DNA of 64,000 nt from Aeromonas rivuli (lineage in GTDB: Bacteria > Pseudomonadota > Gammaproteobacteria > Enterobacterales > Aeromonadaceae). The notes below the pieces were generated by a model. The model searched no databases. It was not told where the DNA came from and was given only the letters and a program-made list of their open reading frames with translations. The stretch is from positions 62,727-126,726 of the forward strand of contig NZ_CDBJ01000054.1 in assembly GCF_000820045.1 (NCBI RefSeq). Reading direction: 5' to 3'. This document shows, piece by piece, positions 1-64,000 of this stretch. How positions within the stretch are numbered: position 1 is the stretch's first letter; every line of letters starts with the position of its first letter. A program made the position numbers and the translations under genes.

Positions 1-1
1 A

Positions 2-1261
2 TCAAGAGATAGCCAGCCTGTGCTGGATAAAACGCGCCAGCAGATTGACACCCGATTCCATCACGGTTTCATCGAAGTTGAATGCGGGATGGTGGTGAGG
101 CGCACTGAGATCGGCACCCAGGATGAGATAAGCGGCCTGACCACCATTGCGCTGCACCCGCTCGATGAGGAAACCGGCATCCTCACTGGCACCGAAGCGG
201 CGGGTGTGCACCGTATTGAGGGCCATGGCGGCGGCCAGGGGGAGCAGCTCTTCAATCAGCTCAGGGCTGTTGTGGATGCCGATGGCTTCCCCTTGCTTGC
301 GAATGAGATAACTCACCCCCTGCATCAGGGCGGCCCCCTCGACGATGCGTTGTACCTGGCCAAAGACATAGTCGTTGAGCGCCGGGCTGGCGCCCCGGGT
401 TTCTCCTTGCAGGCGAGCCTGGCCGGGTATCACATTGCGACCGCTGCCACCACTGAGCTGGCCGACGTTGATGCGGGTCATGCCGTCGCGATGACGGGGG
501 ATGCCGAGCATGGCGGTGGTCGCCATACAGGCCGCCGCCAGGGCATTGCGGCCCGCATTGGGCTCGAGCCCGGCGTGAGCCGACTCCCCCATAAATTCCA
601 CATCAAACTTGGTCGAGCAGAGAAACTCGGTAGGGTTGAGGACCAGCTCGCCGCTGGTGGCATGAATGCCTATGTGCAGCGCCAGCAGCGCGTCCACATC
701 ATCGAGCTGGCCACCTGCCGCCAGCGCCTTGCCGCCACGGCATCCCTCTTCCGCCGGTTGAAAGAACAGCTTTATTCGCCCCCCAAGCTGCTCGGCTTGG
801 GCCATGATGCGCTCTGCCAGTACCAGGCCGATGGCGGTGTGGCCATCATGGGCACAGGCGTGCATCCAACCGGGATTGTGAGACTGCCATGCCTCCTGGG
901 TGGGTTGGTGCTGCTCGCCACTCTCTTCGTCCACCTCAACGGCATCTATGTCGAAACGAAACCCCAGCGTCGGGCCGGGCCGTCCGCTATCCCACAGGCC
1001 CATCACGCCGGTCAGGTTCTCGATGCGTGCCAACCAGTCGGGGTTGGCACCTTGGCGCAGGGCTCGCTCTTTCTGCGCTGCTACGTCGATCTGGCGGCCC
1101 ATCACCAAGGAACTGGCCAGCAGGGCATCTCCCAGCATGACGGTGAAACCGAGTTCATTGAGGCGGTGTGCGATGAGGGCGCTGGTGCGAAATTCACACC
1201 AGGCTGCTTCTGGCAGACGATGCAGATCGCGGCGCCAGTGGCGCAGGGTGTCGATAGTCAT
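2..1261 (-). CDS. AbgA-like M20 family amidohydrolase (p-aminobenzoyl-glutamate hydrolase subunit A type)
   Basis: A 419-residue zinc-dependent amidohydrolase of the M20/HipO family. The closest family member I recognise is AbgA of E. coli (436 aa), one subunit of the enzyme that cleaves p-aminobenzoyl-glutamate, a folate breakdown product. Visible M20 features are an HACAHDGHTA metal-binding segment, an FQPAEEG segment with the catalytic acid, and a late HHHPAFNFDE histidine block. The N-terminal HWRRDLHRLPE and EFRT match AbgA well. I chose the ATG at 1261 because it follows a GGGA; a TTG six codons upstream is also open. The stop lies at positions 2-4, so the gene is complete. No AbgB partner is seen inside the window. 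The substrate is inferred and could be another N-acyl amino acid. Confidence 0.82.
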   Translation of the reverse strand: MTIDTLRHWRRDLHRLPEAAWCEFRTSALIAHRLNELGFTVMLGDALLASSLVMGRQIDVAAQKERALRQGANPDWLARIENLTGVMGLWDSGRPGPTLGFRFDIDAVEVDEESGEQHQPTQEAWQSHNPGWMHACAHDGHTAIGLVLAERIMAQAEQLGGRIKLFFQPAEEGCRGGKALAAGGQLDDVDALLALHIGIHATSGELVLNPTEFLCSTKFDVEFMGESAHAGLEPNAGRNALAAACMATTAMLGIPRHRDGMTRINVGQLSGGSGRNVIPGQARLQGETRGASPALNDYVFGQVQRIVEGAALMQGVSYLIRKQGEAIGIHNSPELIEELLPLAAAMALNTVHTRRFGASEDAGFLIERVQRNGGQAAYLILGADLSAPHHHPAFNFDETVMESGVNLLARFIQHRLAIS

Positions 1262-1400
1262 AACGGATCCCGAGAACAACTGAAGAGGGTTATTGTGGCC
1301 CTGGGGTGGGGCAGAGTAAATCGGTGATGGGGCCGCCCATAAGAGGTCGGACGAGCATGGGCATCATGGGGAAATGCAGAAATGGCGCAAAAAGCACAAA

Positions 1401-1435
1401 CAAAAACACCAACCGTGAAAAAGTCACAGTTGGTG
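1401..1435 (-). terminator. Rho-independent terminator of the minus-strand small transcript
   Basis: CACCAAC and GTTGGTG arms, extended by GTGA/TCAC with one wobble pair, surround a 5-nt loop. On the minus strand the hairpin is followed by TTTTTG. It lies between the 27-residue ORF upstream and the AbgA-like gene, so the two are probably separate transcripts. Confidence 0.8.
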
Positions 1436-1491
1436 TCGATTAAACAGTCGTTTTCTGGTCAGTCAGTGAGGCACAAGGCGCCTCGCATGGC

Positions 1492-1575
1492 TCAAAACTG
1501 GGACAGTGAAGGCAGGGAAACTGCGACCAGAGTGAAAAACACAGTGAAAACTGCTGTAACTAAGAATTCGGTCAT
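1492..1575 (-). CDS. Putative 27-residue single-span membrane miniprotein
   Basis: A short ORF encoding a 27-residue peptide that starts MTEFLVTAVF and ends SLPSLSQF. Residues 4-21 are almost wholly hydrophobic, enough for one membrane helix. Its ATG is preceded by AGGGAGAAAAGAT, a strong ribosome binding site at good spacing. About 60 nt beyond the stop is a convincing intrinsic terminator, giving a compact minus-strand unit. A possible promoter (TTGTTT, 16 nt, TATCTT) lies just upstream near 1605-1635. I do not recognise the family. Small stress-induced membrane proteins or a toxic type I peptide are possibilities, but nothing in the sequence decides between them. Confidence rests on the ribosome binding site, hydrophobic pattern and terminator together. 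Confidence 0.5.
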   Translation of the reverse strand: MTEFLVTAVFTVFFTLVAVSLPSLSQF

Positions 1576-2276
1576 ATCTTTTCTCCCTGGCTGGCTGTTG
1601 ATGGATCCAAGATAACACAAAGGGAGATTAAAACAATGGCTCTTTGTGATAAATGGGGCATTTTTATGGCTTGAGCAACCAAGCGACCGTTTTTGCATGC
1701 TGGTGTTTGAAATGCACCCAAGTCGATGTGGTTAATGGAATGTTTCGACGGAAAACCATTTTAAACTCATTATTTTCAATAGCTTATTGTGCATTGATAA
1801 CAGGTTTATGAATGGGTTTTGAATGAGGCTTTTTAGGTTTTACCACTTTTAGAGAGCGTAAATGGCGATCCAGCCCAGTCAAAAGCTGTCGCCGAGCGCT
1901 GTTTTTGGCCGTCAGACGGTGCCATGCCCCTCTGTAAGCAGATTTTTTGTAGGTGTCGATTTTATGATCTTATCTAACCCCATGACACTGCTCAGGCTTT
2001 GCCCCGACAGAGCAGGGCGGTGCGATCAGACAGATAGCCGGGCGTGGGGAGCATGAAAGGAGCCTATCAAAACAAGGCGGGAGCGGAGGAAAGCGATCAA
2101 CAGGGCAGGGGGACGACATCGTATGGGCCTTTGCTTAATAAGCGATGACTGATGAACACTTAATTGTAAATATAATGAGGCAGCTGCTCTTGTAATTATT
2201 CATTTGGCTACTTTTCGCTGTAGTCAATGCGGAGTAAGATGCCTGCTCAATAAAAATAAGAATTAGGAGTTCGGGT
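1576..2276. other. 700-nt intergenic region with no supported gene
   Basis: This stretch separates the small minus-strand ORF from the LuxR-type gene. It is more AT-rich than its surroundings between about 1690 and 1860. CACAAAG and CTTTGTG arms around 1617-1648 form an inverted repeat beside the possible promoter of the small ORF. A 64-codon plus-strand frame at 1862-2056 has no recognisable product. The 3' part presumably holds the promoter of the downstream regulator, but I could not pick one confidently. Confidence 0.5.
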
Positions 2277-3347
2277 GTGAAAACATTAGTAAGCGAGAGG
2301 GTATCGCCTTATATAAATCAATTATATGAATGCGGTATTAATGATTCTGACATTAAGCTGGTCGTGGACAAGTTTCGTCATGATCTCGGTGGCAGTTCAA
2401 CCCTGTTTTTATTGCGCGATGATGACAAGAGCGACGGGATCAAGCTGTTTGCCAGCGGCTTGAACGATGCTCAGCAGCATTTCTATCTGCAGCATCATCG
2501 TCAGGATCTCTGGTTCAATCACTACCTGGATAAAGGATGCCAGGGGGTGGTCAGCGCCAACGAGATCTCCGACAACGCCGGCCTGCTCGCCAGCTTTGGC
2601 GCCCAGTTTGCCTTAGGGGGCGTGTGCCGGGTCAAGGATCATGGCTTGAGCTCTCTGTGCGGTTATCGCAGTGGGGCCCAGAGCGATTTCAACCTGCAAG
2701 AGAGGCATCTGGTTGCCGATACCTATGCCGGTCTTGCGGCCTGGAGTCAGCACTATTGGAATCTGCTTGCTCTGGAAACCCAGAATTACCAGCTGCAACA
2801 GCTGGTGCGTAACCACAATAAGCCGAGCGCCATCATTGATGGCAAGGGTTATATCCATTATTCCAACATGGCATTTAACCGCATCACGGATGAAAATGTG
2901 GAATTGCGCACCCTGACGGGCTTGTTCTCCCTGCATAGCAAGGAGCTGCAGCGTCAATTCAAAGAGATGCTTGCCGGTTTTGCATATCTGCTGCCCGGGG
3001 CAAGCGCTTATCTTTCCGTACCCCGCCAATCCAATCTCAGGCCCTTGTTGATCCAGTGCACCCTGATGAGTGGCCTGACCCGGTTCGAGCGTTATGTGGA
3101 GTTGGTGCTGCGCGACCCTGAGCATGCGTTTAATCCCGATATCGAGGCCCTGGCCAGTCTCTATCCACTGACCATAGGGGAGAAAGAGCTGCTGATGCTG
3201 ATGAGCAAGGGATACAGCAGCAATGACATCGCCCAATTACGGGGCGTGAAAGTGGAAACGGTGCGATCTACCCTCAAAGGGGTCTTCAAGAAGACAGATT
3301 GTCACAGCCAGAGCGAGCTGTTGTTGCTGCTGCAATCCATCTCCTGA
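2277..3347 (+). CDS. LuxR-type helix-turn-helix transcriptional regulator
   Basis: A 356-residue cytoplasmic DNA-binding regulator. The last ~60 residues are a LuxR/FixJ-type HTH: LTIGEKELLMLMSKGYSSNDIA is followed by VKVETVRSTLKGVFKK, the usual recognition helix pattern. The remaining ~290 residues carry no receiver aspartate or recognisable autoinducer pocket. A central part (AIIDGKGYIHYSNMAFNRI) looks PAS-like, suggesting a small-molecule or redox sensor. The start is a GTG, supported by TTAGGAG seven bases upstream; no in-frame ATG fits better. It stands alone between a long intergenic region and a CBS-domain gene. A hairpin follows the stop. Targets cannot be inferred from this sequence. 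Confidence 0.85.
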   Translation: MKTLVSERVSPYINQLYECGINDSDIKLVVDKFRHDLGGSSTLFLLRDDDKSDGIKLFASGLNDAQQHFYLQHHRQDLWFNHYLDKGCQGVVSANEISDNAGLLASFGAQFALGGVCRVKDHGLSSLCGYRSGAQSDFNLQERHLVADTYAGLAAWSQHYWNLLALETQNYQLQQLVRNHNKPSAIIDGKGYIHYSNMAFNRITDENVELRTLTGLFSLHSKELQRQFKEMLAGFAYLLPGASAYLSVPRQSNLRPLLIQCTLMSGLTRFERYVELVLRDPEHAFNPDIEALASLYPLTIGEKELLMLMSKGYSSNDIAQLRGVKVETVRSTLKGVFKKTDCHSQSELLLLLQSIS

Positions 3348-3372
3348 CATCGGCGAACTATGCTAGACATGA

Positions 3373-3393
3373 GGCCGCCAATATAAGGCGGCC
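3373..3393 (+). other. Hairpin between the LuxR-type gene and the CBS-domain gene
   Basis: Perfect 7-bp inverted repeat GGCCGCC/GGCGGCC with a 7-nt AT loop. No uridine run follows directly, so it may be a weak or attenuating terminator, or a processing structure ahead of the CBS gene. Confidence 0.5.
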
Positions 3394-3419
3394 GAGCCAG
3401 ATTTCTTAGGGGGTTCAAC

Positions 3420-3842
3420 ATGAAAGCATTAATGGCCAAGGACTATATGCAGGTGAGGCCCATCACCTTCAAGGCTGAGATGATGGTGCAATCTGCCGTC
3501 GCCAAGTTTATCAACAGCAATCAACTGGGCGGCCCTGTCATCGATGAGGCAGGTCACTTGATAGGCTGGGTCTCTGAGCAAGATTGCATCTCCGTCATGC
3601 TCAAGGAGGCCTATCACTGCGAGCAGGTGGCTCAGGTCAAGGATGTGATGCGCAAGGATGTGCTGACGGTCAACCCTGACACCAGCATGCTGGAGCTGGC
3701 CGAGATGATGCTGGGTCAGAAACCCAAGATGTATCCGGTGCTGGAGGGCGGCCGCCTGGTGGGGGTCATCAGTCGCCATGATGTGATGAAGGCCATTCAC
3801 AATCAGCTCGATACCTGCTTCCTTCCCCGGGCTCACCACTGA
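3420..3842 (+). CDS. Tandem CBS-domain protein
   Basis: A 140-residue protein made almost entirely of two CBS domains (about residues 7-60 and 77-133). The pair normally folds into a Bateman module that binds adenosyl ligands such as AMP, ATP or SAM. The recognisable segments are GGPVIDEAGHLIGWVSEQD in the first domain and MYPVLEGGRLVGVISRHDV in the second. There is no attached catalytic or transport domain, so it is probably a stand-alone regulator of an unknown partner. The ATG follows TAGGGGGTTCAAC. The gene follows the LuxR-type regulator at a distance of 72 nt with a hairpin between, so co-transcription is possible but not certain. Confidence 0.88.
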   Translation: MKALMAKDYMQVRPITFKAEMMVQSAVAKFINSNQLGGPVIDEAGHLIGWVSEQDCISVMLKEAYHCEQVAQVKDVMRKDVLTVNPDTSMLELAEMMLGQKPKMYPVLEGGRLVGVISRHDVMKAIHNQLDTCFLPRAHH

Positions 3843-3993
3843 CAGCTCTTCACCGAGGCAGGGGTCTTCCCCTGCTTTTATCCTGACCCGCAACCTGACC
3901 GCGTTAATGCTTGCACCGCTCCCGCCCGCTCTTTAGGATCTGCCCCAGCTATCGATATGGCCCCCAGCGGGCTTTCTATAAGGAATCTGTACC

Positions 3994-6900
3994 TTGTCTC
4001 TCTCTATCGAGGCGCTGCGCCGCCGTCTTTCTGCCTGCATGAATCTGGATGCCCGCCGTCTATCCAGTCGACTTCATGGGGTCAAGAAGCTGCCACAAGA
4101 CAAGCAAGAGTCTGTGCTGGAAACCATTGCCGCCGATCTGGACGCCGCCGAGCAGCGTTACCAGTCTCGCCTGGCCGGGGTGCCCGCCGTTACTTATCCA
4201 GACAACCTGCCGGTCAGCCAGAAGCAGGCGGAGATCGCCAAGGCGATTCAAGAACATCAGGTGGTGATCATCGCCGGGGAAACCGGCTCGGGCAAGACCA
4301 CCCAGATCCCCAAGATCTGTCTGGCACTGGGACGCGGGGTGAAAGGTTACATCGGCCACACCCAGCCGCGCCGCTTGGCGGCCCGCACCGTGGCGGCCCG
4401 CATCGCCGAGGAGATGAAGTCCGAGCTCGGCCAATATGTCGGCTACAAGGTGCGCTTCACCGATCAGGTGAGCGAGCAGACCCACATCAAGCTGATGACC
4501 GACGGCATCTTGCTGGCGGAGATCCAGCACGACCGCATGTTGACCCAGTACGACACCATCATCATCGATGAGGCCCATGAGCGCAGCCTCAACATCGACT
4601 TCATCCTGGGCTATCTCAAGCAGCTGCTGCCGAGGCGCCCCGATCTCAAGGTGATCATCACCTCGGCCACCATCGACCCCCAGCGCTTCTCCCGCCACTT
4701 CAACCAGGCGCCGGTGATCGAAGTATCGGGCCGTACCTATCCGGTGGAGGTGCGCTATCAGCCGCGCCCGGAAGGGGGCGACGATCGCGATGAGTTGCAG
4801 GGCATCTTCGATGCGGTGCAGGAGCTGGCCAAAGAGGGCTTGGGGGACATCCTCATCTTCATGAATGGCGAGCGGGAGATCCGCGACACCGCCGATGCCT
4901 TGAACAAGCTGGGGCTGCGTGACACCGAGATATTGCCGCTCTATGCGCGCCTCTCCAACAGCGAGCAGAACAGGGTGTTTCAGCAGCACGCCGGGCGGCG
5001 AATCGTGCTCGCCACCAACGTGGCGGAGACCTCCCTCACTGTGCCAGGCATCCGTTACGTGATAGATCCCGGCACCGCCCGCATCAGCCGCTACTCCTGG
5101 CGCACCAAGGTGCAGCGCCTGCCCATCGAACCCGTCTCCCAGGCCAGCGCCAACCAGCGCATGGGCCGCTGTGGCCGGGTCGCCGACGGTATCTGCATCC
5201 GCCTCTACAGCGAGGAAGATTTCAACAACAGGCCCGCCTTTACCGATCCCGAGATCCTGCGCACCAACCTCGCCTCCGTCATCTTGCAGATGCTGGCGCT
5301 GGGGCTGGGCAACATGGAGGCCTTCCCCTTCGTCGAGCCACCGGAGTCGCGCCACATCAAGGATGGCCTCTCCCTGCTCAACGAGCTGGGGGCGGTCAAG
5401 GCGCTGCCTGCAAACAGGGAGCAGGACGGCAAGCTGCAACTGACCGAGACCGGTCGCCAGCTGTCGCGCATTCCTCTCGATCCACGGCTCGCCAAGATGG
5501 TGATCACCGGGGCGCAAACCGGCTGCCTGAACGAGGTGATGGTGATCACCGCCGGCCTTAGCATCCAGGATCCTCGCGAGCGCCCCATGGAGAAGAAACA
5601 GGCCGCCGACGAGCAGCACAGGCGCTTCGAGGACAAGGAGTCCGACTTCCTCGCCTTCGTCAATCTGTGGAACTACCTGAAAGAGCAGCAGGATCTCCTG
5701 GGCAGCAACCCGTTCCGTCGCCTGTGCCAGAAGGAGTTCCTCTCATTCCTGCGGGTGCGCGAATGGCAGGATATCCACTTCCAGCTGCGCCAGACGGTGA
5801 AAGAGCTGGGCTTCAAGAGCAATGCCGAGCCCGCGGATTTCAAGACGGTGCACTGCGCCCTGCTGACCGGCCTGCTCAGCCACATCGGCAACAAGGATCT
5901 GGAAAAGCCGGAGTTTCTCGGCGCTCGTAATGGTCGCTTCCATATTTTCCCGGCTTCGGGACTGTTCAAGAAGCCGCCCAAGTGGGTGATGGCCGCCGAA
6001 CTGGTGGAGACCTCGCGCCTCTATGCCCGGGTCAACGCCAAAATTGAACCCGAGTGGGTGGAACCCCTGGCGGCGCACCTCATCAAGCTGCACCACAGCG
6101 ATCCCCACTGGTCGAAGAAAAGTGGCGCCGTCATGGCCAAGGAGAAGGTGACCCTCTACGGCCTGACCCTGGTCAATGAGCGTCTCATCAACTTCAGCAC
6201 CATAGACCCGGCCCTGTGCCGCGAGCTGTTCATTCGCCGCGCCCTGGTGGAGGGGGACTTCGAGACCCGCCACCGCTTCTTTAGCGACAACCGCAAGCTG
6301 CTGGCCGAGGTGGAGGCGCTGGAGCACAAGTCGCGGCGCCGCGACATCCTGGTGGATGACGAAGACCTGTTCCGCTTCTATGATGCGCGGCTGCCGGAGG
6401 ATGTCATCTCCAGCCGTCACTTCGACAAGTGGTGGAAGGAGGCGCAAAAGCAGAACCCCGATCTGCTCAACTTCGAGAAAGAGATGCTGATGAAGGGGGA
6501 TGCCGCCCACATCAGCGACTTCGATTACCCCAACTTCTGGCAGCAGGGGCGCCTCAAGCTCAAGCTGACCTACCAGTTCGAGCCGGGGGAGGCGGCCGAT
6601 GGCGTCACCCTGCATATCCCGTTGCCGCTGCTCAACCAGGTCGAAGTCAAAGGCTTCGAGTGGCTGATCCCGGGTCTGCGTCATGAGCTGTTGGTGGCCC
6701 TCATCAAGTCGATGCCAAAGCCCATGCGCAAGAACTTCGTACCGGCCCCCAACTATGCCGATGCGCTGCTCGCCAGCATCAATCCCGAGCAGGGGCCGCT
6801 GCTGGACGAGATGGAGCGCCAACTGCGGCGCATGACCGGCATCACTGTGCCCCGGGAGGCCTGGGACTGGGCGGCGGTGCCCGATCACCTGAAACTCACC

Positions 6901-7881
6901 TTCCGGGTGGTGGACGACAAACACAAGAAGGTGGCTGAGGCCAAGGATCTGGAGGCGCTCAAAGAGTCCTTGCGTGGCCGGGTGCAGGAGACGCTCTCCC
7001 AGGTCGCGGATGATGACATCGAGCAGTCCGGCCTTACTCTGTGGAGCTTCGGGGAGCTGCCCAAGGAGTACAGCCAGAAACGCAGTGGCTTTGAGATGAA
7101 GGCCTATCCGGCGCTGGTGGATCAGAAAGATTCGGTCGCCATCCAGCTGGTGGAGAGTCCGGTGACCCAGCAGCAGCTGATGTGGGCGGGCCAACGCCGC
7201 CTGATCCTGCTCAATGTGCCATCTCCCATCAAGTACCTGCAGGAGAAGCTGCCCAACAAGGCCAAGCTTGGGCTCTATTTCAACCCGTTCGGCAAGGTGG
7301 CGGAGCTGATTGACGACTGCATAGCCTGCGGCTGCGACAAGCTGATCGAGCGCCACGGCGGCCTGGCCTGGGACGAGGCGGGTTTCGAGGCGCTCAAGGA
7401 GTATGTGCGCGCCGAGCTCAATGATGCCGTGGTGGAGGTGGCTAGCCAGGTGGAAGCCGTGCTGACCCTCTCCTTTGATATCAAGAAGCGCCTCAAGGGC
7501 AAGATGCAGCTCGATACCGCCTTTGCCATGTCCGACATCCAGTTGCAGCTCGACAAGCTCATCCACAAGGGCTTCGTGACCGAGACCGGCTGGCAGCGAT
7601 TGCCTGACTTGTTGCGCTACCTGCGCGCCATCGAGCGGCGCATGGAGAAGCTGGCCATCGATCCCAATCGGGACAGGGCTTACATGCTCAAGGTTTCGAT
7701 CGTCGAGAACGATTACAAGGCGCTGCTTGCCAAGATGCCCAAGTCCCAGCCGATCCCCCCCGAGGTGGCCAACATCCGCTGGATGATCGAGGAGCTGCGG
7801 GTGTCGTTCTTTGCCCAACAACTGGGCACCCCCTATCCGGTCTCGGATAAACGGGTGCAGAGTGCCATCGCTCAGTGCTAA
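3994..7881 (+). CDS. hrpA: ATP-dependent RNA helicase HrpA (DEAH family)
   Basis: A 1295-residue DEAH-box RNA helicase, close to the 1300 residues of E. coli HrpA. In that species HrpA is involved in mRNA processing and rescue of stalled ribosomes. Walker A GETGSGKT is at residues 95-102, DEAH at 192-195 and the SAT motif shortly after. The second RecA lobe has ATNVAETSLTVPG and QRMGRCGR, followed by the HA2/OB-fold region and the long HrpA-specific C-terminal extension. The start is a TTG behind AAGGAATCTGTACC. It is chosen because the next residues align with the HrpA N-terminus, including LHGVKK and TYPDNLPVSQK, and no in-frame ATG occurs before residue 16. The gene is intact and stands between the CBS gene and a LysM-like gene. 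Confidence 0.95.
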   Translation: MSLSIEALRRRLSACMNLDARRLSSRLHGVKKLPQDKQESVLETIAADLDAAEQRYQSRLAGVPAVTYPDNLPVSQKQAEIAKAIQEHQVVIIAGETGSGKTTQIPKICLALGRGVKGYIGHTQPRRLAARTVAARIAEEMKSELGQYVGYKVRFTDQVSEQTHIKLMTDGILLAEIQHDRMLTQYDTIIIDEAHERSLNIDFILGYLKQLLPRRPDLKVIITSATIDPQRFSRHFNQAPVIEVSGRTYPVEVRYQPRPEGGDDRDELQGIFDAVQELAKEGLGDILIFMNGEREIRDTADALNKLGLRDTEILPLYARLSNSEQNRVFQQHAGRRIVLATNVAETSLTVPGIRYVIDPGTARISRYSWRTKVQRLPIEPVSQASANQRMGRCGRVADGICIRLYSEEDFNNRPAFTDPEILRTNLASVILQMLALGLGNMEAFPFVEPPESRHIKDGLSLLNELGAVKALPANREQDGKLQLTETGRQLSRIPLDPRLAKMVITGAQTGCLNEVMVITAGLSIQDPRERPMEKKQAADEQHRRFEDKESDFLAFVNLWNYLKEQQDLLGSNPFRRLCQKEFLSFLRVREWQDIHFQLRQTVKELGFKSNAEPADFKTVHCALLTGLLSHIGNKDLEKPEFLGARNGRFHIFPASGLFKKPPKWVMAAELVETSRLYARVNAKIEPEWVEPLAAHLIKLHHSDPHWSKKSGAVMAKEKVTLYGLTLVNERLINFSTIDPALCRELFIRRALVEGDFETRHRFFSDNRKLLAEVEALEHKSRRRDILVDDEDLFRFYDARLPEDVISSRHFDKWWKEAQKQNPDLLNFEKEMLMKGDAAHISDFDYPNFWQQGRLKLKLTYQFEPGEAADGVTLHIPLPLLNQVEVKGFEWLIPGLRHELLVALIKSMPKPMRKNFVPAPNYADALLASINPEQGPLLDEMERQLRRMTGITVPREAWDWAAVPDHLKLTFRVVDDKHKKVAEAKDLEALKESLRGRVQETLSQVADDDIEQSGLTLWSFGELPKEYSQKRSGFEMKAYPALVDQKDSVAIQLVESPVTQQQLMWAGQRRLILLNVPSPIKYLQEKLPNKAKLGLYFNPFGKVAELIDDCIACGCDKLIERHGGLAWDEAGFEALKEYVRAELNDAVVEVASQVEAVLTLSFDIKKRLKGKMQLDTAFAMSDIQLQLDKLIHKGFVTETGWQRLPDLLRYLRAIERRMEKLAIDPNRDRAYMLKVSIVENDYKALLAKMPKSQPIPPEVANIRWMIEELRVSFFAQQLGTPYPVSDKRVQSAIAQC

Positions 7882-7956
7882 CCTGATGGCACGGCGGGGT
7901 TGATAGGGAAAGTCGCCTTGCTAGCCATTGATTAGTCGAGATAAAAAGGAGCAGGC

Positions 7957-8739
7957 ATGCTTGGACTCTGGTTAGGGATGGCATTGGTGAACATCAGTGG
8001 GTATCAACCCATTGCCGAGCAGACCTGGGTCAGCCTGAACCCTGAATATTATCCGCTGCGCCAGGCGCCACCGCCCATCTTTGCCGCCTGGCACGGCAAC
8101 CAGTATCCCCCCCTGGCCAGTCGCCAATACAAGGGGCATTGGCAAGTGCTGTTCCCGGCAAGATTGGTCCCTCCATTCGACTTGTTCGAGGGGCAGGCCC
8201 AGCTTTCCCGTGCCTATCTGGCCCGGTTGGAGCGTATCGACGAGATGGCCTATGGCATCGCCAGCGTGGAGCCAGCGAAACCGGCCACGCTCAATCAGGA
8301 GCAGCGGCTCGAACAGGCCACCAGCCATGTGCCTGTGCTGCCCGAGTTCACGCTTCCCAATCAATATGGCCTCCTGCTGGCATCCCCCCTGCTCAGTGAC
8401 TGGATGCCCCATCAGGGGCAGGTGCAGCCTCAGGGCCAACCGGAACGGGTCGCGTCAACCCTGGCAAGAGGGGAGGAGGGCGGTGGCATCTGTCACAGGG
8501 TGGCACCCGGCGAGACCTTGTGGCGCATCGCCAGCACCCTGGCCAAGGGGGAGGGCGGGGACACCTACAGCTATCTGCTGGCGCTCTATGAAACCAATCG
8601 CCAGCAGCTGGGAGCCAAGCCTGTGGTCAAGACCGGGGATGCCCTGCGCTGCCCGGCGCCACAATTGCTGGCCCGTTTCGAGGCGCTCAGCCCCGCCGAG
8701 CGTCATCAGCAGTTCAATCGACTCGATGGCAGCCTGTAA
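7957..8739 (+). CDS. LysM/FimV-like domain protein of unknown function
   Basis: A 260-residue protein with a C-terminal LysM-like segment at about residues 178-230. That segment (CHRVAPGETLWRIAS, then YLLALYETNRQQL and KTGDALRCP) resembles the peptidoglycan-binding core of FimV-type polar proteins more than a classical short LysM. The first ~20 residues (MLGLWLGMALVNI) are hydrophobic but lack the positive charges of a standard signal peptide, so export is uncertain. The middle is proline- and glutamine-rich with no recognised fold. The start is supported by AAAAAGGAGCAGGC. It sits between hrpA and rplY, downstream of hrpA by 75 nt with no terminator between, so it may share the hrpA transcript. 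Confidence 0.6.
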   Translation: MLGLWLGMALVNISGYQPIAEQTWVSLNPEYYPLRQAPPPIFAAWHGNQYPPLASRQYKGHWQVLFPARLVPPFDLFEGQAQLSRAYLARLERIDEMAYGIASVEPAKPATLNQEQRLEQATSHVPVLPEFTLPNQYGLLLASPLLSDWMPHQGQVQPQGQPERVASTLARGEEGGGICHRVAPGETLWRIASTLAKGEGGDTYSYLLALYETNRQQLGAKPVVKTGDALRCPAPQLLARFEALSPAERHQQFNRLDGSL

Positions 8740-8745
8740 CCTGTC

Positions 8746-8775
8746 TTGTCACTGCCGTGATAGCCATGCTACTAT
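8746..8775 (+). promoter_or_regulatory. Probable sigma70 promoter of rplY
   Basis: TTGTCA and TACTAT boxes separated by 18 nt, directly after the preceding stop codon. The predicted start point leaves a leader of about 65 nt before the rplY ATG. Confidence 0.55.
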
Positions 8776-8847
8776 CCGCGCTCGTTTTGCGAGGTGCTGA
8801 TCGGTCGCAGTCAGCATCATAAAGTCATCTACATAGAGATAACCAAT

Positions 8848-9135
8848 ATGTCTTTCATATTCGAAGCTGAAGTCCGTTCTGACCTGGGGAAAGGTGCGAG
8901 CCGCCGCCTGCGTCATGCTGACCAAGTTCCTGCCATCATCTACGGTGCAGGCAAAGAAGCAGTGTCCATCACTGTTGACCACAAAAAATTCATCATCGCC
9001 CAAGCCAAGCCGGAGTTCTACGAATCCGTGCTGACCCTGAAAGTGAACGGTGAAGAAGTCAACGTGAAAGTGAAGGCTATCCAGCGTCACCCAGTGAAAG
9101 CCAAGCTGGTGCACATGGACTTCATCCGCGTCTAA
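8848..9135 (+). CDS. rplY: 50S ribosomal protein L25
   Basis: A 95-residue protein matching short-form L25 (94 aa in E. coli), the 5S rRNA-binding protein of the large subunit. Characteristic segments are [14 protein letters not shown] at the N-terminus, VPAIIYG, and the closing [13 protein letters not shown] longer in-frame reading starting at 8794 exists, but the family length and the conserved N-terminus [10 protein letters not shown] place the start at 8848. The gene has its own promoter-like sequence upstream and a strong terminator right after the stop, so it is probably monocistronic. Confidence 0.95.
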
Positions 9136-9155
9136 GCCTCGCTTGGCACGTGATA

Positions 9156-9185
9156 AAAACACCTCCCTTGTGGAGGTGTTTTTTT
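9156..9185 (+). terminator. Terminator of rplY
   Basis: AACACCTCC and GGAGGTGTT form a perfect 9-bp stem with a 5-nt loop, followed by seven T residues. The A-run on the 5' side could also give limited function on the minus strand. Confidence 0.9.
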
Positions 9186-9325
9186 ATGTCTGGATTTCAC
9201 TTGAAAGGCGGGTGGCGAGCGTCCCTTGCCCGCTCCCCGCTCCCCGCTCAGTGTTTCGGCTGGTTGCCGCCACCTATCACCTCCACAAGCAGGGGGAGCC
9301 GCCCTTCGGGGTGCTGCCCCCTTGA

Positions 9326-9970
9326 TCACCAGACGGGCTGGGTGAGATAGGGATTGCTGACTCGCTCGCGGCCAAAGGTCGAGCTGGGGCCGTGACCCGG
9401 CACGAAGACGATGTCATCGCCGAGGGGCAACAGGGTCTCGGTGATCGAGCGAATGAGGGTGGCGTGATCGCCACGGGGAAAGTCGGTGCGACCTATGCCA
9501 CCGGCGAACAGCACATCGCCGACCCAGGCGAGCCGCTCACGCTGGCTGAGCAATACCACATGACCCGGGGTGTGGCCGGGGCAGAAATAGACCTCCAGCT
9601 CGCAGTTGCCGACTGTCACCTTGTCGCCCTGCGCCAGCCAGCCGTCCGGGTTGAAGGCGGGGGTGTGGGGGAAGCCGAACATCTGGCTCTGCTGGGGCAG
9701 CATGTCGAGCCAGAAGGCATCTTCCTGGTGGGGGCCGATGATCTTGACCCCGGTCTGCTCACGCAGGGAGTCGGCGGCGCCCACGTGATCCAGATGGCCG
9801 TGGGTCAGAATGATCTTCTCCAATACCAGATTGTGCCGGGCGATGGCGGCCAGCAACTTGTCGGCTTCACCACCGGGGTCGATCAGCGCGGCCTGGCGGG
9901 TCTCGTCACACCAGATGAGGGAGCAGTTCTGGGCGAAAGGGGTGACCGGGATCACCTCGAACTTCAACAT
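9326..9970 (-). CDS. gloC: Type II glyoxalase-like metallo-beta-lactamase-fold hydrolase (GloC/YcbL)
   Basis: A 214-residue metallo-beta-lactamase-fold enzyme, the size of E. coli GloC (YcbL, 215 aa). GloC hydrolyses S-lactoylglutathione to D-lactate and glutathione in methylglyoxal detoxification. Metal ligands are visible in THGHLDHVG (residues 56-64), in the PGHTPGHVV block, and in GDVLF and VPGHGP. The N-terminus ([14 protein letters not shown]) and the C-terminal NPYL..PVW also match YcbL. Its ATG overlaps the mnmH stop (ATGTTGA), and the AGGAGAG ribosome binding site lies within the mnmH coding end. It is therefore probably the third gene of a selD-mnmH-gloC operon. Confidence 0.92.
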
Positions 9971-11094
9971 GGGGATCTCTCCTGATTGATCTCGGCGGCA
10001 TGCTGCTCGGCGAAGAAGGCGAGGCAGGCCTGCTTGTCACCGCGAAAGCGGATCCGCTCGCGTTTGTTGTTGAGCTGATAGAGATACATGGGATCGTAGT
10101 AGCGAGTCAGCAACAGCCGGATCCAGGCCAGGTGCAGCGCGGTATTGCCGCTGCTGGCCTGCTCCGCCAGGGCGGTCTGCATCAAGCCATCCAGCTCCCG
10201 GTGATCCTTGTCGCCGAGCCGCTTCTTGAGGCGCGCCAGGGCTTCGGTCAGGTAGCCGGCAAACAGCGGCCAGCCAGCCTCTGGCCCGTGCATCTCCTGG
10301 TAGCGTGACCAGAGATCCTGCACGTAATCGACCCGGATCTGTTCGGCACGCTCTTCCTGGGGCACATCCACCACCACCAGCGGGGCCTGGCACATGGCCT
10401 CATACAGGCTCAGTGGCAGGGCGCAGCGGCCGATGAGGCGACTCTCGTCTTCCACCACGAAGGCCCGCTCGCCCAGGTGACGGCGCTTGAGCAGCTCGAT
10501 GGCCAGCTTGTTCTCGAAGTTGATGTTGCTGGGTTGGCCTCCCGGCAACTGGCCAAAGGAGGAGCCCCTGTGATGGGCATGGCCCTCAAGATCCACCGCC
10601 TGGACAACCTGCTCCAGCATATGGGTCTTGCCGGAGCCGGTCATGCCGGTCAGCACTGTCCAGCCACATTCGGCCGAGGCGCTCTCCTGGGTATCTATCA
10701 GAAAGCGGCGCAGCTCCTTGTAGCCACCGGCCACCCGGGGGCGGGTGACCCCGGCCTCATGGAGCCACTGCTGCACCGTCTGGGAGCGCAGGCCGCCACG
10801 AAAGCAGTAGAGCAGGGCATCGGGCTGCTGGCGCAATTGCGCCAGCCAGCCATCGAGACGCGCTGCCCGCACGGCGCCCCCCACCAGCTTGTGGCCGAGG
10901 GCAATGGCGGCCGCCTGGCCCTGCTGCTTGTAACAGGTGCCGACCTTGGCGCGTTCTTCATCGGTCATCAGCGGCAGGCTGACGGCATGGGGGAAGGCCC
11001 CCTCCTTGAACTCGACGGGGGCGCGCAGGTCGATGAGTGGCACATCCTTGAGGAAAATAGTGGCCAAGTCCGTGGCGAGTGGCAGCGAACTCAT
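9964..11094 (-). CDS. mnmH: tRNA 2-selenouridine synthase MnmH (SelU/YbbB)
   Basis: A 376-residue enzyme (364 aa in E. coli) that replaces the sulfur of 2-thiouridine at the wobble position of some tRNAs with selenium, using selenophosphate. The N-terminal rhodanese domain has its catalytic cysteine at residue 97 ([10 protein letters not shown]). The C-terminal P-loop domain has GMTGSGKT at about 150-157. Both halves needed for geranylation/selenation chemistry are present. The start ATG overlaps the selD stop as ATGA, so translation of the selenophosphate synthase and its consumer is coupled. gloC follows with another overlap. Confidence 0.95.
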
Positions 11095-12128
11095 TGAATG
11101 ACCTCGATAAAGCGTTCGCCATCCTTGACCATCAGCTCGCCGACCGGGGAGAGGGAGAGCCCGGCCGCACGGGCAATGCTCAGCAGCGCGGCCTCGCTCT
11201 CTTTACCGACGGCCACCAGCAGGCCGCCGCTGGTCTGGGGATCGCACAGGATATTGCGGGTGCGATCACTCATGGCATCGAGCTTGTCACCATAAGAGTC
11301 GAAGTTGCGCAGGGTGCCGCCCGGCACGCAGCCCTCATCCAGGTAGTAATCCACCTCGTCCAGCAGCGGCAGCGCCTTGAAGTTCAATCTGGCGCGCAGC
11401 CCGGATCCTTCGCACATCTCCAGCAGGTGGCCCGCCAGACCGAAACCGGTCACATCCGTCATGGCATGCACGCCGGGCAGGGCCGCAAACTGCTGACCAA
11501 TCTTGTTGAGGGTGCACATGGCCTCGGGGGCCAGTTGCTCATGCTCGGGTTTGAGCTTGCCCTTCTTCTGGGCCGTGGTGAGGATGCCGATGCCAAGGGG
11601 CTTGGTCAGATAGAGAATGTCGCCCACCTGGGCGGTGTCGTTCTGCTTGATGGCATCAAGCGGCACTATGCCGGTCACCGCCAGACCGAAGATGGGCTCG
11701 GGGGCATCGATGCTGTGACCGCCGGCCAGGGAGATCCCCGCCTCGTGGCACACCTGGCGACCGCCATCGATCACCTGCTGTGCCACTTCAGGCGCGAGGG
11801 TGTTGATGGGCCAGCCGAGGATGGCGATGGCGACGATGGGTTTGCCGCCCATGGCGTAGATGTCGCTGATGGCATTGGTGGCGGCGATGCGGCCAAAGGT
11901 AAAAGGGTCATCGACGATGGGCATGAAAAAATCGGTGGTGGAGACGATGCCCTGGCCGTTGCCGATATCGACCACGGCGGCGTCATCCTTGCTGCTGTTG
12001 CCGACGATCAGGGTCGGATCGTCGAAGCCCGGGATCTGGCTCTTGAGAATGGTGTCGAGCACCTTGGGAGAGATTTTGCAGCCACAGCCAGCGCCGTGGC
12101 TGTATTGGGTCAGACGAATGGAAGACAT
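11091..12128 (-). CDS. selD: Selenide, water dikinase (selenophosphate synthetase)
   Basis: A 345-residue enzyme (347 aa in E. coli) that makes monoselenophosphate from selenide and ATP. The glycine-rich active-site loop GAGCGCK carries an ordinary cysteine at the position occupied by Cys or Sec in the family. [11 protein letters not shown] and ITNAISD-like ([14 protein letters not shown]) segments form the metal and ATP site, and DPQTSGGLL is present near the C-terminus. As first gene of the operon it supplies mnmH directly. No selA, selB or tRNA-Sec is visible in the window, so here the selenium is demonstrably linked only to tRNA modification. The ATG is preceded by AAGGGGTAACT. Confidence 0.97.
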
Positions 12129-12482
12129 AGTTACCCCTTATGCAGAGGCGCTCGTGGCGCCATCTTGATAAACGCGCGGGCTCTGTCGCAACAGCAGGTA
12201 TCGCAACAATGCACCGCAAATACGGGTGGCCTCGGTGCCAACGGGGGCAGCGATGTCAGGTCACCATGAATGGCGACCAGGCCGGACGGGGAGAAGGGGC
12301 GACAAGGTGCGCCAGAGCAGCCCCGCCAAGGGCCACAGGACGGGACATTATGCCACAAAGGGGATAAGGGGTTCGAACTGGAATTCACCCCATGGGCAGC
12401 GAATGGTGGAAGGGGCACCCCGGGGGTAAGCGCACTAGACTATGACGGGTTGACCGCCGACATGATAGCCAGGACCCATCAG
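12129..12482. other. Divergent intergenic region selD / GST gene
   Basis: About 350 nt between two divergent genes. The plus strand stays open in the GST frame back to about 12270, but the added residues match nothing and lack a better ribosome binding site. I see no convincing promoter pair, hairpin or RNA gene here. Confidence 0.4.
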
Positions 12483-13127
12483 ATGAAACTCTACGCCCAC
12501 CCCTTCTCGTCTTACAGCCAGAAAGTGCTGATCGCCCTCTACGAGAATGCCATCTCGTTTGACTATCGGAACCTCGAAGATCCGGCGGCCAACGCCGAGC
12601 TTGTCGCCCTCTGGCCGCTCAAGCGCTTCCCGGTGCTGCTGGACAATGGCCGCACCATCCTCGAGAGCAGTACCATCATCGAGTACCTCCAGCACTGTTA
12701 CCCCAGCCCCGTTCAGCTGATCCCGGAGGGGGAGGCGGGGCTAGAGGTTCGCATGCTCGATCGCCTGTTCGACAACTATGTGATGACGCCGATGCAGAAG
12801 GTGGTACTGGACGGCTTGCGTCCAGATGGTGACAAGGATGCCTCTGGGGTGGCACAGGCGCGCGATTTGCTGGGCAGGATCTACCCCTGGCTCGACGATC
12901 GCCTGGCCGGACGCCGCTGGATAGCCGGCGATCGCTTCACCCTGGCCGATTGCGCCGCCGCCCCCTCACTCTTTTATGCCGACTGGGCCCACGAGATCCC
13001 CTCTCTCTATACCCGGCTGCGAGACTATCGCGCTCGGCTGCTGAGCCACCCCTCCGTCGCGCGTACCGTGGACGAGGCGCGCCCCTACCGCCACTATTTT
13101 CCGCTCGGGGCCCCCGCGCGGGACTAG
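12483..13127 (+). CDS. Glutathione S-transferase family protein
   Basis: A 214-residue protein with the two-domain GST layout. The N-terminal thioredoxin-like half runs through KLYAHPFSSYSQKVLIALYE, RFPVLLDNG and the glutathione-contacting ESSTIIEYL. The helical C-terminal half contains AGDRFTLADCAAAPSLFY, the usual N-capping-box region. A serine pair near the N-terminus probably replaces the catalytic tyrosine, as in beta/theta-like or SspA-like GSTs. The ATG at 12483 is chosen over an upstream frame extension because MKLYAHP starts the fold and CCAGGA precedes it. The substrate is unknown. It stands alone and is followed by a strong terminator. Confidence 0.85.
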   Translation: MKLYAHPFSSYSQKVLIALYENAISFDYRNLEDPAANAELVALWPLKRFPVLLDNGRTILESSTIIEYLQHCYPSPVQLIPEGEAGLEVRMLDRLFDNYVMTPMQKVVLDGLRPDGDKDASGVAQARDLLGRIYPWLDDRLAGRRWIAGDRFTLADCAAAPSLFYADWAHEIPSLYTRLRDYRARLLSHPSVARTVDEARPYRHYFPLGAPARD

Positions 13128-13214
13128 CGACATGGGCCAGGCCAATGGTGATTTTCACTGTGATGGCGAGTGGCGCCGGTATCTCCGATGGCAGGTCGCC
13201 ACCTGGCACAAGAG

Positions 13215-13242
13215 AGAGGCCCGCAATCGCGGGCCTCTTTTT
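13215..13242 (+). terminator. Terminator after the GST gene
   Basis: Perfect 10-bp stem AGAGGCCCGC/GCGGGCCTCT, 4-nt loop, then five T residues on the plus strand. The complementary strand ends TCTCTCTTG after the hairpin and could also end rlmI transcription. Confidence 0.88.
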
Positions 13243-13294
13243 GGCATGTTTTGGGTGGGTCATCCCCTCAGGAGAGATGTCGGGGAGGGCGCCC

Positions 13295-14488
13295 TTAGCG
13301 AGCGCGCACCACCATGCCCTTGAGGTAGAAGCCTTCCGGATAGGCGGTGCCGATGGGGTGATCCGAGGCCTGGGTGAGCAGCTCCAGGATCTGGGCATCG
13401 CGACCGGCATCGAGGGCCGCATCGGCCACTATCTTCTGGAACAGACTCTGCTCCATCAAGCCGGTGCAGGAGTAAGTCAGCAGCACGCCACCCGGCGCGA
13501 GCAACTGGAACGCCAGCATGTTGATGTCCTTGTAGCCACGGCAGGCGCCCAGCAGCTGGGCCTTGCTGTCGGCAAACTTGGGCGGATCCAGCACGATGAC
13601 GTCGAACTTCTCGCCCTTCTCGCGGTATTCGCGCAGCAGCTTGAACACGTCATGGCGCACGAACTGGGTGTTGGAGACATCCAGGCCGTTGAGCTCGGCG
13701 TTCTGACGGGCAACGTCCAGGGCGTTCTGGGAGAGATCGACGTTGACCACTTCCCGGGCGCCGCCCTTGAGGGCATAGATACCAAAGCCGCCGGTGTAGC
13801 AGAAGCAGTTGAGTACCCGCTTGCCTTCGGCGTACTTGGCGGCGGTCTGACGGTTATCGCGTTGATCCAGATAGAAACCGGTCTTGTGACCGTTGCGGAT
13901 GTCCACCAGGATCTTGACGCCGCCGTTCTCCTCGATCACCACAGGCTCGTTCGGTGTCTCGCCATAGATGACGCCAGTGCGCTCTTTGAGCCCCTCTTTC
14001 TTGCGCACCGCCACGTCGGAGCGCTCATAGATGCTGCACTCGGGGTAGAGGGTACGCAGGGCTTGGGTGATCAGCTCGCGCTGGAACTCGGCGCCGGCGG
14101 AGAGGATCTGGCACACCAGAAAGTTGGCGTAGCGATCGATGGTCAGACCCGGCAGGCCATCGGATTCGGCGGCGCACAGGCGATAACCGGTGAGGCCCTG
14201 ACGCTTGATCAGCGGATCCCGGGACTCCTGGGCATAGGAGAGGCGACGAATGAAGAAGTCGAGATCGACGGCCTCGTCTTTATCGAAGGTCCAGACCCTG
14301 GCGCGGATCTGGGAGCTGCCGGACCAGGCGCCCCGGGCGAGCCACTTGCCATCGTTGGAGTAGATCTCGACGGTGTCGCCATCGATGGGGTTGCCCTGCA
14401 CCTTGTCGATCCCCTTGGAGAAGATCCAGGGGTGACGGCGCAGCAGGGATTTTTCGCGGCCTTTGACGAGATAGATGGAAGCGCTCAT
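13295..14488 (-). CDS. rlmI: 23S rRNA (cytosine-5) methyltransferase RlmI
   Basis: A 397-residue SAM-dependent methyltransferase matching E. coli RlmI, which makes m5C1962 in 23S rRNA. An N-terminal PUA-like RNA-binding domain ([16 protein letters not shown], residues 7-22) precedes the Rossmann methyltransferase domain. That domain has [14 protein letters not shown] for SAM binding, VDLSQNAL, then DPPKFADSK, and the catalytic-cysteine segment YSCTGLM near residue 350. The start ATG at 14488 gives the family N-terminus. The gene lies downstream of the chemoreceptor gene on the same strand, but a hairpin terminator between them suggests a separate transcript. Confidence 0.95.
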
Positions 14489-14508
14489 GGGAGTTGCCAG
14501 ATGGTCAA

Positions 14509-14538
14509 AAGAAATGGGGCCACATTCTATGTGGCCCC
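14509..14538 (-). terminator. Terminator of the chemoreceptor gene
   Basis: GGGGCCACAT/ATGTGGCCCC is a perfect 10-bp stem with a 3-nt loop. On the minus strand it is followed by ATTTCTTTTG. It lies in the gap between the chemoreceptor stop and the rlmI start. Confidence 0.75.
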
Positions 14539-14580
14539 TCCCAAAAACTCAAAGGCAAAACGCAGTGGTGATGGGTTGAC

Positions 14581-16011
14581 TCAGATCTTGAGACCACGCA
14601 GGGCCTGTGTCAGCTCCGTTGCCGTGGCCTTGAGGCCTGCGGTACCGGCCACCGAGGCGCTGGCGGACTCTTCCACCTGGCTCGCCTCGTGACGGACCCG
14701 GTCCAGATTGCGGCTGATCTCCTCGGCCACCGAACTCTGCTGCTCGGAGGCGGTGGCTATCTGGGTGCTCATCTCCAGCACCGCATCGCTGTGGTGGCTG
14801 AGCTTCTCGATATCCAACCCCACTTCGGCGATCAGACGCTGGCTCTGCTCGGCGCGCTCGACGGTTTTCTCCATGATGTCGTTGAGTGCGCCCGTGCCCC
14901 CTTGCAGCTCTTCGATCATCTTCTGGATCTCGACCGTGGCTTGCTGGGTGCGGCTGGCCAGGGTGCGTACCTCATCGGCGACCACCGCGAAGCCACGACC
15001 CTGCTCACCGGCCCGGGCCGCCTCGATGGCGGCATTGAGGGCCAGCAGGTTGGTCTGCTGGGAGATGGCATTGATGACGGCGATCACCTCGTTGATGCGA
15101 TTGGCGTTGTGGGTCAACCGCTCCACCGCGCCAGAGGCATTGCCTATCTCGCTGGCCAGGGTGCTGATGGCCTCTATGGTACGGGTCACCCGGTTGGCGC
15201 CCTGGTTGGCCTCGTCACTCGACTGGCGGGTCTGGGCCAGGGAGTCATTGGCATTGCGGGCGACCTCGCGAATGGCGGCGGACATCTGCTCCATGGCGGC
15301 GGCCAGGGAGTCCATGTGCTGGCGTTGATCCATGGCGAGAGATTCGCCGTCACTGGCATGTTCGCGAAACTCGTCGGCGGCCATGGTGAGGGCTTCAGCA
15401 GACTCTTCCACCAATTGCACTATCTTATGCTGACGGTCGGTAAATCTGTCGATGCTGCCCGCCAGCACGGAAAACTCGTCCCGGACCGGGAAGAAGTTGA
15501 GGCGATGGGTGAGATCGCCGTCAGCCACCGTCTGCAGGGCCTTGTTGGTGGAGTAGAGGGCGCCGCATACGAAGGTCATCAGATAATGGGTGACCAGTGC
15601 CATCAGCGCGGCCACCAGGGCGATGACGGTGAGGGTGCTGCCCTGGTTGTCCCAGGGGGAGAACTGGCTGGCATCCAGGGTGGCGGTGAGGTAGCCCGCC
15701 TGACCGGCACTGGCGGTGACGCTGCGGTGCTCGCCCTGCTCACTGATACCAGGAGTACCGCTGGGGCTTAAGCTCAAGCCGGCAGGCAGGGTCAGGGTCG
15801 GTTGCTGGCTGACCAGCTGCGCCGTGGTCTCCACCTTGCTTTGCAAGGCGTCGAGGCGCAGCTGCATCTGCTGGGCGTGGCTGCTCGATAGCAGATACCA
15901 GGAGAGTACCGCGATGAAGATCAGCGGGCACCAGAAGGTGATGAGGAATTTTTCACTGATGGTGAGATGAATGAGATAGCGGTCAACCCAACGAAACTTT
16001 ACTTCTTTCAT
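14581..16011 (-). CDS. Methyl-accepting chemotaxis protein
   Basis: A 476-residue chemoreceptor. It has a short cytoplasmic N-terminus and a first membrane helix near residues 17-38. A small periplasmic segment of about 85 residues follows, then a second helix ([19 protein letters not shown]) and a HAMP domain ([14 protein letters not shown]). The coiled-coil signalling domain has the highly conserved hairpin tip, [20 protein letters not shown] followed by FAVVADEVR. The small sensor region gives no ligand clue. Start choice is uncertain: ATG at 16011 gives [12 protein letters not shown], while an in-frame ATG at 16053 adds 14 residues. Neither has a strong ribosome binding site. A terminator separates it from rlmI; yccX diverges from it. 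Confidence 0.92.
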
Positions 16012-16095
16012 AATGGTATTTGCATCCTGCACAACAGAGAGTGTCGGCATCATTATCGGCTTGCCCTCTCATTGCTTAAGGAAAAGGTGTGAAAA

Positions 16096-16368
16096 ATGGG
16101 AGAGCAAGCGTTTTCGGTCAAGGTGTTTGGGCGAGTGCAAGGGGTGGGCTTTCGCTACTTCACTCAGGAGCGAGCCTTGCAACTGGGCTTGAGGGGGCAT
16201 GCCTATAACCTGGAGGATGGTTCGGTCGAGGTCGTGATCTGCGGACCCAGGGAGCAGGTACAGATGATGCTGGGTTGGCTCGAACACGGTCCGCGCACCG
16301 CCGCCGTGACCCACATCGAGTATTTGGCCCATGAGGGGGAGGTCAGGGCGGGCTTTCACATCAATTAG
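16096..16368 (+). CDS. yccX: Acylphosphatase YccX
   Basis: A 90-residue acylphosphatase that hydrolyses carboxyl-phosphate bonds such as acetyl phosphate. The catalytic arginine is in [11 protein letters not shown] (about residues 12-22) and the catalytic asparagine in [11 protein letters not shown] (about residue 38), both intact. Length matches the ~92-residue family norm. The ATG is preceded by AAGGAAAAGGTGTGAAAA. It diverges from the chemoreceptor gene and is followed after 150 nt by the CHAD gene on the same strand with no clear terminator between. Confidence 0.95.
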
Positions 16369-16520
16369 CGCTAGGCTCGTCACGCCCGGACGCTCTGCTT
16401 GTTGGCGGTTCCGGGCAGGCGATGGGTCATGCCAAGGTGACAGATCCGCCCCCCTGGGGGTGACAGTGCCGGTGCGTTGGCATTGCCATGATGGGCATGG
16501 CAATAAACAGGAGTGACTTC

Positions 16521-17333
16521 ATGGACGATCCCTTACGCGAGCGACTGCTTGATCAGGCGCGTGCCCTCATCAATCACTATTGGGCCGCGACCCTGGCCCT
16601 GCGCCAGCAGGCGGGCCTGGAGCAAGTCCATGGCTACCGCATCGCGGCGCGCAGGCTCCATGCCCTGCTGGCCCTGTGGCGCCCGCTCATTTACCACCCC
16701 AGGCTGGAGCGGCGGCTGCTGAATTCGGTGCGCCGTCTCTCCCCGTTGCGGGATGAACAGGTCTACGCCAGCCATTTCTTGCATCACAAGGCCGCGAACA
16801 AAGGGGATGAGAAGGAGGGCAAGGGGGCAGTAGCTGAGCCTGTGCCACCCAAGGTGAACATGCTGGCGGTGGCCCTCGACGGCTGGCTCGATGCGGTACA
16901 ACAGGTGCCAGCAGGCTTTGATCCACTGCCCTGGTATCGGCTCCAGCTTGGTCTGCGACTGAGCCTGCTGCTCAACCAGAGTGATGATGAACAGAGCGCC
17001 AAATCCAAGAAGCTCAAGAATGACAAGCTGTTGCGCCAATGGCACAAGGCCCGGGTCGAGATCAAGCAGCTCCGCTATGGCTGCGAGCTCTTGGTGGCCA
17101 TGGGGGCGGGGGATCCGGATTGGCTGACCCTGCTTGGCCGTTGGCAGGAACAGCTGGGTCAGCTGCAAGATGGCCGGCAGTGGTACAAGCGGCTGCGCCG
17201 GGAAAAGAGCACCGCCAAGCAGCAACGGCTGTTGCGGGCCCTGCGCAAGAAAGGGGGCTGGCAGCTACAACGGCTCTCCTGTCAGCGCGGTGAACTCGTT
17301 GGGTTGAGCCTCTTGATGCTCAAGGTCGATTGA
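16521..17333 (+). CDS. CHAD domain-containing protein
   Basis: A 270-residue helical protein with conserved CHAD histidines and arginines in HGYRIAARRLHALL near the N-terminus and HKARVEIKQLRYGCELL near residue 185. CHAD domains bind inorganic polyphosphate, and many are attached to, or act beside, CYTH/triphosphatase domains; none is present here. A charged, low-complexity stretch around residues 90-105 separates the two halves. The ATG at 16521 follows CAGGAGTGACTTC, better than a start 33 nt upstream. The neighbouring acylphosphatase also handles phosphoanhydrides, a thematic link only. A perfect bidirectional terminator follows. Confidence 0.82.
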   Translation: MDDPLRERLLDQARALINHYWAATLALRQQAGLEQVHGYRIAARRLHALLALWRPLIYHPRLERRLLNSVRRLSPLRDEQVYASHFLHHKAANKGDEKEGKGAVAEPVPPKVNMLAVALDGWLDAVQQVPAGFDPLPWYRLQLGLRLSLLLNQSDDEQSAKSKKLKNDKLLRQWHKARVEIKQLRYGCELLVAMGAGDPDWLTLLGRWQEQLGQLQDGRQWYKRLRREKSTAKQQRLLRALRKKGGWQLQRLSCQRGELVGLSLLMLKVD

Positions 17334-17392
17334 GGCGCGGCGGCCAATCAGGCGCGGGGATTGCCACTCATCCTCCTTGGCGAGGGTGAGAC

Positions 17393-17421
17393 AAACAAGG
17401 GGCCCATTGGGCCCCTTGTTT
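17393..17421. terminator. Bidirectional terminator between the CHAD gene and metG
   Basis: Perfect 13-bp inverted repeat AAACAAGGGGCCC/GGGCCCCTTGTTT with a 3-nt loop. The convergent genes on both sides can share it. Confidence 0.9.
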
Positions 17422-17437
17422 GGTAATGGCGCGGGGT

Positions 17438-19471
17438 TTACTTGACCCGCATGCCTGGCTGGGCGCCGTCCTGGGGCTCCAAAATCCAGAGATCTTTTCC
17501 GCCGGGGCCCGCGGCCAGCACCATGCCCTCTGACATGCCAAAGCGCATCTTGCGCGGCGCCAGGTTGGCCACCATCACGGTCAGCTTGCCTTCCAGATCT
17601 TCCGGGTTGTAAGCGGATTTGATGCCGGCGAACACCTGACGGGTCTCACCACCGAGATCCAGCTGCAACTTGAGCAGCTTGTCGGCCTCAGGCACCGCTT
17701 CGGCCTTCTTGATCAGCGCCACCCGCAAGTCAATCTTGGCGAAATCCTCATAGGAGATGGTCGGGCTGATGGGGTCATCCGCCAGCGGGCCGGTGGGCTT
17801 GGGGGCCTGCTCCTTAGCCAGATCTTCCTTGGAGGCTTCGATCATGGCCTCAATCTTGGCCGGTTCGATGCGGGCGAACAGCGCCTTGAACGGGGCCAGC
17901 TGATGATTGGTGAGCGGCTGGGCCACCCCTTCCCAGCTGAGGGTCTCATTCAAGAAGGCTTCGGCGCGCTCGGCCAAGAGCGGCATGACCGGCTTCAGGT
18001 AGGCCATCAGCACCCGGAACAGGTTGATGCCCACGGAGCAGACGTCCTGCAGCTCGCTATCCGCGCCTTCCTGCTTGGCCAGTACCCAGGGGGCCTTGTC
18101 ATCGACGTAGCGGTTGGCCTTGTCGGCCAGGGCCATGATCTCGCGGATGGCGCGGCTGAACTCGCGGGCCTCGTAGGCCTCTGCGATGGAGGCGCTGGCG
18201 TTGGCAAACTCGTTGTAGAGCTCGGGTTCGCTGCAGCTATCGGCCAATTTTCCGTCGAAACGCTTGGTGATGAAACCGGCGTTGCGGGAGGCCAGGTTGA
18301 CCAGCTTGTTGACCACATCGGCGTTGACCCGGGAGACGAAGTCTTCCAGGTTCAAGTCCAGATCGTCGATGCGGCTGTTGAGCTTGGCGGCGTAGTAGTA
18401 ACGCAGGCACTCCGGATCCAGGTGCTTGAGGTAGGTGCTCGCCTTGATGAAGGTGCCCTTGGACTTGGACATCTTGGCGCCGTTGACGGTCACATAACCG
18501 TGCACGTTGACCTTGGTCGGCTGGCGGAAACCCGCCCCTTCCAGCATCGCCGGCCAGAACAGGCAGTGGAAGTAGGCGATGTCCTTGCCGATGAAGTGAT
18601 AGAGCTCGGCGGTGGAGTCTTGTCGCCAGTAGCTGTCGAAATCGATGTCGCCGCGCTTGTTGCACAGGTTCTTGAACGACGCCATATAGCCGATGGGGGC
18701 ATCCAGCCAGACGTAGAAGTACTTGCCAGGGGCGCCGGGGATCTCGAAGCCGAAGTAGGGGGCGTCGCGGGTGATGTCCCACTGCTGCAGGCCGCTCTCG
18801 AACCACTCCTGCATCTTGTTGGCCATCTCTTCCTGGATGGCGCCGGAGCCACGTACCCAGCCGGCGAGCCAGGTTTCGAACTGGGGCAGGTCGAAGAAGA
18901 AGTGCTCTGAGTCCTTCATCACCGGGGTGGCGCCGGAGACGGCGGATTTCGGATCGATGAGCTCGGTCGGGCTGTAGGTGGCGCCGCAAGCGTCGCAGTT
19001 GTCACCGTATTGCTCGGGGGACTTGCACTTGGGGCAGGTGCCTTTGACGAAGCGGTCCGGCAGGAACATGGACTTTTCCGGATCGAACAGCTGAGTGATG
19101 GTGCGGCCCTTGATGAAGTCGCCATCCTTCAGCCGCCCGTAGATCTGCTCCGCCAGCGCGCGGTTCTCATCGCTGTGGGTGGAGTGATAGTTGTCAAAGC
19201 TGATGTTGAAGCCGGCGAAGTCGGTTTGATGCTCCTCGGACACGGCCGCGATCATCGCTTCCGGGGTGATCCCGAGCTGCTGCGCCTTGAGCATGATGGG
19301 GGTGCCGTGGGCATCGTCGGCACAGACGAAATGCACCTGATGGCCACGCATTCGCTGATAACGAACCCAGATATCGGCCTGGATGTGTTCCAGCATGTGG
19401 CCAAGATGGATGGAGCCATTGGCATAGGGGAGGGCGCAGGTTACCAGCATTGTACGAGGATCAGTTGCCAT
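17438..19471 (-). CDS. metG: Methionyl-tRNA synthetase
   Basis: A 677-residue class I synthetase, identical in length to E. coli MetG, charging tRNA-Met for initiation and elongation. The HIGH-type motif HLGH is at residues 22-25. A zinc knuckle follows ([18 protein letters not shown]), and the KMSKS loop appears as [10 protein letters not shown]. The C-terminal ~110 residues form the EMAP-II/Trbp-like tRNA-binding domain, with DLRVALI and FAGIKSAY. The reading frame stays open far upstream of 19471. The start is placed at [19 protein letters not shown] because that is where the family begins. It diverges from apbC, the same neighbourhood as in E. coli. Confidence 0.97.
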
Positions 19472-19634
19472 AATACGTTCTTTATGTGCCTGTTGGGATG
19501 ATACAGTGCCGAGCATGTTACCCGAATTGGGGGCGGCCTGCCTAGGTCTGCGGCCCTTCATGGGCGCGGGCTTGGCCCTTATGAGGTAGGTTCTCCACTC
19601 ACCCTCAGCATAATGACGACATAATGAGGATTTC

Positions 19635-20717
19635 ATGGTGATTGATTCAGTTAAACAGGTACTTGCCGAATTTAAGCCAATCGGTTGGGGCAAGAGCCTG
19701 GTTGACGCCGGTTTTGTCCGTGCCATCAACGAGCAGGAGCAAACCCTGCAGATCAGACTGGTGCTGCCCTTTGCCGGCGCTTCCTGGTTTGAACAGATCA
19801 AGGCTGAGTTTGATGACAGGTTGCGCACCTTGACCGGGGCGAGCCAGATCGAGTGGCAATGCGACATCGATGTGGCCAGCATGCCCCGGGCCCAGCATCT
19901 CAATGCGGTGCAGGGGATCCGCAACATATTGGTGGTCGCCTCGGGCAAGGGGGGGGTGGGTAAATCCACCACGGCGGTCAATCTGGCGCTGGCGCTGCAA
20001 AAAGAGGGGGCGCGGGTCGCCATTCTGGATGCGGACATCTATGGTCCCTCGGTCCCCATCATGCTGGGCTCCCAGCAAGAGCGCCCCAGCAGTCACGATG
20101 GCAAGACCATGCTGCCGGTGGAGGCGTGTGGCCTCAAGAGCAACAGCATCGGTTATCTGGTGGCCGAGCAGGACGCCACCATCTGGCGTGGTCCCATGGC
20201 CAGCAAGGCATTGGCGCAGATACTGCACGAAACCCGCTGGGGCGAGCTGGACTATCTGGTGGTCGACATGCCGCCGGGCACCGGCGACATCCAGCTCACC
20301 CTGGCCCAGCAGGTACCGACCTCGGGGGCCGTCATCGTCACTACCCCCCAGGATGTGGCACTGGCGGATGCACGCAAAGGCATTGCCATGTTCAACAAGG
20401 TGAATGTGCCGGTGCTCGGCATCATCGAGAACATGAGCTATCACCTGTGCAGCGCCTGCGGCCACCATGAAGCCCTGTTTGGTACCGGCGGTGGCCAGAA
20501 GATGGCTGAGCAGTATCATGTGGACTTGCTTGGTCAATTGCCGCTGCACATCGATATTCGTCAGCACATGGATGATGGCCGTCCGACGGTGTTCTTTGCC
20601 CCGGAAGGGGAGCTGGCTCAGAGTTATTTGAAGCTGGCTCGTCGGGTCGCTGCTGCGCTCTATTTCAGCGGTAAACCGATTGCGACCCCCCTGTTTACCC
20701 TGGCGGTGGACGAATAA
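19635..20717 (+). CDS. apbC: Iron-sulfur cluster carrier protein ApbC (Mrp)
   Basis: A 360-residue P-loop ATPase of the Mrp/Nbp35 family that carries and delivers iron-sulfur clusters. It has an N-terminal MIP18-like segment (residues 1-80), then the deviant Walker [21 protein letters not shown], the Walker B-like [10 protein letters not shown], and the cluster-binding CSAC pair near residue 275. The length is close to E. coli Mrp (369 aa). The ATG follows ATGAGGATTTC. It diverges from metG and is separated from udk by a GC-rich hairpin. Confidence 0.95.
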
Positions 20718-20746
20718 TCGTCGGTTGGCGGTTCAGTGGGTATTTA

Positions 20747-20769
20747 GGGTGGGCAGGTCCCACCCTTTT
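20747..20769 (+). terminator. Probable terminator of apbC
   Basis: GGGTGGG/CCCACCC 7-bp stem, 5-nt loop and a short TTTT tract. It overlaps the likely udk promoter region, including TATAAT at 20773-20778. Confidence 0.6.
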
Positions 20770-20772
20770 CCA

Positions 20773-20778
20773 TATAAT
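20773..20778 (+). promoter_or_regulatory. Consensus -10 box upstream of udk
   Basis: A perfect TATAAT about 49 nt before the udk ATG. The only hexamer at the right distance is TGGGCA, a weak -35 that lies inside the apbC terminator stem, so the promoter assignment is tentative. Confidence 0.4.
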
Positions 20779-20826
20779 GGATCGGTTTAAACCTTTCCCG
20801 CAGCGCTTCTTTTTTAGGTATTTGTC

Positions 20827-21471
20827 ATGTCTGATACTCAACATTCGTGTGTGATCATCGCCATTGCAGGGGCGTCAGCGTCCGGCAAGAGCCTCATCGC
20901 CCAGACCATCTACGAAGAGCTGGTGGCCGAACTGGGGGCGGGTGAGATCGGGGTGATCTCCGAAGATTGTTACTACAAAGATCAGACCCATCTGACCATG
21001 GAAGAGCGGGTCAAGACCAACTACGACCACCCCAGCGCCATGGATCACAGCCTGCTGGTCGAGCATCTGGTGCAGCTTATCAAGGGGGCAGGGGTCGAGA
21101 TCCCCCAGTACTCCTACACGGAACATACCCGCATCAGCGAGACCAGCTACTTTGCACCGCGCAAGGTCATCATCCTCGAAGGGATACTGCTGCTGACCGA
21201 CAGCCGGCTGCGCGAGCTGATGGATGCCTCCATCTTCATGGATACCCCGCTGGACATCTGTCTGGTGCGCCGCCTGGTGCGCGATGTGCAAGAGCGTGGC
21301 CGTACCATGGACTCGGTGCTCAAGCAGTACCAGAAAACCGTGCGCCCCATGTTCCTGCAGTTCATCGATCCCTCCAAGCAGTATGCGGACGTGATAGTGC
21401 CCAGAGGCGGCAAGAACCGCATCGCCATCGACATGCTCAAGGCGCGTATTCGCCACATGCTGGTGGGTTAA
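20827..21471 (+). CDS. udk: Uridine kinase
   Basis: A 214-residue kinase (213 aa in E. coli) phosphorylating uridine and cytidine in pyrimidine salvage. The P-loop reads GASASGKS, a conservative variant of the usual Gx[23 protein letters not shown] and the RDVQERGR segment typical of uridine kinases are present, and so is [13 protein letters not shown] near the end. The start ATG at 20827 follows a TTAGGTATTTGTC leader. A terminator separates it from dcd, the next pyrimidine nucleotide gene, so the two are neighbours in the same pathway but probably only partly co-transcribed. Confidence 0.96.
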
Positions 21472-21481
21472 CAACATGAGG

Positions 21482-21508
21482 AAGCCGGGTCACTGCCCGG
21501 CTTTTTTA
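21482..21508 (+). terminator. Terminator between udk and dcd
   Basis: AAGCCGGG/CCCGGCTT 8-bp stem with a 6-nt loop, followed by a T tract. It ends about 30 nt before the dcd start. Confidence 0.88.
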
Positions 21509-21537
21509 AATGCCATTTTTGTCAGGAGAGTCGCCCA

Positions 21538-22119
21538 ATGCGTCTTTGTGATACCGATATCGAACGTCATCTGGACGAAGGCAAGATAGTCATCGAACCC
21601 AGGCCCGGAGTAGAGCGGATCAGCGGCGTCAGCGTCGATGTGCTGCTTGGCAACGAGTTCCGGGTGTTTCGCGACCACACCGCCCCCTTCATCGATCTGA
21701 GCGGCCCGAGCAGCGAGATGGCCAGTGCCATCGATCGGGTGATGAGCGAGGAGATCCACATTGCGGATGGGGATGCCTTCTATCTGCACCCGGGTCAGCT
21801 TGCCCTGGCGGTGACCTATGAGTCAGTGACCCTGCCTGCCGATATCGTTGGTTGGCTCGATGGCCGCTCCTCGTTGGCCCGTCTCGGGTTGATGGTGCAC
21901 GTGACCGCACACCGCATCGATCCGGGTTGGTCCGGCCGTATCGTGCTCGAGTTCTACAACGGCGGCAAACTGCCGCTGGCATTGCGTCCCAAGATGAAGA
22001 TAGGGGCGCTCAACTTCGAGATGCTCTCCGGCGCCGCGGCCCGCCCCTACAACAAGCGTGAAAATGCCAAGTACAAGAGCCAGCAAGGTGCGGTCGCCAG
22101 CCGCATGAGTGAAGACTGA
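21538..22119 (+). CDS. dcd: dCTP deaminase
   Basis: A 193-residue homotrimeric dUTPase-fold enzyme, identical in length to E. coli Dcd, converting dCTP to dUTP for thymidylate synthesis. Diagnostic segments are [21 protein letters not shown], with the nucleotide-binding serine/arginine cluster, [14 protein letters not shown] with the catalytic glutamate, and the C-terminal [15 protein letters not shown]. The ATG at 21538 lies behind CAGGAGAGTCGCCC. A terminator follows directly. Confidence 0.97.
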
Positions 22120-22137
22120 GGCGACTATTTTCCCTGC

Positions 22138-22162
22138 AAAGGCGCCTCTGTGGCGCCTTTTT
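22138..22162. terminator. Terminator of dcd (possibly bidirectional)
   Basis: AAAGGCGCC/GGCGCCTTT 9-bp stem, 5-nt loop, then TTTTT-like sequence on the plus strand. The minus strand reads TTTGC after the stem, so it may also stop transcription from the small minus-strand ORF further upstream. Confidence 0.85.
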
Positions 22163-22332
22163 ACTGCCTGTTTCCCCAGACAGCGTTCTGTGCTCCTGTA
22201 GCGGTCTGATCATTCCGGTGCAGCGTGGCGTCGTGAGCCTGATCAGGTGGAACGGCGTTGGCATTGGCAGGGGGATCCATGATGTCTGTGCGTGATGGCA
22301 GTTAACTGCGCTGAGTCGCATTGCACTCTTTG

Positions 22333-22521
22333 TCATGACTGTGCTGGCTGAGCCGATGAGATTGTCCCGCTCGCGGTGTCCAATCGGCTCATCCTGACCG
22401 GGACACTGGCCCCGGCTGATGAGCTATGTGTCGTCAACATGTGGCTATCGTGTGCCATTTTTTGGTCATAAAACTTGGCGTGATCCGTATTGTTGGCCAC
22501 GACATCGCAAATGTTGAGCAT
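22333..22521 (-). CDS. Putative 62-residue small protein, unknown function
   Basis: A small minus-strand ORF beginning MLNICDVVANNTDHAKFYD and ending SAQPAQS. The reason to take it seriously is a near-perfect GGAGG six bases before the ATG. No transmembrane segment is visible; the peptide is rich in Ser, Ala, Asp and His and has a His/Met-containing stretch around residues 20-31. An inverted repeat (TGAGCCGAT/ATCGGCTCA, 22349-22391) lies within its 3' half. I recognise no family. It sits alone between convergent dcd and divergent pitA, so it may be a stand-alone gene, or the ribosome binding site may be fortuitous. Confidence 0.4.
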   Translation of the reverse strand: MLNICDVVANNTDHAKFYDQKMAHDSHMLTTHSSSAGASVPVRMSRLDTASGTISSAQPAQS

Positions 22522-22727
22522 GTTTTACCCTCCGTTCGTGTTTTTTTGCCCGGATATTGGTTGTGCTCCTTATATTAACGAGTTGTTGACAGGCCCATGG
22601 TACAAGGGGTCTACCTCGGTTTTATAAAATGCGCTTTATTTTTATGACTGAAATATTTCAGGGGTGGCTATTGCCTCCCGAGCCATCTGGGCATAATCCG
22701 CCGCAACTCATAAACAGGTTCGTTTTT

Positions 22728-24197
22728 ATGTTGGAAATGATTAACGGTTTGGGTTTGTGGTGGTTCATTGGCTTGGCGCTGGCCGTGCTCTTTGTACTGA
22801 CGTATGAATTTATCAACGGGTTTCATGACACGGCCAATGCGGTAGCGACGGTGATTTACACCAAGGCGATGCCTGCAAACATGGCGGTGGTGGCCTCCGG
22901 AATCTTCAATTTTGCCGGTGTCATGCTCGGTGGCCTGGGGGTGGCTTATGCCATCGTCCATCTGTTGCCTATCGATCTGCTGCTCGGGATGGATTCGAGC
23001 CAGGGGCTCGTCATGGTCTTCTCCCTGCTCTTCTCCGCCATCGTCTGGAATCTGGGGACCTGGTATTTCGGCATTCCGGCGTCCAGCTCCCACACCCTGA
23101 TAGGCTCCATTCTGGGGGTGGGTGGTGCCTATGCCTGGATCAACGATCAGCCCCTGGCGCAGGGGATCAACGTTGGCAAGGCCATCGATATCATGCTGTC
23201 GCTCATCGTCTCGCCCACACTGGGCTTTATCATCGCGGCCGGGCTGCTGTTTGCGCTCAAACGCGTCTGGCAGGGCAGCAAGATCCACAAGACCCCGGAA
23301 GAGCGGTTGCTGGTCGATGGCAAGAAGCACCCTCCCTTCTGGGCACGACTGACCCTGGTCGCATCGGCCATGGGAGTGAGCTTCGTGCATGGCTCCAATG
23401 ATGGTCAGAAGGGGATCGGCCTGGTGATGTTGGTGCTCATCTGTATGGCACCCGCTTATTTCGCCCTCGACATGGGCAGCCGCCCTTATGACATCGACAG
23501 AACTCAGGATGCCAACCGTCGCATTACCGAGATCTATCAGCGCAATCAGGATCAACTGGTGGGTCTGATTGACTTCCAGCGTCCTGCCACGGTCAACCAT
23601 CATCCGGTGACCCATTGCGAGGCAGGGAATGCCTTGTCGGCCATGGCGACCCTGGATGACAGGCTTGGCAAGGTGCGTAGCTACGATGGTCTGAGCCTGG
23701 AAGAGCGCCGTGAAGTACGCCGCCTGCTGCTGTGTGTCGATGATACGGCCCGCAAAGTCGCCAAGCTGCCGCTACCTGGCAAGGAGCTGACCGATCTCGC
23801 CAAGTGGCGCAAGGATCTGACGGCGACTGCCGAATATGCCCCGACCTGGGTCATCGTCTCCATCGCCCTGGCCCTGGGCTGTGGCACCATGGTGGGCTGG
23901 CGCCGTATCGTTCACACCGTCGGTGAGAAGATAGGCTCGAGCGGCATGACTTATAGCCAGGGCATTGCCGCCCAGATCACGGCCGCCACTTCGATAGGGA
24001 TCGCCAGTCTGACCGGCATGCCGGTATCCACCACCCATATCCTCTCCTCGGCGGTGGCGGGTACCATGGTGGCCAACGGCTCTGGCCTGCAGAGCCAGAC
24101 CATCAAGACCATCTTGATCGCCTGGGCGCTGACGCTGCCGCTGACCATGGTGCTTTCGGGGGGACTCTTCATCCTGAGCAATGCCCTGCTGGGCTAA
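22728..24197 (+). CDS. pitA: Low-affinity inorganic phosphate transporter PitA
   Basis: A 489-residue inner membrane phosphate/metal-phosphate:proton symporter (499 aa in E. coli PitA). The duplicated PHO4-family signatures are present: GFHDTANAVATVIYT near the N-terminus, and GSNDGQKGIGLVMLV and the second-half SVSTTH-like GMPVSTTHILSSAVAG. Ten or more hydrophobic segments flank a central cytoplasmic loop (about residues 240-370) of charged sequence. An upstream ATG at 22629 would add 33 residues unlike the family, so 22728 is preferred; the ACAGGT before it is modest. A strong terminator follows. Confidence 0.93.
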   Translation: MLEMINGLGLWWFIGLALAVLFVLTYEFINGFHDTANAVATVIYTKAMPANMAVVASGIFNFAGVMLGGLGVAYAIVHLLPIDLLLGMDSSQGLVMVFSLLFSAIVWNLGTWYFGIPASSSHTLIGSILGVGGAYAWINDQPLAQGINVGKAIDIMLSLIVSPTLGFIIAAGLLFALKRVWQGSKIHKTPEERLLVDGKKHPPFWARLTLVASAMGVSFVHGSNDGQKGIGLVMLVLICMAPAYFALDMGSRPYDIDRTQDANRRITEIYQRNQDQLVGLIDFQRPATVNHHPVTHCEAGNALSAMATLDDRLGKVRSYDGLSLEERREVRRLLLCVDDTARKVAKLPLPGKELTDLAKWRKDLTATAEYAPTWVIVSIALALGCGTMVGWRRIVHTVGEKIGSSGMTYSQGIAAQITAATSIGIASLTGMPVSTTHILSSAVAGTMVANGSGLQSQTIKTILIAWALTLPLTMVLSGGLFILSNALLG

Positions 24198-24222
24198 GTC
24201 AGGCTGAGTAGCACACAAACGC

Positions 24223-24247
24223 AAGCCGCCCTCGGGGCGGCTTTTTT
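24223..24247 (+). terminator. Terminator of pitA
   Basis: AAGCCGCCC/GGGCGGCTT stem with a 3-nt loop, followed by six T residues on the plus strand. Confidence 0.9.
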
Positions 24248-24361
24248 GGCTCTGAAGATCCGCCCATCGACGGGAGCCTGCTCTGGACTTGCTGGCCTGG
24301 TGCGCTCGCGGTCACATGCCCAGCAGCCCTCCCCATCATTCCCATCTAGCTGGGCGCGGAT

Positions 24362-24387
24362 AAAAAGGAGGCGCCCTCGGGCGCCTC
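24362..24387 (-). terminator. Terminator of dsbB
   Basis: GAGGCGCCC/GGGCGCCTC 9-bp stem with a 2-nt loop. The minus-strand side is followed by CTTTTTA. It lies about 20 nt beyond the dsbB stop. Confidence 0.85.
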
Positions 24388-24407
24388 TTCTCATGACAGG
24401 TGGTTGA

Positions 24408-24929
24408 TCAGTTGCAGCAGCGTCCCTTGACCAGATTGCCAATCATCACCACGGCGGCCACCAGCAGATAGGCGGCGAAGATGACGATCAGCCACTGGGG
24501 CATGGAAAAACTGAGGAACTGCCAACTGATCTCGCTGCAATCTCCATCGGGGAAGAAGAGCCAGGGAACCCAGGTGTCCAGGGGAAGCCAACTGGGGAAG
24601 TCGGCATAGGGGCTACAGACATTGAAGGGGGAGGGATTGATTTGATAATCAACGTGCTGCAGCGCCAGTTGCAAACCACGGAAGGCACTGAAGCCCCAGA
24701 GCAGCAAGGCCCCCCAGCGCAGATACCACTGCTGCGGGTTGACCATGCCAATCAGGCCGGCGGTGAGTACACCAAGGATGGCGATGCGTTCATAGATGCA
24801 CATGACACAGGGATGCAGCCCGAGGATGTGCTGGAAGAAGAGCGCGCACAATTCGAAGGCGAGGGCGGAGGCCGCGAGCAGGCCCCAGGCCCAGCGCTGA
24901 CAGGCAATATGGCGGAGAAATGCAATCAT
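24408..24929 (-). CDS. dsbB: Disulfide bond formation protein DsbB
   Basis: A 173-residue inner membrane quinone-dependent oxidase (176 aa in E. coli) that reoxidises periplasmic DsbA. Four membrane helices are apparent. Both redox pairs are in place: Cys41-Cys44 (HPCVMCIYER) and Cys105/Cys131 (FNVCSPYAD, DGDCSE), at almost the same positions as in E. coli. The frame stays open upstream into unrelated sequence, so the start is set at ATG 24929, behind CAGGATCAATCAG, where the DsbB N-terminus begins. nhaB lies immediately upstream on the same strand but ends in its own terminator. Confidence 0.95.
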   Translation of the reverse strand: MIAFLRHIACQRWAWGLLAASALAFELCALFFQHILGLHPCVMCIYERIAILGVLTAGLIGMVNPQQWYLRWGALLLWGFSAFRGLQLALQHVDYQINPSPFNVCSPYADFPSWLPLDTWVPWLFFPDGDCSEISWQFLSFSMPQWLIVIFAAYLLVAAVVMIGNLVKGRCCN

Positions 24930-24981
24930 CTGATTGATCCTGAAGGGGAAGATGAGACGGATTAGAGCAGAGCAAGGCGCA

Positions 24982-25012
24982 AAAGAAAAGGGCCCTTCCT
25001 GGGCCCTTTTCT
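24982..25012 (-). terminator. Terminator of nhaB
   Basis: Perfect 12-bp inverted repeat AGAAAAGGGCCC/GGGCCCTTTTCT with a 5-nt loop, abutting the nhaB stop codon. The minus-strand arm ends in a CTTTTCTTTTG tract. Confidence 0.85.
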
Positions 25013-26595
25013 CAGTGTGCCAGTGGCAATGCACTGCTGGCGGCACTGCTGTGGTGCAACAACCAACCCGCCTCGTAGTACCAGCTGGTAATGGGGCCGA
25101 GCAAAAACTCCACTGAGATGAAGCCAATGCCACCCAGCACCAGGGTGTAGGGCAGCGCCATCCACACCATGCGCCCGTAGGAGAGGCGTAGCAGAGGGGC
25201 CAGTGCCGAGGTGAGCATGAACAGGAAGGCGGCTTGGCCGTTGGGGGTCGCCACCGATGGCAAATTGGTCCCCGTATTGATGGCAACCGCCAGCATGTCG
25301 AACTGATCCCGGCTGATGGCGCCGTTTAACAGGGCGGTCTTCACCTCATTGATGTAGACGGTGCCGACGAAGACGTTGTCACTCACCATGGAGAGCAGAC
25401 CATTGGCCAGATAGAAGAGGGCTAGCTGATCGTCCGGATCGGCGGAGAGCACCATCTGGATCACCGGTCTGAACAGCTGCTGATCGATGATGACGGCCAC
25501 CACGCTGAAGAAGACGGCAAGCAGGGCGGTGAAGGGCAAGGCCTCCTCGAAGGCTTTGCCAAGGGCATGCTCTTCGGTGATGCCAGTCAAGGAGGTTGCC
25601 AGCACAATGACGGTCAAACCGATGAGACCGACGGCGGCCAGATGCATGGCAAGTCCCACGATCAGCCAGACGGCAATCAGGGCCTGAACAATCAACTTGG
25701 CCTTGTCCTGAGGAGTTCGGCGCTCGTCTTCGTAGCGGTTGTAGTCTTCCATGATACGGCGAACCGCATTGGGCAACTTGGCGCCATAACCGAACCAGCG
25801 GCACTTCTCGACCAGTATGCAGGTGAGCAGGCCGCAGAAGAACACGGGGATGGTGATCGGTGACATGCGCATGGCGAACTCGCCGAAGTGCCAACCCGCC
25901 TGCTCGCCGATGATGAGGTTCTGGGGCTCACCGACCAGCGTACAGACGCCACCGAGGGCGGTACCTATGGCGGCATGCATCATCAGGCTGCGCAGGAAGG
26001 CGCGAAAATCGTCCAGATGCTGACGGTTGAGTTCGGCGACGGTGACATCATCCGTGTGGTCGTGATCATGACCAAACTCCTTGCCGGAGGAGACCTTGTG
26101 ATAGATAGCGTAGAAACCGGTGGCGACGCTTATCACCACGGCGATGACCGTCAGGGCATCCAGGAAGGCCGAGAGGAAGGCAGACACCAGACAGAAGGCC
26201 AGGGAAAGCAGGGTCTTGGAGCGTATGCGGATCAGCATCTTGGTAAACACATAGAGCAGCAGCTGCTTCATGAAGTAGATGCCGGCCACCATGAACACCA
26301 ATAGCAAGAGCACTTCTATATTGGCGACCAGCTCATGCTTGACCTGCTCGGCCGAGGTCATGCCGATCAGCACGGCCTCGATGGCGAGCAGACCGCCGGG
26401 TTGCAACGGGTAGCATTTGAGGGCCATGGCCAGGGTGAAGATGAACTCCACCACCAACAACCAGCCAGCGAAGAAGGGATCCAGGTGGAAGGCGATGGGG
26501 TTAATGATCAAGAAGGCGATGATGGCGATCTTGTACCAGTTTGGGGCATGCCCTAAAAAGTTCTTCGCAAAGGCTTGCCCTAGGCTAATCGGCAT
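25012..26595 (-). CDS. nhaB: Sodium/proton antiporter NhaB
   Basis: A 527-residue inner membrane Na+/H+ antiporter (513 aa in E. coli) used in sodium and pH homeostasis. It is recognised by near-continuous similarity to Nha[77 protein letters not shown] and [20 protein letters not shown]. About a dozen hydrophobic segments are visible. A His/Asp-rich loop ([10 protein letters not shown], near residue 175) is longer than in E. coli. The ATG at 26595 begins [15 protein letters not shown], the expected N-terminus. It diverges from fadR, as in E. coli. Confidence 0.96.
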
Positions 26596-26927
26596 AATAG
26601 TGAGTCTCAGTGATTATTGTTGGACGCTGTGTTGATACCCAGGACGATGGCGGGCACACACCAAGATGCTGTCGCTTATTTGATTGATTCCCCATGATTT
26701 TAATCAAAAATGGGGCTAACTATAAATTACATAATGAAGCTTGCCCATGACTTGCTCGCAATTTCGGGGCATGCATGAGTCTCGAACTCGGCGGGCGATG
26801 AATTTATATACGTTTTGATAACAAAACAGTGCGTTTATGTGAGCAGAGGACTGACCTTCTGCTTGCCACGTCCCCCTGCTTTGCTATTATTCGGGAGCCT
26901 TTTTACGCACGAGAATCGAGTCACTTC
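26596..26927. promoter_or_regulatory. Divergent nhaB/fadR control region
   Basis: About 330 nt of comparatively AT-rich DNA between divergent genes. A perfect 16-nt palindrome, GTTTTG ATAA CAAAAC at 26812-26827, could be an operator. I could not assign the promoters. The fadR frame is open back to 26829, but the extra residues do not fit the family. Confidence 0.5.
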
Positions 26928-27641
26928 ATGGTTATAAAAGCGCAGAGCCCTGCCGGGTTTGCCGAGGAATATATCATCGAGTCCATCTGGAACAATCGCT
27001 TTCCGCCAGGCTCCATACTGCCGGCAGAACGCGAGCTGTCCGAATTAATCGGTGTTACCCGCACTACGCTGCGTGAAGTGCTGCAACGCTTGGCCCGTGA
27101 TGGCTGGCTGACCATTCAGCATGGCAAGCCGACCAAGGTCAACAACTTCTGGGAAACATCGGGTCTTAATATCCTCGAAACCCTGGCCCGCCTGGATCAG
27201 GACAAAGTGCCTGAGCTGGTGGCGCAATTGCTGTCGGCGCGCACCAACATCTGCACCATCTTCATCCGGGGCGCGATCCGCAACAATCCGGAACAAGCTG
27301 CCGAAATCTTGCGGGCTGCGGACAGTGTCGATAACAGTGCCGATGCCTATGCCGAGTTTGACTATCGTCTGCATCATCAACTTGCGTTTGCCTCGGGCAA
27401 CCCCATCTATGCCCTGATCCTGAACGGTTTCAAGGGGCTTTATAGCCGGGTTGGTCGTTACTACTTCTCCGATACTCAGGCTCGCGCCTCCGCTGATGCC
27501 TATTACAAGGTGTTGCGCACGCTGGCAGAGACCAAGAATCACGAAGATGTGTACAAGACGGTACGCCAATACGGCATTGAGTCCGGTAAGTTATGGACTC
27601 GCCTGCGCACAGATATGCCGAGCAACCTGTGCGATAACTGA
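26928..27641 (+). CDS. fadR: Fatty acid metabolism regulator FadR
   Basis: A 237-residue GntR-family regulator (239 aa in E. coli). FadR represses beta-oxidation genes and activates unsaturated fatty acid synthesis, and is released by long-chain acyl-CoA. The winged helix has [20 protein letters not shown] followed by [15 protein letters not shown]. The all-helical acyl-CoA-binding domain contains [18 protein letters not shown] and [12 protein letters not shown]. The start ATG at 26928 gives [17 protein letters not shown], the expected N-terminus. It diverges from nhaB and ends at a strong bidirectional terminator. Confidence 0.96.
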
Positions 27642-27681
27642 TGACGTTGAGCTCCTCTGGGATCTCGCCGAGTGATGGTAG

Positions 27682-27712
27682 AAAAAGAGCGCGCCCCAGG
27701 GCGCGCTCTTTG
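27682..27712. terminator. Bidirectional terminator between fadR and ycgB
   Basis: AAAGAGCGCGCC/GGCGCGCTCTTT 12-bp stem with a short loop. T-rich tails exist on both strands (CTCTTTGC and CTCTTTTTC), serving the convergent fadR and yeaG-yeaH-ycgB transcripts. Confidence 0.88.
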
Positions 27713-27734
27713 CATTATCTGTCATGGGGCAGGG

Positions 27735-29255
27735 TCAAGGGGAGGGGCGTCGCTCTGGACAACGACCGATGAGATCACTTGGCAGATCGCCATTGTCTTG
27801 CTCCAGCACGACATCAAACCCCCATAGCAGATGCACATGCTTGAGCACTTCATGATGGGAGTCGCCGAGTGGGATGCGGTTGTGAGGAATATAACGCAAG
27901 GTCAGAGCGCGATCCCCCTTCACCGCCACATCATAGACCTGGATGTTGGGCTCCAGATTGCTGAGGTTGTACTGGGCCGAGAGGGCGTTGCGGACCAGAT
28001 GATAACCCTCTTCATTATGGATGGCCGCAATCTTGAGGTAGTTTTTCAGATCGTCATCATCGATGGCGAACAGTTTCAGATCGCGCATCACTTTCGGGCT
28101 GAGAAACTGGCTGATGAAGCTCTCATCCTTGAAGTTCTGCATGGCAAAGTGGAGGGTATCCACCCAGTTGGTGCCGGCATAGTCGGGGAACCAGCGCCTG
28201 TCCTCTTCGGTCGGGTGTTCACAAATGCGCCGCAGATCGATGAACATGGCAAATCCCAGGGCATAGGGATTGATCCCCGAGTAGTAGCGACTGTTATAGG
28301 GGGGCTGGTAGACCACATTGGTGTGGCTGTGCAGCACCTCCATCATGAAGCGATCACTCAATTTCCCCTCATCATAAAGGTGGTTGAGTATGGTGTAGTG
28401 CCAGAAGGTGGCCCAGCCTTCGTTCATGACCTGGGTCTGTTTCTGGGGATAGAAGTACTGGCTTATCTTGCGCACTATGCGCACGATTTCCCGCTGCCAA
28501 GGTTCGAGCAGGGGGGCATTCTTCTCGATGAAATAGAGCAGATTTTCCTGAGGTTCCGAGGGGTAGTGTCTGTCCGCCACATTGGAGGACTTGTGCTGCT
28601 TGGGCAGGGTGCGCCACAGCTCATTGACCTGGGTCTGCAAATAATCCTCACGGGCCTTCTGGCGCCGTTTCTCCTCGGCCAACGAGATCTTCTGGGGCCG
28701 TTTATAGCGATCCACCCCGAAGTTCATCAGAGCATGGCAGGCATCAATCAGCCGCTCTACCGCGTCTATACCGTGCTTTTCTTCGCACTCGGTGATGTAG
28801 TTTTTGGCAAATAACAGGTAATCGATGATGGATGAGGCATCCGTCCAGGTCTTGAACAGATAGTTGTTCTTGAAAAACGAGTTGTGGCCATAGCAGGCGT
28901 GAGCCATCACCAGGGCCTGCATCGGCATGGTGTTCTCCTCCATCAGATAGGCGATGCAGGGATCCGAGTTGATCACTATTTCATACGCGAGCCCCATCTG
29001 GCCTCGCTTGTAGTTGCGCTCGGTGTGGATGAAACGCTTGCCGAATGACCAATGCTGGTAGCCAATGGGCATGCCGACGCTGGAGTAGGCATCCATCATC
29101 TGTTCGGCGGTGATCACCTCTATCTGGTTGGGGTAGGTATCCAGGCGATAGTGCTTGGCGACGCGCGCTATCTCCTTGTGGTAGATCTCCAGCAGATCGA
29201 AGTTCCAGTCTGGCCCATCATCGAAGGGCGCAAAGGTTCTGGCTGTCTCTGTCAT
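27735..29255 (-). CDS. ycgB: SpoVR family protein YcgB
   Basis: A 506-residue protein of the SpoVR family (510 aa in E. coli YcgB), whose name comes from spore cortex formation in Bacillus; its biochemical role is unknown. Conserved segments are VITAEQMMDAYSSVGMP, HACYGHNSFFKNNY, MNEGWATFWHYTILNHLYDEG, with an HEXXH-like arrangement lacking a proven metal site, and NPYALGFAMFIDLRRI. A start at 29381 would add 42 unrelated residues, so MTETARTFAPF at 29255 behind a GGGGGG tract is preferred. It is last in yeaG-yeaH-ycgB, only 8 nt after yeaH. Confidence 0.94.
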   Translation of the reverse strand: MTETARTFAPFDDGPDWNFDLLEIYHKEIARVAKHYRLDTYPNQIEVITAEQMMDAYSSVGMPIGYQHWSFGKRFIHTERNYKRGQMGLAYEIVINSDPCIAYLMEENTMPMQALVMAHACYGHNSFFKNNYLFKTWTDASSIIDYLLFAKNYITECEEKHGIDAVERLIDACHALMNFGVDRYKRPQKISLAEEKRRQKAREDYLQTQVNELWRTLPKQHKSSNVADRHYPSEPQENLLYFIEKNAPLLEPWQREIVRIVRKISQYFYPQKQTQVMNEGWATFWHYTILNHLYDEGKLSDRFMMEVLHSHTNVVYQPPYNSRYYSGINPYALGFAMFIDLRRICEHPTEEDRRWFPDYAGTNWVDTLHFAMQNFKDESFISQFLSPKVMRDLKLFAIDDDDLKNYLKIAAIHNEEGYHLVRNALSAQYNLSNLEPNIQVYDVAVKGDRALTLRYIPHNRIPLGDSHHEVLKHVHLLWGFDVVLEQDNGDLPSDLIGRCPERRPSP

Positions 29256-29263
29256 ATGCCCCC

Positions 29264-30535
29264 CTAGGCCGCTTGCTTCTTGAACAGTTCCCTGAATACC
29301 GGATAGATGTCCTCCACCTTGCGGATATGTTCCATGGCAAAGTAGGAGTAGTGGCTCGCCACCGACTCGTATTCGTGCCACAGAGTCTGGTGGGCCCGGG
29401 TGGTGATCTCGATATAGGAGTAGTAGCGAACCCGCGGCATGATGTCGCGCAGCAGGATCTCTTTACACTGGGGCGAATCGTCTGCCCAGTTGTCGCCATC
29501 GGAGGCTTGGGCGGCGTAGATGTTCCACTGATTGGTGGGGTAGCGCTCATCCATGATGTCGCTCATCATCTTGAGCGCGCTGGAGACGATGGTGCCCCCC
29601 GTCTCCTGGGAGTAGAAGAACTCATGCTCGTCCACCTCCTTGGCCTGGGTGTGGTGGCGGATATAGACCACCTCCACATTCTTGTAAGTACGGCTCAGGA
29701 AGAGGTAGAGCAGGATGTAGAAGCGTTTGGCCATCTCCTTGGTGGCCTGATCCATGGAGCCGGAGACATCCATCAGGCAGAACATCACCGCCTGACTGGA
29801 GGGAACCGGCCGTTTGACGAAGTTATTGAACTTGAGATCGAAGGTATCGATAAAAGGCACGGCATCGATCCGTTTTTTCAGGTCGCGGATCTCCTTCTCA
29901 AGCAGTGTGATCTCAGCAAAGTGTTCGCTCGGATCTTGCTGAAGCAACAGCATGCGCGCTTCAAGTTCACGCAGAGTGCGTTTCTTGCCCGCTTGCAGTG
30001 CCATGCGTCGCGCCAGTGAGTTGCGCAGGGAACGCACTACGTTGATATTGGCCGGCACCCCGTTTGAGGTGTAGCCAGCCCGGTAGGTCTTCATCTCCAT
30101 CAGCTGGTTGAGCTGCGTCTTTTGCAGGTGGGGCAGTTCCAAATCTTCGAACAAGAGATCCAGATACTCCTCCTTGGAGATCTGGAACACGAAGTCATCG
30201 CTTCCTTCCCCCTGATTGGAGGCCTGACCTTCACCCGCGCCCTGACCTGCGCCACCGCCCTTGGGTCTGTCTATCTTGTCCCCGGAGACGAATTGATCGT
30301 TACCCGGGTGCACCATCTCCCGTTTTCCCCCCTGACCCTGGTGAAAATGGGGCTCGCCAATGTCCCGCGTCGGGATGCTGATGCTCTCGCCTTTGTCTAC
30401 GTCCTGGATGCTGCGCTTGGAGACGGCATCCGAGACCGCTTGTTTGATCTGCTTCTTGTAGCGGCGGATGAAGCGCTGCCGATTGACAGCGCTTTTGTTC
30501 TTGCCGTTGAGCCTGCGGTCGATAAAGTGCGCCAT
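29264..30535 (-). CDS. yeaH: YeaH/YhbH family (DUF444) von Willebrand A-like protein
   Basis: A 423-residue protein of the YeaH/YhbH family (427 aa in E. coli), regularly encoded beside the PrkA kinase. The C-terminal half is a VWA-like domain with an intact metal-binding DVSGS at residues 256-260 ([18 protein letters not shown]). The N-terminal half has a basic region ([11 protein letters not shown]), a Gly-rich linker at about 92-112 and a coiled-coil stretch around 185-225. It lies 27 nt after yeaG and 8 nt before ycgB, all consistent with one operon. The molecular role is not established; an adaptor for the PrkA AAA-like protein is a reasonable inference. Confidence 0.95.
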
Positions 30536-30562
30536 AACTCCCCCTTGGCAAAGCCGTCAGGC

Positions 30563-32485
30563 TCAGGATGACTTGCGTACCCTGAGATACCATTCGGAGA
30601 GCAGCCGCACCTGTTTACGGGTGTAGCCCTTCTCCATCATCCGCTCGACAAAGTTATCGTGTTTCTTCTGCTCTTCCGCCGAGGTCTTGCTGTTGAAGGA
30701 GATAACCGGCAGCAGCTCCTCGGTATTGGAGAACATCTTCTTCTCGATGACGGTGCGCAGCTTCTCGTAGCTGGTCCAGTTCGGATTGCGACCGGCGTTG
30801 TTGGCCCGGGCCCGCAGCACGAAGTTGACGATTTCGTTGCGAAAATCTTTCGGGTTGCTGATGCCTGCCGGTTTTTCTATCTTCTCCAGCTCGCTGTTGA
30901 GGGAGGCGCGGTCAAACAGCTGGCCCGTCTCTGGATCCCGATACTCCTGATCCTGGATCCAGAAATCCGCATAAGTGACGTAGCGATCGAAGATGTTCTG
31001 GCCGTACTCCGAGTAGGACTCGAGATAAGCGGTCTGGATCTCCTTGCCGATGAACTCCACGTAACGCGGGGTGAGGTAGCCCTTGATGAACTCCAGGTAG
31101 CGATCGTGGATCTCTTGCGGGAACTGTTCCCGCTCTATCTGTTGCTCCAGCACATAGAAGAGATGCACCGGGTTGGCCGCGACCTCGGCATGATCGAAGT
31201 TGAACACCCGCGACAATATCTTGAATGCGAAGCGGGTCGACAGGCCATTCATCCCCTCATCGACCCCGGCATAATCCCGGTACTCCTGATAGCTTTTTGC
31301 TTTGGGATCCGTGTCTTTGAGACTCTCGCCATCATAGACCCGCATCTTGGAGTAGAGGCTGGAGTTCTCCGGCTCCTTGAGTCGTGACAAGACGGTAAAC
31401 TGGCCGAGGAGCTCCAGGGTTCCCGGGGCGCACTTGGCCTCGGTCAGTTCGCTGTTGGTGAGCAACTTCTCGTAGATTTTCACCTCTTCCGAGACGCGCA
31501 GGCAGTATGGCACCTTGACGATATAGACGCGGTCGAGGAAGGCTTCGTTGTTGCGGTTGTTCTTGAAGTGCTGCCATTCGGATTCGTTGGAGTGAGCCAG
31601 CAAGATACCGTCAAAGGGGAGGGCAGAGAGCCCTTCGGTGCCGTTGTAGTTGCCTTCTTGCGTCGCGGTCAGCAGCGGGTGCAGCACCTTGATGGGGGCC
31701 TTGAACATCTCGACGAACTCCATCATGCCCTGGTTGGCCTTGCACAGGGCCCCGGAGTAGGAGTAAGCATCGGCGTCATCCTGGGCAAAGTGTTCCAGCA
31801 TGCGGATATCGACCTTGCCAACCAGGGAAGAGATGTCCTGATTGTTCTCATCACCGGGCTCCGTCTTGGCGATGGCGATCTGGTGCAGGATGGAGGGGTT
31901 GATCTTCTCTACCTTGAACTTGCTGATGTCACCACCGTATTCGGTGAGACGCTTTGCCGCCCAGGGAGACATGATGGGACGCAGGTAACGGCGGGGTATG
32001 CCGTACTCTTTCTCCAGCAGCTCACCGTCCTCCTCCATGTCAAACAGGCAGAAGGGGTGATCGTTGACCGGGGAACCTTTGATCCGGTAAATGGGCACCT
32101 TCTGCATCAGGGATTTGAGCTTCTCGGCCAGGGAGGATTTACCGCCGCCAACCGGACCCAGCAGATAGAGGATCTGTTTCTTCTCCTCCAGCCCCTGGGC
32201 CGAGTGTTTGAGGTAGGAGACGATCTGTTCGATGGCTTCTTCCATGCCATAGAAATCTTTGAATGCCGGATAGCGTGCAACGACTCGATTTGAGAAGAGG
32301 CGACTGAGTCGTGGATTTGTGGCGGTATCAACCATCTCGGGATCGCCGATGGCGACCAGTAGACGTTCGGCGGCGGAGGCGTAGCAGGATTTATCCTGTT
32401 TGCACATGTCCAGGAACTCCTGAATGCTGTACTCCTCTTCCCTGGCTTGCTCATAACGCTGTTGGTAATGCTCGAAGATGCCCAT
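30563..32485 (-). CDS. yeaG: PrkA family serine protein kinase YeaG
   Basis: A 640-residue PrkA-type protein (644 aa in E. coli YeaG). The N-terminal AAA-like domain has its P-loop LGPVGGGKSS at residues 109-118. The C-terminal part corresponds to the PrkA kinase-like domain, with FKILSRVFNFDHAEVAANP and the final RKQVRLLSEWYLRVRKS. In E. coli the yeaGH operon belongs to the RpoS general stress and nitrogen-starvation response. The start ATG follows GAGGGCTAAGTT. It is the first gene of yeaG-yeaH-ycgB; the operon promoter should lie in the 430-nt region upstream. Confidence 0.95.
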   Translation of the reverse strand: MGIFEHYQQRYEQAREEEYSIQEFLDMCKQDKSCYASAAERLLVAIGDPEMVDTATNPRLSRLFSNRVVARYPAFKDFYGMEEAIEQIVSYLKHSAQGLEEKKQILYLLGPVGGGKSSLAEKLKSLMQKVPIYRIKGSPVNDHPFCLFDMEEDGELLEKEYGIPRRYLRPIMSPWAAKRLTEYGGDISKFKVEKINPSILHQIAIAKTEPGDENNQDISSLVGKVDIRMLEHFAQDDADAYSYSGALCKANQGMMEFVEMFKAPIKVLHPLLTATQEGNYNGTEGLSALPFDGILLAHSNESEWQHFKNNRNNEAFLDRVYIVKVPYCLRVSEEVKIYEKLLTNSELTEAKCAPGTLELLGQFTVLSRLKEPENSSLYSKMRVYDGESLKDTDPKAKSYQEYRDYAGVDEGMNGLSTRFAFKILSRVFNFDHAEVAANPVHLFYVLEQQIEREQFPQEIHDRYLEFIKGYLTPRYVEFIGKEIQTAYLESYSEYGQNIFDRYVTYADFWIQDQEYRDPETGQLFDRASLNSELEKIEKPAGISNPKDFRNEIVNFVLRARANNAGRNPNWTSYEKLRTVIEKKMFSNTEELLPVISFNSKTSAEEQKKHDNFVERMMEKGYTRKQVRLLSEWYLRVRKSS

Positions 32486-32888
32486 AACTTAGCCCTCGTT
32501 ATAGTCGCTTACCCTAAAATGACCGGTTTCTTACCCTTGTTGTACTTTCCTCTTAAGCCTAGTCAACAGCCCCCAGTAATCCATCACCGTTAACGGGATT
32601 AAATCGGTTGGCTCGCTTCCCTGGCCCTTTGGGTGGGAGGCAGTCAGCAGATGCTGTATGTTACTGACTGTTAAATTATTTCTGCCACGATAGCTGGGTA
32701 AATGTCAAAGAGATAAAAAATAAATGTTTCATCATTCTTCAATAAAAAAGTACGAATGGGATGAGGGAGAGGATCGCTATCGCCCCAGGGCAGGCCAGCC
32801 GTGCCTTGGGGAATGTCACAGTGGAATGTGCTTTACGTAAGCGTTAACGTAATGCTCAAAACTTAGAGTCTTGAGTCTAATTTTTACA
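32486..32888. other. Intergenic region upstream of yeaG and of the candidate sRNA
   Basis: AT-rich region expected to hold the yeaG promoter on the minus strand. A 20-nt inverted repeat TTACGT-N8-ACGTAA lies at 32833-32852, about 37 nt before the -35 box of the candidate sRNA. It is followed by a direct repeat of GAGTCT around 32865-32878. I see no protein-coding ORF here. Confidence 0.5.
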
Positions 32889-32917
32889 TTGACGCTACAT
32901 TCAGGCTGCTCTAGATT
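32889..32917 (+). promoter_or_regulatory. Sigma70-like promoter of the candidate sRNA
   Basis: TTGACG and TAGATT hexamers separated by exactly 17 nt. Transcription would begin near 32924. No plus-strand protein gene lies downstream before a strong terminator. Confidence 0.6.
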
Positions 32918-32923
32918 GGCCCT

Positions 32924-33037
32924 GTGTTCGGTGCTGCGCTGCTTTAGCAAGAAGGCGTCTCAGTGTCCGAAAACAAAGCTCTGTTTAAGCACGTTTCCGT
33001 TGGCTTGACCCTCGCATCTGCGAGGGTCTTATTTTTT
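32924..33037 (+). ncRNA. Candidate small regulatory RNA (about 114 nt)
   Basis: A good promoter is followed within 115 nt by a textbook intrinsic terminator: GACCCTCGC/GCGAGGGTC, 9 bp, loop ATCT, then TTATTTTTT ending at 33037. No plausible complete ORF lies between. The 5' part can close by TTCGG (32927-32931) pairing with CCGAA (32967-32971). The middle, around 32972-33005, is left single-stranded and could be the targeting region. The U-rich tail suits Hfq binding. The terminator has a T tract only on the plus strand, so it does not serve recQ on the other side. I do not recognise the RNA as one of the well-known enterobacterial sRNAs. A GTG-started frame (32963 onward) runs through the terminator and looks accidental. 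Confidence 0.55.
33007..33037 (+). terminator. Terminator of the candidate sRNA
   Basis: Perfect 9-bp GC-rich stem with a 4-nt loop, followed by TTATTTTTT on the plus strand. The minus strand has no T tract after the stem. Confidence 0.85.
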
Positions 33038-33125
33038 CGGCGCAGGCCCTCCTGTTATCCTCCTTATCTCTTCAGCACGCTAACCGGCATTCTTGGCCGG
33101 AATCCCCAAGACGGAACAAATGAGT

Positions 33126-35054
33126 CTATTTGGAGACTTGCACACCATAGGCCTGGGTCACCAGTGCCATCACCTGCGCAAAGGGCACCTCGCTCAGCCT
33201 CCCGAAGCCAGCCAGCTTGCCCGCCTTGAGGCGGGTGGTGAGCGGCGTGCTGATGCCGCACAGGAAGCGCGCCAGCACCCTGGGTGTTGGTTGGGGCAAC
33301 AGGCTCGCCAGCGGATCGCACCAGGCGCGGATCCCGGCTTCATTGGGCAGTTGTGGGGCGAGGTGAACAGGCAGCTCCGCCACCTGGCCGCGACAGACCG
33401 AACAGTGACCGCATAAGGCCGGCGCTTGCTCATCGGCAAAATGGTGGGCAAGGGAGTGGCTCAGGCAGGTGGGTGAGGTGAAGAAGGCGAGCAGGCCTTG
33501 CAACCTGGCCAGTTCGCTCTGCTCCTTTTGCTCGAACAGAGCATGAAGCTCATCGGCGAGGACATCGAGGCTGCTCGGTGCATTCTGCACCTGATAAACC
33601 TCGGTCATCTGCTTGCTCTCCAGTTCGATGAGCCCCTGTTGCTGCAGATAGTCGAGGGCGGCCACGGCGCGGGATCGTTCCCCCTGATACCCCTGCCAGA
33701 GGGCCTCAAAATCCATGGTGCACCAGCTGCGAGCCTGAGGGGCAGAGGCGAACAGGGCCTCGAGAAAGTGGCGACGCCCCTCGCCAAAACGCGCCAATAT
33801 GGCGGCTTTGTCTGCGATGAACTTGAAGCGATAGTCGGCAAAATAGCTATAAGCCGGGCTCAGCACGCCGGCCAGTTCCAGATAGACCAGGAGTGTCTTG
33901 AGGGGAAGCTGGCGAATATTGGTCTCGTTGGAGAGGCGCAGCAGCACGAACTCCCAGGACTCCCCCGCAGGGGGCAGTTGGGCCAACAGTTGACGGATGG
34001 CGGCGCGGTCCGGGGTATCCCCATAGACGAAGTTCTCCAGCACCGGCAGCTGAGCCCGGTTGGCCAGCACAGTGCAGTGGGAGAGCTGGCCATCTCGCCC
34101 GGCACGGCCTATCTCCTGGCTGTAGTTCTCGATGGACTTGGGCAAGTCGTAATGGATGACCCGGCGAATATCGGCCTTGTCTATCCCCATGCCAAAGGCG
34201 ATGGTGGCGACAATGCAGTCGAGCTGGCCAGTCATGAAGGACTGCTGTATCTCCCGGCGAAGATCAGCGCCCAGCCCGGCATGATAGGCACGGGCCCGAA
34301 ACCCGGCCCGGGCCAGATTGGCGGCGCACGCCTCGGCGGTGTGTTGCAGGGTGACATAGACGATGGTCGGGGCGCCAGGCGCTCGCCCTATCTCCTGCGC
34401 CAGCCAGCGGTCACGCAAGCCGGGTTCAATAGGCACAACATTCAAGTCCAGATTGGGGCGGTAGAAACCGGTCACCACCAGCCCCTGATCGTCGATATCG
34501 AACTTGCGTTGCATGTCCTGCATCACGGCCCGCGTGGCGGTGGCGGTCAGCAGCAGTACCTGGGGGATATTAAGAGCGCGCCTGTGTTCGGGCAGCTTGA
34601 GGTAATCGGGACGAAAGTTGTGGCCCCACTCCGAGATGCAGTGCGCTTCGTCCACCACCATCAACGAGAGCGGCACCCCGGCGATGAAGCGGCGAAAGCG
34701 CTCGTTTTTGAGTCGCTCGACCGAGATCATCAGGATCTTGAGCTCGCCAGCCTCTATCTGCCGCATCACCTCACGGCTCTGCTCCGGGGTCAGGCTCGAA
34801 TCCAGCGTGGCTGCGGCTATCCCTTTGCGCTGCAAGAAGGCGAGCTGATCCTGCATCAGGGCGATGAGCGGGGAGATGACCAGGGTCAGGTGGGGCAGGG
34901 CCAGGGCGGGCAGTTGATAGCAAAGAGACTTGCCGGAGCCTGTCGGGAAGATGGCCGCGGCGCTGCGTCCTGCCAATATCTGCTCCATGACTGCCTGTTG
35001 CCCGGGTCTGAGCTGGGTGAAACCGAAGTGTTGTTCAAGCAAAGAGGCGATCAT
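33126..35054 (-). CDS. RecQ family ATP-dependent DNA helicase, divergent domain layout
   Basis: A 642-residue helicase of the RecQ superfamily 2 group. Motif I is FPTGSGKSLCYQ, motif II DEAHCISEWGHNFRPDY, motif III LTATAT, and motif VI QEIGRAGRDGQ. Unlike E. coli RecQ, the cysteine cluster typical of the zinc module (TCL, then CGHCSVC near residue 550) follows a long middle region instead of coming directly after the helicase core. I see no HRDC domain. It is therefore a RecQ paralogue, probably in DNA repair or recombination, and not canonical RecQ. The start at 35054 follows CAGGA; an in-frame ATG at 35081 behind AGGTGG is a real alternative. Confidence 0.85.
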   Translation of the reverse strand: MIASLLEQHFGFTQLRPGQQAVMEQILAGRSAAAIFPTGSGKSLCYQLPALALPHLTLVISPLIALMQDQLAFLQRKGIAAATLDSSLTPEQSREVMRQIEAGELKILMISVERLKNERFRRFIAGVPLSLMVVDEAHCISEWGHNFRPDYLKLPEHRRALNIPQVLLLTATATRAVMQDMQRKFDIDDQGLVVTGFYRPNLDLNVVPIEPGLRDRWLAQEIGRAPGAPTIVYVTLQHTAEACAANLARAGFRARAYHAGLGADLRREIQQSFMTGQLDCIVATIAFGMGIDKADIRRVIHYDLPKSIENYSQEIGRAGRDGQLSHCTVLANRAQLPVLENFVYGDTPDRAAIRQLLAQLPPAGESWEFVLLRLSNETNIRQLPLKTLLVYLELAGVLSPAYSYFADYRFKFIADKAAILARFGEGRRHFLEALFASAPQARSWCTMDFEALWQGYQGERSRAVAALDYLQQQGLIELESKQMTEVYQVQNAPSSLDVLADELHALFEQKEQSELARLQGLLAFFTSPTCLSHSLAHHFADEQAPALCGHCSVCRGQVAELPVHLAPQLPNEAGIRAWCDPLASLLPQPTPRVLARFLCGISTPLTTRLKAGKLAGFGRLSEVPFAQVMALVTQAYGVQVSK

Positions 35055-35249
35055 AGGGCGGCATCCTGAGGAAAACCCCATGATACCACCTGGACCCGGC
35101 CAGGATCGGCCAGGGACGCCAAGAGAGTGGCATTTGGCTTCGTTCTGGCGGTTGTTGATATGGTGTTATCTCATTGTTGTGGTTTTTTTGTGATGTGAAA
35201 TGGGATTTTCGTGGTGTATGTGTGGAAAAAAGATGTTGCAGGTGGGATA

Positions 35250-35335
35250 TTCCATGGGTGCGACCCCCGCCTGGAACAGAGACCCCCTCGAGAAGGTCTT
35301 CCCGCAGCTGGCGGGTTCGTTCGGTTGGTTCCGAA
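35250..35335 (+). promoter_or_regulatory. Folded 5' leader of sstT, possible cis-acting RNA
   Basis: Four successive short hairpins occupy 86 nt upstream of sstT. TTCCA(35250)/TGGAA(35272) encloses GGGT/ACCC. AGACC/GGTCT spans 35280-35299. CCCGC/GCGGG spans 35301-35315. TTCGG/CCGAA spans 35320-35335. The start codon is 60 nt further on. The packing suggests a structured leader, perhaps a riboswitch-like element or an sRNA target; I cannot assign a known class. Confidence 0.4.
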
Positions 35336-35397
35336 TGAAATAGGTTCGCCGCAGGACTTCATGATTCAAGCACCGTGTGTGCACAGGGACTACATAG

Positions 35398-36645
35398 ATG
35401 ACACAACAACACCCCCTCCTTCGTCTGATCAATCGCACCAGTCTGGTCAGCCAGATCCTGATCGGTTTGATCGTTGGCATAGTGCTGGCCTTGCTCGCTC
35501 CTGAGTGGGCCAAATCGGCAGGTCTGCTCGGCAACCTGTTTGTCGGTGCCCTCAAGGCCGTGGCCCCCATACTGGTCTTCGTGCTGGTGACCGCCTCCAT
35601 CACGGGTCACAAGCAGGGTCAGAAGACCAATATCCGCCCGCTGCTCGGTCTTTACCTGTTCGGTACCTTCGCCGCCGCGCTGGTGGCCGTGCTGGCCAGC
35701 TTCATGTTCCCCTCCAGCCTGCATCTGGTGGCCAATACCGCCGATGTCACCCCGCCTGGGGGCATCATCGAGGTGTTGCAGACCCTGCTGTTCAACGTGG
35801 TGAGCAACCCGGTCAAGGCCTTGATGGAAGCCAACTACATCGGCATCCTGGCCTGGGCCATCGCCCTTGGCATCGTGCTGCGTCACGCCAGTGAGAGCAC
35901 CAAGGTGCTGGTTTCCGACTTGTCCGATGGGGTCTCTATCATCGTCAAGGCGGTGATCCGCTGCGCCCCGCTCGGCATCCTGGGTCTGGTCGCATCCACC
36001 CTGGCCGAGACCGGCTTCGAGGCGTTGCTTGGTTACGCCCATCTGCTGATGGTGCTGATCGGCAGCATGTTGTTCATCGCCTTTGTGGTCAACCCGCTCA
36101 TCGTCTTCTGGAAGATAAAGCGCAACCCTTATCCGCTGGTGTTGACCTGCCTGAAAGAGAGCGGTGTGACCGCCTTCTTCACCCGTAGCTCCGCCGCCAA
36201 CATCCCGGTCAACATGGCCCTGTGCGAGAAGCTCAAGCTGCCCAAGGACACCTATGCGGTCTCCATCCCCCTGGGAGCCACCATCAACATGGCTGGTGCC
36301 GCCATCACCATCACGGTACTGAGTCTGGCGGCGGCCCATACCCTGGGTCTGCAGGTGGATTTGGCCACGGCAGTGCTGCTCAGCGTGGTCGCAACCATCA
36401 GCGCCTGTGGCGCATCTGGGGTAGCCGGCGGCTCCCTGCTGTTGATCCCTCTGGCCTGCAGCCTGTTTGGCATCAGCAATGATGTCGCCATGCAGGTGGT
36501 CGCGGTCGGCTTCATCATCGGTGTGCTGCAAGATTCCGCCGAGACAGCCCTTAACAGCTCCACCGACGTCTTGTTCACCGCGGCAGCCTGCATGGCCGAA
36601 GACGAGGCCCTGCTGGATCACCCTGTGGTCAGCCGTAACGTCTAA
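35398..36645 (+). CDS. sstT: Serine/threonine:sodium symporter SstT
   Basis: A 415-residue inner membrane sodium-driven serine/threonine importer (414 aa in E. coli), of the dicarboxylate/amino acid:cation symporter family. Characteristic segments are [42 protein letters not shown], the re-entrant-loop serine/asparagine regions [12 protein letters not shown] and [13 protein letters not shown], and [17 protein letters not shown]. The ATG at 35398 follows ACAGGGACTACATAG. A 5' leader of more than 150 nt with multiple hairpins precedes it. A strong terminator follows. Confidence 0.96.
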
Positions 36646-36684
36646 ATCGACGGTCAGCAATCTGGCTACGTGTCAGACATGGAC

Positions 36685-36711
36685 ATGCCCTCTTCGGAGG
36701 GCATTTTTTTT
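36685..36711 (+). terminator. Terminator of sstT
   Basis: ATGCCCTC/GAGGGCAT 8-bp stem closed by a UUCG tetraloop, followed by eight T residues. Confidence 0.92.
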
Positions 36712-36919
36712 GCGTGCAGACCGTGGCTGGTGCAGGGGCGGGCTTCTCTCCCTTCCTCGCAAGCGGTGTGGCGGGCCGTCGCAGCTGCCAGACGGGCAGG
36801 CAGATGCGCAGACACAGGCGTGGCTCAAGATTGTCTGGAGGGGCGGGGCGAGCAGCATGCACTGGCTGGGAGTGGGGCTGAGCATATCAACATGGTTTGG
36901 CAGACCGCCGCTGGCGGAT

Positions 36920-36945
36920 AACACAAAGCCCTCGATGGAGGGCTC
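36920..36945 (-). terminator. Terminator of the nrdA-nrdB-yfaE operon
   Basis: AGCCCTC/GAGGGCT 7-bp stem with a 4-nt loop. On the minus strand it is followed by TTGTGTT. It lies about 20 nt after the yfaE stop. Confidence 0.7.
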
Positions 36946-36966
36946 TGGGGATCTGGTGGTGAGGCG

Positions 36967-37290
36967 CTAGTCGTGGTGACTGAGATCGAGGGTGATGTCG
37001 CCCACCGGGCGACAGCAACAGGGCAGACACTGCCCCGCTTCGACGAAGGCAAGGGGAGGCTCCGGGTAGTACACCTTGCCCGCCAGCAGAGGAGTGCGGC
37101 AGGCGCCGCAATAGCCGCTGCGACACTGATACTCCAGCTGGTGGCCGTGGCGCTCCAGGGTGTCGAGCAACGCCTCGCCAGGGCGAACCTGCATGGGGCC
37201 GTGCTGGCTATCTATGATGGCCAACGCCGGCTCGCGTTCAACCCCTGGGGTCTGGGCGGCCCGCTCTGGCGCCAGCAGGGCCTCACTCAC
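36967..37290 (-). CDS. yfaE: Ribonucleotide reductase maintenance 2Fe-2S ferredoxin YfaE
   Basis: A 107-residue ferredoxin of the YfaE type, which maintains and regenerates the diferric-tyrosyl radical cofactor of NrdB. The plant-type 2Fe-2S pattern is [14 protein letters not shown] (Cys56, Cys61, Cys64) with the fourth ligand in the later LPCCCR cluster. The start is a GTG overlapping the nrdB stop as GTGA, which implies translational coupling. The protein is about 23 residues longer at the N-terminus than E. coli YfaE (84 aa). No better start codon lies further in, so the extension seems real. Confidence 0.92.
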
Positions 37291-38420
37291 AGCTCGAAGT
37301 CACCGAGATCTTCATGACTCACTTCGCTGTCTATCTGACCGACCAGATAGGAGCTCACTTCCACTTCCTGGGGGGCGACCTGGACGTTGTCAGACGACAG
37401 CCAGGTGTTGATCCAGGGAATAGGGTTTTGCTTGGCGCCGCTAAAGGCGGACGGCAGCCCGACGGCAGCCATGCGCAGGTTGGTGATGTACTCTACGTAC
37501 TGGCAGAGGATGTCCTTGTTCAGGCCAATCATGGAGCCGTCCTGGAACAGGTACTCTGCCCACTCCTTCTCCTGCTCGGCCGCTTCCTTGAAGATGTCGA
37601 AGCAGGCCTGCTCACACTCCTGAGCCACGATGGCCATCTCGGGATCGTCCTGGCCGCTGCGCATCAGGTTGAGCATGTGCTGGGTGCCAGTCAGGTGCAG
37701 GGCTTCATCACGGGCGATCATCTTGATGATCTTGGCGTTGCCCTCCATCAGTTCGCGCTCGGCGAAGGCAAAGGAGCAGGCAAAGCTGACGTAGAAGCGG
37801 ATCGCCTCCAGGGCGTTGACACTCATCAGACACAGATAGAGCTTCTTCTTGAGCTCATGGAGGTCGATGGTGCGCTCAGCGCCGTTGACCATATGGGTAC
37901 CGGCACCGTGCAGGTTATAGAGCGCGGTCGCCTCGATGAGGTCGTCATAGTAGCAACTGATGGAGCCAGCGCGCTTGAGGATCTGCTCGTTGGTCACAAT
38001 GTCGTCAAACACCTGGGAGGGGCTGTTGACGATGTTGCGGATGATATGGGTATAGGAGCGCGAGTGGATGGTCTCGGAGAAGGCCCAGGTCTCAATCCAG
38101 GTCTCCAGCTCCGGGATGGAGACCAGCGGCAGCAGCGCCACGTTTGGGCTGCGGCCCTGAATGGAGTCCAGCAGCGTCTGATACTTCAAGTTGGAAATGA
38201 AGATGTGCTGCTCGTGGGGGGGCAGGGCATGGTAGTCGATGCGATCCCGCGAGACGTCCACCTCTTCCGGGCGCCAGAAGAAGGAGAGCTGCTTCTCGAT
38301 CAGCCGCTCGAATACATCATATTTTTGTTGATCATAACGGGCCACGTTGACCGGCTGGCCAAAGAACATGGGTTCCTTGAGCTGGTCATTCTGGGTCTGG
38401 CAAAACGTTGAATAAGCCAT
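37287..38420 (-). CDS. nrdB: Class Ia ribonucleoside-diphosphate reductase, beta subunit
   Basis: A 377-residue R2 subunit (376 aa in E. coli) housing the diiron centre and tyrosyl radical. Iron-ligand segments are [21 protein letters not shown] with the Glu/His pair, [14 protein letters not shown] and the intervening [16 protein letters not shown]. The C-terminal tail ending in DLGDFEL fits the R1-binding peptide of the subunit. The ATG follows 65 nt after the nrdA stop, and yfaE overlaps its end. All three genes of the reductase maintenance unit are therefore together. Confidence 0.97.
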
Positions 38421-38485
38421 GGTGATTTGAATGTCTTGAATTGGGAAACAGGAGAGCGGGAGTGAAGGCTCCCGCTCGGTGTTTA

Positions 38486-40753
38486 TCAGATCTTGCAGGC
38501 GCCGCCGGCACAGCCGTCATCTTGCATGTCGGCCTGGGTGTCGTCAGCCCCGTCACGGGTGTTGTGATAATAGAGGGTCTTGAGGCCGTATTTGTAGGCG
38601 GTCAGCAGATCCTTGAGCAGCTGCTTCATCGGCACCTTGTTGCCTTCGAAACGGGCCGGATCATAGTTGGTGTTGGCAGAGATCGCCTGATCCACAAACT
38701 TCTGCATGATGCCGACCAGCTGCAGGTAACCATCGACGCTCGGTTGTTTCCAGAGCAGCTCGTATTGATCCTTGAGGCGCTCGTACTCGGGCACCACCTG
38801 CTTGAGGATGCCATCCTTGGAGGCCTTGACCGACACCAGGCCGCGCGGCGGCTCGATGCCGTTGGTGGCGTTGGAGATCTGGCTGGAAGTTTCGCTCGGC
38901 ATCAGGGCGGTCAGGGTGGAGTTGCGCAGACCCACGGTCTTGATCTCTTCGCGCAAGGTTTCCCAGTCCAGGTGCAGCGGCTCCTGGCACAACACGTCCA
39001 GATCCTTTTTATAGGTATCGATGGGCAGTATGCCCTGGGCGTAAGTGGTCTCGTTGAAGGCCGGGCAGGGGCCGAATTCACGGGCCAGCTGTACCGAGGC
39101 TTTGAGCAGATAGAACTGGATCGCCTCGAAGGTGCGGTGGGTGAGCGCCAGACCAGAACCGTCGGAGTAACGGGCGCCGTTCTTGGCCAGGTAGTAGGCG
39201 TAGTTGATGACGCCTATCCCCAGGGTACGGCGGTTCATGCTGCCTTTCTGGGCGGCCTTGAGCGGGTAGTCCTGATAGTCGAGCAGGGCATCCAGGGCGC
39301 GCACGGCCAGATCGGCCATCTCTTCGAGATCTTCGAGCTTCTCGATGGCGCCGAGGTTGAAGGCCGACAGGGTGCACAGGGCAATCTCGCCACTGTCGTC
39401 ATCCACGTTATTGAGCGGCTTGGTCGGCAGCGCAATTTCCAGGCAGAGGTTGGATTGACGTACCGGCGCCACGCTCGGATCGAACGGGCTGTGGGTGTTG
39501 CAGTGATCCACGTTCTGGATGTAGATACGACCGGTACCGGCGCGCTCCTGCATCATCAGAGAGAAGAGATCCACCGCCTTGATGGTCTTCTTGCGAATGG
39601 CCGGATCCTGCTCGTACTTGACGTAGAGCTGCTCGAACTTGTCCTGATCCGCGAAGAAGGCGTCGTACAGGCCGGGGGCATCGGAGGGGGAGAACAAGGA
39701 GATGTCACCGCCCTTGATGAGGCGCTGGTACATCAGCTTGTTGATCTGCACCCCGTAGTCCATGTGACGGACCCGGTTCTCTTCCACGCCGCGGTTGTTT
39801 TTCAGGACCAGCAAGCTCTCCACCTCGGTGTGCCACAGGGGGTAGAACAGGGTGGCGGCACCGCCGCGCACGCCGCCCTGGGAGCAGCATTTGACCGCAG
39901 TCTGGAAGTACTTGTAGAAGGGGATGCAACCGGTGTGGAAGGCTTCGCCACCACGAATGGGGCTGCCCAGACCACGAATGCGGCCAGCGTTGATGCCGAT
40001 GCCGGCGCGCTGGGAGACATAACGGACGATGGCGCTGGCGGTGGCATTGATGGAGTCCAGGCTGTCATCACACTCGATCAGCACGCAGGAGCTGAACTGA
40101 CGTGTCGGGGTGCGCACGCCGCTCATGATCGGGGTCGGCAGGGAGATCTTGAAGGTCGAGACCGCATCATAGAAGCGCTTGATATAGCTCAGGCGAGTCT
40201 CTTTCGGGTACTTGGAGAAGAGGCAGGCCGCTACCAGGATATAGAGGAACTGCGGGCTCTCGTAGATCTCGCCGGTGACGCGGTTCTGGACCAGGTATTT
40301 GCCTTCGAGCTGTTTGACGGCGGCGTAGGAGAAGTCCATGTCACGCCAGTGATCCAGGTGCTCGTTGAGCTCCTCGAATTCGGCCTGGCTGTAGTCGGTC
40401 AGCAGGTGCTTGTCGTACTTGCCCATGTCTACCAGACGGGCGACATGCTGGTAGAGGTGGGGCGGTTCGAACTGGCCGTAGGCTTTCTTGCGCAGGTGGA
40501 AGATGGCCAGACGGGCTGCCATGTACTGGTAATCCGGGCTCTGTTCGGAGATCAGATCAGCGGTAGCCTTGATGACGGTTTCGTGGATGTCGGCGGTACG
40601 GATACCGTCATAGAACTGGATGTGGGACTTGAGTTCTACCTGGGAGACTGAGACGTGGTCGAGTCCCTCAGCGGCCCAGTCGAGCACACGGTGAATTTTA
40701 TCCAGATCGATGGGTTCTTTGTGGCCGTTACGCTTCGTCACAAACAAGTTCAT
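38486..40753 (-). CDS. nrdA: Class Ia ribonucleoside-diphosphate reductase, alpha subunit
   Basis: A 755-residue catalytic R1 subunit (761 aa in E. coli) reducing all four NDPs. An N-terminal ATP-cone ([19 protein letters not shown]) provides overall allosteric control. The radical-transfer and active-site segments include [25 protein letters not shown] and [19 protein letters not shown]. The C-terminal redox cysteine pair is in [10 protein letters not shown], identical in layout to E. coli. It is the first gene of nrdA-nrdB-yfaE. Upstream DNA holds two NrdR-like boxes and a perfect DnaA box, matching known control of nrdA by NrdR and DnaA in E. coli. Confidence 0.97.
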
Positions 40754-40851
40754 TGGCTGATGACCTTTAGTTGATTCCCGAAAAACTCACCGCAAGGCTT
40801 GACAAGCAAGCCAATTCGCCCCTCGTTTCTAGTGGGACGATATGCGGTGAG

Positions 40852-40898
40852 GCACAAGATGTAGTGTTATTTTGAGTTCGAGCTACAAGATAGTGAGG
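40852..40898 (-). promoter_or_regulatory. Tandem NrdR-like boxes upstream of nrdA
   Basis: The 16-mer at 40852-40867 (GCACAAGATGTAGTGT) matches the NrdR palindrome consensus at about 13 of 16 positions. A weaker copy starting at 40883 shares ACAAGAT. The two copies are 31 nt apart, the roughly three-helical-turn spacing known for NrdR pairs. Confidence 0.6.
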
Positions 40899-40937
40899 TC
40901 ATCACAGCTTTGCAACGTATGGATGGGGGTATAGCTG

Positions 40938-40946
40938 TGGATAAAT
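40938..40946 (-). promoter_or_regulatory. DnaA box upstream of nrdA
   Basis: Perfect 9-mer TTATCCACA on the minus strand, about 185 nt upstream of the nrdA start. DnaA control of nrdAB is established in E. coli. Confidence 0.6.
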
Positions 40947-41213
40947 TGTGGGTGTCTCATGATAGTTAGTGACTGCTCACAGTGAACGGGTTTTCCTTCG
41001 TCCGCTCCCTGAAAAGCAAGCCTGCCTATCCAAGATATAAAATTAAAATAACTTTTTTTTCTTGCGAAACTAGCCCCGTTTTACTAGCAATCGCACCCCT
41101 CTGGATCCTTGCACAATCCCTGTGCGATCCGCGCCAAAAATGGTCGCCATTATGCGGCAACGTTCCCCGCGCAGAACGGTGAAAAAGTGAGTCATCGAGC
41201 CTGTGCCGTGCGT
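40947..41213. other. Intergenic DNA between nrdA regulatory sites and the gph terminator
   Basis: Contains an AT-rich tract near 41035-41062. A TTGCGA-17-TAGCAA pair (41063-41091) on the plus strand resembles a promoter and would lead to the hairpin at 41216. No credible ORF. A short plus-strand RNA ending at that hairpin is conceivable but unsupported. Confidence 0.35.
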
Positions 41214-41215
41214 GC

Positions 41216-41249
41216 AAACAGACAGGGCCCGTCGGGCCCTGTCTGTTTC
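41216..41249. terminator. Long perfect hairpin downstream of ubiG-gph
   Basis: Perfect 15-bp inverted repeat AAACAGACAGGGCCC/GGGCCCTGTCTGTTT with a GTC loop. It probably ends the ubiG-gph transcript on the minus strand, with the distal T residues of the stem acting as the U tract. Confidence 0.75.
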
Positions 41250-41368
41250 ATGTTAATGATGGCAAGTGGATGGCGACAAGGGTCCCTCGGCGACGCATCT
41301 GCGGCATGAGCACGCGCCGGGATGGGCCATCTTTGATCCCGGCGGGATCCAGCGAGTCTGGCTGTGCG

Positions 41369-42052
41369 TCACCCGAGTTCGTAGCGCAACCAGTGATGCA
41401 ACGCCTGCACCGTATCAAAGTGCAGATCCGCCCCCCAGGCAGCCGGGTCATCCTCCCCATGCAGGTAGCCCCAGCCGGCGATGGCGGTCAACATGCCGGC
41501 GTTGCGGCCCGCCTCGATGTCGCGCACATGGTCGCCGACATAGAGGCAGTGAGCGGCCTCGACCCCTAACTGCTCACAGGCGAAATACATGGGGGCGGGG
41601 TCGGGCTTGCGCACCGGCAGGGTATCGGCGCTGACCGTCACGCCACAGCTGGCCAGGGCCGGCAGGGCCGCCAGCAGCGGCTCGGTCAAAAAGCCCGGCT
41701 TGTTGGTGACGATGCCCCAGGGCAGGGACCGCTCGTCCAGCCATTCGATGAGATCGATCATGCCCTCGTAGGGGCGGGTGCCGACGCACAGATGGCTGGC
41801 GTAGTAATCGAGCAGGGCGCTGCGCAGGCGCGTCGCCCCCAGCTCTTCCAGCAGCTCGTCCCCCAAACCCGCCTTGAGCAGGCCGAGCGCCCCGTGGGAG
41901 GTGGTCTGGCGAATGATCTCATCCGAGAGCGGGGCAAAGCCTTCGCTTATCAGCACATGGTTGACCGCGGCGCCCAAGTCCGGGGCGGTGTCGAGCAGGG
42001 TGCCGTCCAGGTCGAACAGCACGCAGCGCACGCTTGTCTGGCGGGTACTCAT
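41369..42052 (-). CDS. gph: Phosphoglycolate phosphatase
   Basis: A 227-residue HAD-superfamily phosphatase removing 2-phosphoglycolate formed during DNA repair. The nucleophile motif is VLFDLDGTLLDT near the N-terminus. IVTNKPG is motif II, the KPDP lysine is in VRKPDPAPM, and the metal-binding motif IV is LYVGDHVRDIEAG. The ATG at 42052 shares one base with the ubiG stop (TGATG), so the two genes are translationally coupled. A TTG one codon upstream is not needed. In E. coli gph lies elsewhere; the close pairing with ubiG here may only reflect operon shuffling. A closely related pyrimidine nucleotidase or MupP-type role cannot be excluded. Confidence 0.85.
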   Translation of the reverse strand: MSTRQTSVRCVLFDLDGTLLDTAPDLGAAVNHVLISEGFAPLSDEIIRQTTSHGALGLLKAGLGDELLEELGATRLRSALLDYYASHLCVGTRPYEGMIDLIEWLDERSLPWGIVTNKPGFLTEPLLAALPALASCGVTVSADTLPVRKPDPAPMYFACEQLGVEAAHCLYVGDHVRDIEAGRNAGMLTAIAGWGYLHGEDDPAAWGADLHFDTVQALHHWLRYELG

Positions 42053-42768
42053 CAACCCAGCTCCGGGCGGACAAACTCCACCATGTAGTTGACATCGACG
42101 TTGGCGCCCAGCTTGAAGTGGCCGGTGAGCGGCGAGTAGTGCACCCCGCTCATGTCCCGTACCAGCAGGCCCGCGGCCTCACCCATGCGACACAGTTCGG
42201 CGGGGGTGATGAATTTTTTGTGGTCATGGGTCCCCTTGGGCACCATTTTCATCAGGTATTCGGCGCCGACAATCATCATCAGGAACGACTTGGGGTTGCG
42301 GTTGATGGTCGAGACGAACACCCGGCCGCCCGGGCGCACCAGGGTGGCGATGGCACGCAGCACCGAGGCGGGATCCGGCACGTGCTCGAGCATCTCCATG
42401 CAGGTCACCACATCGTACTGACCGGGCGCCTCATCGGCGTGCTGCTCGGCGGTCATCTGCTGGTAGTGAAGTTCGACCCCCTGTTCCAGGGCGTGGAGGC
42501 GGGCGACCCCGAGGGGCTCCTTGCCCATGTCGATGCCGGTCACCTTGGCGCCACGGCGGGCCATGCTCTCGGAGAGAATGCCGCCGCCGCAGCCGATGTC
42601 GAGCACCGGCTTGCCAAACAGGCCGCCACTCTTGTCGGTGATCCAGTCAAGGCGCACCGGGTTGATTTGATGCAGCGGCTTGAACTCACCCTCCAGATCC
42701 CACCAGCGGGAGGCGATGGCTTCGAATTTGGCAATTTCTGTCAGATCGACATTGGCGTCAGTGTTCAT
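42052..42768 (-). CDS. ubiG: Ubiquinone biosynthesis O-methyltransferase UbiG
   Basis: A 238-residue SAM-dependent methyltransferase (240 aa in E. coli) carrying out both O-methylations of ubiquinone synthesis. The glycine-rich SAM motif is [36 protein letters not shown] and [14 protein letters not shown] follow, as in the family. The frame is open upstream to 42882, but that part does not fit. The start is set at [16 protein letters not shown] behind CAGGATTTTGCCAAG. It diverges from gyrA, the same arrangement as E. coli ubiG/gyrA, and is followed by gph with a one-base overlap. Confidence 0.95.
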
Positions 42769-42874
42769 CTTGGCAAAATCCTGTGGCAGGGCGCTCGACC
42801 CGTCGGGAGCGCAATCTATTGTCCTGGCGGGCATTATAACGAACCAACTTATGCAAACCAGCCCGATTTCCGAC

Positions 42875-42903
42875 TTAAGCAATGGCCCTTGTTGTGTTAC
42901 TAT
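42875..42903 (+). promoter_or_regulatory. Possible gyrA promoter
   Basis: TTAAGC and TACTAT separated by 17 nt, about 50 nt upstream of the gyrA ATG. The -35 is weak. Supercoiling-sensitive gyrase promoters are often of this kind. Confidence 0.4.
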
Positions 42904-42952
42904 GTCGCGCTGTTTATGCCAAAGAACAACTAATTAGGGATTAAGGCTTTCT

Positions 42953-45730
42953 ATGAGCGATCTGGCCAGAGAGATCACGCCGATCAACATCGAAGAAGAG
43001 CTCAAGAGTTCCTATCTGGATTACGCCATGAGCGTGATCGTAGGACGAGCTCTGCCGGATGTGCGTGATGGCTTGAAACCGGTTCACCGCCGCGTTCTGT
43101 TTGCTATGAACGAGTTGGGGAACGACTGGAACAAGCCCTATAAAAAATCGGCCCGTGTGGTCGGTGACGTAATCGGTAAATACCACCCCCACGGCGACAG
43201 TGCCGTGTATGACACCATCGTCCGCATGGCGCAGGATTTTTCCATGCGTTACATGATGGTCGACGGTCAGGGTAACTTCGGTTCGGTCGACGGCGACAGC
43301 GCCGCCGCCATGCGTTATACCGAAGTCCGGATGGCGCGCATCTCCCATGAGCTGCTGGCCGATCTGGACAAAGAGACCGTGGACTGGGTGCCCAACTATG
43401 ACGGCACCGAGCTGATCCCGGCTGTCATGCCCACCAAGGTGCCCAACCTGCTGGTCAACGGCTCCTCCGGTATCGCGGTGGGCATGGCGACCAACATTCC
43501 GCCTCATAATCTCACCGAGATAGTGAACGGCTGTCTGGCGCTGATCGAAAATGGCTCCCTCACCATCGATGAGCTGATGACCTACATCAGCGGCCCAGAC
43601 TTCCCCACCGGCGCCATCATCAACGGTCGTTCCGGCATCGTGCAGGCCTACCGCACCGGTCGCGGCTCCGTCTATGTGCGTGCCAAGGCCGAAGTGGAAG
43701 TGGACGAGAAGACGAGTCGCGAGACCATCATCGTTCACGAGCTGCCTTATCAGGTGAACAAGGCGCGGTTGATCGAGAAGATCGCCGAGCTGGTCAAAGA
43801 GAAGAAACTCGAGGGCATCAGTGCCCTGCGCGATGAGTCTGATAAAGACGGCATGCGCATCGTTATCGAGATCAAGCGCGGCGAGTCCGGCGAGATTGTG
43901 CTGAACAATCTCTACAAGCACACCCAGATGCAGACCACGTTCGGCATCAACATGGTGGCGCTCGATAACAACCAGCCCAAGGTGATGAACCTTAAAGAGA
44001 TCCTGGATGCCTTCCTGCTGCACCGCCGTGAGGTAGTGACCCGCCGGACCGTGTTCGAACTGCGCAAGGCGCGGGATCGGGCGCACATCCTGGAAGGTCT
44101 GGCTGTTGCGCTGGCCAACATTGACCCCATCATCGAGCTGATCCGTCACTCCGACACCCCTGCCGACGCGAAGGCCAAGCTGGTCGCGCGCGGCTGGGAG
44201 CTCGGCAACGTGGCCGGCATGCTGGAAAAAGCCGGTGACGATGCAGCCCGCCCCGAGTGGCTGGAGCCTGAGTTCGGTATCCGTGAAGGCCAGTACTTCC
44301 TGACCGAGCAGCAGGCCCAGGCCATCCTTGACCTGCGTCTGCACAAGCTGACCGGTCTGGAGCACGAGAAGATCCTGGAAGAGTACCAATCTCTACTGGA
44401 TCTGATCGCCGAGCTGCTGTTCATTCTGGCAAGCCCGGAACGCCTGATGGAAGTGATCCGCGATGAACTGCTGGCCGTGCGCGAGCAGTATGGCGACGAG
44501 CGTCGCACCGAGATCAGCGCCTCCAGCGCCGAGATCAACATCGAAGATCTGATCACCCCGGAAGACGTGGTGGTGACCCTCTCTCACCAGGGTTATGTGA
44601 AGTATCAGCCGCTGACCGACTACGAGGCCCAGCGCCGCGGTGGTCGTGGCAAGTCGGCCACCCGGATCAAGGAAGAGGACTTTGTGGAGCGTCTGTTGGT
44701 GGCCAACACCCACGACACCATTTTGTGCTTCTCCACCCGTGGCAAGGTCTACTGGCTCAAGGTGTATCAGCTGCCTGAGGCGTCCCGTAGCGCCCGTGGC
44801 CGCCCGATCATCAACTTGCTGCCGCTGGAAGAGGGTGAACGTATCACCGCCATCCTGCCGGTCAAAGAGTATAGCGACGACAAGTATGTGTTCTTCGCCA
44901 CCGCCGACGGTACCGTGAAGAAGACCAGCCTGTCAGCGTTCAGCCGTCCGCTCTCCTCCGGCATTCGTGCCATCAACCTCAAAGAGGGCGATGAGCTGAT
45001 TGGCGTGGACATCACCGATGGCAGCAACGAGATCATGTTGTTCTCCGATGCGGGCAAGGTGGTTCGCTTCAATGAAGGCAGCGGCCGCGCCGATGCGGAT
45101 GTCGAGAACGATAGCGACGCCGATGAGGATGTGGAAGCCGATGCCGTCAGTGATGACGACAGCAGTGACGCCGCCGAAGGCAGCGAAACCAAGGGCACCT
45201 TCAAGGGGGTTCGCCCCATGGGTCGTACCGCCGGTGGGGTACGGGGTATCCGTCTGCTCAATGGCGACAAGGTGGTCTCTCTCATCGTCCCCCGTGGCGA
45301 AGGCGCCATCCTGACCGCTACCGAGAACGGTTATGGCAAGCGTACCGCGCTGACCGAGTACCCGACCAAGAGCCGTGGTACCCAGGGCGTTCGCTCCATC
45401 AAGGTGGACGAGCGTAACGGCAAGGTGATCGATGCGATCCAGGTCGAAGATACCGACCAGATCATGCTGATCACCAATGGCGGCACCCTGGTGCGTACTC
45501 GCGTTGCCGAGGTGAGCATCATAGGCCGTAACACCGGTGGTGTTCGTCTGATCCGTACCGGTGAAGATGAGACAGTGGTCGGTCTGCAGCGTATCGCCGA
45601 AAGCGACGAGGAAGAGGTCCTGATGGATGGTGAGTCGGCTGAAGCCGGTACCGCCGCCGCAGGTGACATCGTCCCCGAGTCGGGCGAGGCTCAGCAGAGT
45701 GATCAAGCCGAACAGGCCGATGAGGAGTAA
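42953..45730 (+). CDS. gyrA: DNA gyrase subunit A
   Basis: A 925-residue type IIA topoisomerase subunit, 50 longer than E. coli GyrA (875). The N-terminal 120 residues align without gaps: Tyr122 of AMRYTEVR is the DNA-linked tyrosine. The quinolone region [10 protein letters not shown] has the wild-type Ser83 and Asp87. The GyrA-box is QRRGGRG. The extra length is mainly an acidic insertion at about residues 709-755 in the C-terminal pinwheel, between FNEGSGR and [11 protein letters not shown]. It is rich in Asp, Glu, Ala and Ser, and is followed by an acidic tail as usual. It diverges from ubiG and ends at a perfect terminator. Confidence 0.98.
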
Positions 45731-45765
45731 TACTCCATCGTCTGGCCGAGTTGGCTAGTTGCTGC

Positions 45766-45796
45766 AAAAAAGAGCGCCTTAGGGCGCTCTTTTTTA
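45766..45796 (+). terminator. Terminator of gyrA
   Basis: AAAAAAGAGCGCC/GGCGCTCTTTTTT 13-bp stem with a TTAG loop. The A and T arms serve both strands. Confidence 0.92.
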
Positions 45797-45956
45797 TGGT
45801 CTGCAGTTGGCTGGCGGCAACCTTGGATCTGGCTGGCGTTGTCTCGCTCAGCATGAGCTCCTTGGCCGGCAGGACCGAATGTCATCTGGTTGTCATGGCA
45901 CAAGGATAAGCTGCACTCGACATCAGCCGGTGTCGTGTCATGTCGAGGAGTCTGCG

Positions 45957-46082
45957 ATGTTACAACTCTGGTGGTCGAAATGGTTCGGGGATGAGTCTGG
46001 GGCTGAGCGGGAAGAGGAGTTGGTGGCCTTTGAGCCATCCAGGATCCCGGTTGAATTGCTAAAAGGCAGCCAATCGTCCTGA
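45957..46082 (+). CDS. Putative 41-residue small protein, unknown function
   Basis: A short ORF starting MLQLWWSKWFGDESG and ending VELLKGSQSS. GAGGAG seven bases before the ATG is a strong ribosome binding site. The N-terminal 10 residues are aromatic and amphipathic (Trp-Trp, Trp, Phe). The rest is charged with an acidic centre (EREEEL), suggesting a peripheral membrane or protein-binding peptide, not a spanning one. The upstream frame is open to 45807 without a better start. A 9-bp GC-rich hairpin (AGCGGGAGA/TCTCCCGCT, 46122-46148) follows within 40 nt but lacks a T tract. No family is recognised. Confidence 0.45.
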   Translation: MLQLWWSKWFGDESGAEREEELVAFEPSRIPVELLKGSQSS

Positions 46083-46404
46083 AGCTCAGCCGCTCTCTGC
46101 GCTGCAGGGGGCAGTGGTAAAGCGGGAGAGGGGATATGTCTCCCGCTAGATGCCACAGGGCCATCCTGGGGATGGCAGTGCCAGCCAGGACCTGGTGGTA
46201 ACTACCCGCAGCAGAGTCCTTGCTCCGCTCTACGCTCCCACTCTTGATACTCCATTATCCGTGATCCCATGGTTTCACTTGGGTTCGCGGTTCCCTCCTG
46301 AACCTCTCCATCCTGTGTCTGCTCCCATTGCCTGGATGCCCGGCTCACCGTCTGTTGCCACGCTGTCATCCTTTCATCTCGATGGGTTGGCGGGGCGGGT
46401 GACG
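46083..46404. other. Intergenic region after the 41-residue ORF
   Basis: About 320 nt between a small plus-strand ORF and the convergent radical SAM gene. The only structure seen is the 9-bp hairpin at 46122-46148. A plus-strand open frame starting at 46150 is the antisense shadow of the radical SAM gene. Confidence 0.4.
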
Positions 46405-47463
46405 CTAGAACAGTTCGAACTGTTGATGGGGGCGGATAAAAGCGCGTTGATTAAGGGGCGTATGAGCCGAGTTGAGCCCCGAGCGTTTGCAGATCAGCCG
46501 AAAGCGCTGGGCAAGCAGCTCGGCAAACTGGCCGCTGCCACGCATGCGATCCCCGAAGGCCGGGCTATTGAGCCGGCCTTCCCGGCTGGCTTTCAGTTGA
46601 TTCAGGACAGCCTGCCGCTTGTCGGGATAGTGCAACGTCAGCCAGTCATCAAAGAGCTGCGTCAGCTCATGGGGCAGGCGCAGCAAGATGTAGTCAGCCT
46701 GGTTGGCCCCCTGCGCGGCGGCCGCGCTGATGATCTGCTCGAGTTCAGATCCGTTGAGCCTGGGGATCATGGGGGCTGCCAGTACTCCCACCGGGATCCC
46801 GGCCCGTGCCAGCTTGCCGATCACCGCCAGCCGTCCCTGCCCCGTACTGGCTCTGGGTTCCAGTTTTCGCCTGAGATCCTCATCCAGTGTGGTGACCGAG
46901 ACCATGACGTGGCACAAGTCTTCGCTGGCGAGAGCCTGTAGCAACTCGAGGTCTCTGAGCACCATGGCGCTCTTGGTAATGATGCCTACCGGATGCTTGT
47001 GGGCCAGCATCACTTCGAGCAAGGCGCGGGTGAGGCGGTATTGCTGCTCAATGGGCTGATAGGGATCGGTATTGGCGCCAATGACGATGGTCTGTGGTTG
47101 ATATCCGGGTTTGGAAAATGCCTGACGCAATAGGTGGGCGGCGTTGAGCTTGGCAAACAGTTTTGTTTCAAAATCGAGCCCTGGGGAGAGCTCCAGGTAG
47201 GCATGGCTGGGCCTGGCATAGCAATAAATACAGCCATGTTCACAACCCTGATAGGGGTTGATGGAGCGACTAAAGGGTACATCCGGCGACTGGTTATGGC
47301 TGATGATGCTCCTGGCCTGGATCCCGTGCACCTGGGTTTGAGGGGCGCTATTCATAAACTCGGGCGCCCAGTCGATGCCTTGTTGCCAGCCATCGTCGAC
47401 GGCCTCGATGCGGAGGCCACTGAAACGATGATCCAGGTTGTGAAGGGTACCGCGTCCAGCCAT
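46405..47463 (-). CDS. PA0069 family radical SAM protein (SplB-like)
   Basis: A 352-residue radical SAM protein of the PA0069/SplB-like group. The cluster-binding CxxxCxxC is present as CEHGCIYCYAR near residue 74, followed by GANTDPYQPIE and TKSAMVLRDLELL, typical of the family. Spore photoproduct lyase-like proteins repair DNA in spore formers, but the role of this family in proteobacteria is not established. The start ATG at 47463 is 20 nt from a perfect LexA-type operator (CTGT-N8-ACAG), which strongly suggests SOS control and a DNA damage role. It is convergent with the 41-residue ORF and divergent from the Sel1-repeat gene. Confidence 0.88.
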   Translation of the reverse strand: MAGRGTLHNLDHRFSGLRIEAVDDGWQQGIDWAPEFMNSAPQTQVHGIQARSIISHNQSPDVPFSRSINPYQGCEHGCIYCYARPSHAYLELSPGLDFETKLFAKLNAAHLLRQAFSKPGYQPQTIVIGANTDPYQPIEQQYRLTRALLEVMLAHKHPVGIITKSAMVLRDLELLQALASEDLCHVMVSVTTLDEDLRRKLEPRASTGQGRLAVIGKLARAGIPVGVLAAPMIPRLNGSELEQIISAAAAQGANQADYILLRLPHELTQLFDDWLTLHYPDKRQAVLNQLKASREGRLNSPAFGDRMRGSGQFAELLAQRFRLICKRSGLNSAHTPLNQRAFIRPHQQFELF

Positions 47464-47480
47464 CTCTCACTGCTCATAAT

Positions 47481-47500
47481 AACTGTGTTTATATACAGTC
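47481..47500 (-). promoter_or_regulatory. Consensus LexA (SOS) box
   Basis: CTGT GTTTATAT ACAG at 47483-47498 is a perfect match to the gammaproteobacterial CTGT-N8-ACAG operator with an AT-rich centre. Its edge is 20 nt from the radical SAM start codon, a position overlapping the probable promoter. Confidence 0.75.
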
Positions 47501-47679
47501 ATTGTGAGCGATGAGACCGACAAAGACAAGTCGCCAGACGACAGTGGGATGGGCCCCTCATCCAATGAGGATGGGGAGGGGCCAGGGGCTGACGCAAACC
47601 CCCGGTACTGCTCAGGCTTGCGTTCCAGATTACATTTCGTTTACATAAACCAAATGCGAACTGGATCACGGAACTCCTT

Positions 47680-48270
47680 ATGACAAAGTCACGCTACCGC
47701 TGGTTGTTCATTGGCCTGACCGGTGTGCTGATCTGGCGTCTGCTGCCGGATGGTGCAGACGAGATGCACAGTGCCCAGCGCGCCTGGCAGCAGGGGCGTT
47801 TCAGTCAAGCCGTCGGGATCTGGCAGTTGAAAGCCGAGGCGGGAGAACCCAGAGCGCAGGCCTTGATGGGATGGAGCCATGAGCTGGGGCAGGGCAGTAC
47901 CGCGGATGTGGCTGAGGCGATTCGCCTCTATCGCCTGGCTGCCGAGGGGGGTGATGCCTTTGGTCAATATCGCTTGGGGGAGGTTTATCTGCGCGGTCAT
48001 GGGGTGACGCAGGATCTGGCGCTGGCGTTTCACTGGATGGATCTGGCGGCCCGCAACGGTGATGTGCCCGCCATGCTCAAGCTTGGCATTTTGCATCTGA
48101 TGGGGGTCAATGGCCGGGTGGACCTGGTTCAGGCCAGGCAGTGGCTGTTTCAGGCCGCCCAGGGGGGCAACAAGATGGCGCTGCGGGTGTTGGAGGAGCT
48201 GACCCTGGCGGAGGAGGGCAAGAGCCAGTTCGATTTCAACTGGCAGCCACTGCTGGTTGGGGCCAGCTGA
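47680..48270 (+). CDS. Sel1-repeat (TPR-like) membrane-anchored protein
   Basis: A 196-residue protein with a short basic N-terminus (MTKSRYR) and one hydrophobic segment (residues 8-23), giving a likely inner membrane anchor or uncleaved signal. Three to four Sel1-type repeats follow, each about 36 residues. They are visible as AQALMGWSHELGQGSTADVAEAI, GQYRLGEVYLRGHGVTQDLALAF and AMLKLGILHLMGVNGRVDLVQAR. Such repeats form alpha-solenoid scaffolds for protein-protein contacts, probably periplasmic here. There is no catalytic signature, so function is unknown. A strong terminator follows, and it appears to be monocistronic. Confidence 0.85.
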   Translation: MTKSRYRWLFIGLTGVLIWRLLPDGADEMHSAQRAWQQGRFSQAVGIWQLKAEAGEPRAQALMGWSHELGQGSTADVAEAIRLYRLAAEGGDAFGQYRLGEVYLRGHGVTQDLALAFHWMDLAARNGDVPAMLKLGILHLMGVNGRVDLVQARQWLFQAAQGGNKMALRVLEELTLAEEGKSQFDFNWQPLLVGAS

Positions 48271-48304
48271 TCCGGCCAATGACAGGGTTGGCTTGAGCTG
48301 CGAA

Positions 48305-48347
48305 AGAAGGAGGTCTGCCATCAACTACCAGACCTCCTTATTGTTTG
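48305..48347 (+). terminator. Terminator of the Sel1-repeat gene
   Basis: AAGGAGGTCTG/CAGACCTCCTT 11-bp stem with an 11-nt loop, followed by ATTGTTT. Confidence 0.8.
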
Positions 48348-48438
48348 GGGCGCGTGATGAGTCTCAGGGGCCGTGACTCGTCTCCTGGCGTGAGTTAGCC
48401 CACAGGGTGGTGCAGTTTCCCGCCCTTTGCGGCCTTTG

Positions 48439-49986
48439 CTAGGTGTTCTGCGGCATTTCGGGATTGCGCTGTACGGATCTCCCGGGTGAAAAGATGAAGA
48501 AACTGATCGCTGCCAGCAGGAAGGCGCTGGCCGCCCCATAAACCATGACCCAGCCAAATCCGGCGACCAGAGCCTCATTGACCGCTTCGGCGGGGATGGC
48601 GATGTGCGGCAGCAAGGCGCTATGTTGCTCCAGCACAGCGATATCCCCGGCGGCTATTTTTTCCGCGAAAAGCCGCAGGCTCGCCCCCTCGACAATACCC
48701 AACTTGTTGCGCAGATAGGCCATGATGCCTTCAACCAGAATGAACCCCATCACGGCGATGTTGAATGCCAGCGAGATCATCCTGGCGCTGGTATCTGCTC
48801 CCGACGCCATGCCTACCCGTTCGGCTGATACTGCGGCGGTAATAGTGTTGGTGGTTGTGGTGTTGGTTAAACCCAGCCCAATTCCTGCCAAGACGGCCCC
48901 CGGCAAGAGCAGCCAGCCCGGTTGGGCAGACTGGCTGCCAGCTCTCATCAGCACGAAGCCCATGCCGATGATCGATAGCCCCACAGGGATCACGATGCCG
49001 GCTTGATAGCGCATCGCCAAGCGTTCAGCCAGTGGCGGGATGAACAGGGTGGGCAAGGTGTAGGCCAGCAGGGCGAGGCCGGTCTGCACGTTGTCATACC
49101 CCAAAGCCACATGGAAATAGATCGGCAGATAGATGATGAATGGCCAGAAGCTGAAGTTTTGCCCCATGGATCCGAGCAAGGCACCGGAAAAGTTGCGCAC
49201 CCGAAACATTGAGAACTCCAGCATGGGCCTACGGCTGGTTCGCTCGGCAACCACGAAACTGGCGAAGCTCAGCATGGACATTCCTATGATGCTCATGGCG
49301 GCGGCACTGCCAAATCCAAGCACCGGACCTTGAGTGACGAACAGGACCAGGCAGAACACGGCAACCGACAAGGTGGCGATCCCTTTGATATCGAGGTGGG
49401 TCGCATGAGGATCGCGGGACTCCTGCACCCCTATCTGGCTGAGCAGCAAGGTCATGACGGCCAGGACCGCGTGGATCAGAAATACCCATTGCCAGCTCGC
49501 CAGCGCCAGGATGGCGCCACCCACTATCGGGCCAAAGCCGAGACCGGCGCCGAACACCATCCCCCACCAGGCAAAGGCGGCGCCGCGTTCACGCCCATCC
49601 CGAAACTGATTGGACAAGATGGCAATCTGGCAGATCAGCATCATCGCAGCACTCAATCCCTGGAGAAAGCGTGCCACGATCAACACGGCGGCGCTCTCGG
49701 CCAGTCCACAGATGAGCGACGTGACGCCGAAGGCAAGAATGCCGATGGTGAAGATGCGTTTACGACCGTAACGGTCGGCCAGGGTACCAACGCCCATCAG
49801 GATGGTTGTCATCGCAATGGTATAGGCGGCCATGATCCATTGGAGCTGCCGGAAACTGGCTCCCATGACCTGCTCTATGGTGGATAGAATGGGCGGGACG
49901 CTGGAAATCTCCAGTCCCAGCATCAACGCGGACAAGCAGACGGCAGCCAGGGCAAAGGAGCCTTGGCGTCTTGGTGACAGTGTCAT
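48439..49986 (-). CDS. MFS drug exporter, DHA2 (14-helix) family
   Basis: A 515-residue proton-driven exporter. The length, the number of hydrophobic segments and the motif GTLADRYGRKRIF in the loop between helices 2 and 3 place it in the major facilitator superfamily, probably the 14-helix DHA2 branch. Motif C-like GMVFGAGLGFGPIVGG follows in helix 5. The final loop before the last helix (about residues 430-470) is a long periplasmic segment. The gene diverges from a LysR regulator with 169 nt between their starts, a standard arrangement for an inducible efflux or metabolite exporter. The substrate cannot be inferred. Confidence 0.88.
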   Translation of the reverse strand: MTLSPRRQGSFALAAVCLSALMLGLEISSVPPILSTIEQVMGASFRQLQWIMAAYTIAMTTILMGVGTLADRYGRKRIFTIGILAFGVTSLICGLAESAAVLIVARFLQGLSAAMMLICQIAILSNQFRDGRERGAAFAWWGMVFGAGLGFGPIVGGAILALASWQWVFLIHAVLAVMTLLLSQIGVQESRDPHATHLDIKGIATLSVAVFCLVLFVTQGPVLGFGSAAAMSIIGMSMLSFASFVVAERTSRRPMLEFSMFRVRNFSGALLGSMGQNFSFWPFIIYLPIYFHVALGYDNVQTGLALLAYTLPTLFIPPLAERLAMRYQAGIVIPVGLSIIGMGFVLMRAGSQSAQPGWLLLPGAVLAGIGLGLTNTTTTNTITAAVSAERVGMASGADTSARMISLAFNIAVMGFILVEGIMAYLRNKLGIVEGASLRLFAEKIAAGDIAVLEQHSALLPHIAIPAEAVNEALVAGFGWVMVYGAASAFLLAAISFFIFSPGRSVQRNPEMPQNT

Positions 49987-50155
49987 GGGGTACCTTCAAA
50001 TGATGGGAACATGGGGGGCCTGTTAGGCGCCACCTCAAGAGCGAGCCGCACGCAAAAAGACACGTACGACACCTCGATGAAGGATGTTAGGGAATACAGA
50101 ACTATTGCTCAATGGTATGGTTGGGTATATCAGAGACAACAAATTTGGATGGTTC

Positions 50156-51034
50156 ATGACTCGACAGGTGCTTGATGTGGAGTCGGTGCTGGCATTCGTC
50201 ACCATCGCTGATTTTCAGAGTTTCACCAGAGCCGCCGAGGCCCTGGGGACGACCCAGGGCGCCATCAGCGTGAAATTGAAGCGCCTGGAGGATCGACTCG
50301 GCTACAAACTGCTCGAACGCACCCCCAGGCTGGTGCGGCTGTCGGCGCAGGGCAGTGTCTTTCTCAATCCGGCCCGTGAGTTCGTTGCCGCCCATGACCG
50401 CGCCATGGTCGCGCTGGTTTGCGAAAGCCGACGCTTTCGGTTGGGCATTGCCGAGCATGTGGCGGGGCCCGAAATCCCGTTGTTGTTGGCACGGCTCAGC
50501 GAGCGCGATCCCGCCCTGACAATCGAAGTGCGGCTGGAGAATTCCCGCAGCTTGCTCAACGCCTTTGACGAAGGGGCGCTCGACGCTGTGATTGTCCGCC
50601 AGGAAGATGATCGCCGCAGTGGTGAAGATTTGGGGCCGGAGCACTTTGGCTGGTTTGCCGCTCCCGGCTTCTATCATCAGCCAGGGAAACCGGTACGACT
50701 GGCCGCCCTCGCACCTTGTTGTGGTGTGCGCGACATCGCCATTCGAGCACTGAGTGGTGCTGACATTGAGTGGAGTGAAGTCTTTGTTGGTGGAGGTCAT
50801 TCGGCCGTCATGGCCGCCGTGTCGGCCGGGCTGGCGGTCGCTGCGTTATCTTGCCGTCTGGCGCCACCCGATGCGGTGGAAGTAGGGCAGCGTCTGGGCC
50901 TGCCCGCGTTGCCCTCGTCGAGGATCATGCTCCATTCGACACTGACGGATCACCGCTCGCGCGATGCCCTGCGGACACTGGTTGCTGTGTATCGGGAGCA
51001 CCGCGTGCCAGCGCATGCCAGTGTGGCATTCTGA
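50156..51034 (+). CDS. LysR family transcriptional regulator
   Basis: A 292-residue LysR-type regulator. The N-terminal winged helix reads LAFVTIADFQSFTRAAEALG then TQGAISVKLKRLEDRLG and LLERTPRLVRLSAQG, all canonical. The effector-binding domain covers the rest. I set the start at MTRQVLDVESVLAFV behind TTTGGATGGTTC; the frame is open 24 codons further upstream. It probably controls the divergent MFS exporter from the shared 169-nt region. The ligand is unknown. Confidence 0.9.
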   Translation: MTRQVLDVESVLAFVTIADFQSFTRAAEALGTTQGAISVKLKRLEDRLGYKLLERTPRLVRLSAQGSVFLNPAREFVAAHDRAMVALVCESRRFRLGIAEHVAGPEIPLLLARLSERDPALTIEVRLENSRSLLNAFDEGALDAVIVRQEDDRRSGEDLGPEHFGWFAAPGFYHQPGKPVRLAALAPCCGVRDIAIRALSGADIEWSEVFVGGGHSAVMAAVSAGLAVAALSCRLAPPDAVEVGQRLGLPALPSSRIMLHSTLTDHRSRDALRTLVAVYREHRVPAHASVAF

Positions 51035-51232
51035 ACATGGCCCTTTGTCGGGGGGCTCCCATCGCTCTCGTTGGCGTGCCAGCCTCTTCTGCCCGAGGGT
51101 GTCACATGCTTTACTTTTCGCGCTGTGCCAGCGTGATGAAGCTGGGTTGATTGTCCATGCCGGGCGCGATGATCCACATTGTGGCCGCTGAGTAATGGAT
51201 TCTTCTCGCGCCCAGATAGCGACCATTCAAAC

Positions 51233-51260
51233 TTGTCTGGGTTGTCACGTCTGATACAAT
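51233..51260 (+). promoter_or_regulatory. Probable thrS promoter
   Basis: TTGTCT and TACAAT separated by 16 nt. Transcription from near 51267 would give a leader of about 165 nt carrying the operator hairpins described next. Confidence 0.6.
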
Positions 51261-51346
51261 CCTCGACTGTCCCCGTTAATGGATAGCCTCGCACGGAGTA
51301 AAGTGCGTATCACCGCGTGTAGCAGCCGTATTGTGAACGGTGAAAC

Positions 51347-51412
51347 ATCAAGGTGAGTTGCTTGATATTGAAGGATATTTTCAATTCACACGTGGCCTTT
51401 GGTAGGGGTCAC
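51347..51412 (+). promoter_or_regulatory. thrS leader operator with tRNA-Thr anticodon-arm mimic
   Basis: Hairpin GTGGCCT (51392-51398)/GGGTCAC (51406-51412) has a 7-nt loop TTGGTAG with GGT, the anticodon of a threonine tRNA, at the anticodon position. A second hairpin ATCAAG/CTTGAT lies at 51347-51366. In E. coli ThrRS binds such a tRNA-like leader and represses its own translation; the position just before the start codon fits. Confidence 0.65.
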
Positions 51413-51431
51413 CACTGTCAAGGAAGCAATC

Positions 51432-53360
51432 ATGCCAATCATTACTCTGCCTGACGGCAGTCAACGTCAATTTGCCCAGGCCGTTTCCGTCATGGACGTC
51501 GCCGCGGACATAGGTCCCGGTCTCGCCAAGGCGTGCATTGCCGGTCGGGTGAACGGTGAACTGGTGGATGCCTGCGAGCTGATCGAAGCCGATGCCCAGC
51601 TCTCCATCATCACCGCCAAAGACGAAGAGGGTCTCGAGATCCTGCGTCACTCCTGCGCGCACCTGCTCGGTCATGCCATCAAGCAACTCTGGCCGCAGAC
51701 CAAGATGGCCATAGGTCCTGTCATCGACAACGGCTTCTACTATGACGTCGATCTCGATCATACCCTGACCGAAGAGGACATGGCTGCACTGGAAGCCCGT
51801 ATGCTCGAGTTGGCAGACAAGGATTATGACGTCGTCAAGAAGCGGGTCTCCTGGCAGGAGGCGCGCGATGTGTTCGCGGCCCGTGGCGAGAGCTATAAAG
51901 TCGAGATCCTGGATCAGAATATCGCCCGTGATGATAAGCCCGGTCTCTATCATCACGAAGAGTACGTCGACATGTGTCGTGGCCCCCACGTGCCCAACAT
52001 GCGTCATTGCCACCATTTCAAGTTGCAGAAGATGTCCGGCGCTTACTGGCGTGGCGACTCCAACAACAAGATGCTGCAGCGTATTTACGGTACCGCCTGG
52101 GCCGACAAGAAGCAGCTCAAGGCCTACTTGCAACGCCTCGAAGAGGCCGCCAAGCGTGACCACCGAAAAATTGGCAAGCAGCTCGACCTGTATCACATGC
52201 AGGAAGAGGCCCCCGGCATGGTGTTCTGGCACAACGATGGCTGGACCATCTTCCGTGAGCTGGAAACCTTCATGCGCACCAAGCTGCGTGAGTATGACTA
52301 TCAGGAGGTGAAAGGCCCCTCCATGATGGATCGCGTGCTGTGGGAACGCTCCGGTCACTGGGATAAATATGCCCAAGGCATGTTCACTACCCAGTCCGAG
52401 AACCGTGAGTACGCCATCAAGCCGATGAACTGCCCGGGTCACGTGCAGATCTTCAACCAGGGCCTCAAGTCCTACCGCGACCTGCCATTGCGCATGGCCG
52501 AGTTTGGCTCCTGCCACCGCAATGAGCCGTCCGGTTCCCTGCATGGTCTGATGCGAGTCCGTGGTTTTACCCAGGATGACGCTCACATCTTCTGTACCGA
52601 AGATCAGATCATGGAAGAGGTTTCGGCCTGTATCCGTATGGTCTATGACGTCTACGGCACCTTTGGCTTCGAAAACATCGTGGTCAAGCTTTCGACTCGT
52701 CCGGAACAGCGCATCGGTTCAGATGAAGCCTGGGATCGCGCCGAAGCGGCCCTGGCCGAAGCCCTGGTGCTGAACGGCCTGAAGTACGATCTGCAGCCGG
52801 GTGAAGGGGCGTTCTACGGCCCTAAAATTGAATTCACCCTGCACGATTGCCTGGATCGTGCGTGGCAGTGTGGTACAGTGCAGCTCGATTTCGCCCTGCC
52901 AGGTCGGCTGGGCGCCACTTATGTGGGCGAGGACAACGAGCGTCACGTCCCCGTGATGATACATCGCGCCATCTTGGGGTCCATCGAGCGCTTCATCGGC
53001 ATATTGACCGAAGAGTACGCAGGACTGTTCCCTACCTGGTTGGCACCGACTCAGGCCGTGGTGATGAATATCACGGATAATCAGGCCGATTATGCCGTAA
53101 AAGTGGCCAAAGCATTGAATGATGCGGGCCTTCGTGCAAAAGCGGACTTGAGAAATGAGAAGATTGGCTTTAAAATCCGCGAGCATACTTTGAAACGAGT
53201 ACCTTTCATGCTGGTCTGTGGCGATAAAGAAGTTGAAGCCGGTCAGATTGCAGTACGGACTCGTAAAGGGGCTGACCTGGGCACTTATCCTGTTGAAGAG
53301 CTAATCGCTCTACTGTCCCAGGAAGTTCAGACCCGCGGACAAAAGAAAGTGGAGGAATAA
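51432..53360 (+). CDS. thrS: Threonyl-tRNA synthetase
   Basis: A 642-residue class II synthetase, exactly the length of E. coli ThrRS. It has an N-terminal TGS domain ([13 protein letters not shown]), then the editing domain with [16 protein letters not shown], then the catalytic core. There the zinc ligands lie in [12 protein letters not shown] and the later histidines, and class II motif 2 is [20 protein letters not shown]. The C-terminal anticodon-binding domain includes [18 protein letters not shown]. The ATG at 51432 follows AAGGAAGCAATC. It heads the translation cluster and is probably autoregulated through the leader hairpin. infC starts four bases after the stop. Confidence 0.98.
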
Positions 53361-53363
53361 GCT

Positions 53364-53912
53364 ATAAAAGGCGGAAAAAAACTGGGCAAGCAACCGCAAG
53401 CCCGCGCTCACCGGATCAATACCGAGATTCGTCTGAAAGAAGTTCGTTTGACTGGACTTGATGGTGAGCCTTTGGGCGTCGTCGAAATCCATGATGCACT
53501 GAACTTGGCCCTTGAGGCTGGAGTAGATCTGGTCGAGATCAGCCCTAACGCTGAACCGCCCGTTTGCCGAATCATGGATTACGGCAAATTCCTCTACGAG
53601 AAGAGCAAGACCACCAAAGAACAGAAGAAAAAGCAGAAAGTTGTCCAGGTCAAGGAAATCAAATTCCGTCCTGGTACAGACGAAGGCGACTATCAGGTAA
53701 AACTACGCAACCTGGTTCGCTTTTTAGAAGACGGGGACAAGGCGAAGGTCACCCTGCGCTTCCGCGGTCGTGAAATGGCTCACCAGGATCTTGGTATCAA
53801 GGTACTGGAGCGCGTCAAGAACGATCTGGAAGAGCTGGCCGTAGTCGAGTCGTTCCCGAAAGTCGAAGGCCGTCAAGCTGTGATGGTTCTCGCACCTAAG
53901 AAGAAATCTTAA
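53364..53912 (+). CDS. infC: Translation initiation factor IF-3, with AUA start codon
   Basis: A 182-residue IF-3 (180 aa in E. coli). The start is taken as ATA at 53364, eight bases after GGAGG. From there the sequence reads as [20 protein letters not shown], which aligns with the E. coli N-terminus that begins at its own AUU codon. The first ATG (53448) would lose 28 conserved residues. Rare start codons on infC allow IF-3 to repress its own synthesis by rejecting non-canonical initiation. Conserved blocks are [21 protein letters not shown] and [20 protein letters not shown]. It is separated from thrS by only 3 nt, with its ribosome binding site inside thrS. Confidence 0.95.
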
Positions 53913-53927
53913 GGCCCACAAGAAATT

Positions 53928-53952
53928 GACTCATGGGTTCGCCCCATGAGTC
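53928..53952 (+). other. Hairpin between infC and rpmI
   Basis: Perfect 10-bp stem GACTCATGGG/CCCATGAGTC with a 5-nt loop and no T tract. It lies in the leader where L20 autoregulates rpmI-rplT in E. coli, so it could belong to that control or be a processing site. Confidence 0.45.
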
Positions 53953-53997
53953 GGTTCGCCTTGCGATTTTGTTGTCACTCACAATGCGGAGTATGAA

Positions 53998-54195
53998 ATG
54001 CCGAAGATGAAAACCAACCGGGGTGCTGCAAAGCGCTTCAAGAAGACTGGCTCAGGTCGCTTCAAGTGCAAGCATAACCACCTGCGTCACATCCTGACCA
54101 AGAAGAGCAGTAAGCGTAAGCGTAAGCTGGGGCCGAAGTTCATGGTTTCTGCTGCCGACCACAAACGTGTTGTCGCTTGTCTGCCGTACGCATAA
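53998..54195 (+). CDS. rpmI: 50S ribosomal protein L35
   Basis: A 65-residue, very basic protein equal in length to E. coli L35. The N-terminus [20 protein letters not shown] and the end VACLPYA are diagnostic. The ATG follows GCGGAGTATGAA. It lies 85 nt after infC with a hairpin between, and 14 nt before rplT, with which it is surely co-translated. Confidence 0.97.
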
Positions 54196-54209
54196 GGGGG
54201 ATGTGAAAA

Positions 54210-54566
54210 ATGCCAAGAGTTAAACGTGGTGTGACTGCTCGCGCTCGTCACAAGAAAGTAATGAAAGCCGCCAAGGGTTACTACGGCGCCCGTTCCCGTG
54301 TCTACCGCGTAGCGGTACAAGCGGTAACCAAAGCTGGTCAGTATGCCTATCGTGACCGTCGCCAGAAAAAGCGTCAGTTCCGTCAGCTGTGGATTGCACG
54401 TATCAACGCTGCAGCCCGTCAGAATGGTCTGTCCTACAGCCGTCTGATCAACGGTCTGAAGAAAGCGTCTATCGAAATCGATCGCAAGATCCTGTCCGAT
54501 ATCGCTGTTCACGACAAGTTGGCTTTCACCGCCCTGGTTGAAAAGGCTAAAGCAGCGCTGGTTTAA
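54210..54566 (+). CDS. rplT: 50S ribosomal protein L20
   Basis: A 118-residue basic ribosomal protein, same length as E. coli L20, needed early in large-subunit assembly and a translational repressor of rpmI-rplT. Diagnostic segments are [40 protein letters not shown] and the closing VEKAKAAL. The ATG follows AAGGGGGATGTGAAAA. A terminator follows, so pheS-pheT-ihfA are partly a separate unit. Confidence 0.97.
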
Positions 54567-54585
54567 TCCGGTTCTGTTATGAAAG

Positions 54586-54614
54586 ATAAAAGGAGGCCCA
54601 GGCCTCCTTTTTTG
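54586..54614 (+). terminator. Terminator of rplT
   Basis: AAAAGGAGGCC/GGCCTCCTTTT 11-bp stem with a very short CA loop, then further T residues. Confidence 0.88.
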
Positions 54615-54750
54615 TATCTGCAATTCACCGAATTCTGTTACCAGACCCGACTGTTACCTCCGTATATCTGCAATATGATGTCGTATATGCCAACAAACTA
54701 GTGTTGTCGCCCCATATTTAACGGGGGGAGGGGATCAAGTCAGCCTCTTA

Positions 54751-54836
54751 CCCGATAACAAAATGATTTCTCGGGAGAAAAGGCTACCTTAACTATGGTC
54801 AGCCAAGGGGCTTTTTTTGTATTATCCCCCTCTTGA
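54751..54836 (+). promoter_or_regulatory. pheST leader region, possible attenuator
   Basis: Short mutually exclusive complementary segments (GGCT 54782, AGCC 54801, GGCT 54809) precede seven T residues, and CCCGA/TCGGG flanks them upstream. A possible leader ORF (MVSQGAFFVLSPS, 54795-54836) has only two Phe codons and a poor ribosome binding site. It occupies the place of the E. coli pheM attenuator but is not a clear copy. Confidence 0.3.
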
Positions 54837-54846
54837 CCTTATTTAG

Positions 54847-55869
<1,023 letters not shown>

Positions 55870-55881
55870 GGGCGAGAGAAC

Positions 55882-58281
55882 ATGAAATTCAGTAAATCCT
55901 GGGTGATGGAGTGGGTCCGCACCGAGTTGAGTGACAACGCACTGGCCGAGCAGATCACCATGGCGGGTCTGGAAGTGGACGCCATCGAGGCAGTCGCTGG
56001 CCAGTTCAACAACGTGGTCGTGGGTGAAGTGGTCGAGTGTGCCCAGCATCCGGATGCCGACAAGCTGCGGGTGACCAAGATCAACGTGGGCGAAGCCGAG
56101 CTGCTGGACATCGTCTGCGGCGCGCCGAACTGCCGCACCGGCTTGAAAGTGTGTGTGGCCAAAGTCGGGGCGACCCTGCCGGGCGATTTCACCATCAAGA
56201 AGGCCAAGCTGCGTGGCCAGCCGTCTCACGGCATGCTCTGCTCCTTCAGCGAGCTGGGTATCGAGGTGGAAGCGGACGGCATCATCGAGCTGCCGAGTGA
56301 TGCCCCCATCGGCACCGACATTCGCGACTACTTGAATCTGAACGACGTCGCCATCGACGTGGACTTGACCCCGAACCGGGCCGATTGCCTCGGCATTGCA
56401 GGTCTGGCCCGCGAGATTGGCGTGCTCAACAGCGTGGATGTGGTCGAGCCGAACTGGACCCCTGCTGCCGCTACCATAGACGCGACCTTCCCGATCCGGG
56501 TTGAAGCAACCGCCGATTGCCCCCGTTATCTGGGCCGCGTCATCAAGGGGCTGAACTTGCAAGCGCAGAGCCCGCTCTGGATGCAAGAGAAGCTGCGCCG
56601 TGGCGGCATTCGCTCCATCGACGCTATCGTCGACATCACCAACTTCCTGCTGCTGGAATATGGTCAGCCGATGCATGCCTTCGACTTGGCCAAGCTGGAA
56701 GGGGAACTGGTTGTACGCCGCGCCAAGAGCGATGAGCCGATGACCCTGCTGGACGGTACCGAGGTGAAGCTCAAAGAGACCACCCTGGTGATTGCCGATA
56801 CACAAGGCCCTGCCTGCATGGCCGGTATCTTCGGCGGCGATCGCACCGGTGTGTCCGAGACCACCACCGACATCCTGCTGGAGTGCGCCTTCTTCGCGCC
56901 GCTCTCCATCACCGGCCGGGCCCGTGCCTACGGTCTGCACACCGACTCTTCCCACCGCTTCGAGCGCGGGGTCGATCCCGAGCTGCAAGCCAAGGTGATG
57001 GACAGAGCCACCCGCCTGCTGCTGGACATTTGTGGCGGAGAGTGCGGCGGCGAAGCCGGTCCGGTCATCGAGGTCAAATCCGATGCCCATCTGCCCAAGG
57101 CTACCCCCATCAAGCTGCGCCGTGCCAAGCTCGACAAGGTGATCGGCATCAGCGTGGCCGACGCCCAGGTGCTCGAGATCCTGACCCGCCTCGGCATGCA
57201 GGTGACGGTTGACGCCGACGGCTGGACCGCGCTGGCCCCCTCCTGGCGTTTCGACATCGCCATCGAGGAAGACCTCATCGAGGAAGTGGCCCGCATCTAC
57301 GGCTACAACAAGATCCCGAACCTCAAACCCGCCGCCTCTCTGGCGATGGTGGAGCAGGCCGAAGGCCAGGTGACCCTCAAGCGGGTACGTGATCTGCTGG
57401 TCGACCGCGGTTTTCAGGAAGCCATCACCTACAGCTTCGTGGATCCCAAGGCTCAGCAGGCTCTGTTCCCCCAGAGCGATGCCCTGGTGCTGCCCAATCC
57501 AATCTCGGTCGAGATGTCCGCCATGCGCGTCTCTCTGTTCCCGGGTCTGGTGCAGGCGGTGGTCTACAACCAGAACCGCCAGCAGGGCCGTGTGCGTCTG
57601 TTCGAGCAGGGTCTGCGCTTCATCAAGGACGAGCGTGCCGAAAACGGCATCCGTCAGGAGCCGATGCTGGCCGGCATCATCACCGGCAACCAGAGCGATG
57701 AGCACTGGGACATCAAGAGCCGCGGCAGCGACTTCTTTGATTTGAAAGGGGATCTGGAAGCGGTACTGGATCTCACCGCCGAAGGGGCCAGCTTCAGCTT
57801 CGCACGTACCGAACACAGTGCCCTGCACCCGGGCCAGAGCGCGGCCATACTGCGCAACGGCGCGGTGATCGGCCACATCGGCGTGATCCACCCGAGCCTC
57901 GAGAAGAAGCTGGGTCTCAAGACCCGTGCCATCATGTTCGAGCTGGAGTTGAACAAGTTGATCCCTGCCAAGGTGCCGGTTGCGGCCGAAGTGTCCCGCT
58001 TCCCGGCCAACCGTCGCGACATCGCCGTGGTGGTCGACGCTGCGGTTCTGGCCGGTGATGTGCTCGCAGTAATTAAAAAAGTTGGCGGAAATCAGTTAGT
58101 TGGAATAAACTTGTTTGACGTATACCAGGGTGCTGGTATGGCAGAGGACAAGAAGAGCCTGGCCATCAGTCTTGTATTGCAAGACACCCAGCGCACCCTG
58201 GAGGAGAAAGAGATTGCCGAGACCGTAGACAATGTCGTGCGGGCCCTCGGTGAAGAGTTGAATGCATCCTTGAGGGATTGA
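55882..58281 (+). CDS. pheT: Phenylalanyl-tRNA synthetase beta subunit
   Basis: A 799-residue subunit (795 aa in E. coli) with the usual modules. They are an OB-fold tRNA-binding domain ([22 protein letters not shown]), a B3/B4 editing domain ([19 protein letters not shown]), a catalytic-like core (PTRAD-type [19 protein letters not shown]) and a C-terminal anticodon-binding domain ([14 protein letters not shown]). The ATG follows GGGCGAGAGAAC. The end is followed three bases later by ihfA, so the three genes form one coupled unit, as in E. coli. Confidence 0.98.
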
Positions 58282-58284
58282 TCT

Positions 58285-58584
58285 ATGGCGCTTACCAAAG
58301 CCGACATTGCAGAGCACCTGTTCACCCAGCTCGGGATGAGCAAGCGTGAAGCCAAAGATATGGTGGAAGCCTTCTTTGAGGAGATCCGACAGGCGCTGGA
58401 ACGCGGCGAACAAGTCAAAATCTCGGGCTTCGGTAATTTTGATCTTCGTGAGAAGAACCAGCGTCCAGGACGTAACCCCAAGACGGGCGAGGATATTCCC
58501 ATCAGCGCCCGTCGGGTGGTGACCTTCCGCCCCGGCCAGAAACTCAAGGCCAGGGTTGAGACGGTCGAACCCAATGAGTCTTGA
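58285..58584 (+). CDS. ihfA: Integration host factor alpha subunit
   Basis: A 99-residue HU-family DNA-bending protein, equal in length to E. coli IHF-alpha. It forms a heterodimer with IhfB (not in this window). Diagnostic parts are [13 protein letters not shown], the [21 protein letters not shown] beta-arm with the intercalating proline, and [16 protein letters not shown]. It starts three bases after the pheT stop and is followed by a perfect terminator. Confidence 0.98.
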
Positions 58585-58595
58585 GTTAACTAACG

Positions 58596-58624
58596 AAAAG
58601 CCAGGCGTCTGCCTGGCTTTTGCT
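58596..58624 (+). terminator. Terminator of pheST-ihfA
   Basis: Perfect 11-bp stem AAAAGCCAGGC/GCCTGGCTTTT with a 4-nt loop. It ends nine bases before the sensor kinase ATG, so that gene needs its own or read-through transcription. Confidence 0.9.
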
Positions 58625-58629
58625 ATGTC

Positions 58630-61600
58630 ATGATCCGCGCGATTTTTCTGTTGGCCAGCCTGCTGGCCGGCACGGCTCACGCCATGGTGCTGCCGTTGCC
58701 CCCCTCGACCCAGCACTATGTCTCGTCCATTGACCAGCTCACCTTCTGCTATCCCAGCCTGGTGCGTTCCCCCTATCTGGAGAAGAAGGGTGGCTTTTTG
58801 ATGGATCAACTCGACAGGCTGGCCAACACACTGCCGATCCCCCTGATCAAAATACGACTCGACAGCTGGGAAGCGGTTCGGGACGGGTTGCGATCCGGGC
58901 GATGCGATCTGGTGCCGAGCATAGGCCCTGCCCCGACACCCCGCGCGGGTTACCTCTATAGCCGCACCATACTCGAGTCCGAGTCCGCCATTCTCTACCG
59001 TGGCAAACTCAATAACGCCATCTTTCTGGTATCCCCCGTCTGGCAGCAGAGCAAACGTCTGAGCCGGCTCTACCCCAGAGCCACTCAGCTGACCCTCGCC
59101 AATCCCGATCGCTGGTTTGAGGCACTCAAGGCCGGCGAGGGGAGTGCCTATCTGGGCGACTATCTGCAACTGCGCCATCTGATGCGGCAAAACCCGGCCG
59201 AAGGGTTGCGGCTGAGGCGACTGCGCAGTGATGATTGGGTCATTGGCTACCGGCTGGAGATGGGGGATAAGCCCGAGCTGAAGCGCCTGGTCGACACCGG
59301 TATTCGCTATCTGACCCCGGGCGCCCTCTATCAGGATCTGGAGCGCTATCTGGCCGATGGCAAGCAGACCATCAACCCGGTGCACTTTACCGATGAGGAG
59401 CAGGCCTGGCTGGCAGGACGGGGGAGCCGGGTGCGGCTGGTGATCAACCCGGACTTGATGCCCTATAGCGGCGTCGATGATCAGGGCCAGCTCAGGGGCT
59501 GGAGTGGCGATGTGCTGCGCTGGGTGGGTCAGCAGACCGGCTTGCGGTTTGAGACAGTGCCCGCTGCCAGCCGGGAAGAGGCGCTGGACAAACTCAGGCG
59601 TGGGGAGGCCGACATGATGGCCGGCCTGCTCGAATCCCCTCGTCTTGGTCAGGAGTTCGAGTTTACCCGCACCATCGCCGAGAATCGTTTCGCCCTGGTT
59701 TCCCTCAAGTCCAGGCAGATCAAGCGACTGAGCGAGCTGAGCGGCGAGCGGGTGCTGGTGCCGACCAGCCTCTATGATCCGGACATGCTCTCCGGCTATG
59801 GCAATGCCGCCTGGGTGCGGGTCGATGATGTGGATCAGGGCCTGAGCGAACTGCGCAGTGGCAATGCGGACTGGTTGCTGAGCGAGCTCTACCAGCTGCA
59901 ATACCCCCTGCGCAGCAATCAGTTGGCCGAACTCAATGTGCGTGAACTCGATGACAGCTTTGCCCTGAGCTTTGCGGTCAACCGCCAGCATCTGTTGCTG
60001 GCCAGCGTGCTGGATCAGGGGTTGATGACCCTCAACCGCGAGCAGATGGCGGAGCTGACCCAGCGCTGGCACAGGCTCACTCTCACCCAGCAGAGTGGCG
60101 TCAGCTACTGGGTGCTGTTCGGTTCGGTGCTGCTGGCGCTGTTGATCAGCGCCGCCGTGATAATGTTGATCTGGCGCTCTCGCCAGCAGCTCTCCAAGGA
60201 GGTGGCCCAGCGTCTGGCGGCGGAACAGGCTCTGGCCGTCGAGAGCCGGTTTCGTGAGTCCCTGTTCCAGGCCCTGCCGGTCCCCGTGTTCCTGCGGGAT
60301 GGCAACGGCGACATCATCAAGCGCAATAAACGTGGCAAACGGCTGGAGGCCCGTCATCCAGGCCCGCTGACCCTGCCGGCCCCCGAACAGGGTGCCACCG
60401 AGGGGGAGTTGACCCTGGGAGAGCGGGTCTTCTCCTACGCCCAGATACCGCTGCGCCTCGGCCACCAGGGGCCCGCCGGGGAGCTGATTGCGCTCTCCGA
60501 TATCAGCTCACTGCGCGAGCGGGAGCGATTCTCACGCCAGGCGGAGCGTCGCTTGCGGGCGCTGACCAATACGGTGCCCGGCATGGTGGTGCAGTTCCTG
60601 CTGCGCGACGGTCTCCTCGGCGAGCTGGAATTTGTCAGTCGTGGCAGCTTCGAGCTGCTCGGGGTATCGAACAATCGACTGCGCCGTGAGCCCCTTGATG
60701 CCCTGGCCGCCCTGAACGGCAGAGACAGGTATCAGCTGCAGGTGGATATGCCCGCCATGCTGGAGGCGGGTCAGCCCTTCTCCTATGTCCTGCGATATCA
60801 ACATCCCGCCGAAGGGCTGCGCTGGTTGCAGTTCCATGGCCGGGGGCGGCGCCTGGATGAGGATGGCTGGCGGGTCTACGGCGTGGTGCTGGATGTGACC
60901 ATGCGGGTGGCGCAAGAGCAGGCACTGCAACGATCCCATGCCAGGGCGGAGCAGGCGATGCAGGCCAAGGGACGTTTCCTTGCGGCCATCAGCCATGAGA
61001 TACGCACCCCCATGAATGCCATTCTCGGCTGGCTGGAGTGGCTCGCGACCACCCCTCTGTCCGATCAGCAGCAGGGGGCCGTGACCAGTGTGCGTCAGGC
61101 CGGGGATGAGCTGCTTGGCCTGCTCAATGATGTGCTCGATTTCAGCCGCAATGAGAGCGGCAAGTTGAGCCTGGCGCCACAACCGACGGATCTGGCGCTG
61201 TTGTGCGAGCGTGTCATTGCGGTGCACTGGCCCAAGGCGCGTAACAAGGGCCTGCAGCTGAGGCTGAAATTGAGCGCTGACTTGCCCAACCGGTTCGAGA
61301 TTGATCCCCACAGGGTGCAGCAGCTGCTGCATAACCTGCTCTCCAATGCCATCAAGTTCAGCACCCGGGGCACTGTCTGCCTGTGGGCCGATCTGCAACT
61401 CGATGGGGGTAAATCCTGGCTCAGGCTCGGGGTTGACGATCAGGGACCCGGCATTGCGGCAGAGTTGCTGGCGCGACTGTTCGAGCCCTTCGAACAGGGG
61501 GAGGTCAGTGGTCAACTCAGGGCGCAGGGTACCGGACTCGGCCTGGCCATTTGTCGCCAACTGCTCGAACAGATGGGCGGCACCATTGCCATGACCCCGG

Positions 61601-62655
61601 GTCTGGGTGGCGGCAGCCGCTTCATCGGCAAAGTGCCTCTGCTCGTATCGGATATGGAGGCAGCCAGGGAGAGCACCGTCACGCGGCTGGCCATCAGTTT
61701 GCCGGATAGTGAGCGCGAGGGGGTGGATCCCTGGTTGGCCCGTTATGGGTTGACGCCGGTCGAACCGGAGGAGGGGATCCCCTGCCTTGGCACGCAGCTC
61801 GATGAGCATGGTTTGCTGACCTGGCGCTGGCAGGGCAAGAGTTGGATACCCGGCACCCTGGTGAGCCTGTTGCAAGAGAACGTCAGCGAGACCATGAGCG
61901 TCAATCTGACCCAGGCCGGGGCGGGACTGCGGGTGTTACTGGTCGAGGATCACGACATGAACAGAGCGCTGATCAGCATGCAGCTCCGTCAGCTCGGCGC
62001 CCAGGTGTGGTGTGCGAACCATGGGCTGCAGGCCCTCGACATGCTGCGGGAACACCCCGTGGATCTGGTGTTGACCGATCTGCAGATGCCGTTGATGGAT
62101 GGCGCCGAGCTCTGCCAGCAACTCAGGGCTACTGCCGAGCACAAGGCACTGCCCATCTATATCGTCACCGCCGATGTGAGTGAGCAGGCGGCGCTGCGCC
62201 TGACGGCTTGCGGTTGCACTGGTCGCCTCGAAAAACCCCTGCGTCTGGAGACCCTGGCCGCGCTGCTGCACCGGATCCCGCGGGCATTGCCGTCCCCTGG
62301 GGATGAGCCGGGATCCCGGACCGGGTCTGCGCCGGACAGGCAGAGCCCTATCCCTGAGGGTCGGTTGGCCATGCCACTCCTGAGCGATGAGTTGATCGCT
62401 CTCTACCTGACCACCACCACCGAAGACATCGACAAGTTGGCCGAGGCCCTTGCCGGCCAACAAGCCACTGAGAGAGATGCGTATTTACACAAGATCAGGG
62501 GGGCTGCGAAAATGGTCGCGGCCCAGCCTCTGCTGCAGGCGATGGCTCGCTGGCACAGGGAGCCCGAGCTACCCCTGATCCTGTTGCTGCGCCAGGCCCT
62601 GGATGAGACGGCGCACCAGCTGACCGAGAGACAAACTGATGATCATCACAGATGA
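58630..62655 (+). CDS. Hybrid sensor histidine kinase, EvgS/BvgS-like
   Basis: A 1341-residue hybrid kinase. A signal peptide (residues 1-18) leads to two tandem periplasmic solute-binding-like domains (about 37-245 and 268-490). A transmembrane helix follows (about 493-515), then two PAS-like regions (540-760). The dimerisation domain carries the phospho-His at 789 (SHEIRTPMN). The ATPase domain has HNLLSNAIKF near 900 and GTGLGLAI. The receiver has its Asp at about 1150 (LVLTDLQMP), and the Hpt domain its His at about 1287 (YLHKIRGAAKM). This order matches BvgS/EvgS phosphorelays, which sense small molecules or pH. The start has no clear ribosome binding site and lies just after the ihfA terminator. 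Its stop overlaps the next gene by 17 nt. Confidence 0.92.
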   Translation: MIRAIFLLASLLAGTAHAMVLPLPPSTQHYVSSIDQLTFCYPSLVRSPYLEKKGGFLMDQLDRLANTLPIPLIKIRLDSWEAVRDGLRSGRCDLVPSIGPAPTPRAGYLYSRTILESESAILYRGKLNNAIFLVSPVWQQSKRLSRLYPRATQLTLANPDRWFEALKAGEGSAYLGDYLQLRHLMRQNPAEGLRLRRLRSDDWVIGYRLEMGDKPELKRLVDTGIRYLTPGALYQDLERYLADGKQTINPVHFTDEEQAWLAGRGSRVRLVINPDLMPYSGVDDQGQLRGWSGDVLRWVGQQTGLRFETVPAASREEALDKLRRGEADMMAGLLESPRLGQEFEFTRTIAENRFALVSLKSRQIKRLSELSGERVLVPTSLYDPDMLSGYGNAAWVRVDDVDQGLSELRSGNADWLLSELYQLQYPLRSNQLAELNVRELDDSFALSFAVNRQHLLLASVLDQGLMTLNREQMAELTQRWHRLTLTQQSGVSYWVLFGSVLLALLISAAVIMLIWRSRQQLSKEVAQRLAAEQALAVESRFRESLFQALPVPVFLRDGNGDIIKRNKRGKRLEARHPGPLTLPAPEQGATEGELTLGERVFSYAQIPLRLGHQGPAGELIALSDISSLRERERFSRQAERRLRALTNTVPGMVVQFLLRDGLLGELEFVSRGSFELLGVSNNRLRREPLDALAALNGRDRYQLQVDMPAMLEAGQPFSYVLRYQHPAEGLRWLQFHGRGRRLDEDGWRVYGVVLDVTMRVAQEQALQRSHARAEQAMQAKGRFLAAISHEIRTPMNAILGWLEWLATTPLSDQQQGAVTSVRQAGDELLGLLNDVLDFSRNESGKLSLAPQPTDLALLCERVIAVHWPKARNKGLQLRLKLSADLPNRFEIDPHRVQQLLHNLLSNAIKFSTRGTVCLWADLQLDGGKSWLRLGVDDQGPGIAAELLARLFEPFEQGEVSGQLRAQGTGLGLAICRQLLEQMGGTIAMTPGLGGGSRFIGKVPLLVSDMEAARESTVTRLAISLPDSEREGVDPWLARYGLTPVEPEEGIPCLGTQLDEHGLLTWRWQGKSWIPGTLVSLLQENVSETMSVNLTQAGAGLRVLLVEDHDMNRALISMQLRQLGAQVWCANHGLQALDMLREHPVDLVLTDLQMPLMDGAELCQQLRATAEHKALPIYIVTADVSEQAALRLTACGCTGRLEKPLRLETLAALLHRIPRALPSPGDEPGSRTGSAPDRQSPIPEGRLAMPLLSDELIALYLTTTTEDIDKLAEALAGQQATERDAYLHKIRGAAKMVAAQPLLQAMARWHREPELPLILLLRQALDETAHQLTERQTDDHHR

Positions 62656-63880
62656 AGAGCTGATGGCTCTGTTGGAATCCCCGACAGAACAGGAGTCCGG
62701 TTTTCATACCCTGACCCTGTATGCCCTGGATAATAACGCTTATGAGGCGGCCAAGGCTGCGGGGTTACCCGACTATGTCTCCCTGTGGCGTGCCCGACCC
62801 GATGCCAGCTGGCAATGGACAGGGTTGTTTGCCACCGGTGCCATCGCCTTGTATGACCCAGGCGAGCATGCTGGCACGGAGTACTTTGCCGCCATGACGC
62901 AGGATCACGAGGGGGTTTGCCGTCTCAGCCAGGATTGGCAGGCGGCCCTCGCGCTGCGTCAGCAGCAGTGGCTCGCCTGGCTGGCAGATTTCGAGCTGCT
63001 GCTGCTCGAAGACCACCCTTTTCAAGGTGCCCAGTTGCAGCAACAGATCCAGCAGCTGGGTCTGCCGTGCCGCTGGGTGCAAGATGGCGCCAGCTGCCTG
63101 GCGCTCCTGGCCGAGGGCAAGACCCGGCTCTTGCTCTGTGACTTGAGTCTGGCGGAGCAGGATGCCATCAGTCTGTTGCTTGCCAACCGTCAATATCAGA
63201 GCTTGCCGATCATCTTGCTCTCCGCCCATGAGCAGACCCTGCTCGATGGCAGCCGTCGTCTGCTCCATGACGCCGGTTTCAATGTGCTGGCCGCCCTCGC
63301 CAAGCCGCTCCAGGGCGAAGAGCTGCTGCGCCAGCTCAAGGGGCTCTATCTTGGCAACCAGCGGCTGCGGCGGCTCAAGGGGCTGCGCCGCACCGTGCGC
63401 AACTGGCAGGGGCAAGGGATAGGCACACTCTCTCTCAAATCCAATCCCCCCTTGCAGGGAGCGCACTGGTTGCCTTTCACCGGCTGCGCAACTGACTGGC
63501 AAGTACTCAAAGCCTGGCTTGACAGCCTGGATCGCACGCCTCAGGCGCTCACCCTGGTGATCCAGCGCCGGGATGCCCTGCTCGGGGATCAGGCCGCCTT
63601 CGCCCTGGTGCTGCAAGCCAGTCTGGCGGGGGTCAAGCTGGCACTGTTGCTCGATAATGGCGAGCACTTGCCATTCGATCTGCTCGAGCGCTTGCCGTTT
63701 CAGCAGTTGCTGCTCGGCCAGCCTCTCTTGCAGGAGTGGGAGCGCGCGGCGCCAGACTCTCTGCTTGGCCGCTTCATGGAGCGGGTTCGTGAGATAGGCA
63801 TCGACATCTATCTGGATGACAGCGTCAAGTTGCTGGATGAGGAGAGTTGGCGCACCCGGGGTGCGGCGGGATACTGGTAG
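62639..63880 (+). CDS. Atypical response regulator with unassigned C-terminal domain
   Basis: A 413-residue protein. Residues 115-237 form a receiver domain: an acidic pair in LLLLEDHPF, phospho-acceptor Asp168 in LLLCDLSLAEQDA, and the late lysine in LAALAKPLQG. The first 115 residues, with an aromatic stretch around residue 50, match no fold I know. The C-terminal ~160 residues (VIQRRDALLGDQAAFALVLQ, LLDNGEHLPFDLLERLPFQQ, REIGIDIYLDDSVKLLDEE) resemble a shortened EAL-like barrel with no obvious catalytic EAL motif. There is no HTH. Its ATG overlaps the kinase gene by 17 nt, so it is most likely the output partner of that kinase. Confidence 0.7.
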   Translation: MIITDEELMALLESPTEQESGFHTLTLYALDNNAYEAAKAAGLPDYVSLWRARPDASWQWTGLFATGAIALYDPGEHAGTEYFAAMTQDHEGVCRLSQDWQAALALRQQQWLAWLADFELLLLEDHPFQGAQLQQQIQQLGLPCRWVQDGASCLALLAEGKTRLLLCDLSLAEQDAISLLLANRQYQSLPIILLSAHEQTLLDGSRRLLHDAGFNVLAALAKPLQGEELLRQLKGLYLGNQRLRRLKGLRRTVRNWQGQGIGTLSLKSNPPLQGAHWLPFTGCATDWQVLKAWLDSLDRTPQALTLVIQRRDALLGDQAAFALVLQASLAGVKLALLLDNGEHLPFDLLERLPFQQLLLGQPLLQEWERAAPDSLLGRFMERVREIGIDIYLDDSVKLLDEESWRTRGAAGYW

Positions 63881-64000
63881 GTGACCCGTTATCTCTGCTG
63901 GCCCCAGGACGAGGCCCGGCTTGCGCGCGGACTCGCCGGTTGGCAGCCGGCGCTGACCCGTGCCGATCTGCCGCTGGCAATGACCCTGGGGGGGACGGTG
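63881..64000 (+). CDS. Partial ORF at the window edge
   Basis: An open frame starting with GTG directly after the TAG of the response regulator gene (TAGGTG) and continuing past the end of the window. The first 40 residues begin VTRYLCWPQDEARLARGLAG and give no recognisable domain. Tight coupling to the kinase/regulator pair suggests it belongs to the same signalling operon. Function cannot be named from this fragment. Confidence 0.5.
   Translation, partial: MTRYLCWPQDEARLARGLAGWQPALTRADLPLAMTLGGTV

Follow-up and report, generated by a model that had tools for sequence, protein, structure and literature searches.

Positions 32889-33037 of the window, the 64,000-nucleotide stretch of Aeromonas rivuli DNA analysed here, very probably contain a real and new small RNA (sRNA) gene, and our analysis supports an earlier note that had read the locus in this way from the DNA letters alone. 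We consider it probable that the product is a trans-acting sRNA of Aeromonas and its sister genera that lowers translation of fbp, most likely together with Hfq, that also pairs with the leader of the DUF1302/DUF1329 genes in the species that have them, and whose transcription is probably tuned by LiuR.

Gene anatomy and conservation

The locus has the layout that the earlier note described. A sigma-70 type promoter, TTGACG-17-TAGATT, lies on the plus strand at 32889-32917 (-35 element TTGACG, 32889-32894; -10 element TAGATT, 32912-32917), and 90 nt separate the -10 element from the hairpin of an intrinsic terminator at 33007-33037, also on the plus strand. This terminator, identified by terminator scan, folding and alignment, consists of a perfect stem of nine pairs followed by a T tract (hairpin GACCCTCGCATCTGCGAGGGTC at 33007-33028, then TTATTTTTTC), and the scan found it on the plus strand only. 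Both neighbouring protein genes face the other way: prkA (30563-32485; Pfam PF08298/PF06798) and the RecQ-family helicase gene (33126-35081) are on the minus strand. With its start placed 7 nt past the -10 element, the predicted plus-strand transcript covers 32924-33037, about 114 nt. It comprises a 5' stem-loop (32924-32974) that retains its shape while its sequence drifts, an invariant core AGCTCTGTTTAAGCACGTTTCCGTT (32977-33001) that we take as the seed region, an overlapping target-pairing segment CGTTTCCGTTGG (32992-33003) that is complementary to sites within the leaders of fbp and DUF1302, and the terminator.

The terminator hairpin folded far better than its shuffled versions (z -7.2; 0/200 as good), as did, to a lesser degree, the whole 116-nt RNA (z -2.7; 2/200 as good). 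Scanning 31500-34500 gave three promoter-like elements against 1.2 expected (s.d. 1.1) and four terminator-like elements against 2.7 expected (s.d. 1.7), neither clearly beyond chance. The scan counts are thus not decisive alone, and it is conservation that settles whether the locus is real.

Conservation of the promoter and terminator among relatives, a check that the earlier note had named, was found on both counts. BLAST recovered the locus in all 37 genomes of the genus, including that of the window, and, in the sister group, recovered the core with the terminator in 22 of 23 genomes (E <= 1.3e-5); the single genome without the locus is an assembly that is 84% complete. No BLAST match with E below 0.008 was found in 15 genomes from three further genera of the family, and among 197 genomes drawn from the whole order the matches below E 1e-8 came from the genus and sister group alone. 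An exact search for the 24-mer GCTCTGTTTAAGCACGTTTCCGTT in a collection of 84,980 species returned 45 stretches, from Aeromonas (29), Oceanisphaera (6), Zobellella (5), Oceanimonas (4) and one 'Aeromonadales bacterium'. The 25-nt core was identical in 41/41 BLAST-selected loci (37 genus and 4 sister-group), the 5' part drifted strongly, and the promoter and terminator were kept across these 41 aligned loci and the sister-group loci. In every one of the 53 loci checked, prkA adjoins the sRNA.

At the promoter, the alignment of the 41 loci showed TTTTTACATTGACG..ACATT..TA.ATTG to be constant within the genus and altered in the sister group. The part of this block around the -35 element, TTTTTACATTGACG..ACATT at 32881-32901 of the window, is conserved beyond what a plain promoter would show, with an altered form in the sister group, and a further regulator may bind there.

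The earlier note had not recognised the gene as a known enterobacterial sRNA, and it has no Rfam family match. A covariance-model search found no family at its gathering threshold in the window. Around the locus, six weak matches at E <= 10 (snoRNAs, a lncRNA, a Caenorhabditis sRNA and a CRISPR repeat) included no bacterial sRNA family and were rejected, all being far under their thresholds. Among the literature matches listed, no title or abstract opening described the Aeromonas sRNA. Spot 42 and SgrS of enterobacteria are carbon-metabolism sRNAs with a structured part, a seed and a U-tailed terminator, features that the Aeromonas sRNA shares; it differs from them in lacking an Rfam family match, and its locus, regulators and targets are presumably different from theirs as well. 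For Aeromonas caviae NZ_AP026896.1 (4.9 Mb, a chromosome by its length, filed with plasmids), the gene table, which is incomplete, lists no feature at the sRNA locus.

RNA structure and coding potential

RNA folding reproduced the proposed pairing of the 5' part through UUCGG/CCGAA. To follow this hairpin across species we used three alignments: A1, with 34 of the 41 loci after near-identical ones had been dropped; A2, with the 16 non-Aeromonas matches among the 45 exact-24-mer stretches, in which the invariance of the core is by construction because the loci were found by that 24-mer; and A3, with 19 of the 37 genus loci. The 5' stem was paired in 91.5% of cells in A2, with double changes at eight pairs, and in 92.9% of cells in A3, with double changes at six. 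None of 500 shuffles, which ignore the relatedness of the sequences, scored as high as A2 on any of five measures; for A3, 0/500 did so on three of the five and 4/500 on another, and its number of further pair types was equalled by 301/500. Controls in which the pairing was slid along the alignment had 33-56% of cells paired, far below the true stem, although a slide of +1 in A2 and of -1 in A3 equalled the counts of double-change pairs (8 and 6). RNAalifold found no 5' helix in the mixed alignment A1, in our opinion because the diverged hairpins are misaligned there, and the clade alignments A2 and A3 support the helix. The comparison thus supports a 5' hairpin whose shape is maintained through paired changes.

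The single-stranded middle proposed earlier held only in part. Folding left the conserved seed region mostly unpaired between the structured parts, as had been suggested, but placed part of the middle, in the 3' half of the seed region, in a small and possibly weak hairpin, AAGCACG-UUUC-CGUUGGCUU.

The earlier note also held that no protein gene lies between the neighbours. The only overlap noted is an 88-aa open reading frame starting with GTG on the plus strand (32963-33229), which we judge not to be a gene. A short peptide, or a leader-peptide attenuator, starting from this GTG has in its favour that the window's frame is open and its start plausible, with AGAAGG upstream. Yet the GTG is in frame in only 2 of 53 loci, those of the window and its closest relative; an in-frame stop lies at most 18 nt 5' of the core in 42/53; and reading upstream from the core to the first stop (or for 90 nt) meets no in-frame start in 33/53, the remaining 20 having some in-frame GTG or TTG. 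No same-strand gene follows downstream, and the core is invariant across all codon positions. The frame is thus not conserved, and we reject the peptide reading and find the attenuator scarcely credible. With its own promoter, a Rho-independent terminator and no conserved open reading frame, the locus has by sequence the marks of the sRNA class. The RNA would be a free-standing molecule of 5' hairpin, invariant seed and U-tailed terminator, transcribed from its own promoter and ended at its own terminator, and Hfq would bind the U tail.

Candidate target sites in mRNA leaders

Weak secondary BLAST matches of the sRNA proved to be antisense sites in two leaders, those of fbp (class 1 fructose-bisphosphatase; PF00316, NF006778) and of a DUF1302 gene. 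The second matches in genomes G018 and G036 had been considered as paralogues of the sRNA, an idea that we dropped on finding them antisense to the DUF1302 gene leader. In the 37 genus genomes, the 12-mer CCAACGGAAACG occurs at 73 places: 37 in the sRNA, 23 in the fbp leader, 11 in the DUF1302 leader and 2 elsewhere. The 36 places outside the sRNA compare with 34 for a reversed control pattern, so the count is ordinary and the placement is the striking part. In the window's own genome the 12-mer is found only in the sRNA and the fbp leader, where the site reads ...CAACGCCAACGGAAACGCTCAAAGGAAACATAATG. The two other places were set aside, one lying about 360 nt before an open reading frame (L277) and one overlapping an open reading frame on the opposite strand (L278).

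We scored pairing of the core with 34 genus fbp leaders, leaving out one genome in which the start pattern was missed (G009), one in which a contig ended (G013) and one in which no fbp was found (G030). The 12-mer was present in 23 of the 34. Duplexes of -23.9 to -32.8 kcal/mol were matched by at most 4/200 leader shuffles and at most 4/200 core shuffles in 27 of the 34 leaders. The duplex in the window's own genome (-25.7 kcal/mol) was borderline, with 6/200 leader shuffles and 1/200 core shuffles equalling it; by another scoring, 3/500 shuffles were as good. Three leaders fell short of the mark (L120, L139 and L149) and in three the pairing was absent (L143, L119 and L145, in genomes G006, G014 and G029). 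The duplex footprint covered the fbp Shine-Dalgarno sequence in 12 of the 13 genus leaders drawn, in some by way of loops. Outside the genus, where 13 of 34 regions could be scored and the start pattern missed the rest, none of the sister-group leaders had significant pairing, though the core is kept there. Control of fbp is therefore an apparent Aeromonas trait, and other targets must hold the core fixed in the sister group.

The second candidate target is a gene for a DUF1302 protein (PF06980), followed by one for a DUF1329 protein (PF07044), beside two CoA-transferase subunit genes. The DUF1302 gene is present in 11 of the 37 Aeromonas genomes, and its leader carries the site in 11/11. The predicted duplexes range from -31 to -47 kcal/mol, with at most 1/200 leader shuffles as good, and end 37-45 nt before the start codon, as chosen by us; in the two best leaders, a second block of the core also matches. 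At L039 and L294 (G036), where the DUF1302-DUF1329 genes lie beside the CoA-transferase subunit genes, the DUF1302 leader contains a CA-rich stretch.

No recurrent leader site came from pattern searches with the left part of the core or with its middle part. The middle 12-mer GGAAACGTGCTT was found 68 times across 75 family genomes; the sRNA accounts for 59 of these and the other 9 are scattered, against 6 for the reversed control. A 14-mer match that recurred, GAGCTTAAACAGAG, falls some 400 nt into an open reading frame that we take to be fdhD, and was not counted as a target.

These sites are open to two other readings. The sRNA could be real and fbp not a meaningful target, the leader keeping GGAAACG for a hairpin of its own and the seed serving shorter sites across the whole group. 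Two observations fit such a reading: the sister group retains the core, yet fbp pairing is absent from 13/13 of its scored leaders, and a cis hairpin, CGUUUUC/GGAAACG, is predicted in both fbp leaders that were folded; GGAAACG may be held in it. On short stretches, however, this hairpin was no better than shuffled sequence (z -1.05 and 0.57), in many genomes the complementarity to the sRNA continues past both ends of GGAAACG, and the same 12-mer stands in 11/11 DUF1302 leaders, the best two of which match a second block of the core. We therefore think it unlikely that fbp is a bystander.

The shared 12-mer could instead be a DNA operator at the sRNA, fbp and DUF1302 genes, bound by a transcription factor such as one of the LacI/Cra kind, and not a site of RNA pairing. 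It contains GAAACG, and upstream of fbp it adjoins a palindrome, TGCAAACGTTTTCA, which to our eye resembles a LacI/Cra site. The element itself is not palindromic, however; in the sRNA gene it sits between promoter and terminator, it is antisense to both leaders and abuts the fbp Shine-Dalgarno sequence, and two DUF1302 leaders continue the match in a second core block. An operator is accordingly a very improbable explanation.

The reading that we prefer is RNA pairing. In Aeromonas, CGUUUCCGUUGGC of the sRNA would pair with GCCAACGGAAACG in the fbp leader, possibly where a leader hairpin (CGUUUUC-loop-GGAAACG) presents it in its loop, and the pairing would extend towards or over the Shine-Dalgarno sequence, where its position suggests that it would stop initiation. 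With a core complementary to the fbp mRNA in its start region, the sRNA probably turns fructose-1,6-bisphosphatase down, that is, it would repress rather than activate. Where the DUF1302 gene is present, in 11 species, it would also pair with the leader of the DUF1302/DUF1329 operon.

The region upstream of fbp has further features. The palindrome TGCAAACGTTTTCA, 14 nt long and just 5' of the sRNA site, is identical in 14 aligned Aeromonas regions; L145, which is outside this alignment, lacks it. In the window's own genome (L293:1101-1124) and in 13 other fbp upstream regions, a GC hairpin with a T run after it stands some 55-75 nt before the start codon; all 14 aligned regions have the T run. 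A conserved block farther upstream may be a promoter, which would make this hairpin a leader attenuator; a consensus scan of the region found no plus-strand promoter.

A trans-acting sRNA that lowers fbp has been described in Vibrio tasmaniensis. Vsr217 is reported to act by predicted pairing 5' of the fbp start codon, to be Hfq-dependent in an E. coli assay, and to derive from the MalT-controlled malK 5' UTR, where no Rho-independent terminator was predicted (PMC8265627). The likeness to the Aeromonas sRNA lies in fbp as a candidate target of the latter, by complementarity that is strong in 27/34 genus leaders and borderline in the window's own genome. In contrast to this malK 5' UTR product, the Aeromonas sRNA is free-standing, lies between prkA and a RecQ-family gene that are both on the opposite strand, and has its own terminator and a LiuR-type palindrome. 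Since Vsr217 comes from the malK leader, we set the two side by side by description, as functional counterparts, with no kinship implied; the Aeromonas sRNA is perhaps a second, independent case of sRNA control of fbp.

A palindrome upstream of the promoter

A palindrome resembling an operator, TTTACGTAAGCGTTAACGTAAT, lies at 32832-32853, 35 nt 5' of the -35 element; its form upstream of the promoter is TTTACGTTTACGTTAACGTAAA. It matched a consensus at 16 or more of 22 positions in 34/37 genus loci, centred at -81 or -82, and was absent at this mark from the other 3/37. Among the sister loci 11/16 reached the mark, compared with 0/37 genus and 0/16 sister loci for a control stretch, a contrast that is partly circular because the consensus was drawn from the same loci.

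We read this palindrome as a LiuR-type operator, by our own consensus and not a published motif. LiuR is a MerR-type regulator of branched-chain amino acid breakdown (PMC3223726, PMC5343134). A site matching the locus-derived consensus at 21/22 positions stands before the liu genes of the window's own genome, and the reading follows from this placement and not from counts: the 14-base pattern TTACGTNNACGTAA, with at most one mismatch, occurred at four sites in that genome against five for the reversed control, and these four do not include the copy in the window, which is more degenerate. One of the four heads a cluster that we read as liuABCDE and whose last gene is of the MerR family; this site is flanked by an mmsA-like and an ivd-like gene. 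Another has an ETF-dehydrogenase-like gene on one side and an ETF-subunit gene on the other, a third precedes an acyl-CoA-synthetase-like gene, and the fourth is L263. The acyl-CoA dehydrogenase, MerR and ETF proteins near these sites were assigned with Pfam and the other genes by reading. The sRNA locus thus resembles the LiuR regulon in its palindrome, and differs in that the regulon, in the available portions of the two reports, is described for protein operons with no mention of an sRNA (PMC3223726, PMC5343134).

That the palindrome serves prkA, or nothing, with the sRNA expressed constitutively or through another regulator, is a serious possibility, if not the one we lean to, and it would be compatible with the preferred reading of the sRNA itself. 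The pattern counts do not exceed the control, and prkA diverges from the sRNA across a common intergenic region in 53/53 loci. Against it stands the spacing. Of the 34 genus loci with a site, 33 place it 35 nt from the sRNA -35 element and one 36 nt, and this gap measures 47-49 nt in 12 of 13 sister loci. The gap to the prkA start varies more, with 9 different values (333-347) in the genus and 13 (197-381) in the sister loci, a contrast weakened by the greater room for insertions and deletions in the longer gap. On the reading that we prefer, LiuR would tune transcription of the sRNA through the palindrome at -81, from which it may act by activation or repression.

A named candidate target and a named candidate regulator together offer a testable link from amino acid breakdown to gluconeogenesis. 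More tentatively, the sRNA of these four genera may relay a branched-chain amino acid signal, through LiuR, to sugar synthesis, silencing fbp in Aeromonas by contact between a seed loop and a leader loop and also silencing the DUF1302/DUF1329 genes as an envelope operon; sRNAs that silence fbp would in that case have arisen independently in Vibrio and in Aeromonas, one answering to maltose and the other to amino acids. We regard this fuller picture as doubtful at present.

The sister loci carry a second LiuR-type palindrome (at least 16/22) shortly 3' of the sRNA terminator, for example at L195, L207, L228 and L230; it was present in 12/16 sister loci and in 1/37 genus loci.
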